The position numbers were made by a program, and so were the translations under genes. A stretch of DNA of 32,822 nt from Bacteroidales bacterium (lineage in GTDB: Bacteria > Bacteroidota > Bacteroidia > Bacteroidales > UBA932): contig JAFYLU010000085.1 in the NCBI GenBank assembly GCA_017550025.1, positions 1 through 32,822 of the forward strand, written 5' to 3'. The notes under the pieces are model-generated. The model saw nothing but the letters and a program-made list of their open reading frames with translations, searched no databases and was not told the origin of the DNA. Below are positions 1 through 32,822 of this stretch, piece after piece (position 1 is the first letter of the stretch; each line of letters begins with the position of its first letter).

Positions 1-1
1 G

Positions 2-217
2 GCTCCTACCAAGACTATCCCTTACTTCAACTTCACAGTTCCTACAGAACTCCCTGGTGTTGACCCAGCTATCCTCGACCCACGTGACACTTACGAGTGC
101 GCATGCCAGTGGGAGGAGAAGGCTAAGGATCTCGCAGGCCGTTTCATCAAGAACTTCGCTAAGTTCACAGGCAACGACCTCGGTAAGTCTCTCGTAGCAG
201 CTGGTCCAGCTCTCTAA
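2..217 (+). CDS. pckA: Phosphoenolpyruvate carboxykinase (ATP), C-terminal end only
   Basis: The window opens inside a gene; the last 71 codons are present and end with TAA. The residues closely match the C-terminus of ATP-dependent PEP carboxykinase: a PTELPGVD stretch, then ILDPRDTY, a W-x-EKA helix start, and an ending of the type LVAAGPAL. The family converts oxaloacetate and ATP to PEP, ADP and CO2, or runs in reverse in succinate-forming anaerobes. The catalytic and nucleotide-binding parts lie outside the window. Codon use is strongly biased (CTC, GGT, AAC, GCT), as in the scaffold and GGGtGRT genes further right, which suggests high expression. A terminator hairpin follows about 30 bases after the stop. 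I am confident of the family; only the tail is visible. Confidence 0.93.
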
Positions 218-246
218 TCTGACAATTTACAGATTAACATAAACAG

Positions 247-286
247 TACACGGCTCTGGATTTCAGGACCGTGTATTTTTTATTTG
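247..286 (+). terminator. Rho-independent terminator after pckA
   Basis: A 7 bp stem (TACACGG at 247-253 pairing with CCGTGTA at 269-275) is followed at once by a run of T residues (276-281). It lies 29 bases after the pckA stop codon, in the correct orientation for that gene. Confidence 0.8.
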
Positions 287-303
287 TGCAGTTGCAACTG
301 AAG

Positions 304-436
304 CCGTTGAGCGGGACATGCTGTCTTTGAACACGCTGTAGAGAACACTTACTCGCTCAACGGTCGAAAATTTCTGCCGTTGAGCGGAGTAACCTCCATT
401 TCAGATACTCCCAGATAGGTTTAACTCGCTCAACGG
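304..436. repeat. Two 60-bp units bounded by the inverted 10-mer CCGTTGAGCG
   Basis: The 10-mer CCGTTGAGCG occurs four times in alternating orientation: forward at 304-313 and 377-386, inverted at 354-363 and 427-436. Each forward/inverted pair spans exactly 60 bases, although the sequences inside the two units do not resemble each other. The second pair extends to 13-14 bases of complementarity. This lies in the spacer between the convergent pckA and dipeptidyl peptidase genes. It is non-coding palindromic DNA, perhaps REP-like; function unknown. Confidence 0.7.
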
Positions 437-500
437 CTTGGGGTAACTGTCCAGCTTGCAATACGCATCCGACAGACCTATATTCAAAATATTGACGCAT

Positions 501-540
501 GCGTCGGCTCAGTGCAGATATCGATGCACTGAGCCGACGC
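501..540. repeat. Perfect 16-bp palindrome with 8-nt spacer
   Basis: The arm at 501-516 (GCGTCGGCTCAGTGCA) is perfectly complementary to 525-540 around an 8-base spacer, GATATCGA (517-524). The core GTCGGCTCAGTGCA recurs in the palindrome at 585-626. No T run follows on either strand, so a simple terminator is not obvious. It could be a REP-like element, an RNA 3' stabiliser or a recombinase-type site. Confidence 0.8.
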
Positions 541-584
541 ACTGAATTTATATAATACTATCAATCAGTATATTACAAAATACG

Positions 585-626
585 ATTGTCGGCTGAGTGC
601 AGAAGAATTTGCACTGAGCCGACAAT
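585..626. repeat. 17-bp palindrome (one mismatch) with 8-nt spacer, downstream of the DPP IV gene
   Basis: The arms at 585-601 and 610-626 pair over 17 positions with a single G-G mismatch at 595, around the 8-base spacer GAAGAATT (602-609). The central 13-14 bases match the palindrome at 501-540. On the minus strand it lies 43 bases past the dipeptidyl peptidase stop and is followed by a weakly T-rich stretch, so it may also terminate that transcript. Confidence 0.75.
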
Positions 627-668
627 TATGCAATATAGAATACCACTATTTGTGAGGGCAGGTAGGAA

Positions 669-2888
669 TCATCGTCCCAGAAGGTACCTGAGCCAGAAGT
701 CGTGGTTGGCCTGCTCGAAGTGGGTGCCCTGGTAGCCGCGGTAGCCGTGGAGGCCGTCAGGGTAGATCATGAAGTCGAACTTCTTTCCGGCTCTATGGAG
801 AGCATCGAGGAGCTGGAGGGTGTTCTGGTGGTGGACGTTGTCGTCACCTGTGCCGTGGGTCAGCTTGAGCATCACCGGCTCCACCCTGCGCTGCATAAAC
901 TCCAGAACACGCTCCGGATGGCAGCCGGAATCATCTTGCTGAGTCTGTGCAGCTCGCTCCGCAGGAGCATAGGGATATGCTCCGCTCACACGCACAGACT
1001 CAGCAAGATATTCTGTCGGATAACCGTCCACATAGTTGAGCACCTTTGCAGCAGCATAACCTTCAGGATTGGCCTGAGGGGTATCCATGTAGCGTTCTGT
1101 GTAGTGCGAATCGTACAGTGCCCAGTCGTATACTCCACCGCCGGCTATTCCGTAGTGGAATCTGTCAGGGGCCTGCATAAGAAGCATTGAGGTCATGGTG
1201 CCACCGAACGAGAAGCCTTCTACACCAATCTTGTCACCATCCACATATGGAAGAGCCTTGAGCCAGTCAGCCCACTCGCAGAAGTCCTTGACTTCCCATA
1301 CGGTAAGCTGACGATAGATCATGTCAAGTCCTTCACGTCCATTATGTCCCGCAGCGCGAGGATCTACTGTAATCTGGATGATACCGTTCTCGGAATACCA
1401 CTGATTTGATGCATTCGGGGTCACCCAACGGTCACGCACGAGCGGAGTGTTCGGGCCACCGTATATGTCGACATGCACAGGATATTTCCTTGCAGGGTCA
1501 AAGTCCTTCGGATATACGATCATGCCAGGGAGAACGAAACCGTCAGAAGTAGTCATGGAAACCAGTTCACCAAGGGCATATCGGGAAGCATCGTAATCAG
1601 GACCTTTCATATCTGCTGCTACCACTCCCTGGAAAGGCTTCTTCGAAACAGTAGGATAAACACCTAAGATGGTAGGGGTTGTAACATTTGACAGTGAAGC
1701 GACGAAATACTTTCCGTCAGGAGAGAACGAAATTCCTGTAGCGTTATAAGAAGGATCCGTCAGAGCCTTGATCACGCCTTTCTTATCTACCTTATATAAA
1801 GCCTGCTTTGCGACAGCATCACGCTTTGCTGTGAAATAGACATCTCCTTTCTTTTCATCCACGCGGACTATCGACACATTCCAGTTCGGGCCGTCTGTCA
1901 GGCGACGGAACTCAGTTCCGTCATATGAAAGGAAATATATCTGCTGCCATCCTGTCTCAAACTCACGGGCCATATAAAGTCCCTTGTCAGTGAAGACAAC
2001 GCCGTCAAACCAGTTAAGCCAGGTCTTATAAGTCTCATTATAAACATGACGCTTGGTTCCGTCTTCACGATTGACTGCGTAAAGATCTATTGTATTCTGA
2101 AGACGAGGCATGCGTGCTATGAAGAATTCCTTGCTGTCAGGGCCCCAGAACGGAATACCGAAGTACTGGTCAAGTGAAGGGTCAAAATCTGCCCAAGAGA
2201 TTGCCACGTCGCTTTGCTCCTCGCAATGACATGGAATATCCACGATTCCTATATGTACCTGCGGATTGGTCTGACCGCACTTAGGATAGCGTGTCTCACT
2301 AAGGGATCCGCCGATTCCAAGGTCTGTAACTCGCGGGCTCTGGGACTGGGAAGCTGCAGCAGCTGGATTCGCAAATGCGGAATAGATCGGGAACATCGGT
2401 ACCTCGCTGTTGTCGAAACGATAGAATCCGATCTTCCTGCTGTCAGGCGACCACCAGAATGCCTTGTAACGGGACGAGCGGCCTAGAATCTCCTCATAAT
2501 ACACCCATGAAGCATATCCGTTAAGGATGACATCAGAACCGTCAAAGGTCAGACGTGTCTCAACACCTGATTCAATATCGACGACATATAGATCATTGTC
2601 CCTGGTAAAGGCAATCTTAGTCGAATCCGGAGAATAGGTCATATTCACGGCACCGGCAGGCTTCACCGGAAACTCCACAAACTTAGCCGGAGCAGAAACT
2701 CCGGAACGTCTTACACCATTCTTCGGGTTCATGGCAAATGCATCAGCATCAGCAAATGTTCCGTCGTATGTAAACAGGACCTCTGTATCCCCTATCCACT
2801 TCCATGCACGAGGAATCGGATTGAACTCCTGCGCCATTGCCGCTACTGCCATATACAGCGCAATAACTACCAACAATAATTTCTTCAT
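669..2888 (-). CDS. Dipeptidyl peptidase IV (S9B), secreted or periplasmic
   Basis: A 739-residue prolyl-oligopeptidase-family enzyme that removes X-Pro dipeptides from peptide N-termini. Residues 1-19 form a signal peptide (KKLLLVVIALYMAVAAMAQ). A beta-propeller covers roughly 60-430 and carries the double-Glu motif YYEEILGR (E132, E133) that anchors the substrate amino terminus in DPP IV. The C-terminal alpha/beta hydrolase holds the nucleophile S560 in GFSFGG, D682 in HGTGDDNVH and H714 in DGLHGYRG, so the triad is complete. Two stretches look foreign to the family: residues 220-231 (CHCEEQSDVAIS), the translation of a dispersed repeat, and residues about 627-655, encoded across a perfect 18-bp inverted repeat. 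Both keep the frame. The gene is transcribed leftward behind a palindromic element. Start chosen at ATG 2888 because the signal peptide follows directly. Confidence 0.92.
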   Translation of the reverse strand: MKKLLLVVIALYMAVAAMAQEFNPIPRAWKWIGDTEVLFTYDGTFADADAFAMNPKNGVRRSGVSAPAKFVEFPVKPAGAVNMTYSPDSTKIAFTRDNDLYVVDIESGVETRLTFDGSDVILNGYASWVYYEEILGRSSRYKAFWWSPDSRKIGFYRFDNSEVPMFPIYSAFANPAAAASQSQSPRVTDLGIGGSLSETRYPKCGQTNPQVHIGIVDIPCHCEEQSDVAISWADFDPSLDQYFGIPFWGPDSKEFFIARMPRLQNTIDLYAVNREDGTKRHVYNETYKTWLNWFDGVVFTDKGLYMAREFETGWQQIYFLSYDGTEFRRLTDGPNWNVSIVRVDEKKGDVYFTAKRDAVAKQALYKVDKKGVIKALTDPSYNATGISFSPDGKYFVASLSNVTTPTILGVYPTVSKKPFQGVVAADMKGPDYDASRYALGELVSMTTSDGFVLPGMIVYPKDFDPARKYPVHVDIYGGPNTPLVRDRWVTPNASNQWYSENGIIQITVDPRAAGHNGREGLDMIYRQLTVWEVKDFCEWADWLKALPYVDGDKIGVEGFSFGGTMTSMLLMQAPDRFHYGIAGGGVYDWALYDSHYTERYMDTPQANPEGYAAAKVLNYVDGYPTEYLAESVRVSGAYPYAPAERAAQTQQDDSGCHPERVLEFMQRRVEPVMLKLTHGTGDDNVHHQNTLQLLDALHRAGKKFDFMIYPDGLHGYRGYQGTHFEQANHDFWLRYLLGR
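933..1009. repeat. In-frame long inverted repeat inside the DPP IV gene
   Basis: Perfect 18-bp arms at 933-950 and 992-1009 enclose 41 bases that contain a second hairpin (GGAGCAT at 964-970 pairing with ATGCTCC at 977-983). It encodes residues about 627-652, between the LNYVDGYP region and the HGTGDDN active-site strand. Family members, as I recall them, have only a short connector here, so an inserted palindromic element that preserved the reading frame is the simplest reading. Confidence 0.8.
2196..2231 (-). repeat. Dispersed-type repeat translated as CHCEEQSDVAIS within the DPP IV gene
   Basis: The coding-strand sequence reads as an imperfect palindrome ending in ATTGC and GCAAT, and encodes CHCEEQSDVAIS. 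Peptides of this kind (R/CHCEE-x-SD-x-AIS) are familiar translations of a non-coding repeat scattered through many bacterial genomes. It sits between VDI and WADFD in the propeller, where homologues normally carry a short turn. I recognise the peptide pattern from memory and could not count copies in this genome; only one copy is in the window. Confidence 0.65.
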
Positions 2889-2934
2889 ATCTCAAATCAT
2901 TTACTATTTCTATCTATCCAATGAAGATTACACT

Positions 2935-3057
2935 TTTACGGAAGGGACGGTCTAAGACCGTGGCCGCCCGTGGCCTCGTGAACGGGAGGGGCCCACCGCC
3001 TGCGGTGGGAGGGATAGGAACGAAGTTCCGTAGTCTTCGGACCGTCCCTTCCGTAAA
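2935..3057. repeat. Cruciform palindromic element A: 18-bp arms with internal hairpins
   Basis: Perfect 18-bp arms (2935-2952 and 3040-3057) enclose a GC-rich core with two further hairpins: CCCACCGC (2992-2999) with GCGGTGGG (3002-3009), and GGAAC (3018-3022) with GTTCC (3026-3030). The right arm starts 3 bases past the stop of the leftward helicase gene. The core shares the string GTGGGAGGGAT with the reverse complement of element B at 20365-20465. It may act as a terminator or mRNA 3' protector between the helicase and DPP IV genes. Confidence 0.85.
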
Positions 3058-3060
3058 TCG

Positions 3061-4506
3061 TCATTCTGCAAAGAGTTCATCCTTGAAATTGACGAGGTAG
3101 ACTTTCTCCGTCGCTCGCGTGATGGCAGTATAAAGCCACTTGAGGTCGTCAAGAGTCAATTCCTCCTGCCAGAAAGGATTGTCAATGAACACGCATTTCC
3201 ACTGACCTCCCTGCGACTTATGACAGGTTATCGCATTGGCATATTTAAGCTGCAGTGCATTGTAGTATTTGTCTTCGCGCACTGCCTCGTATCTCTTCTT
3301 CTTTGCAGTGATATGTGAATAATCCTCATTGACTCCCTGATAAAGGGCATTCGACTGTTCGTATGTCAGGGAAGCACTCTCGGATTCGAGTGTATCCAGG
3401 ATAACCTTCGCAACAATTTCCTGGTCATCATAATCCGGGAATGAAATCCTTGCCTCGGCGAAATGGAGGCCATAACGTTCCTCAAACTTCGATATCTTCT
3501 GGAGTATGGCTATATCTCCGTTGGCGATATAGTCCATACCCTTGACGTCATCAAGGAACTGGTAACAGTTCTTGACAATCATCAGCTTGTCACCTCTGAC
3601 GAGTCTGTCTTCCTTATACTGGACTGTAGCTCGCGTTCCCATATTATACTTGATGGCGCGCCTGTTCGAACGGCATAGGATTACCGTCTCATCTTCACCG
3701 TAAGCCGCATATGCATCGGAAATCTTTTCTATCAGTTCACTACCGCTTATTCTTTCAATATCATCAAAAGGTCCTACTTCCAGTCCAAGGTCACAAAGGT
3801 CCATCAGTCCTGGACCATAATCGAGTTCGCTCTGCAGCTGCCTGATCATTGTCGCATTATACAGTATGCCAGATTCCTGCTGCTGGCGTACGACAGTGGA
3901 AAGTTCAGCAAAAACAATTCCTCCCATCATCGCCATATAGTCCTTTGACAAGGCTGGCGATGCATCCAGACCTACAGGAGGCAACTGTGCCGAATCTCCT
4001 ATCAGTATGACCTTGCACTCCGCTCCGGAACGCACGAATGATATGAGGTCGTCAAGAAGATTTCCAGTTCCGAATGCTGTAGTAGACTGCTGCTGACCGG
4101 CTTCTATACCTATCAAAGAAACTTCATCTACCACAAAAAGGGTCTGCTTATCCTTGTTAGGAGCTAGAGTAAACTGACCGAAGCCATCACCTCCGACCGA
4201 CTTCTGTCGATAGATATGTTTATGTATCGTAAAGGCAGGCTGCCCTGAATATGATGAAAGAACCTTTGCTGCACGTCCTGTAGGGGCAAGGAGCACGCAC
4301 TTGGTTCCGAACTGTTTCATCACAGATATCACAGACGAGATTGCAGTTGTCTTACCTGTTCCGGCATATCCGTTGACTACAAGAATATCGTCATCATCAG
4401 AACTGACGAAATCAGCCACCTTTCTCAGGAGAGTATCCTGACATGAAGTCGGCTGATGATTCAGACTGGAAACAAAACCGGAATATAGGAAGTCTGCTCG
4501 TCCCAT
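3061..4506 (-). CDS. RecD-like superfamily 1 DNA helicase
   Basis: A 481-residue ATP-dependent helicase of the RecD2/Dda type that translocates on single-stranded DNA. Visible motifs: Walker A GYAGTGKTT (46-54), APTGRAA (74-80, motif Ia), Walker B LFVVDE (123-128), and ILIGDSAQLPPVG (167-179, motif III). Near the C-terminus are a UvrD_C_2-type ITCHKSQGGQW block and the final motif YTAITRATEKVYLV. It lacks the long N-terminal domains of full RecD2, as is usual for the short Bacteroidetes form. Its ATG overlaps the upstream trkH stop by one base (TAATG), which implies translational coupling. The stop is followed 3 bases later by palindromic element A. Confidence 0.88.
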   Translation of the reverse strand: MGRADFLYSGFVSSLNHQPTSCQDTLLRKVADFVSSDDDDILVVNGYAGTGKTTAISSVISVMKQFGTKCVLLAPTGRAAKVLSSYSGQPAFTIHKHIYRQKSVGGDGFGQFTLAPNKDKQTLFVVDEVSLIGIEAGQQQSTTAFGTGNLLDDLISFVRSGAECKVILIGDSAQLPPVGLDASPALSKDYMAMMGGIVFAELSTVVRQQQESGILYNATMIRQLQSELDYGPGLMDLCDLGLEVGPFDDIERISGSELIEKISDAYAAYGEDETVILCRSNRRAIKYNMGTRATVQYKEDRLVRGDKLMIVKNCYQFLDDVKGMDYIANGDIAILQKISKFEERYGLHFAEARISFPDYDDQEIVAKVILDTLESESASLTYEQSNALYQGVNEDYSHITAKKKRYEAVREDKYYNALQLKYANAITCHKSQGGQWKCVFIDNPFWQEELTLDDLKWLYTAITRATEKVYLVNFKDELFAE

Positions 4507-5960
4507 TACTGTCGGTTTCTTTTAAACATTAATGAAAGGACCACGAGCACAGGGAAGATCTCCACACGACCGAGGAACATATCGACAGAATATATGAACT
4601 TTGCCATAGCCGGCTGGAGAGAATAGTTATCCATTGAGCCGACCTCCGCCAGACCAGGTCCGACACTTCCTACAGAAGCGATGACACCGGACACGGCTTC
4701 GGGCATATCAGTACCGCAAAGAAGCACACCAATAATTGACAGGAATATGACGATTACATACACCACTATGTAAAGCATGACAGAATGTACCGTACTGTCA
4801 GGAAGATGATGGCCGCTTAAACTGACCTGCGATACAGCAGATGGATGGAGACGTCGGTGGACTTCATTGGATATGGCCTTGAATGAAATCAACACTCTGT
4901 CCACCTTTATACCGCCGGTAGTAGATCCGGAGCAGCCGCACTGGAAAGAGGCAAACAGCAGGACTATGCCGGCGAGCCACGGCCAGAGGGAGTTGTCACT
5001 TATGGCAAATCCAGTCGTGGTCATATAACTCACAACTGTAAAAGTCGAATCCATTGCAGCTCTGCCCCATGACTCATAACCACCCTGAAGTTTCAATGAG
5101 AACATGATTATAAGCGACATCACGAAGATGGATCCGAAATAATACTTCACGACAGTATTGCGCATCGGCTTGAGGGACCGTGTCATGAAAACCGCGTAGA
5201 TAAGTCCGAAATGAAGGGCTGATATCGCCATGAAGAAGATCACAAGCAGATTGATCAGATCCGAATGGTAGTACCCTATCGACAGGTTCCTTGTACTGAA
5301 TCCTCCTGTTGCAGCGATACTGAATGCGTGATTCAAGGCATCGAACGAAGACATACCTGCAGCCCAAAGGGACAGGAATATTACTACAGTCAAGGCAACA
5401 TACACTTTGGTAATGATGGCGATTGTCTTGCTGGACTTATATCTGTACCCTTCCTTGGACAGTGAAGAAAGTTCCATATTTGTCAGCTTGAGACGATAGG
5501 GGCTGGCATCAGGCATGACAAGAAGAAGGAAAACCACTACTCCCAGACCTCCGATATAATGGGTAGACGAGCGCCAGAATATAAGGCTGTGAGGAAGTGC
5601 TTCAATATCATTGAGAATTGTCGAACCGGTCGTAGTATATCCGGAAACACTCTCGAACCATGCGTTGATAAGCGTGAACTCTCCACCCCAAAGTACATAT
5701 GGGAGCATTCCGAAGATAAAGGAAAGCAGCCAGGACAGTACGATGGTCAGAAAACCGTCGTTAAGAGAAAGAGCCTGGGACTTCTTGATGAAGATAAAAG
5801 GAAAACCTCCCACTATCAGCGTAATGATGAAACTGATGAGAAGCGGGCCAAACGCAGAATCCCTTCCATTGATCAAAGACACGATAATGGAGAGGAACAT
5901 GAAAAGAGCACTCACGAGGAGAGCCTTTCCGACATTTAAAGATATAGCCTTTACATTCAT
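4506..5960 (-). CDS. trkH: Trk-type potassium uptake channel subunit TrkH
   Basis: A 484-residue inner-membrane protein with four pore-loop repeats typical of TrkH/KtrB. The selectivity-filter segments are visible at GYTTTGST (107-114), TGGFST (218-223), TTTGFA (314-319) and VGSVGPG (430-436). Multiple hydrophobic helices and the ending GRVEIFPVLVVLSLMF fit the family. TrkH conducts K+ inward under control of the cytoplasmic NAD/ATP-binding ring protein TrkA, which is not in this window. The gene overlaps the upstream membrane sensor gene by 4 bases (ATGA) and the downstream helicase gene by 1 base, so all three are co-transcribed and coupled. Confidence 0.93.
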   Translation of the reverse strand: MNVKAISLNVGKALLVSALFMFLSIIVSLINGRDSAFGPLLISFIITLIVGGFPFIFIKKSQALSLNDGFLTIVLSWLLSFIFGMLPYVLWGGEFTLINAWFESVSGYTTTGSTILNDIEALPHSLIFWRSSTHYIGGLGVVVFLLLVMPDASPYRLKLTNMELSSLSKEGYRYKSSKTIAIITKVYVALTVVIFLSLWAAGMSSFDALNHAFSIAATGGFSTRNLSIGYYHSDLINLLVIFFMAISALHFGLIYAVFMTRSLKPMRNTVVKYYFGSIFVMSLIIMFSLKLQGGYESWGRAAMDSTFTVVSYMTTTGFAISDNSLWPWLAGIVLLFASFQCGCSGSTTGGIKVDRVLISFKAISNEVHRRLHPSAVSQVSLSGHHLPDSTVHSVMLYIVVYVIVIFLSIIGVLLCGTDMPEAVSGVIASVGSVGPGLAEVGSMDNYSLQPAMAKFIYSVDMFLGRVEIFPVLVVLSLMFKRNRQ

Positions 5961-6784
5961 GAGCGGTCTTCTCTCAGATGCTTGATCCTTCTTTTAAGTT
6001 CTATGTTCTCTTCTATAAGTTCTGTGATGCCGGAATTTATGTTGGCAAGCTGGTCATCACCGTCAAATTCGTAAGTATGTCTGCGTCCTGACAGCCTATA
6101 ATTGTCGACACCGGCAGACATCTTATATATTGGATTTACATAGAATGCCATTATGAAGTAGAACAGCAGCATGATCAGGACAAGTCCTGCAGCCACAGAC
6201 ACAAAACCCGGAATGATGCTCCTGTAGAAACCGGCATCAAAATCGGCCGAATTACGGCGCAGTTCTTCGTGGATGTTATCATTCAGGATTCCCATATCAT
6301 GACGGAACTTGTTGTAGCACGGCTGGAGGGTTCCGAAGAACCACTCTCCGGTATCGACACTGTCTGCAAGGAAGACCTCATCAAACTTCATCGAAGTACG
6401 GATAAATTCATTGAATGAGGTAGAAACCGTATCCACCATCGGTAACGCATTCTGCGATGTGAATGAATTCTTCAGCGAATCTGCCTGCGCATTGAACTGC
6501 GAGAGATTGAAATCAGGCATTATCGATATATCGTTCTGAACCACTACGGAAAGCATCTTGTGGTTATACTCTTCCGTGATATCCGCAAGTTTCTGCGACA
6601 GGTTTATACTTTTAATGTTGGCTGCGATGAGCTCGCTCACATAATCACTCATCCTTCTGTATTCCAATATGGAGATCACTCCTGAGAGCAGGAGGATAGC
6701 AGCTAACGATCCAAGGCTCAAGACGAGTTTTCTTCTCATGGAAGGCTTAAGGCCTTTTTTCTTTCTGAAAAACTTAGGCAACAT
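5957..6784 (-). CDS. Two-helix membrane protein with periplasmic helical sensor domain and HAMP-like linker, no output domain
   Basis: 275 residues from the chosen start. A basic N-terminus (KFFRKKK...RRK) leads to TM1 at about 20-40. A mainly helical extracytoplasmic domain at about 41-188 resembles the four-helix-bundle sensors of histidine kinases and chemoreceptors. TM2 spans about 190-216, followed by a HAMP-like stretch and a short charged coiled coil ending at 275. No kinase, cyclase or methyl-accepting domain follows. It overlaps trkH by 4 bases, so a role in regulating K+ uptake is a reasonable inference from context. The reading frame extends upstream to a GTG at 6853, but a TAACTTTGC promoter box at 6810-6818 lies between, so ATG 6784 is preferred. 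Function unassigned. Confidence 0.7.
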   Translation of the reverse strand: MLPKFFRKKKGLKPSMRRKLVLSLGSLAAILLLSGVISILEYRRMSDYVSELIAANIKSINLSQKLADITEEYNHKMLSVVVQNDISIMPDFNLSQFNAQADSLKNSFTSQNALPMVDTVSTSFNEFIRTSMKFDEVFLADSVDTGEWFFGTLQPCYNKFRHDMGILNDNIHEELRRNSADFDAGFYRSIIPGFVSVAAGLVLIMLLFYFIMAFYVNPIYKMSAGVDNYRLSGRRHTYEFDGDDQLANINSGITELIEENIELKRRIKHLREDRS

Positions 6785-6809
6785 ATCCCTGATGTAAAGT
6801 TTATAAAAA

Positions 6810-6818
6810 GCAAAGTTA
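6810..6818 (-). promoter_or_regulatory. Bacteroidetes -7 box TAACTTTGC for the sensor-trkH-helicase operon
   Basis: On the minus strand this reads TAACTTTGC, an exact TAnnTTTG match, 25 bases before ATG 6784. No convincing -33 TTG box is visible. It decides the start of the downstream gene. Confidence 0.55.
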
Positions 6819-6829
6819 AGAAATTTTCG

Positions 6830-6838
6830 TACATTTGA
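6830..6838 (+). promoter_or_regulatory. Bacteroidetes -7 box TACATTTGA for the GH95 gene
   Basis: It matches TAnnTTTG, 21 bases before ATG 6860, and lies back to back with the divergent minus-strand box at 6810-6818. No clear -33 element is seen. Confidence 0.45.
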
Positions 6839-6859
6839 GCTATCATATGTCACACAACC

Positions 6860-9205
6860 ATGAAGACGGCATTAAAAACACTAGCCTCAGCAATACTGCT
6901 GGCATATTCATGTACAGGTATAACCTCACAAAACATAGACCCTGAACATACCCTCTGGTATGATGAACCAGCATCAATCTGGGAGGAAACACTTCCTTTA
7001 GGCAACGGACGACTCGGAATGATGCCTGACGGCGGCATCATTGACGAGACCGTTGTCCTTAATGAAATATCATTATGGAGCGGAAGCGAAGCCGACTACT
7101 CGAATCCACAGGCAGCAGAAAGCCTTCCACAGATCAGGGAACTTCTCCAGCAAGGCAGAAATGCCGAAGCACAGGAACTGATGTACAGCAGTTTTGTCCC
7201 TAAGAAGCCATCTGACGGAGGTACTTATGGAGGTTACCAGACTCTTGGTGACCTGAAGATTTCATATCCGCTGTCCGCTGATGTCACGGAATACCGCAGA
7301 GGTCTTGACCTGAAGACAGCAACGGCATGGACGGAATTCACGCAGGACGGAGTGCAGTATTACAGGAAATACCACGTATCACGCAACAAGGATATAATGA
7401 TCATCGAGATCGGAGCCTCAGAAAAAGGCAAGATAAACTTCGACATCGAACTCTCCAGAAAAGAGCGTGCAGCAATATCAGTTACAGAAGAAGGTCTCAT
7501 AGAGATGACAGGAGTCCTTGATAGCGGAACAGAAGCAGAGGGAATGAAGTATTCTGCATACGCAGGGCTTCTTGCCGAAGGCAAGGAAGCGGAGAAGTCC
7601 GCGACCGGCGTACGAAACGCCGACCGTGCATGGATAGTCATATCAGCAACGACAGATTGGTTTGAAGGAGAAGGCTACAAAGCCAAGGCAAAGGACCTCC
7701 TCACATCTGTCACCGGACAATGCTCAGGCAGAAAGATGGACTCCATCCACAAAGAAAGCATCAGGCTCCACCAGGAGCTATACAACAGAGCCGGGATATC
7801 TCTGGATTCGGATGCAGCTGAATCACATCTTACTACAGACAAAAGAATCAGTGCATATCACGAGGGTTCGCAAGACAATGACCTTGCATCGCTGTATTTC
7901 CACTATGGAAGATATCTGATGATATGCAGCACAAGACCTGGAAGTCTTCCTCCTAATCTCCAGGGATTATGGGCAAACACATATCAGACCCCTTGGAACG
8001 GAGACTACCACACCAACATCAACGTCCAGATGAACCATTGGATCGTAGAGAAAGGCAACCTTTCAGAGCTCCATCTGCCACTTACAGAACTGGTAATGAA
8101 GCTCATCCCTAGCGGTCAAAGGACAGCAAAAGCTTTCTATGGGCCGGATGCGGAAGGCTGGGTTCAGCATATGATGACCAACATATGGAACTTCACCGAG
8201 CCAGGCGAGCATCCTTCGTGGGGAGCGACAAATACCGGAGGCGCATGGCTATGCGCCCACCTATGGGAACATTATGCATATACCGGAGATATCGATTACC
8301 TCGAGCGCATATATCCCGCTCTTGAAGGAGCGTCAAAGTTCTTCCTTTCAACAATGATGACTGACAGGAACACAGGATATCTCGTGACAGGGCCTACTTC
8401 ATCGCCTGAAAACACATTCGTCATGGACGGCAAGGATGTAAGCATATGTATGGGCCCGACAATGGACAATCAGCTTGTAAGAGAACTGTTCCTCAACACA
8501 TTGAAAGCATCGTGGATATTGAATGATGCCGACAGGGGCATCTGTGACCAGTCCGTCGTGACAGAGATCGACAACGTCATAAGAAAGATCGCCCCGAACA
8601 GGATAAGCGAAAAGGGCGGATATCTGATGGAATGGCTTGAGGATTACCAGGAAACCGACATCCATCACCGCCATGTATCTCATCTGTACGGCCTGCATCC
8701 CGGACATGAGATATCGGTCTACGACACCCCTGAACTTGCAGAAGCCTGCCGCGTCACATTGAACAGAAGAGGCGACGAATCAACAGGATGGAGCAGGGCA
8801 TGGAAACTTAATTTCTGGGCAAGACTTGCTGATGGCGACAGGGCGCTTAAACTGCTCAGAAGCCTCCTGGGCAGTACATATCCTAATCTCTTCTGCTCAC
8901 ACCCACCGTTCCAGATAGACGGAAACTTCGGAGGTGCTGCAGGCATATGTGAAATGGTCGTTCAAAGTCATTACGGTCTTATAATCCCTCTGCCAGCCCT
9001 TCCTGCACAATGGAAAAGCGGAAGCGCCAAAGGCATCAAGGTAGAAGGAGGTAACGTAGTGGATATGAAATGGGAAGACGGTAAGATCAAGACCCTTACT
9101 ATCACAGGAAAAGACAGGGATACTGTACTGGTAAGAGATCCCGAAACAGGAAAGACGATTGAAGTCCTGGTAAAACCAGGTAAAAAAAGAACCCTGAAAT
9201 TCTAG
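6860..9205 (+). CDS. GH95 glycoside hydrolase, probable alpha-L-fucosidase
   Basis: A 781-residue enzyme of family GH95, which mostly releases alpha-1,2-linked L-fucose from host glycans or plant xyloglucan by inversion. A signal peptide with a cysteine near its end (ILLAYSCTGITS) suggests export, possibly as a lipoprotein. The N-terminal beta domain begins with WYDEPA...W-x-ETLPLGNGRLG. The catalytic (alpha/alpha)6 barrel shows N386 and N388 in TNINVQMNHW, which activate the water; the general acid region MEWLEDYQE (590-598) followed by HRHVSHLYGLHPG; and D687 in FQIDGNFGG. All hallmark blocks are present and length is normal. Some GH95 enzymes act on L-galactose, so exact specificity is open. 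It stands alone with its own promoter box and converges on the metallo-hydrolase gene with 3 bases between stops. Confidence 0.92.
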   Translation: MKTALKTLASAILLAYSCTGITSQNIDPEHTLWYDEPASIWEETLPLGNGRLGMMPDGGIIDETVVLNEISLWSGSEADYSNPQAAESLPQIRELLQQGRNAEAQELMYSSFVPKKPSDGGTYGGYQTLGDLKISYPLSADVTEYRRGLDLKTATAWTEFTQDGVQYYRKYHVSRNKDIMIIEIGASEKGKINFDIELSRKERAAISVTEEGLIEMTGVLDSGTEAEGMKYSAYAGLLAEGKEAEKSATGVRNADRAWIVISATTDWFEGEGYKAKAKDLLTSVTGQCSGRKMDSIHKESIRLHQELYNRAGISLDSDAAESHLTTDKRISAYHEGSQDNDLASLYFHYGRYLMICSTRPGSLPPNLQGLWANTYQTPWNGDYHTNINVQMNHWIVEKGNLSELHLPLTELVMKLIPSGQRTAKAFYGPDAEGWVQHMMTNIWNFTEPGEHPSWGATNTGGAWLCAHLWEHYAYTGDIDYLERIYPALEGASKFFLSTMMTDRNTGYLVTGPTSSPENTFVMDGKDVSICMGPTMDNQLVRELFLNTLKASWILNDADRGICDQSVVTEIDNVIRKIAPNRISEKGGYLMEWLEDYQETDIHHRHVSHLYGLHPGHEISVYDTPELAEACRVTLNRRGDESTGWSRAWKLNFWARLADGDRALKLLRSLLGSTYPNLFCSHPPFQIDGNFGGAAGICEMVVQSHYGLIIPLPALPAQWKSGSAKGIKVEGGNVVDMKWEDGKIKTLTITGKDRDTVLVRDPETGKTIEVLVKPGKKRTLKF

Positions 9206-9217
9206 GAATTACAGGGT
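9182..9217 (-). terminator. Terminator of the metallo-hydrolase operon, embedded in the GH95 3' coding end
   Basis: The arms at 9191-9202 and 9206-9217 pair over 12 positions with one mismatch, with the GH95 stop codon TAG as the 3-base loop. On the minus strand the hairpin is followed by a T-rich tract (complement of the A run at about 9182-9190). This is a typical intrinsic terminator for the leftward operon, although it lies inside coding sequence of the facing gene. Confidence 0.7.
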
Positions 9218-10003
9218 AAACATCTGTGAAGGGTACTGCCTCGGGAGACATCTCAGAGCTACAGTGCCCTTTTCCACTCCTTTCTCACGAAGAGCATTGT
9301 CAGAACACTTGTAAGCAAGGTCATGGGTGTTGTTATTCTCACTGAGATGGCAGAGGAAGATGTTGCGCAGACCCGGGTGCCAGAACCTCTTGATCGCGCT
9401 TGCACATTCGTCGTTGCTGAGATGGCCGCATCCCTGCACTATCCTCATCTTCAGTTCATAAGTATAAGGACCGCTCATGAGCATGTCCATGTCATAGTTC
9501 GACTCTACGACCACAGTATCTGCCTGACGCGCAAACTCCACCGCTTCATCCGTCATCCTTCCGACATCAGTCATGATGACGAATTTATGTCCTTCGACCT
9601 CAATGGCGTAGCCGACGGTCTGTGTGGCATCATGCGGAACGACAAAATAACGTACCTTCATTCCAGCGACTTCGTTCCACTCCCCTTCCGCCAGGATACG
9701 GCGGCATGGTGCGATGGTCGGAGCTGTGAATGTATGACGTGCCAAAGCACTATGGATTATCTCAGTCGTATAGACCGGCTTGTTCAGGCGTTTGCAGAAA
9801 GAGCCAAGATGACGGATATGATCAAGGTGGTCGTGGGTCACAAGCACAGCAGAAAACGAGTCATAAGTCATATCGTACTCCTGAAGGACCTTCTTCAATC
9901 TTCGCAGGCTGACTCCGGCATCGATGATTATTCCGCCATTTTCCGTTCCCAGATAATAGCAGTTACCGCAACTTCCGCTTGACAGACTCATGAACTTCAC
10001 CAT
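9209..10003 (-). CDS. Metallo-beta-lactamase-fold hydrolase, YycJ/WalJ-like
   Basis: 264 residues from ATG 10003. The N-terminus FMSLSSGSCGNCYYL and the metal-binding motif THDHLDH (56-62, with H57, H59, D61, H62) are typical of the YycJ group of MBL-fold proteins. Further family marks are VPHDATQTVGY, the TDVGRMT strand, VVESNYD, GHLSN and LCHLSENNN. Relatives are proposed 5'-3' exonucleases or cell-wall-stress associated proteins. The start overlaps the stop of the HAD gene as TGATG, so coupling is likely; a GTG two codons upstream is also possible. It is the last gene of the TPR-HAD-MBL operon and ends in the shared hairpin with GH95. Confidence 0.87.
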   Translation of the reverse strand: MVKFMSLSSGSCGNCYYLGTENGGIIIDAGVSLRRLKKVLQEYDMTYDSFSAVLVTHDHLDHIRHLGSFCKRLNKPVYTTEIIHSALARHTFTAPTIAPCRRILAEGEWNEVAGMKVRYFVVPHDATQTVGYAIEVEGHKFVIMTDVGRMTDEAVEFARQADTVVVESNYDMDMLMSGPYTYELKMRIVQGCGHLSNDECASAIKRFWHPGLRNIFLCHLSENNNTHDLAYKCSDNALREKGVEKGTVALRCLPRQYPSQMFTL

Positions 10004-10656
10004 CAGCACGCTCCCTCCATCTTAAGATCAGGATTTCCAAGCACCTCCGCGATCAAAGCGGACAGATCCGTTCCCGGTTCATAATATACCGCAGGCAGAC
10101 CGGCCGCGATGGAGCCGTCTACATTCTTCTGTGAATCATCAATGAAAAGCATCTGTTCCGCAGGAAGACCGATTTCTTCAACCACAGCCTTATAGAACGC
10201 TTCAGAAGGTTTGAGAGCCTTCATCTCGAAAGAGAAGAAAGACTTCCTGAAGGTTTCATCCAAAGGCGCCCCGGCTTCCTCGAACAGTTTTCTTGAACGT
10301 GGAAGACAGATGGGATTGTTGTTGCTGAGCATGTAAAGGTCGTATGACTCCGACAGCTTTTTAAGCATTTCAGCTTTATAAGGAGCAATACCTACAAGGA
10401 TATGATACATAGCCTGATCTACCAGCTGGGGAGCACTTCCCGGTCTTGAATCAGCGAGTACGATCTTTCGGAAATCTTCAGCTGAAAGTATTCCTTCCTC
10501 AAGATCTCCATATATTCCTTTCTGATGGCAAGGATCGATCAGTTCGTCGATCTTGTCATATCCTAGCAGACTCTTGAAGGCATTCTTGCAGTCCTCGATA
10601 TCGAGATCTACGAGAACTCCTCCCATGTCAAATATCAATGCTTTAATTGTTTTCAT
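10003..10656 (-). CDS. HAD-superfamily phosphatase, YihX-like
   Basis: A 217-residue haloacid-dehalogenase-type hydrolase. Motif I is IFDMGGVLVD with the nucleophile D10; the usual second Asp is glycine, as in the DxGGVL subgroup that includes sugar-phosphate phosphatases such as YihX. Motif II is the LSNNN strand, motif III the lysine in KALKPSEAFYKAV, and motif IV FIDDSQKNV. An alpha-helical cap lies between motifs I and II. The natural substrate cannot be told from sequence. ATG 10656 is preferred to an in-frame GTG at 10662; it overlaps the end of the TPR gene by 14 bases, consistent with one operon. Confidence 0.88.
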   Translation of the reverse strand: MKTIKALIFDMGGVLVDLDIEDCKNAFKSLLGYDKIDELIDPCHQKGIYGDLEEGILSAEDFRKIVLADSRPGSAPQLVDQAMYHILVGIAPYKAEMLKKLSESYDLYMLSNNNPICLPRSRKLFEEAGAPLDETFRKSFFSFEMKALKPSEAFYKAVVEEIGLPAEQMLFIDDSQKNVDGSIAAGLPAVYYEPGTDLSALIAEVLGNPDLKMEGAC

Positions 10657-12661
10657 CTTCACAGTATTTCTTTATCACGCCATAGGCATCCTGAACACCC
10701 AGCTCTCCCGCACGAGAAAGGTCGATACAACCTTTCTCCTTATCTTTCAAGTAGATAAGAACCAATCCCCTGTTAAAATAAGCGTCACCCATATATGGGT
10801 AGAGTTCTATGGCTTTGGTATAATTGTCTATTGAATTTATATGTTCCGAAGACAGGCAATAAAGGTTACCAAGATTGTAATATACATAAGGCATATCATC
10901 GACTATCTCTGCAGCCTCCTTCATATCTTCTATTGCATCTGTATAGTCATAACTTCTTGTTATCTGATCCTTTACACGAGCACGCGTAGTTCCGGCATCA
11001 TCCATGGAAAGAACCTGTACATTACTCTCGATCGAGGCGATGAACTCGATCATTTCTGCGCGAAGCGCACCTCTGTTCATCCTGTAGAAAGCCTCATACA
11101 TCCGTGATATGTCCCCCTGTTCCCTGGACAAATCGATAGCCTTTCCATAATAATTCAGGGATGAATTGAACTGTTTTTCATTATACTCGTTCAAGGCACG
11201 GAGGAAAATCGTTTCAGCGGATGGAACAGTCTGTCCGTACGCAGCATCCTCAACCGCCTCAATAGTTTCCACATCAGGATGGACAGTCTCGTTGGTAACC
11301 TCGACACCGACCGGGAATGCGGCTTCGAACCTGTTTATGAGAGAGTTTTCATATCCTCTTTCAAGAGCATAATTCGTATCATCCTTCTGACCTGTAACGG
11401 CAAATCTGTACAATGGTCTGAGCCTGATATCTATATCACGATGCTGAAGAAGCTCGTCATTGAAATCCTTCTTGGCAAATTCTGCATCAAGAGACAGGAG
11501 AGAACTATACTTCTTTGTCGTGTCTGCGAAGGAGCCGGCATCGGAAATATTCTTTTCCCTGTATTCGCGTACCTTCTTCTGAGCAGTTTCATAGTCGGAC
11601 TTGGATGCCTTCATATCACCGAGCAGACTCTTGACATATGCCCTGTTCATATATGCCTTCGCAAAATCAGGGTAGAGTTCGATTGTCTTGTCATAGTCTT
11701 CGAGAGCATTGCGATAAAGTCCCATCTCGATGAAGATGGAAGCTCTGTTGAAGTATGCAAGGACATTCTCAGGATTGATGTTGAGCACACGGTCCATATC
11801 ATCCAAGGCATCCTCATATGCGCCTAACTGGGCATTTATCAACCCTCTGTTATAAAGGGTCAGGGCATTGCCGGGCTCATCACGAAGGACGCGGTTCAGG
11901 TCCTTCATCGCTTCGTTGTACCTCTCCTGCTCATAATACATGATCGCACGGTTGAAGTATGCGAAGGTATTCGTCGTATCAAGCTCTATCGCCTTGTCCA
12001 TGTCTGCTATCGCAAGGTCATACTTGTTCTGGGAGGCATAGACACGGCCTCGACGCACATAGCCTTCGGGGTCGAAGCGGTCAAGGCGGATGGCCTTGTT
12101 GTAATCGGATACAGCCTTCAATGTATCGCCAAGGAAGAGATAACTTGCCCCTCGGTTCAGATAAGCCGACGGATCTTTAGGTTCCTTCCTTATATACTTG
12201 TCGAAATCACTTACAGCATTGTCAAACTGCTGGGAAAGAAAGTATGTCACACCTCGGCTGAAATAGAGTCCTATTTCTCCGGGACGCAGGTCGATAGCCT
12301 TCTGAAGGTCGGCGAGAGCCTGGTCATAATTGCCGTATCGGCTTTCAGTGATTCCTCTGTAATGATATCCGGATGTGAAGATAGGGTTTATATGGACAGA
12401 CCTGTCGAAATCCTGACGTGCACCTCGGATGTCACCGAGGTTGTATTTAGCTATACCTCTGAAGAAGAATGTCCAGTAGTCAGCGGTATCAAGCTGCGTG
12501 AGCACATTGAAATTCTCGATCGCCTGCGCATACTTGCCGTCGGCAAGTGCGCGGCGCCCTCTGAAATAGAAGACATCCTTGTCATACTGTGCCCACAGAT
12601 TGCCTATGCATGCAATTGACAACACACATACCACCACAAAAATTCTGATCACTCTATGCAT
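10643..12661 (-). CDS. Exported tetratricopeptide-repeat protein
   Basis: 672 residues from ATG 12661. A signal peptide (HRVIRIFVVVCVLSIACIGNLWA) is followed by about ten consecutive TPR units to roughly residue 380. Units show patterns such as Y-x-x-AI-x-D-x-x-KAI-x-L and A-Y-x-NRA. A non-repeat segment of about 380-540 follows, and more TPRs run to the end. TPR solenoids bind other proteins; this one probably works in the periplasm or on the envelope, partner unknown. The frame stays open upstream to 12733, but that would bury the signal peptide, so 12661 is chosen. A TAAATTTGC box lies only 2 bases before this ATG and a second box (TATATTTG) at 12743-12750, so the transcript could be leaderless or carry a 75-base leader containing a TGTAGG/CCTACA hairpin at 12711-12730. 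Confidence 0.85.
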   Translation of the reverse strand: MHRVIRIFVVVCVLSIACIGNLWAQYDKDVFYFRGRRALADGKYAQAIENFNVLTQLDTADYWTFFFRGIAKYNLGDIRGARQDFDRSVHINPIFTSGYHYRGITESRYGNYDQALADLQKAIDLRPGEIGLYFSRGVTYFLSQQFDNAVSDFDKYIRKEPKDPSAYLNRGASYLFLGDTLKAVSDYNKAIRLDRFDPEGYVRRGRVYASQNKYDLAIADMDKAIELDTTNTFAYFNRAIMYYEQERYNEAMKDLNRVLRDEPGNALTLYNRGLINAQLGAYEDALDDMDRVLNINPENVLAYFNRASIFIEMGLYRNALEDYDKTIELYPDFAKAYMNRAYVKSLLGDMKASKSDYETAQKKVREYREKNISDAGSFADTTKKYSSLLSLDAEFAKKDFNDELLQHRDIDIRLRPLYRFAVTGQKDDTNYALERGYENSLINRFEAAFPVGVEVTNETVHPDVETIEAVEDAAYGQTVPSAETIFLRALNEYNEKQFNSSLNYYGKAIDLSREQGDISRMYEAFYRMNRGALRAEMIEFIASIESNVQVLSMDDAGTTRARVKDQITRSYDYTDAIEDMKEAAEIVDDMPYVYYNLGNLYCLSSEHINSIDNYTKAIELYPYMGDAYFNRGLVLIYLKDKEKGCIDLSRAGELGVQDAYGVIKKYCEDENN

Positions 12662-12663
12662 AA

Positions 12664-12672
12664 GCAAATTTA
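12664..12672 (-). promoter_or_regulatory. -7 box TAAATTTGC two bases before the TPR start codon
   Basis: An exact TAnnTTTG match on the minus strand. The start codon A falls 4 bases after the G of the box, where the first transcribed base would be expected, so a leaderless mRNA is possible. No -33 TTG seen. Confidence 0.4.
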
Positions 12673-12760
12673 TTTCCTGTTCTTGACGATTTTTATTAAT
12701 TTTGGCGTCTTGTAGGAAACACTCCCTACACATGCCAATTTACAAATATAGACATTTATT

Positions 12761-13756
12761 GTGCGTATACTGACAAAAATCATATTTTTTTTAATGCTGT
12801 GCACAAGCGCATACGCTTCAGACATCTGGACCAAGGAGAGGGAAAAGGCAAAATCCCTGATAACTCAGGACAAGCTCCGCTCAGAGGTCGCCTTCCTTAC
12901 CGGCACCACATGTCAGGGAAGAGCCAGCGGCACGAAGGGAAGCGAAGTGGCAGCCACGTGGGTCAGCACGAGATTTGAAGAAGCCGGTCTTTTCAAGATG
13001 GCGGATTCATGGACACATAGATTCAACATAAGACCCGGCCTGTATGGTCACAATGTGATAGGAATGCTGGCCGGAAGCAGAAGCATACCATGCGACCGTT
13101 ACATCATCGTAGGGGCCCATTACGACCACCTGGGCATAATCGACGGCAAGATGTATCCGGGAGCGGACTCCAATGCATCGGGAGTCGCAGCGATGACAAG
13201 CCTGGCCGAAATGTTCGGCGCAATGAGGAAGATGGGAAAGATCTTCAACAGCCATATCATCTTCGTGGCTTTCGACGCAAAGGAATTCGACCTTAAAGGT
13301 TCCGATGCACTCTGGAACATGATAGAATACGGCCGTCTGCGCAATCCTCTTAACGGAGATGCGATAACAAAGGACAAGATCACATTGATGGTGAATGTCG
13401 ACCAGATCGGAAGTTCCCTGGCCCCTGTCAACGAAGAACGCAAAGACTATATGATAATGTTAGGAACAGCATCTCTGAAGAGAGACAAACGTGATCTCCT
13501 TCAAAGATGCAATATCGAGGACGGAATTGGAATGGACATCTCGCTGGATTATTACGGCAGCGAGAATTTCACGAAGATATTCTACCGTCTTTCTGACCAG
13601 AAGGTCTTTGTAGACAATAAGATTCCTGCCGTACTCTTCACTTCCGGCATTACAATGAACAACAACAAGACATGGGACAGGGTCGAGAACCTGGATATGG
13701 AGATATACCGCAGGAGGATCGACCTGATGTACCATTGGATAGAGAAAATGCTGTAG
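12761..13756 (+). CDS. M28-family zinc peptidase homologue with altered catalytic residues, exported
   Basis: 331 residues with a signal peptide (RILTKIIFFLMLCTSAYA). The M28 aminopeptidase fold is recognisable. AHYDHLG supplies H120, GADSNASGV supplies the bridging D136, and VNVDQIG supplies D214. Two key positions differ. The usual A-E-E-x-G-L-x-G-S block reads A-K-E-F-D-L-K-G-S, so the catalytic-base Glu is K174, with E175 kept. The last zinc-ligand His expected in a YH pair aligns with N302. It may therefore be inactive or bind rather than cleave peptides. Start is GTG 12761; no in-frame ATG gives the signal peptide. It is first in a tight five-gene operon, 3 bases from the ABC transporter gene. 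Confidence 0.85.
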   Translation: MRILTKIIFFLMLCTSAYASDIWTKEREKAKSLITQDKLRSEVAFLTGTTCQGRASGTKGSEVAATWVSTRFEEAGLFKMADSWTHRFNIRPGLYGHNVIGMLAGSRSIPCDRYIIVGAHYDHLGIIDGKMYPGADSNASGVAAMTSLAEMFGAMRKMGKIFNSHIIFVAFDAKEFDLKGSDALWNMIEYGRLRNPLNGDAITKDKITLMVNVDQIGSSLAPVNEERKDYMIMLGTASLKRDKRDLLQRCNIEDGIGMDISLDYYGSENFTKIFYRLSDQKVFVDNKIPAVLFTSGITMNNNKTWDRVENLDMEIYRRRIDLMYHWIEKML

Positions 13757-13759
13757 TAT

Positions 13760-15589
13760 ATGAAAGCTTTCTGGAAAGTTCTGAAGCGCTTTGCCGCTCC
13801 ATATAAGAAATACCTCGGAGGTTCACTGATACTGAACCTTCTTTCCGCAATATTCAATATATTCTCATTCGCGCTGCTGATCCCCATCCTGAACATCCTT
13901 TTCAAGCTGGACCAGACCGTATATGAGTTCATGCCTTGGAGCGGAATGCCAAGCAAGGAGCAGATAATCAACAACTTCTATTACGGAGTCAGCGTCATGA
14001 TCGACAAATTCGGTGGTTCGACGGCGCTGCTTCTGCTGGGAGTCATCTTCGCTGTAATGACAGTCCTCAAGACCGGATGCTACTTTGCATCTTCTGCCGT
14101 GATGATTCCTCTGAGGACCGGTATCGTACGCGACATCAGGGTAATGGTATACAACAAGCTCCTGAGCCTTCCGATGGGCTACTACAGCAAGCAGAAGAAG
14201 GGAGACATCATTGCGAGGATGAGCGGAGACGTAAACGAGATTGAGACCTCCATCGTCAGTTCTCTCGACATGCTGATAAAGAACCCGATACTTATCATCT
14301 GCTATTTCTCTGCCCTTATATATCTCAGCTGGGAACTCACGCTGTTCACAGTGACAGTCGTGCCGGCAATGGCATGGGGAATGAGCGCTATCGGAAAGAA
14401 ACTCAAGAGAAGATCTCTCGAGGCACAGGACAAGTGGAGCGAGACCATGGCCCAGCTTGACGAGACTCTGGGTGGCCTGCGCATCATCAAGGCGTTCATT
14501 GCCGAGGACAAGATGAAGGAAAGGTTTGCAAAGACTGCAAATGACTACAGAAAGGCATATGCAAAGGTAGCGGTAAGACAGGCCTCAGCGCACCCGGTCA
14601 GCGAACTTCTCGGCTCAATAATGATCATGATCGTACTTTGGTTCGGAGGTACTCTCATCCTCAGCGAGAAGGCCCCTATCGACGCATCTACCTTCATATT
14701 CTATATGACCATCCTTTACAGCGTGCTCGCACCTTTGAAGGAATTCTCAAGAGCCAGCTATAACATCCCTAAGGGTCTGGCATCAATGGAAAGAGTCGAC
14801 AAGATCATGGATGCAGTCAACGACATCGTGGAGCCGGAGAATCCGAAGGAGATAAACGGCTTCAATGAAAGCATCAGCTTCAACGGAGTATCGTTCTCTT
14901 ACGAAGAAGGAAAGGAGATTCTCCACGACATAGAGCTTACCATCCCTAAAGGCAAGACAGTCGCACTGGTAGGACAGTCAGGATCTGGCAAATCAACATT
15001 GGCAGACCTTATTCCAAGGTACTACGATGCAGGTGAAGGATCTATCACCCTCGACGGAACCGACATACGTGAACTCAGGATCAAGGACCTCCGCAGCCTT
15101 ATAGGAAACGTAAATCAGGAAGCGATACTCTTCAATGACACCATTTTCAACAACATAGCGTTCGGTGTGGAGAACGCTACGATGGATCAGGTCATCGCGG
15201 CGGCAAAGATTGCAAACGCCCACGACTTCATAATGGAAAAGGAGGAAGGCTATATGACCAATATCGGTGACCGCGGAGGCAAGCTTTCCGGAGGACAGAG
15301 ACAGAGGATCAGCATCGCCCGTGCGATATTGAAGAACCCGCCTATCCTCATCCTTGACGAGGCTACATCCGCTCTTGATACGGAATCAGAAAAGATTGTT
15401 CAGGAAGCGCTTGACCGTCTTACATCGACAAGGACGACTGTAGTGATTGCGCACAGACTCTCGACCATCAAGAATGCAGACATGATCTGCGTGATGCATG
15501 AAGGTAAGATAGTTGAAAGAGGAAAACATGACGAACTGATAGCTTTGGACGGATATTATAAGAAACTGCATGATATGCAGGCACTGTAA
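13760..15589 (+). CDS. ABC exporter, fused membrane and ATPase domains (MsbA-like)
   Basis: A 609-residue half-transporter that works as a homodimer in the inner membrane. Six membrane helices lie within about 15-330. The ATPase domain shows Walker A GQSGSGKST (405-413), a Q-loop in NQEAILFND, the signature LSGGQRQR (from 509), Walker B ILILDEATSALD (D533, E534) and the H-loop IAHRLSTI. The N-terminal ~90 residues, with a loop between the first two helices, fit the lipid/peptide exporter group found in Bacteroidetes. The substrate cannot be proved; lipid A-core or another lipid is likely. Start ATG follows the M28 stop by 3 bases, and the VanZ-like gene begins 6 bases after its stop. Confidence 0.9.
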   Translation: MKAFWKVLKRFAAPYKKYLGGSLILNLLSAIFNIFSFALLIPILNILFKLDQTVYEFMPWSGMPSKEQIINNFYYGVSVMIDKFGGSTALLLLGVIFAVMTVLKTGCYFASSAVMIPLRTGIVRDIRVMVYNKLLSLPMGYYSKQKKGDIIARMSGDVNEIETSIVSSLDMLIKNPILIICYFSALIYLSWELTLFTVTVVPAMAWGMSAIGKKLKRRSLEAQDKWSETMAQLDETLGGLRIIKAFIAEDKMKERFAKTANDYRKAYAKVAVRQASAHPVSELLGSIMIMIVLWFGGTLILSEKAPIDASTFIFYMTILYSVLAPLKEFSRASYNIPKGLASMERVDKIMDAVNDIVEPENPKEINGFNESISFNGVSFSYEEGKEILHDIELTIPKGKTVALVGQSGSGKSTLADLIPRYYDAGEGSITLDGTDIRELRIKDLRSLIGNVNQEAILFNDTIFNNIAFGVENATMDQVIAAAKIANAHDFIMEKEEGYMTNIGDRGGKLSGGQRQRISIARAILKNPPILILDEATSALDTESEKIVQEALDRLTSTRTTVVIAHRLSTIKNADMICVMHEGKIVERGKHDELIALDGYYKKLHDMQAL

Positions 15590-15595
15590 ACATAG

Positions 15596-16000
15596 ATGAA
15601 AGCAAATTTGAAGAAGATATCTCTGGCCCTGTTCTGCATCTATCTTGTTGCAGTAGCTGCGCTATGCTTTCTCAGACCGACAAGTCTCCCAGAAATGAAT
15701 ATCAAGACATTTCTTGGACTGCCGATCGACAAGGTCCTGCATTTCCTCATGTTCCTTCCCTACCCTGTTCTTGCAGGTATGTCGTTCATGGGCAAGGAGC
15801 ACCCTTTCCACAGAAACATATTCATATTGCTGGTCCTCGCAGTTGTCGGCATCGGCATGGCCTACGGCACCGAGGTGATACAGGCGCAGACAGGGTACCG
15901 TGCCTATGAAATGGCAGATTTTTATGCCGACATGACTGGAATCGCAACAGGAAGCGTGGCAGTACTGGCATACCTAATTCACATCAGACTTAAGAAATGA
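15596..16000 (+). CDS. VanZ-like membrane protein
   Basis: 134 residues, nearly all in about four membrane helices (around 8-26, 45-62, 75-93, 108-130). The middle carries the VanZ-type pattern D-K-x-L-H-F-x-M-F with a later Y-G-x-x-x-E-x-x-Q (GTEVIQ) and a D-F-x-A-D motif (DFYADMTG), as in the small VanZ/YycJ-linked family. VanZ proteins are linked to glycopeptide tolerance, but the short stand-alone forms are uncharacterised. It sits between the exporter and the wall amidase-like gene and overlaps the latter by 4 bases (ATGA), so an envelope role is likely. Confidence 0.85.
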   Translation: MKANLKKISLALFCIYLVAVAALCFLRPTSLPEMNIKTFLGLPIDKVLHFLMFLPYPVLAGMSFMGKEHPFHRNIFILLVLAVVGIGMAYGTEVIQAQTGYRAYEMADFYADMTGIATGSVAVLAYLIHIRLKK

Positions 16001-19000
16001 AAAGACTTCTCATAATAACTGTATTTCTGTTCGCTTTGGGCATTTCGGTCAAGGCACAGAGCACCATAGTAAAGGATTTCAAACCGGTCTGCGACTCCTT
16101 GTCCATACTTATCCAGGAGCGTAATACGGTAAACGGGAAGCTGTCTTTACAGGCAGTCATGAAACGAGGTTCCAGCCTCGACTTCTACTTCACCGAATCG
16201 CTCAGCGACTATCCATGGTACGAAGGAGATACAAAATGGTTCCGCAGCACATTGAAGTCACTTTTCCCTGAAAACTACAGCAGATACAATCTGGGAGACA
16301 TCTATAGCAAAAGGATATCCTATAATAATCTTGTGACTCCATCTCTGGACTTTGACGGCAATCCTTCAGACACAAGACATCGTACAAAGAACCCTTCAAG
16401 AAGGAACATTGTCAGTGCCTTGGACGGAATGGATTTCAGCAAAGGTCTGGAAGGCAGACATATAGCGGTGTGGCAGAGCCACGGACGCTATTATGATAAT
16501 GGTTCCGAGAAATGGATATGGCAGAGACCTCCGCTCTTCCAGACCGTCGAGGACATGTTCACCCAAAGTTTCGTGATCCCTTATCTCGTACCGATGCTGG
16601 AGAATGCGGGTGCATATGTGCTCATGCCTAGAGAAAGGGATGTGCAGAGAAACGAGGTCATTGCCGACAACAATGAGACAGATGCCAGATATGGCATCGC
16701 TGCTTATTCGGAGAAGGGAAAGTGGAAAGATGCAGGCAGCGGCTTCGCCGCGCTCAAGCCGGTCTACACCGGCCTGGAGAACCCGTTCAAGACCGGAACT
16801 GCAAGACAGACTGAGTGCATACAGCACGGAAAGAAGGGCGCAGCAACTGCAGAATGGCGTCCGGAAATACCCGAAAGAGGCGAATATGCAGTATATGTTT
16901 CTTATAAGAGCGTTGAAAAAAGTACAAGTTCCGCACATTATACGGTACATCATCTGGGAGGTACAAGCGACTTCATAGTAAACCAGAAGATGGGAGGAGG
17001 CACATGGATCTATCTCGGGACATTCGAATTCGGAGAAGGTTCTGACGGCTATGTTACTCTGACCAACGAAACCCCTGAAGGTTACAGATTCAGCAGCGGA
17101 AGCATCATTACAGCAGACGCAGTCAGATTCGGAGGCGGAATGGGAAATATCGCAAGAGCTCCGAAGGACGACGAAGAAGCTGAACCGGAAGTTTCCGGAC
17201 TGCCTAGATCTGCAGAAGGCGCGAGATACTGGATGCAGTGGGCAGGAGTGACCGACAAGATCTACAGTCAGAATGAGCAGGAGGGTGACTACAGGGACGA
17301 CTTCATGTCACGTGGAGACTGGGTCGAGTGGATCAGCCGAGGTTCAGAAATGAACCCTTCGAAAAAGGACGGCCTCAACATCCCGGTAGACCTTTCATTC
17401 GGTTTCCATTCGGATGCTGGAATCACACCTGACGACTCCATAGTAGGAACTCTTGCGATATATACATTAAGATCTGACGGAAGTCAGAAACTTCCTGACG
17501 GCGAGAGCCGCATGACCAGCAGGGAATATGCGGACATGGTACAGAGCCAGATAGTACACGACCTCCGGTCGGAGTACGACACGCTCTGGAGCAGACGTCA
17601 GATATGGGACAGAAGTTACCGTGAATCACGTACTCCGTCAGCACCTGCGATGCTTCTGGAACTTCTCTCGCACCAGAACTTCGCCGATATGAAATATGGT
17701 CTCGATCCGACATTCCGGTTCACGGTAAGCCGCTCGATATACAAGGGAATGCTCAAATATCTCAGCAACAGGTACGGTGTTCCATATAGCGTACAACCTT
17801 TGCCTGTAGAGTCAATGGGCGTTGCTTTCGGTGCGAAAGGAAAGGCTGTCGTAAGCTGGATGCCGGTTGAAGACGAGCTCGAACCTACAGCCTCCCCTAC
17901 CGGGTACATACTTTATACCCGCATTGACGGTGGCGGATTCGATGACGGAACAGTCATCGAAAATCCGGCCACGAAGTCAGGCCGGCTCTCGACGGAAGTC
18001 GCTGTTGAGGCAGGGCATATCTACAGTTTCAAGGTAGTGGCATTCAATGAGGGCGGAAAGAGTTTCCCTTCGGAGGTTGTCAGCATAGGAAGACCGTCGG
18101 AAGAAGTTTCAGGAAAGACCATACTGGTAGTCAATAACTTTGACAGAGTCAGCGGTCCTGCATTCTTTGACACCCCTTCGTATGCAGGATTCGACAACAG
18201 GCTTGACAGCGGTGTGCCGCACGTCAAGGATATCGCATACATCGGAGAAATGTATGACAACAGGAGGCAGTCGGAATTCGTAACCAATGACAGCCCCGGA
18301 TTCGGAGCATCACATACATGGTATGCAGGAAATACCGTTGCCGGAAATACATTTGACTATCCATACGTGCACGGCAAGGCGATAATGAAGGCAGGGTACG
18401 CGTTTACATCATGCAGCAACGAGGCATTCTGCAGCGACTCTACGTTCAGGAAAGAGGCATGGAGCATCGACCTCATATGCGGAAAGCAGGTTACCACCGT
18501 GGTCGGCAGCGGCCTTCAGAAGAAATACGAGGTCTTCCCTGCCTGCATGCAGGATGCTCTTTCCGCTTCAGCTGCAGAAGGCATCAACATCCTGGTAAGC
18601 GGTGCGTACATAGGAACTGATATCTGGGACCAGATATATCCATACCAGAAGGACAAGGAAGGCGTTGCTGCTTCTAAGAAATTCGCACAGAACGTGCTAG
18701 GTTTCAAGTGGGCGGCAAACAGCGCCAGCAGATTCGGCAGAGTCAGATATCTACGCAACGAAGTTCTTGCCGAGTTACCGGCTGATGGCTTGGAGATATG
18801 CAACGAAATCAATTCGGAGCAGTACTGCGTAGAATCGCCTGACGGCATCCTCCCCGGAGTCAAGACAGCGACATCATTCATGAGATATGCAGATTCAGGA
18901 ATATCAGCCGGAATATGCAACGAAGGCAAGGGATACAGGACAGTGTGCCTCGGTTTCCCTATCGAAGCTCTTGAATCAGAAGAAAACATCAACGACATCA

Positions 19001-19032
19001 TAACACTAACCCTAGAATTTTTCAGCAGATGA
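15997..19032 (+). CDS. Exported N-acetylmuramoyl-L-alanine amidase-fold protein with inserted golvesin-type domain and FN3 domain
   Basis: 1011 residues with a signal peptide (to about A20). The Amidase_3 zinc motifs are present but spread apart. H162 lies in IAVWQSHGRYYD and E185 in the helix TVEDMFTQ; the strand ENAGAYVLMPRERD matches the ...G-x-x-V-x-x-T-R... element. Then about 140 residues (240-385) form a golvesin C-terminal-like beta domain. The fold resumes with LSFGFHSDAG (H471) and LLELLSHQNFADM, where the catalytic Glu is expected. An FN3-like domain follows (about 615-720), then a large C-terminal region of unclear fold. Relatives are often misnamed xanthan lyase. It probably trims cell-wall peptides in the periplasm. 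It overlaps its neighbours by 4 bases on both sides. Confidence 0.8.
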   Translation: MKRLLIITVFLFALGISVKAQSTIVKDFKPVCDSLSILIQERNTVNGKLSLQAVMKRGSSLDFYFTESLSDYPWYEGDTKWFRSTLKSLFPENYSRYNLGDIYSKRISYNNLVTPSLDFDGNPSDTRHRTKNPSRRNIVSALDGMDFSKGLEGRHIAVWQSHGRYYDNGSEKWIWQRPPLFQTVEDMFTQSFVIPYLVPMLENAGAYVLMPRERDVQRNEVIADNNETDARYGIAAYSEKGKWKDAGSGFAALKPVYTGLENPFKTGTARQTECIQHGKKGAATAEWRPEIPERGEYAVYVSYKSVEKSTSSAHYTVHHLGGTSDFIVNQKMGGGTWIYLGTFEFGEGSDGYVTLTNETPEGYRFSSGSIITADAVRFGGGMGNIARAPKDDEEAEPEVSGLPRSAEGARYWMQWAGVTDKIYSQNEQEGDYRDDFMSRGDWVEWISRGSEMNPSKKDGLNIPVDLSFGFHSDAGITPDDSIVGTLAIYTLRSDGSQKLPDGESRMTSREYADMVQSQIVHDLRSEYDTLWSRRQIWDRSYRESRTPSAPAMLLELLSHQNFADMKYGLDPTFRFTVSRSIYKGMLKYLSNRYGVPYSVQPLPVESMGVAFGAKGKAVVSWMPVEDELEPTASPTGYILYTRIDGGGFDDGTVIENPATKSGRLSTEVAVEAGHIYSFKVVAFNEGGKSFPSEVVSIGRPSEEVSGKTILVVNNFDRVSGPAFFDTPSYAGFDNRLDSGVPHVKDIAYIGEMYDNRRQSEFVTNDSPGFGASHTWYAGNTVAGNTFDYPYVHGKAIMKAGYAFTSCSNEAFCSDSTFRKEAWSIDLICGKQVTTVVGSGLQKKYEVFPACMQDALSASAAEGINILVSGAYIGTDIWDQIYPYQKDKEGVAASKKFAQNVLGFKWAANSASRFGRVRYLRNEVLAELPADGLEICNEINSEQYCVESPDGILPGVKTATSFMRYADSGISAGICNEGKGYRTVCLGFPIEALESEENINDIITLTLEFFSR

Positions 19033-20354
19033 CCGCAAGACAAGCCGAGATCATTGAACTGATCAGAAAGGAAGTAAAGCCCGCATTGGGATGTACGGAA
19101 CCTATAGCAGTGGCCCTCGCGACAGCGAAAGCCATGGAGATTGCAGAAGAGAAATGCTCTCTTGACTCCGGTACATGGAGATATTCCGACGGATATTCTC
19201 TACGTATTGAGGTCAGCGGCAATATCCTCAAGAACGGAATGGGAGTCGGTATCCCGGGAACAGGTATGGTAGGACTGCATATCGCAGCAGCGCTCGGCGC
19301 TGTCTGCGGCAAGTCGTCGTACGGACTTGAGGTGCTGCACGATCTTGACGACAGTTCCATTGCAAAAGCAAAGGAGATGGTTGAATCGAAGGCTGTATCC
19401 GTAGGACTGGCCGAGACATCACATAAGCTTTATGTAAAGGCCTATGTGGATGTCGACGGCGGACACTGCGCCAGCGTAGTGATCCAGGACAACCATGACA
19501 GCATCGTCGAGACATGTTTTGACGGCGAGGTTCTTTCAAGCGCTGATGTGTGCGAGAATTCTGATGCTGGAGACCAGAAGACAACACTCGACTACAAGCT
19601 CACGGTACGCGAGATACTTGACTTCGCTACTGGTGTTGATTACGAAGACATCGCCTTCATTCTTGAATCACGCACTCTGAATCTTGCTCTCGCAGAAGAA
19701 GGCATGAAGGGATGCTATGGTCTGAAAGTAGGCTGGGCGATCAATCTGAGCGACAACCGCGAGGTTTTCGGCGGCGATTTCCTCTGTTATGCCATGTCTC
19801 TTACTGCAGCTGCATCAGACGCCCGTATGGCAGGATGTACTCTAGCTGCAATGAGCAACTCAGGTAGCGGCAACCAGGGAATCACGGTCACCATGCCGGT
19901 CATCGCCTACTCGATCCGTTACGGCACGACAGACGAGCAGCTGGCGCGTGCCTTAGTACTCAGCCACCTCATCGCAATACATATCAAGGGCTATCTTGGA
20001 AAGCTTTCTGCTCTCTGCGGCTGTGTAATCGCTTCGACAGGATCAGCCTGCGGACTAGTATATCTTCGCGGTGGTGATTACAACCAGATATGCGCTGCGA
20101 TCAAGAACATGATCGGAAACATCACCGGAATGGTATGCGACGGTGCCAAGGTAGGATGTGCGATGAAGGTAGCATCGGGAGTTTCCAGCGCCCTTCAGTC
20201 TGCAGTCCTTGCCCGTGAAGGCATCTGCATCTCATCACATGACGGCATCATCGAAGAGGATATCGAGAAGACCATCCAGAACCTCGGCCGCATCGGCTCC
20301 GTCGGCATGCAGCATACCGACAACATGATCCTGGACATCATGGTCTGCAAATAG
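19029..20354 (+). CDS. cyuA: L-cysteine desulfidase (UPF0597, CyuA/YhaM type)
   Basis: 441 residues, normal length for the family. L-cysteine is converted to pyruvate, ammonia and hydrogen sulfide by a [4Fe-4S] enzyme related to serine dehydratase alpha chains. The family motif ALGCTEPIAVALA (C22) opens the protein. Later blocks GCTLAAMSNSGSGNQGITVTMPV and LCGCVIASTGSACG hold the remaining conserved cysteines and the glycine-rich active site. The start overlaps the amidase gene stop by 4 bases, so it is the last gene of the M28-ABC-VanZ-amidase-CyuA operon. A link between cysteine breakdown and these envelope genes is not obvious. The stop is followed 10 bases later by palindromic element B. 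Confidence 0.9.
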   Translation: MTARQAEIIELIRKEVKPALGCTEPIAVALATAKAMEIAEEKCSLDSGTWRYSDGYSLRIEVSGNILKNGMGVGIPGTGMVGLHIAAALGAVCGKSSYGLEVLHDLDDSSIAKAKEMVESKAVSVGLAETSHKLYVKAYVDVDGGHCASVVIQDNHDSIVETCFDGEVLSSADVCENSDAGDQKTTLDYKLTVREILDFATGVDYEDIAFILESRTLNLALAEEGMKGCYGLKVGWAINLSDNREVFGGDFLCYAMSLTAAASDARMAGCTLAAMSNSGSGNQGITVTMPVIAYSIRYGTTDEQLARALVLSHLIAIHIKGYLGKLSALCGCVIASTGSACGLVYLRGGDYNQICAAIKNMIGNITGMVCDGAKVGCAMKVASGVSSALQSAVLAREGICISSHDGIIEEDIEKTIQNLGRIGSVGMQHTDNMILDIMVCK

Positions 20355-20364
20355 ATTTCTGAAA

Positions 20365-20465
20365 GACAGCGGCAGCCGTATTCTGAAACAATCCCTCCCA
20401 CTTCGTGGGTCCCTCCCTCTGCGGCCAGAGGGGTAGCACGGTTTCAGAATACGGCTGCCGCTGTC
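20365..20465. repeat. Cruciform palindromic element B: perfect 25-bp arms with two internal hairpins
   Basis: Arms at 20365-20389 and 20441-20465 are perfect reverse complements over 25 bases. The 51-base core holds CCCAC/GTGGG (20397-20401 with 20405-20409, loop TTC) and CCCTCT/AGAGGG (20415-20420 with 20427-20432). The reverse complement of the core shares GTGGGAGGGAT, placed next to a CCCAC hairpin, with element A at 2935-3057. The arms of the two elements are unrelated. It starts 10 bases after the cyuA stop. Confidence 0.88.
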
Positions 20466-20528
20466 CTCATATCACAAGTCACCCCCCGCCTCAGCATCTA
20501 AAGTTCTAATAGTCAATATATTAACAAC

Positions 20529-20558
20529 ATAAGGGTCGGAAAATTCTCCGACCCTTAT
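20529..20558. terminator. Hairpin between convergent cyuA and uvrB
   Basis: A perfect 12-bp stem (20529-20540 with 20547-20558) around AAATTC. It is followed by only a mixed A/T tract on either side, so termination strength is uncertain. Its place between two converging genes fits a bidirectional terminator. Confidence 0.65.
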
Positions 20559-20596
20559 ATACATATATAGCTGAATATCAACCAGTTGGGCGACAA

Positions 20597-22774
20597 TCAG
20601 ACTTTCCAGACTTTGAGGTATTGCTGGAGTGCCCACATCTCGTCGCGGTATTTGGCGGCGGCCATGAAGTCGAGGTCGGCAGCGGCTGCCTGCATCTTGC
20701 GCTTGGCCTGCTCTACGGCCTTCTCGACCTGTTCACGTGACATGGAACGGATCACAGGATCCTGAAGAACTGCTGCAAGGTCAGCCTGGAGATATCCGTC
20801 AACGTAGGCGGAGTTGGTTTCTCGCTTAGAATCGTGACCCAATCCGACGCTGACCGATCCCTTTCCGAGATCGGTAGGGTCAGGTATATAAGTAGGATCG
20901 TCGTATGAATTCGCTGCGCTGACCTTTCCTGTAACCGTATTTGCAAGGCGCGGATTTCTCTGTTTAGTTTCAGCGGTTCCCGCTTCAGCAAGAAGTACAT
21001 TCTTCTTGACTCCGACCTGGGTCGGTGTGATGCCATGCATCTTGTTGTATTCCATCTGCTTGGCACGACGGCGGTCGGTCTCATAGATGGTCTGACGCAT
21101 AGAATCAGTAATCGTGTCCGCATACATGATGACAAGACCGTTCACGTTTCGTGCTGCGCGACCGGCAGTCTGGGTCAAAGCCCTGCCGCTTCTGAGGAAG
21201 CCTTCCTTATCAGCATCGAGTATTGCAACCAGTGACACTGTAGGGATATCCAGTCCCTCACGCAGGAGGTTGACGCCGACAAGGACATCAAAAAGGCCGT
21301 TCTTGAAATCTTCTATGATCTCGACACGTTCCAGAGTATCGACATCGGAGTGGATGTAACGGCAGCGTATTCCCATCTTTGTGAAATACTTCTCCAGTTC
21401 TTCAGCCATCCTCTTTGTCAGAGTAGTCACAAGAACTCTCTCGTCAAGCTCTACCCTCTTCTGAATTTCCTCCATCAGGTCATCTACCTGATTCTCGATC
21501 GGACGGACCTCAATAGGAGGATCGAGAAGTCCCGTAGGACGTACGACCTGCTCTACCACAAGACCTTCCGATTTATCAAGCTCATAGTCAGCCGGAGTAG
21601 CGCTGACGAAGACCTTCTGGCCTGTGATCTCCTCAAATTCGTTGAATTTGAGAGGACGGTTGTCGGCGGCGGCCGGGAGCCGGAAGCCGTACTCGACGAG
21701 TACGGACTTCCGGGAATGGTCGCCGCCGTACATGGCCCTTATCTGCGGAAGGGTCACATGACTCTCGTCGATGAATGTTATGAAATCCTTAGGGAAATAG
21801 TCGATCAAGCAGAATGGCCTCATACCCTCGCTGCGACCGTCGAAATAGCGGGAATAATTCTCTATGCCAGGGCAGTATCCCATCTCCTTTATGAACTCTA
21901 GGTCATACTCGACTCTCTGCTTGAGTCGCTTGGCCTCCAGATGCTTGCCGATCTCCTGGAAGTATTCGCACTGAGCAACCATATCATCCTGGATCTGGCT
22001 TATCGCCTGGGCAGTCTTCTCTTTCGATGTGACGAAGTTTCCGGCAGGATAGATCGATATTTCATCAAGGTCGTCGATGAATGCACCCGTGGTTGGCTCG
22101 ATGACAGAAATCGCATCGACTTCATCACCGAAGAATTCGATGCGGACCGCATTCTCTCCGTATCCGATGCATATGTCGACGGTATCTCCGCGTACGCGGA
22201 ATGTACCGCGCTTGAAGTCGGTCTCGGTGCGGCTGTACAGAGCGTCGACCAGCTGGTACAGCAGACGGGTCATGCTCCTGGTCTCCCCTCTTCTGACATG
22301 GACAGTCTGTGCATGGAAATCAGCAGGATTTCCGATACCATAAAGACATGACACACTGGATATTACAATGACATCACGACGGCCGGAAAGAAGGGACGAA
22401 GCGGCACTGAGCCTGAGTTTTTCAATTTCATCGTTGATGCTCAGGTCCTTCTCTATGTATGTATCAGTAACCGGAAGGTATGCCTCAGGCTGATAGTAGT
22501 CATAGTATGACACGAAATACTCGACTGCATTGTTCGGGAAAAACGACTTGAACTCGCCGTACAGCTGTGCGGCGAGGGTCTTGTTGTGGCTGAGGATAAG
22601 GGCCGGGCGCTGAAGTTTCTCTATGACATTCGCCATCGTAAAGGTCTTGCCCGAACCGGTAACGCCTAAAAGGGTAACTGCATCCACTCCACTTTCCAGA
22701 GCGTCACATATACCTTTGATTGCAGCAGGCTGGTCGCCTGAGGGTCTGTATTCCGAATCTATCTTGAATTTCAT
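20597..22774 (-). CDS. uvrB: Excinuclease ABC subunit B
   Basis: 725 residues; slightly longer than the E. coli protein. UvrB is the damage-verification helicase of nucleotide excision repair; it is loaded by UvrA and recruits UvrC. Walker A is GVTGSGKT (37-44), and the damage-clamping beta-hairpin spans [21 protein letters not shown] (about 90-110). The DEAD-type motif is [13 protein letters not shown] and helicase motif VI is QTAGRAARN. The C-terminal UVR motif (about 686-720) that contacts UvrC is intact. The extra length comes from a loosely conserved linker of about 620-680 before UVR. A TAAATTTGC box ends 3 bases before the start codon, so a leaderless transcript is possible. It is monocistronic as far as visible. 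Confidence 0.96.
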
Positions 22775-22777
22775 ATG

Positions 22778-22786
22778 GCAAATTTA
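22778..22786 (-). promoter_or_regulatory. -7 box TAAATTTGC immediately before uvrB
   Basis: A minus-strand TAnnTTTG match whose G lies 5 bases before the A of the uvrB ATG at 22774. Transcription would start at or next to the start codon. The same arrangement occurs at the TPR gene (12664-12672). Confidence 0.45.
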
Positions 22787-22799
22787 CAGATATTTTTAT

Positions 22800-22808
22800 T
22801 ATCTTTGC
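22800..22808 (+). promoter_or_regulatory. -7 box TATCTTTGC for the scaffold-GGGtGRT operon
   Basis: An exact TAnnTTTG match 41 bases before ATG 22849. The leader contains a perfect 12-base palindrome AATAGTACTATT (22837-22848) that touches the start codon and could be an operator or affect translation. Confidence 0.5.
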
Positions 22809-22848
22809 GTGGTTTTGAAAACACGTTTTATAAAACAATAGTACTATT

Positions 22849-23550
22849 ATGGTTTATTCACACGAAGTGCAGCAGATGTGCTGCGTAAAGAAGGGACCTA
22901 ACCACGGTCCAGCTCCAATTCCTGAAGAAGGAAAGTGGGTAAAATCAAAGCAGATCACTGATATCTCAGGCCTTACTCACGGTATCGGTTGGTGTGCACC
23001 TCAGCAGGGTGCCTGCAAGCTTACCCTCAACGTAAAGGAAGGTATCATCCAGGAGGCTCTCGTTGAGACTATCGGTTGCTCGGGTATGACTCACTCAGCT
23101 GCCATGGCATCTGAAATCCTCCCAGGCAAGACTCTCCTTGAGGCTCTTAACACTGACCTCGTTTGCGACGCTATCAACACAGCTATGCGCGAGCTCTTCC
23201 TCCAGATCGTTTACGGACGTACCCAGTCAGCTTTCTCTGAGGGTGGTCTTATGATCGGTGCTGGTCTTGAGGACCTCGGAAAGGGTCTCCGCAGCCAGGT
23301 AGGTACCCTCTACGGTACTCTCGCAAAGGGCCCACGTTACCTCGAGATGGCAGAGGGTTACATCAAGACTCTCGCAATCGACAAGAACGACGAGATCTGC
23401 GGCTACCAGTTCGTACACCTCGGACGCTTCATGGACCTCATCAAGAAGGGAGTTGACGCTAACGAGGCTCTCAAGCAGGTAACAGGTACATACGGCCGTT
23501 TCACTGAGGAGGCTGGTGCAGTTAAGTACATTGACCCACGTCACGAGTAA
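22849..23550 (+). CDS. NifU-like iron-sulfur cluster scaffold paired with GGGtGRT protein
   Basis: 233 residues. The central part resembles the NifU/IscU N-terminal scaffold fold: LTLNVKEGIIQEALVETIGC with C77 in IGCSGMTHSAAMAS, then a helix with C106. Extra cysteines occur at C11, C12, C49 and C56. Scaffold proteins assemble [2Fe-2S] or [4Fe-4S] clusters on such cysteines. This subtype is found next to GGGtGRT genes in many anaerobes, but its client is not known to me. Codon use is strongly biased toward GGT, CTC, AAC and GCT, like pckA, implying high expression. It is first in a two-gene operon; the second gene starts 17 bases after its stop behind a strong Shine-Dalgarno. Confidence 0.82.
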   Translation: MVYSHEVQQMCCVKKGPNHGPAPIPEEGKWVKSKQITDISGLTHGIGWCAPQQGACKLTLNVKEGIIQEALVETIGCSGMTHSAAMASEILPGKTLLEALNTDLVCDAINTAMRELFLQIVYGRTQSAFSEGGLMIGAGLEDLGKGLRSQVGTLYGTLAKGPRYLEMAEGYIKTLAIDKNDEICGYQFVHLGRFMDLIKKGVDANEALKQVTGTYGRFTEEAGAVKYIDPRHE

Positions 23551-23551
23551 T

Positions 23552-23558
23552 AAGGAGG
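23552..23558 (+). promoter_or_regulatory. Strong Shine-Dalgarno AAGGAGG before the GGGtGRT gene
   Basis: AAGGAGG ends 9 bases before ATG 23568. Such full matches are unusual in Bacteroidetes and fix this start; they fit a highly expressed gene. Confidence 0.75.
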
Positions 23559-23567
23559 AAAGATAAT

Positions 23568-24578
23568 ATGATTAGAGAAGTAAAATTCGAAAGCCAGGAT
23601 CGTCGTATCAACCAGATCCTTGCAGTTCTCAACGAGAACGGTATCGCTTCTATCGAGGAGGCAAACGCAATCTGCGATCAGTATGGTCTTGATCCTTATA
23701 TGACATGTGAGGAGACTCAGCCAATCTGCTTCGAGAACGCAAAGTGGGCTTATGTAGTAGGTTGCGCAATCGCAATCAAGAAGGGCTGCAAGAACGCAGC
23801 TGAGGCAGCTGAGGCTATCGGTCTCGGTCTTCAGGCATTCTGTATCCCTGGTTCAGTAGCTGACGACCGTAAGGTTGGTATCGGCCACGGTAACCTCGCA
23901 GCAATGCTCCTCCGCGAGGAGACAAAGTGCTTCGCATTCCTCGCAGGTCACGAGTCATTCGCAGCAGCAGAAGGTGCTATCAAGATCGCAGCTAAGGCTG
24001 ACAAGGTTCGTAAGGAGCCTCTCCGCGTAATCCTTAACGGTCTCGGTAAGGATGCTGCTCAGATCATCGCACGTATCAATGGTTTCACATATGTACAGAC
24101 TGAGTTCGACTACTTCACCGGTGAGCTCAAGGAAGTACGCCGCATCGCATACAGCGACGGTCCACGCGCTAAGGTTAACTGCTATGGTGCTGACGACGTT
24201 CGCGAGGGTGTAGCTATCATGTGGCACGAGGGTGTTGACGTATCAATCACTGGTAACTCAACTAACCCTACACGTTTCCAGCACCCAACAGCTGGTACTT
24301 ACAAGAAGGAGCGTGTCCTCGCAGGCAAGCCATACTTCTCAGTAGCATCAGGCGGTGGTACAGGTCGTACACTTCACCCAGACAACATGGCTGCCGGTCC
24401 AGCTTCATACGGTATGACCGACACTATGGGTCGTATGCACTCTGACGCACAGTTCGCAGGTTCTTCATCAGTTCCAGCACACGTTGAGATGATGGGATTC
24501 CTCGGCATCGGTAACAACCCTATGGTAGGTTGTACTGTTGCTGTGGCTGTGGACGTGGCGACTGCGCTTAATAAGTAA
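23568..24578 (+). CDS. GGGtGRT protein
   Basis: 336 residues of the family named after its motif, here SGGGTGRTLHPD (G262-T268). The biochemical function is not established as far as I know. The family co-occurs with the NifU-like scaffold upstream, so an iron-sulfur or redox role is inferred. Codon bias is strong throughout until the end. Of the first 324 codons none is GTG or GCG, yet the last 12 (AVAVDVATALNK) hold three GTG and two GCG. This looks like a tail acquired by recombination. The switch falls just after an inverted repeat (24514-24519 with 24528-24533, 8-base spacer), and two degenerate copies of the 3' end lie downstream at 29084-29147 and 29207-29236. The protein ending itself looks normal. 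Confidence 0.88.
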   Translation: MIREVKFESQDRRINQILAVLNENGIASIEEANAICDQYGLDPYMTCEETQPICFENAKWAYVVGCAIAIKKGCKNAAEAAEAIGLGLQAFCIPGSVADDRKVGIGHGNLAAMLLREETKCFAFLAGHESFAAAEGAIKIAAKADKVRKEPLRVILNGLGKDAAQIIARINGFTYVQTEFDYFTGELKEVRRIAYSDGPRAKVNCYGADDVREGVAIMWHEGVDVSITGNSTNPTRFQHPTAGTYKKERVLAGKPYFSVASGGGTGRTLHPDNMAAGPASYGMTDTMGRMHSDAQFAGSSSVPAHVEMMGFLGIGNNPMVGCTVAVAVDVATALNK

Positions 24579-24602
24579 GAGATTAAATCTCATATACTTA
24601 CG

Positions 24603-24633
24603 AGAGATACTCCGGTTGGGGTATCTCTTTTTT
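24603..24633 (+). terminator. Rho-independent terminator after the GGGtGRT gene
   Basis: AGAGATAC (24603-24610) pairs with GTATCTCT (24621-24628), followed by a run of six T. If the islet model is right, this terminator arrived with the islet. Confidence 0.85.
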
Positions 24634-24905
24634 GTATTCAATCCTCTCACTGTTGAATCAGCGTTAGTGCAGTCTGCGTATTAGCTCAGTCCTGCTGATT
24701 TTGTTTTGTGACGGTATAAATAGACTTACTTTTGTTTTAACTATAAAATAGCCCTGAAATCGGCTGATTTGTGACGGTTTTGTGAAGAAAGAAATAGTAG
24801 TTACTGAAAACTTCTACCGACTCATCTCTGCAAGTATTCTCAAAAATTTCATGTCACTACTGGTAATTTATAATTGCTAATTCCAAAAAGGGATATATTA
24901 ATCGT
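24634..24905. other. AT-rich spacer upstream of the TIR-LRR pair
   Basis: About 270 bases with no convincing gene. It holds two direct copies of TTTGTGACGGT (24705-24715 and 24768-24778), both shortly after GCTGATTT. A 32-codon frame opens with GTG at 24782 (to 24880), but nothing supports its translation. The composition matches the islet rather than the core genes to the left. Confidence 0.5.
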
Positions 24906-24914
24906 TATATTTGC
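24906..24914 (+). promoter_or_regulatory. -7 box TATATTTGC for the TIR-LRR pair
   Basis: An exact TAnnTTTG match 21 bases before ATG 24936; no clear -33 TTG at normal spacing. It probably drives both TIR-LRR genes, which are 6 bases apart. Confidence 0.5.
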
Positions 24915-24935
24915 AAGAGATGAATACCATTGAAA

Positions 24936-26945
24936 ATGAAACAGCATAAACGGGATCGCATATTTATTTTATACCACAGCATAAATTCGCATGCTGTTCG
25001 CGCCATATCAAATAGGATAGAACAAGAATTGGGTGAAGCATGCTGTACAAGTGCAGTTCTGGATTTCTCTGAACCTACCAGCTTGGCTGAATACACGCAA
25101 GCATGCGATGTCTTCATCTATGTGTATTCATACATCAACTCTCAACTTGAAAACAAATTTTCGGAAACAGTCAGAAATGTGTTCTCAGAAGCAGAGGAAC
25201 TGAACAAACGCATCATATTGATCACATTAGACGACCCTATCGTCCCGAAATACCTATCCAATCTGTATTATCAGCAGATTACTGATATCAATAACCGCAG
25301 TACAATGCAAGTGCTGTACAGCACGCTAAAGTCAAGGTTAGCTGACATCACCATTCAAAAGCGTAATGCCCTGCCTAGAGAGGAATTCAAAGTCGGTAAT
25401 CTATATTATTGTGCCAGAGCAGACAGGCTTTCTGTAGAGATTACTGATAACGATATTGAAGTCCCCACAGATCTCGTTATTGAAGACACCATTAAGTATG
25501 CCGGCTTCAAATATGACATTGTCGGCATTGGTTCAGGGGCATTCGCAGATAACCCCAACATAAAATCCATTGTATTGCCTGACAGCATTACAGAAATTGC
25601 CACTGACCCATTTTCAGGATGTTCGTCAATTGCCAATATTTCTGTCAACGCAGGTAATCCCGTATATGATAGCCGAGAAGACTGCAATGCGCTGATTGAA
25701 ACAGCGACAAATACGCTCCTGCTTGGTAGCAATAATACAATCATCCCCAATAGCATTACCGTCATTGACGACTATGCATTTACTAATTGCGTCTTGCTTG
25801 AATCAATAGCCATTCCTGCGAATGTTGTAAAAATCAAGAGTAGGTTTGAGGGATGCACATCACTTTCACGCATATCTGTCGATGCGGAAAATCCAGTCTA
25901 TGATAGTCGCGAAAACTGCAATGCAATAATTGAAACAGAAACAAACACTCTGATTGTTGCCTGCAATAATTCGATCGTGCCGAATACGATCAAGGAAATA
26001 TCGCCATGGGCTTTTACATCTTTGAATAATGCAACATCATTGAACGTACCTAAGGGATTAAAGTATATTGATTCTAATATATTTAAGGACTTAACCCATT
26101 TAGAGTCCATCAACATTCCTGATACGGTAGAATGGATAGCACACGATGCATTCAGTGGATGCAGTGCAATATCTCAAATATCAGTAGATCCAAATAATCC
26201 ATATTATGACAGTAGGGATAAATGTAACGCAGTAATACTAACAAGGAATGACTCCCTAATTATAGGGTGCAATACCACTAATATTCCTGACACTGTCAGA
26301 CATATCGGCATTATGGCATTTGGAGCATCTACAATGTTGACTAGAATCAACATTCCAAAAAGCGTGCGAAAATTAGGCTTAAATCCCTTCTATAATTGCA
26401 CTTCACTGGACTCTCTATCAGTAGAAAAGGGTAATCCAACCTACGATAGTAGAGGAGGGTGCAACGCAATAATAGAGTCAAAAACAAACAGTCTTTGTAT
26501 TGCATGCAACACTACAGTCATTCCTGGTAATGTAAAGAAAATCAAAACCTATGCTTTTTACAAATGTCAGAAACTTAAATCTGTGGTCATCCCTGATGGT
26601 GTCACTAAAATTGCCAATGACACTTTTTGCAAATGCAGCGAACTAACAAATGTCAATATACCAGAGAGTATTATGAGTATAGGGAAATATGCTTTCGCGT
26701 GGTGTAAATCACTAACCAATATTACTATTCCCAGCACTGTGAGATATCTTAAGGAAGGAGCATTCTATGGATGTGAATCCTTGAAATCAATATTATTTCT
26801 TGGTGATAATTTTGAAAAAATAGGTGTATCTATATTTACCGGAGCAACTAACCTGGAAGCAATCTATATCCCGAAAGGAGCAAAACATAAATTCCAGAGA
26901 TTCATAAAGGAAGGATTTGAGAAACTTATATTCGAAATAGATTAA
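24936..26945 (+). CDS. TIR-like domain fused to BspA-type leucine-rich repeats (first of pair)
   Basis: 669 residues, no signal peptide, so cytoplasmic. Residues about 7-115 form a TIR-type fold: strand RIFILYHS, an acidic CDVFIYVYS strand and LNKRIILITLDD. Aligned to its neighbour by the shared L-N-K block, the catalytic-Glu position is V82 and the Trp four residues before is Thr, so NAD cleavage is unlikely. A linker with ALPREEFKVGNLYY is shared with the neighbour (ALPKEEFEIDGLIY). From about 190 to the end runs an LRR_5 (BspA) array with units such as AFxxCxxLxxIxIPxxVxxI, including four inserts of the form NPxYDSRxxCNAIIExxTNTL. The ORF can begin at TTG 24930, but ATG 24936 is preferred. 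It is AT-rich relative to the core genes and probably a sensor or regulatory partner. Confidence 0.83.
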   Translation: MKQHKRDRIFILYHSINSHAVRAISNRIEQELGEACCTSAVLDFSEPTSLAEYTQACDVFIYVYSYINSQLENKFSETVRNVFSEAEELNKRIILITLDDPIVPKYLSNLYYQQITDINNRSTMQVLYSTLKSRLADITIQKRNALPREEFKVGNLYYCARADRLSVEITDNDIEVPTDLVIEDTIKYAGFKYDIVGIGSGAFADNPNIKSIVLPDSITEIATDPFSGCSSIANISVNAGNPVYDSREDCNALIETATNTLLLGSNNTIIPNSITVIDDYAFTNCVLLESIAIPANVVKIKSRFEGCTSLSRISVDAENPVYDSRENCNAIIETETNTLIVACNNSIVPNTIKEISPWAFTSLNNATSLNVPKGLKYIDSNIFKDLTHLESINIPDTVEWIAHDAFSGCSAISQISVDPNNPYYDSRDKCNAVILTRNDSLIIGCNTTNIPDTVRHIGIMAFGASTMLTRINIPKSVRKLGLNPFYNCTSLDSLSVEKGNPTYDSRGGCNAIIESKTNSLCIACNTTVIPGNVKKIKTYAFYKCQKLKSVVIPDGVTKIANDTFCKCSELTNVNIPESIMSIGKYAFAWCKSLTNITIPSTVRYLKEGAFYGCESLKSILFLGDNFEKIGVSIFTGATNLEAIYIPKGAKHKFQRFIKEGFEKLIFEID

Positions 26946-26951
26946 TTTAAA

Positions 26952-29012
26952 ATGATAGGCAAACGTATTTTCATATCATATAAGCATAACGACATGAAGC
27001 GTGTTCAATGTATACAATCAGACATTGAACACGCTATAAATGAAAAATGCTGGATTGATCAGGAGGGTATTCCCAGCGATGCAAAGTGGGACTCAGAGAT
27101 TTCACATGCTATCGAGGAATGTGATATATTTTTATTCATAAGATCAAAGGAGCATAACGCAATTCGGGATTTCAAGAATGATTGGACCTTTAAGGAAATC
27201 AATTATGCCAGAAAACTGAATAAAACAATTGAAGTTATCAGCATAGACGATTCTCCTTTCCCTGATTGGCTGATTCCTTATGTTAAATCACCGAAAATCA
27301 TTGAAGTGAACAACCCTGAAATGATGCTGGGCTTATGTAACTTCCTTTCTCATTCCCTGAAAGTTGCTGATGAGAAGAAAAGAGAAGCATTACCCAAAGA
27401 AGAGTTTGAGATTGACGGCTTGATTTATGCTGCAGCAGAGGACCAGGTGTCTGTCGTCCTTATAGGTATATGTGAAAATATGAGGGAGCTGGATACAATA
27501 CATTTTCCTTCTTCCATTACCATCAACGGATATAGGTATGCTGTAACTTCAATCGAAAACGGAGCTTTCGATGAATGTCAATCACTTATATACATTGACA
27601 TACCGGCTAGCGTAACGAAGATTGAGGAATATGCATTCTATAATTGCAGACATCTGAATTCCATTACAATATCGGAGAGGATGTCCTGTATATCAAGTAA
27701 CTCGTTATTCGAATGTAATGCATTAGAATCAATCAAAGTATTGAATAATCCGACATATGACAGTAGGAATAATTGCAATGCAATCATTCACACATCGACA
27801 AACACCCTTATTATAGGATGCAAAAAGACGTTCATTCCTGATGATGTAACATCTATCGAGCAGGACGCCTTTAAGGGCTGTACTACAATTGAAACAGTTG
27901 TTATTCCTAAGAACTTAGTCTCAATTCCTGAAAGTACATTTGATACATGCCAATTTCTGACAAACCTGTCAGTACATGAGGAGAACCCTATCTATGGGAG
28001 TCTAGATGGTGGAAATTCGCTCTTGAACAAAGATACTGACACTCTCATCTTCGTCTGTCACTCAGATAGTATATCTCCAATTGAAATACCGAGTACAATC
28101 AAAAGCATTCGTCAAGAAGCTTTTGATCTCCGTCATTGCAAAATGATATCTGCTATTAGTGTAGATAAAACAAATTCAGTTTATGACAGTCGCAATGACT
28201 GCAATGCCATTATCGAGAGTTCAACAAATACACTGATTCTAGGATGCTCTAGCACTGTCATACCAGAAAGCGTTTCCGTTATCGGGGACAAAGCATTCAA
28301 ACAGGGATTTTTCTATAGTCCGGTAGATTACAACTATGCTGAGAAAAAAGGTCTGTTCTTCGATGATGCATATATTCCCGACAACATCATAAGAATTGGC
28401 GACTTTGCTTTCATGGATTGCGGTAGCAATTATAAATTTGACTTATATCTCTCAGATAAGGTCACTCATATTGGTAAAGGGGCCTTTTATAATTGTGATT
28501 TCATCTTATCACTGAAACTACCCGAAAGTCTTATATACATAGGAGATTATGCATTCTATGGATGTTGGGAAATAGATTCATTGTTCATACCTGCAAACGT
28601 TGCAGAAATTGGAGATCAAATATGTGAGAGCAAGTATCTAGAAAAGATTTCAGTAGATGTCAATAACTGTAATTATGATAGTAGAAACAACTGTAATGCT
28701 ATTATCGAAACCAAAACAGGAACATTGATTCTGGGATGTGCGAAATCCAAGATTCCACATGGAGTAAAGGTTATCGGAAGCAGAGCGTTTGCAGATTGTT
28801 GTCTTACCACTATTACTATTCCCAATAGCGTAGTCAGAGTTTGTGAAGAAGCTTTTGTCGGATGTTTAGAACTGGAAAATATCGAATTTACTGGAACAGT
28901 CGAACAATGGATATCCATTGATAAAAATGTTTCCTGGATGATAGATATACCTGTAGAAAAGATTCGATGCATTGATGGGGATGTTTATATCACAGAAGAT
29001 ACTCTGTCGTAG
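26952..29012 (+). CDS. TIR domain fused to BspA-type leucine-rich repeats (second of pair)
   Basis: 686 residues, no signal peptide. The TIR domain (about 4-125) is well formed: RIFISYKHND at the first strand, CWIDQEGIPSDAKWDSEISHAIEECDIFLFI over the BB-loop region, then W78 and E82 in WTFKEINYA. These align with the W...KE block of NAD-cleaving TIRs such as SARM1. After the ALPKEEFEIDGLIY linker, an LRR_5 array spans about 180-670, again with four inserts of the NPxYDSRxxCNAII type (one degenerate). TIR enzymes cleave NAD+ or make signalling nucleotides, and LRRs usually recognise ligands, so an immune or self-recognition receptor is the main hypothesis. It starts 6 bases after its partner's stop; no other gene shares the operon. 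It lacks the NTPase module of true NLR proteins. Confidence 0.87.
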   Translation: MIGKRIFISYKHNDMKRVQCIQSDIEHAINEKCWIDQEGIPSDAKWDSEISHAIEECDIFLFIRSKEHNAIRDFKNDWTFKEINYARKLNKTIEVISIDDSPFPDWLIPYVKSPKIIEVNNPEMMLGLCNFLSHSLKVADEKKREALPKEEFEIDGLIYAAAEDQVSVVLIGICENMRELDTIHFPSSITINGYRYAVTSIENGAFDECQSLIYIDIPASVTKIEEYAFYNCRHLNSITISERMSCISSNSLFECNALESIKVLNNPTYDSRNNCNAIIHTSTNTLIIGCKKTFIPDDVTSIEQDAFKGCTTIETVVIPKNLVSIPESTFDTCQFLTNLSVHEENPIYGSLDGGNSLLNKDTDTLIFVCHSDSISPIEIPSTIKSIRQEAFDLRHCKMISAISVDKTNSVYDSRNDCNAIIESSTNTLILGCSSTVIPESVSVIGDKAFKQGFFYSPVDYNYAEKKGLFFDDAYIPDNIIRIGDFAFMDCGSNYKFDLYLSDKVTHIGKGAFYNCDFILSLKLPESLIYIGDYAFYGCWEIDSLFIPANVAEIGDQICESKYLEKISVDVNNCNYDSRNNCNAIIETKTGTLILGCAKSKIPHGVKVIGSRAFADCCLTTITIPNSVVRVCEEAFVGCLELENIEFTGTVEQWISIDKNVSWMIDIPVEKIRCIDGDVYITEDTLS

Positions 29013-29070
29013 GCCATAATGGTTATATTGATATCCATATTAGCACAATCCTTGTCCCCTGTTCGGTTAT

Positions 29071-29112
29071 CAAGCAACAGTACAACCCAATGGTAGGTTG
29101 TACTGTTACTTG
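29071..29112. repeat. 17-bp inverted repeat around 8-bp spacer at the right edge of the islet (attR-like)
   Basis: The arms at 29071-29087 and 29096-29112 pair over 17 positions with one mismatch, around CAATGGTA (29088-29095). The inner six bases of each arm (ACAACC and GGTTGT) and 7 of 8 spacer bases match the intact GGGtGRT gene at 24514-24533, where the complementarity stops after 6 bp. The left arm is therefore an inverted copy of relic coding sequence. Confidence 0.7.
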
Positions 29113-29147
29113 TGCGGTTGACGTTGCTTACTGCGCTTAATAAGTAA
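29084..29147 (+). pseudogene. Relic of the GGGtGRT gene 3' end, copy 2
   Basis: It corresponds to the last 21 codons (NPMVG to the stop) of the gene at 23568-24578. Two 18-base blocks are identical, the middle differs, and one extra T before ACTGCGCTT shifts the frame. Its internal codons (GTT, GCT) are closer to the native bias than the present tail of the intact gene, so it may descend from the original end. It is followed by a GGGAGGGA/TCCCTCCC hairpin. Confidence 0.8.
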
Positions 29148-29152
29148 TCACA

Positions 29153-29184
29153 GGGAGGGACGGTTGAAAAACTAAATCCCTCCC
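29153..29184 (+). terminator. Hairpin after relic copy 2
   Basis: GGGAGGGA (29153-29160) pairs with TCCCTCCC (29177-29184) across a 16-base loop. No T run follows. By position it looks like the decayed terminator of relic copy 2. Confidence 0.45.
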
Positions 29185-29206
29185 AACTACGACTGTTCAC
29201 TACGAG

Positions 29207-29236
29207 ACATCCGTGGCGACTGCCCTCAGCAAGTAA
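29207..29236 (+). pseudogene. Relic of the GGGtGRT gene 3' end, copy 3
   Basis: It reads as TSVATALSK then stop, matching the VATALNK ending of the intact gene. GTGGCGACTGC and AAGTAA are identical to it. Only about eight codons remain recognisable. A strong terminator follows at 29256, as expected for the displaced original end of the gene. Confidence 0.6.
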
Positions 29237-29255
29237 TTAACTGCTACTTAATATG

Positions 29256-29292
29256 ATAAGGGAATGGTTTTTCACCATTCCCTTATTTTTTT
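29256..29292 (+). terminator. Strong Rho-independent terminator after relic copy 3
   Basis: A perfect 13-bp stem (29256-29268 with 29274-29286) is followed by a run of seven T. No intact gene reads into it from nearby except the TIR-LRR pair, so it now ends that operon and may once have ended the GGGtGRT operon. Confidence 0.88.
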
Positions 29293-29323
29293 GTTGCCCG
29301 GTTCCCCGGTCTGTCCCGTACTG

Positions 29324-29737
29324 TCAAGTCTTCCCAAGTACTTCCCAGAACTGATGAGAGATGGGTGATAATGAGGTCTGACCAGAGGTGGTTAAGATGG
29401 AGTGGAATAGGGTCTTTTCCACAACCGGCATCCACAGCACCAGATTGACGCGGTCTGTGAATAAGGGGATGGTAGCCTTTGCGAATATGTCCAGCGTAAG
29501 GTCCTCTGTCAGACCGTAACCCTTTGTACTCATGAACCAGTCTCCATACAGCTCGACCTTGAACTCAGAAGATGTACTTCCGTCAGACATGTCCGGTACA
29601 GGGAAGGCATTCGGACCGAAATATCCGGGAGCGACGAGCGAAGGGGTGCTGAGGTCAGGCTTTGCTATGACGGTCTGAGCCGTCATGACCGCAGCATCGC
29701 ATATAAACATGACTATAAGTACGGATATTTTTTTCAT
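29324..29737 (-). CDS. Truncated exported envelope protein
   Basis: 137 residues from ATG 29737 (an in-frame GTG lies 3 codons upstream). A signal peptide (KKISVLIVMFICDAAVMTAQ) is followed by the mature start ...PSLVAPGYFGPNAFPVPDMSDG and a strand KVELYGDWF. These resemble the beginning of Bacteroidales envelope proteins that continue much longer, with DIFAKATIPLFTDRVNLVLWMPVVE as a conserved block. After that block the sequence loses recognisable pattern and stops, so this is most likely the first third of a gene cut off by rearrangement. Family function is unknown to me. No partner gene is adjacent. Confidence 0.55.
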   Translation of the reverse strand: MKKISVLIVMFICDAAVMTAQTVIAKPDLSTPSLVAPGYFGPNAFPVPDMSDGSTSSEFKVELYGDWFMSTKGYGLTEDLTLDIFAKATIPLFTDRVNLVLWMPVVEKTLFHSILTTSGQTSLSPISHQFWEVLGKT

Positions 29738-29914
29738 TTCGGCCACCCTCTCAACTTAATGTATTTAGAACTCCTACAAATTTCGCAAATGATTTTCAAA
29801 TGGTCAATTGGTTTAGGACTCTTCTACATATGAAATAAGAGGTGCCGTAATCATTGCCCTTGAGGACAACAAGTACTTTATGAACTGATGTAACCACAAA
29901 AAAACACATACGCT

Positions 29915-30157
29915 ATGAGAAAGTTTTACACCCTGGCCGGTATCCTCTCCCTCTCGGAGGATGAAAAGGAATTGATCAACCAGCAGGCCCAGGTAGGTGA
30001 TCCTGTCGCATGTTACAAACTGGCGGAAATCTATCTGCATCTCCATGAATGCGAGGATTATGTATCATCTGCGCACGAGCTTCTGCAGAAGGCGAGCGAA
30101 GGCGGTGTAGCAGATGCTGACGCCACTATAGCGATCATGATGTTGCGAGATGGATGA
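29915..30157 (+). CDS. Sel1-repeat fragment
   Basis: 80 residues. After an N-terminus YTLAGILSLSEDEKELINQQA comes one and a half Sel1-type units: A-x-x-GD-x-x-A-x-Y-K-LA-x-x-Y and LLQKASEGG-x-ADA-x-A-x-I-A-I-M. Full members continue with many more units; here the frame stops after MMLRDG. It overlaps the next ORF by 8 bases (ATGGATGA), and that ORF encodes an unrelated protein type, so the junction looks like a deletion fusing two genes in different frames. Whether the fragment is expressed is unknown. Confidence 0.5.
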   Translation: MRKFYTLAGILSLSEDEKELINQQAQVGDPVACYKLAEIYLHLHECEDYVSSAHELLQKASEGGVADADATIAIMMLRDG

Positions 30158-31832
30158 TCTGCTGGGTGATGATAATAATGGAGGAGAAGCAGGTGTGATG
30201 TCCTGGTATATTGATGCGGTTACCGAGAGGTCAGTATCATTTACGGGACGTCTTGATGTACCAGTAGAGGACTTATCGTTCAGTCAGGTTACAGTATATT
30301 ATTCTGATTCGATTAATTTCAATATCAACGATGCTCGAAAAGTGTCGACAACAACGTTCGATGCCGATTGTAAATTCACGATTGTCGTCACCGACCTGAA
30401 ACCGAATGTGAAGTATAACTATTGCCTGGTTGCGGAGGTGAAATCGGAAAAGATATGTGGTGATGTAAAGACTTTTACTACGGCTTTCCTGTACGAACAG
30501 ACCTTGAATGCAGCGACGGCAATTACTTATAGAGAAGCTGTCATTTCTGGAAAAATCAGTTTATCTTATGAAAAATTCGGTGATTTATGGTGCGGCATTG
30601 AGTATAGTACATCAGAGGATTTTACATCAGATGTTATGAAACAGAACGTAGTGGAGATTGATAGTGAGAATAATTTCAGCATCAAAATAACTTCCCTTAC
30701 TCCTTCGACAACCTATTACTATCGTTTATTCATTATAAGGACGAATGGTGTTACGGTTAATGGAGATCCGATGTCCTTCAAGACCTTGCCGCATCCTTAT
30801 GAATGTTCATCCGATTTGGATGTTTCATCTGCAACAGACTTGTCTTCCTCAGCTTCCGCGAACTGTTACATCGTGTCTGAATCCGGTCTTTATAAGTTTA
30901 AAACTGTTCAGGGTAACAGTATGGCAGCCGTCTGTGGTGTCGTTTCACCTTCGATACTCTGGGAGACATATGGAACATCAGAAGAACCAGAATGTTTAGA
31001 TTTGATTAAAGCATTCTGCTACAAGGATGGCTATATTGCCTTCCAGACTGCAGATGCTTTCAGGGAGGGAAATGCCGTCATCGCAGCTAAGGACGTAGAC
31101 GGAAACATTCTGTGGTCATGGCACATATGGTTTACCGACCTTCCAAAGGGGCAGATATATTTCAACAATGCCGGCACTGTGATGGATCGCAACCTGGGAG
31201 CTACGTCCGCTACTCCAGGTGACGCGGGTGCTCTCGGTCTTTTTTATCAGTGGGGTAGGAAGGATCCGTTCCTGGGGTCTTCGTCCATCAGCAGTGGTAT
31301 AACTGCGAAATCAACCATAAACTGGCCGTTACCTGTTTCATCAGATTCTTATATAGGTACGATCGATTACACTGTTGCCAACCCTACCACAGTCATAGCT
31401 TATAATAGTAAAAATTACGATTGGTATTATACCGGTTCAGAGTCAGCAGATAATCCCCGTTGGTCTACATCAGATAAGACTAAGTCAATATACGACCCAT
31501 GTCCGGCAGGTTGGCGCGTTCTTGAGGGAGATGGTGTATGGTGTAAGGCTTTGGGCTGGTCGTTAAATTTTGATGATTTTTACGATAACTCCAACGAAGG
31601 TCTGAACTTTTCCGGCAAGTTCGGTTCTTACCAGACCATCTGGTATCCTGCTTCGGGTTATCTCGACGAGTTAGGCGGTCTTTGGGTTGTTGGTGAGGCC
31701 GGTTACTATTGGTCTACCACATCTTTTAGCAATTTCATGCACTGCATGGGCTTCAATTACTCTGGCGTCATCGATCCGTTGTCCTACAGCTATCTTGCTT
31801 GCGGTATGTCTGTCCGTTGTCTTCAAGAATGA
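30150..31832 (+). CDS. FN3 / FISUMP-type protein lacking its signal peptide
   Basis: 560 residues. Two fibronectin-III-like domains lie at about 17-105 and 118-205 (V-x-Y-x-L-x-x-x marks in PNVKYNYCLVAE and PSTTYYYRLFI). A C-terminal domain of the Fibrobacter succinogenes major paralogous type follows: DRNLGA (from 346), GLFYQWGRKDPF, YDPCPAGWRV (448-457), the GYYWSTTS block and the ending CGMSVRCLQE. Relatives are secreted or surface lipoproteins. Here no signal peptide or lipobox exists: an in-frame TGA lies 10 bases before the ATG, and the Sel1 fragment occupies the upstream DNA. It could only be translated by coupling and would stay in the cytoplasm, so it is probably a 5'-truncated relic. 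Confidence 0.65.
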   Translation: MDDLLGDDNNGGEAGVMSWYIDAVTERSVSFTGRLDVPVEDLSFSQVTVYYSDSINFNINDARKVSTTTFDADCKFTIVVTDLKPNVKYNYCLVAEVKSEKICGDVKTFTTAFLYEQTLNAATAITYREAVISGKISLSYEKFGDLWCGIEYSTSEDFTSDVMKQNVVEIDSENNFSIKITSLTPSTTYYYRLFIIRTNGVTVNGDPMSFKTLPHPYECSSDLDVSSATDLSSSASANCYIVSESGLYKFKTVQGNSMAAVCGVVSPSILWETYGTSEEPECLDLIKAFCYKDGYIAFQTADAFREGNAVIAAKDVDGNILWSWHIWFTDLPKGQIYFNNAGTVMDRNLGATSATPGDAGALGLFYQWGRKDPFLGSSSISSGITAKSTINWPLPVSSDSYIGTIDYTVANPTTVIAYNSKNYDWYYTGSESADNPRWSTSDKTKSIYDPCPAGWRVLEGDGVWCKALGWSLNFDDFYDNSNEGLNFSGKFGSYQTIWYPASGYLDELGGLWVVGEAGYYWSTTSFSNFMHCMGFNYSGVIDPLSYSYLACGMSVRCLQE

Positions 31833-31853
31833 GTCGGAGCATAGAATACCCTC

Positions 31854-32583
31854 TTATCTCTTCAGTTTCAGCATCTGTTCGATCAGCGCATCGGCAAATA
31901 TCCTGTGTCCTTCCTCATTAGGATGGACAGCCCTGCCGTCAGTATCGGCAAAAAGACTTGGGTCTGTGTGTGGGTTCAGACCGGACAGGGTGTACATGTC
32001 TATGTATGGGATAGAGTAGTATTCGCAAGCTTCGATGATGGCGTCGCGATAATCCATCAGCGTCTTTCCTTCGGCATTGGTGGCGTCCGGATCCAGGCAG
32101 TCCCACGTTCCTCCACTGGTACCCTTAGGCTGTTTTCTTTTGATCGGGGGCAGGAAGATTATGTCCTTGTCTTTGTATGTGTCGCAGAAGGTTTCATTCG
32201 GAGCATTCTTGTCCGTAGGGACCGACATGTAGACTACGCAGTCTTCAGGGTTTACCTCTTCATATTTGAAACATACGGTCAGGTATGCTGCATTATATGG
32301 GGCGGTAGCTGTGAAATCGATTACCTCACTGGTGAAATTCTTGTTGGATATTCCCTTGCCGTCCTTGTCCAGCCACCATCCTCTTCGGCCGTATGGAACT
32401 TTTATTTCGCATCCTCCTACAACCGAGATTTTGCAATAAGTGAAATATGCCGGGTATGAATAGTCTATATTTGGACGATGCCGGTGGGGCACCTTTGTGG
32501 ACTAACTCCACGCCATCAGATTCCAGGAGGTTGGCATCAGGGTCTATGCTTTCAAGATTCTCTCTGTTTCCAGATCTGTTTTG
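31854..32583 (-). pseudogene. SGNH/GDSL hydrolase, 5'-truncated and frameshifted
   Basis: The open frame 31854-32492 (212 residues) contains the second half of a lipase/esterase-type SGNH protein. A sugar-binding-like part GRRGWWLDKDGKGISN, a segment YRDAIIEACEYYSIPYIDMY, and the catalytic block with Asp and His, DGRAVHPNEEGHRIFADAL, are visible. The GDS nucleophile block near the N-terminus is missing. A second frame upstream (to about 32583), reading ENLESIDPDANLLESDGVELVH, looks like the preceding part, so a frameshift near 32450-32490 is likely. That frame also has a stop at 32584-32586. Not expected to be active. Confidence 0.5.
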
Positions 32584-32593
32584 CTAGGATTGA

Positions 32594-32746
32594 CTGGAAA
32601 GCCAGGATATATACGAGACGTTGGCTAAATTGCCTGAGCAGACCAGAGCTTATGTCCATGCTTGTAATCTGCCGGAAGACGTGATAAGACTATATAAAAG
32701 GAAGGCTAGGGAGTCATTCCGGACCCGTGATGTGAACCCGTTATAG
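32594..32746 (+). pseudogene. Orphan C-terminal coding fragment
   Basis: Fifty codons open from a TGA (32591-32593) to TAG (32744-32746), with no ATG. The composition looks protein-like: LAKLPEQTRAYVHACNLPEDV followed by a basic tail. I do not recognise the family. It is probably the end of a gene whose beginning has been lost, consistent with the decayed genes beside it. Confidence 0.3.
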
Positions 32747-32822
32747 AAATAGTCTCAGACCTTCATTTCGTGTGTGAATTTATAGTTGTCTAGATTCATA
32801 ATTTTCTATAATTATATAAAAA

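Follow-up and report, generated by a model that had tools for sequence, protein, structure and literature searches.

The locus described here raises the question of what two adjacent genes, each joining an N-terminal TIR-type domain to an array of leucine-rich repeats (LRRs), may do together. A sequence-only reading of the window (the whole stretch of 32,822 nucleotides analyzed here, from a genome 84% complete and with 6.4% contamination) had taken them for an NLR-like immune receptor pair. The ORF coordinates bear out that the genes, termed P1 and P2 (Table 1), are neighbors with a 6-bp gap; the P1 frame runs from an ATG at 24936 to a stop at 26943-26945, with an in-frame TTG also at 24930. 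Pfam and profile matches likewise agree with a TIR-type domain followed by BspA-type LRRs in both proteins, the C-terminal repeats matching LRR_5 with E-values of 5.4e-72 (P1) and 1.6e-58 (P2), and relatives of the P1 repeats with solved structures include 4fs7 and 4gt6. No NTPase family (NB-ARC, NACHT or STAND) matched either protein in Pfam, PADLOC or NCBIfam; thus, of the features of NLR/STAND proteins, the C-terminal sensor repeats are present and the intervening NTPase is missing. The short ALPxEEF linker, which joins the TIR to the LRR cap, is indeed common to both. The claimed NPxYDSR inserts occur in both as well (four of the YDSR type in P1, three plus one altered in P2), but they are a generic BspA feature, also found in L044, a BspA fragment whose start resembles a signal peptide and which carries YDSRNNCNAIIETQTNTL twice, and were rejected as a hallmark of the pair. 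Upstream of P1, TATATTTG resembles the -7 box of Bacteroidota and is a weak candidate for one.

Table 1. Features of the TIR-LRR locus and its flanks (window coordinates).
Feature	Position	Strand	Remark
GGGtGRT-family gene	23568..24578	+	3' end is the integration site
Left direct-repeat copy (GGGtGRT 3' end)	24514..24578	+	cassette left junction
Terminator-like hairpin	24602..24629	+	just 3' of GGGtGRT, within cassette; weak alone
TATATTTG	24906..24913	+	22 bp 5' of P1 ATG; like Bacteroidota -7 box; weak
P1 gene	24936..26945	+	669 aa; degenerate TIR-like domain (~aa 1-140), linker, BspA-type LRR array
P1 codon 82 (Val)	25179..25181	+	profile-aligned to catalytic Glu of TIR NADases
P2 gene	26952..29012	+	686 aa; canonical TIR domain (~aa 3-140), linker, BspA-type LRR array
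P2 codon 82 (Glu, E82)	27195..27197	+	in DWTFKEINYA; putative catalytic Glu
Right direct-repeat copy of GGGtGRT 3' end	29082..29147	+	56/66 identical; cassette right junction
Third, partial GGGtGRT 3'-end copy	29212..29236	+	21/25
Terminator-like hairpin	29255..29287	+	downstream of pair; weak alone

We then focused our attention on the N-terminal domains. Judged by homology, that of P2 is a clear TIR (TIR_2, E 1.3e-10, 42.3 bits against a Pfam cut-off of 28). P1 gave no Pfam TIR match at E 0.01; its first 150 residues aligned with a TIR profile at an hhalign probability of 94% (E 1.2e-7), the best probability over 200 shuffles of P1 being 8.5%. This profile comprised 33 rows picked by similarity to P2's TIR, with P1 and P2 themselves excluded, and the comparison identifies the P1 domain as a degenerate TIR, detectable by sensitive methods only. 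In profile A3, P2 E82 sits in the column to which the Glu of the SARM1 motif 'DWVHKEI' aligns, and P1 has Val there; one MAFFT alignment puts P1 Asn-81 at this position instead, and in neither alignment does P1 have a Glu. A Glu occupies the column in 180 of the 194 TIR domains from loci fetched for likeness to P2 or TIR_2, which, like the pair count given below, is not a population rate, because the loci were similarity-selected and several were duplicated (L135/L162, L109/L163, L110/L168 and L112/L187 are the same DNA; L156/L157 are near-identical). Moreover, six P2-type TIRs have 52 invariant columns in common, 35 of which are kept in P2 and 19 in P1. P2 combines the family match with the Glu of the alpha-C helix motif that mark a catalytic TIR; P1 lacks the Glu and gives a family match only with the P2-related TIR profile.

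The difference between the two TIR domains had been read as evidence for a functional pair rather than a recent duplication, an argument that we could not support. The N-termini of P1 and P2 match by BLASTP (3e-18, 28% identity over 157 aa), and identity amounts to 25% in the TIR, 39% in the linker and cap, and 41% in the LRRs. The TIRs are thus very different, as had been noted, but homologous, as are the remaining regions: on alignment, P1 and P2 come out as full-length paralogues whose TIRs have diverged further than their LRRs. An origin from unrelated TIRs brought together was rejected for this reason. In the TIR tree, the P1 branch measures 8.2 and that of P2 3.4; P1, on its long branch, is unplaced, and the split of P2-type from other TIRs has a support of 94/94, which lies below the tool's star, with the bootstrap unsettled. 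Furthermore, P1's TIR was found in one of 299 family genomes, and therefore offers no evidence of selection for pairing.

It could consequently be asked whether P2 alone matters, as a one-protein sensor and effector, P1 being a duplicate with a decayed TIR and at most a decoy or an LRR-only helper. The longer P1 branch and the excess divergence of its TIR over its LRRs would fit, and so would the nearest TIR-LRR relative found, a single gene of 484 aa in the rumen Bacteroidales RUG11067 (L159:3009-4460). Its TIR lies on the same side of the tree as that of P2, with which it shares 42% identity over ~119 aa. Like the pair, L159 has a BspA LRR_5 array, no NTPase match and no strong hydrophobic segment; unlike it, it stands single, with no degenerate partner beside it and no YDSR-type inserts. 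Against this explanation, the P1 frame is intact over 669 codons and encodes a full LRR array, and pairs of Glu-less ("dead") and Glu-bearing ("live") TIRs occur at two further loci. We therefore consider it rather unlikely that P2 acts alone. The picture of single, scattered and never paired homologues, which would weigh against the sequence-only reading, holds by half: L159 is single and no second TIR-LRR gene pair was found among the loci examined, yet dead/live pairs with another module are present in L085 and L169.

Among the 25 pairs of adjacent same-strand TIR genes (gap <300 bp) in the similarity-selected loci, the first TIR lacks the Glu in three. Each of these three pairs has a Glu-bearing TIR at the start of its second gene, and its two genes share one kind of module. 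This is LRR in the window and FISUMP-like in L085 (G245) and L169 (RUG11937); the latter assignment comes from a Pfam match below the cut-off for one of the L085 genes and from a by-eye motif for the other three genes. These two pairs resemble P1-P2 in the order of dead and live TIRs and in the common module; they differ in the module itself and in a further Glu-less TIR in the second gene, which in L085 additionally bears WG repeats, unlike P2. P1's TIR and the dead TIR of G245 show no pairwise similarity, and therefore dead TIRs of separate pairs may have independent origins. An HMM of dead TIRs mixed three unlike sequences and was given no weight. TIR and LRR genes are also associated elsewhere in the genus: in G1140, 48 bp separate the end of the sole LRR_5 gene detected (E 1e-5) from a double-TIR gene that follows it, and the TIR pair of G245 has four LRR genes around it, on the opposite strand. 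P2-type TIRs also lie near macro-TIR genes in L156-L158, and in L156 near an nSTAND-WD40 gene.

Regarding scope, genes in these loci were simple longest-ORF picks, which miss some genes (e.g., the TIR ORF of L155). The genus yielded 46 TIR matches, with wider regions examined for part of them; the order-level search covered the matches listed, with at most seven candidates scored per genome. A strict scan of genome contigs for the P2 TIR returned none, and a broader one recovered P2-type TIRs. No plasmid matched either TIR, and no relative of the P2 TIR was found in phages, where P2 was the query. Full-length P2 matches plasmids and phages from residue 77 onward only, and the single record matched from this residue encodes no TIR; four viral-contig scans gave one weak TIR (L088).

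The two genes make up a cassette of 4.6 kb, rich in AT (GC 37.7% over P1-P2 vs 51.6% in GGGtGRT) and flanked by direct repeats of a GGGtGRT-family gene's 3' end. Beyond the right repeat, positions 29148-29191 continue as the flank that adjoins GGGtGRT in G1050, where the same site is empty. This 3' end is an integration hotspot in same-genus relatives: in G1056 this repeat also delimits an integrase element of 18 kb, and G1082 has an integrase, an AbiL/Rlo-like gene and the genes GajA (1006 bits) and GajB (310 bits) of Gabija, a known antiviral system. A second repeat near GGGtGRT was not found in the DNA fetched around the gene in G1082, G107 and G1070. GGGtGRT occurs once more in the window's genome, on a small contig. 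Two terminator-like hairpins were found in the region, with 2.6 expected. In the window itself, no defense gene was recognized beside the pair (PADLOC, eight window proteins); a defense neighborhood, which had been proposed as a check, appears at the same site in G1082. The PADLOC matches of the UvrB gene reflect cross-matching between helicases.

Hotspot cargo elsewhere is mixed, with housekeeping-like genes (by eye) and, in G107, SrfB/SrfC-like genes, and the pair might accordingly be cargo with another role, such as plasmid exclusion or stress signaling, its TIRs being scaffolds and not enzymes. One report (PMC7075850) indicates that presence of the Glu does not always go with TIR activity. 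Nevertheless, the Glu is kept in P2, and relatives of its TIR keep the company of macro-TIR and nSTAND genes noted above, which makes such a role very unlikely.

As to where the proteins act, no signal peptide or transmembrane helix was detected by hydropathy in P1 or P2, the highest 19-residue means being 1.32 and 1.48, vs 2.78 in L160 and 2.44 in L200. The proteins have the BspA-type repeat (LRR_5) and, on hydropathy, lack the signal peptide or anchor of surface BspA proteins; a surface adhesin is thus disfavored. BspA LRRs are mostly known from surface proteins. Several papers deal with secreted bacterial TIRs. A host-directed role was considered, in which the proteins would be BspA-like adhesins whose TIR interferes with the cells of an animal host; in view of the hydropathy and of a mobile cassette at a hotspot with defense genes in a relative, this is highly improbable.

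Altogether, at about an even chance, the pair is a two-gene, NTPase-less TIR-LRR immune receptor on a mobile cassette, in which the LRRs sense, P2 acts on NAD and P1 is a non-catalytic partner. Both proteins would be cytosolic, since no signal peptide or transmembrane helix was detected. The BspA-type solenoids would bind an invader-derived or damage-derived ligand, bringing P1 and P2 together; the P2 TIR could then consume NAD+, or make an NAD-derived signal, halting the infected cell, and the P1 TIR may join a TIR dimer or filament in which it gates or completes the P2 active site. NADase activity, ligand sensing, P1-P2 assembly and phage defense are our inferences. The NLR-like reading is thus sustained by the architecture, the missing export signal and the hotspot, and loses its argument from pairing without duplication. 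Weighing against this explanation are the lack of another TIR-LRR pair, the single L159, the one genome in 299 with P1's TIR, the window's lack of a defense neighbor, the dissimilarity of the dead TIRs of P1 and G245, the mixed cargo, the second repeat not found around GGGtGRT in G1082, G107 and G1070, the surface location of most known BspA LRR proteins, and the prospect that P1 simply holds a decaying duplicate TIR. More tentatively, and with doubt prevailing, there may be a class of bacterial two-protein immune receptors that do without an NTPase switch. Here a TIR protein lacking the Glu and another bearing it, both fused to one kind of sensor (LRR, or FISUMP-like as in G245 and RUG11937), would have to come together to build a composite NAD-cleaving site; sensors would be exchanged from system to system, and the LRR form would move as an integrase-less cassette that uses the GGGtGRT att site. 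In a Thoeris-like split, P2 would instead make an NAD-derived signal activating an unlinked effector, with P1 binding or regulating it. P2's best defense-family matches are indeed ThsB and type III Thoeris models, all weak (best PADLOC ThsB 17 bits, below cut-off; NCBIfam ThcB4 27.5 bits, cut-off 220), but no ThsA-type match was found in the window proteins covered (8 by PADLOC, 20 by NCBIfam), and we regard this split as distinctly unlikely.

If true, the favored reading would provide a bacterial TIR receptor that has LRR sensors but lacks an NTPase. It would also let nature test whether control of a TIR enzyme can come from pairing a live copy with a dead one, and would make separable the parts played by nucleotide switching, TIR clustering and LRR sensing, which are tied together in plant TIR-NB-LRR proteins (TNLs). 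In addition, the GGGtGRT 3' end could be mined for further defense genes in this genus. Compared with known systems, Thoeris (ThsB), CBASS TIR and SPARTA proteins have a TIR with the catalytic Glu, as P2 does, whereas the pair has no recognized ThsA, CD-NTase or Ago partner, a covalent LRR sensor, and weak matches to ThsB models; according to PMC10474274, SPARTA assemblies contain both active and inactive TIR units, a precedent for the mixed assembly proposed here. With bNACHT and Avs/STAND proteins the pair would share the logic of sensor repeats and a toxic effector in one cytosolic protein, although the NTPase that defines those families is missing from P1 and P2. Plant TNLs, like the pair, have an N-terminal TIR and C-terminal LRRs, but the pair lacks an NB-ARC/NACHT/STAND switch, its LRRs are of the BspA type, and homology is established for the TIR only. 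Plant TNL executor and sensor pairs are likewise encoded by neighboring genes, one of them possibly without activity.

Both genes of the module are intact and lie on the forward strand; they are separated by 6 bp, as the sequence-only reading had described. In P2 (686 aa), Pfam detected a TIR_2 domain (1.3e-10) together with LRR_5 repeats, and LRR_5 repeats were the sole Pfam match of P1 (669 aa). The N-terminus of P1 was then compared with a TIR profile of 33 rows, picked by likeness to the TIR of P2 and excluding both proteins, which gave an hhalign probability of 94% (E 1.2e-7), against a maximum of 8.5% for shuffled P1 (n=200). It also shares 28% identity with the P2 TIR over 157 aa. By this comparison, the P1 N-terminus is a predicted TIR relative, despite Pfam finding LRR_5 alone, and the proposed TIR-type N-terminus joined to LRRs holds for P2 by Pfam and for P1 by profile comparison. 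No NTPase family was found in either protein, in agreement with the absence of an NTPase module noted earlier. Moreover, hydropathy revealed no signal peptide or TM helix in either of them, the maximum over 19 residues being 1.32 in P1 and 1.48 in P2, as compared to 2.78 and 2.44 in the TIR loci L160 and L200.

Coordinates of the TIR-LRR genes and of the repeats of the GGGtGRT 3' end
Feature	Position	Strand	Remarks
P1 gene	24936-26945	+	intact
P2 gene	26952-29012	+	intact
Repeat of GGGtGRT 3' end	29082-29147		56/66 identical, E 7e-17
Third partial copy of GGGtGRT 3' end	29212-29236		variant CAGCAAGTAA, like that of relative G1070

We then focused on the putative active site. In a profile comparison, P2 Glu82 (DWTFKEINYA) falls in the column aligned to the SARM1 Glu in DWVHKEI, a residue that we take to be the catalytic Glu642. 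In P1, this column holds Val in the profile alignment and Asn in one MAFFT alignment. Glu occupies it in 180 of 194 TIR domains of the fetched loci, a redundant and biased set. According to the available part of PMC7075850, NADase groups of TIRs often have an equivalent Glu, although its presence is not always matched to activity. Of 25 pairs of neighbouring TIR genes on one strand, three lack Glu in the first TIR, with Val in the window and Gln in both the same-genus G245 and the genome RUG11937, while the remaining 22 carry Glu in every scored TIR. In all three, Glu is present in the TIR that opens the second gene, and the two genes share one type of module, which is LRR for the window and FISUMP-like for the other two pairs (one gene at 22.6 bits in Pfam, below the cut-off of 33.9, and the other three from the motif by eye). 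In these other two, the second gene also contains a further Glu-less TIR. Pairwise comparison detected no similarity between the Glu-less TIR of P1 and that of G245; therefore, these two pairs may represent independent cases.

Since P1 and P2 align over their full length (identity of 25% in the TIR, 39% in linker and cap, and 41% in the LRR), they are old tandem paralogues whose TIR parts are the most diverged. Thus, the TIR divergence behind the claim of a pair rather than a recent duplication is borne out, but the two are paralogous throughout, as old tandem copies. The NPxYDSR inserts are indeed present in both, but had to be discarded as a mark of the pair, as NPxYDSR...CNAII also occurs in another BspA fragment. 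In a tree, P2 groups with the Bacteroidales TIRs of loci L155-L161, split from 12 others with support 94/94; P1 falls on P2's side with a very long branch (8.2 vs 3.4 for P2) that precludes placement. Six members of the L155-L161 set share 52 invariant columns, of which P2 keeps 35 and P1 19.

Among 299 family genomes, the P1 TIR was found in its own genome only, and the P2 TIR had matches in 29, its own included. No LRR similarity was detected at the best-match P2-TIR loci of the 28 other genomes, with flanks of about 1.5 kb. The fusion partner of P2-type TIRs is a set of Sel1 repeats in L161 (Pfam) and a FISUMP-like part in L160 (by eye), and those of L155 and L156 have none. The P2-type TIRs of L156, L157 and L158 lie near and downstream of genes for macro-TIR proteins of 359 aa, directly so in L158; in L156, the one locus of the three scanned with Pfam, an nSTAND-WD40 gene and a RhuM/PDC-S05 gene are also present. 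A row of four TIR genes, overlapping and in tandem, occurs in the phylum-level genome G893, and the three of them scanned with Pfam have TPR matches.

In addition, a pattern search of genome contigs gave 504 pattern matches and 133 relatives, 80 of which were kept. TIR genes with LRR similarity were found in four of these: a single TIR-LRR gene without TM helix in the rumen Bacteroidales RUG11067, two alike genes in which a TM stretch separates TIR from LRR (L200 and L229), and one with weak LRR similarity (L175). G540 carries a TIR-TM-LRR gene as well, its TM read by eye. Because single TIR-LRR and TIR-TM-LRR genes are found elsewhere, the architecture is not unique; a second TIR-LRR pair did not emerge from this search. 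Within the genus, TIR and LRR occur in split form in G1140 (contig C81: 22493-24741), where a BspA LRR gene stops 48 bp short of the double-TIR gene that follows it; this LRR gene, truncated by the contig end, is the only LRR_5 gene found in G1140 at E 1e-5. In G245, four LRR genes on the opposite strand flank the TIR pair. These arrangements support a functional connection of LRR with TIR genes in this genus. G1140 is the more telling case, as some of these genomes, G245 among them, have many BspA genes. The G245 cluster (contig C19) comprises AAA-trypsin protein, zinc-ribbon, vWA and PEGA genes, the four BspA LRR genes, and the Glu-less/Glu-bearing TIR pair, in which FISUMP-like parts and WG repeats occur.

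The cassette lies directly 3' of the GGGtGRT gene, which occupies 23568-24578. G1056 retains the whole SDH-UvrB-NifU-like-GGGtGRT block, and four more relatives its UvrB-NifU-like-GGGtGRT part; DNA similarity to the window ends at the GGGtGRT stop codon or within 20 bp of it in 5/5 relatives (blastn). In G1050, GGGtGRT is directly followed by the sequence found after the second repeat copy in the window; here, the site lacks the pair. P1-P2 has a GC content of 37.7% vs 51.6% for GGGtGRT, and no integrase gene lies between the surrounding repeats. The variant CAGCAAGTAA in the third partial copy would point to stacked insertions of different donor origin. A second GGGtGRT copy, 98% identical, is present in the window genome (contig C107) and may stem from a related strain in this bin, whose contamination is 6.4%.

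The GGGtGRT 3' end is an integration hotspot in the genus. It recurs about 18.1 kb on in G1056 (92 bp, 95.7%), followed, by eye, by the flank of the window's second copy; the stretch between opens with a tyrosine recombinase, and its GC content is 39.0% vs 51.7% beyond. In G1081, a second copy lies 1.4 kb downstream (80 bp, 95%). At this site, G1082 has a recombinase and AbiL/Rlo-like genes, together with matches to GajA and GajB over nearly their full length, with no far repeat within the 15 kb fetched; likewise, about 57 kb fetched from G107 and about 36 kb from G1070 revealed no second copy. Hotspot users thus include an 18-kb integrase element and an integrase with Gabija genes, and other cargo is mixed, with housekeeping-like genes (by eye). 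SrfB and Virul_Fac (SrfC-like) genes lie about 4-10 kb downstream of the site in G107. A recombinase lies within 500 bp downstream of GGGtGRT in three (G1056, G222, G1082) of 13 relatives with fetched downstream DNA, the contig stopping less than 1 kb on in G288 and G1067. Because these three sites are among the 39 Arm-DNA-bind_5 matches listed in 13 genomes (that of the window and 12 relatives), GGGtGRT draws far more than its share.

Overall, an immune cassette is the best-supported reading of P1-P2, in which the LRRs would act as sensors, P2 as the catalytic TIR and P1 as its non-catalytic partner. The role of P1 is the weakest link, as this protein may either be needed as a partner or be a duplicate in decay. 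From the family, the site and the relatives' neighbours, we infer phage defence and NAD+ cleavage by P1-P2. Among the literature matches listed (titles and abstract starts, most subscription papers lying outside), no paper seemed to describe a bacterial TIR-LRR protein without NTPase, and none appears in the available parts of PMC7075850, PMC9092222, PMC10907252, PMC8195603 and PMC11249213. A precedent for P1/P2 is SPARTA, which, according to the available part of PMC10474274, combines active and inactive TIR units in one NADase assembly, and the known kind to which P1-P2 would belong is that of the TIR immune sensors.
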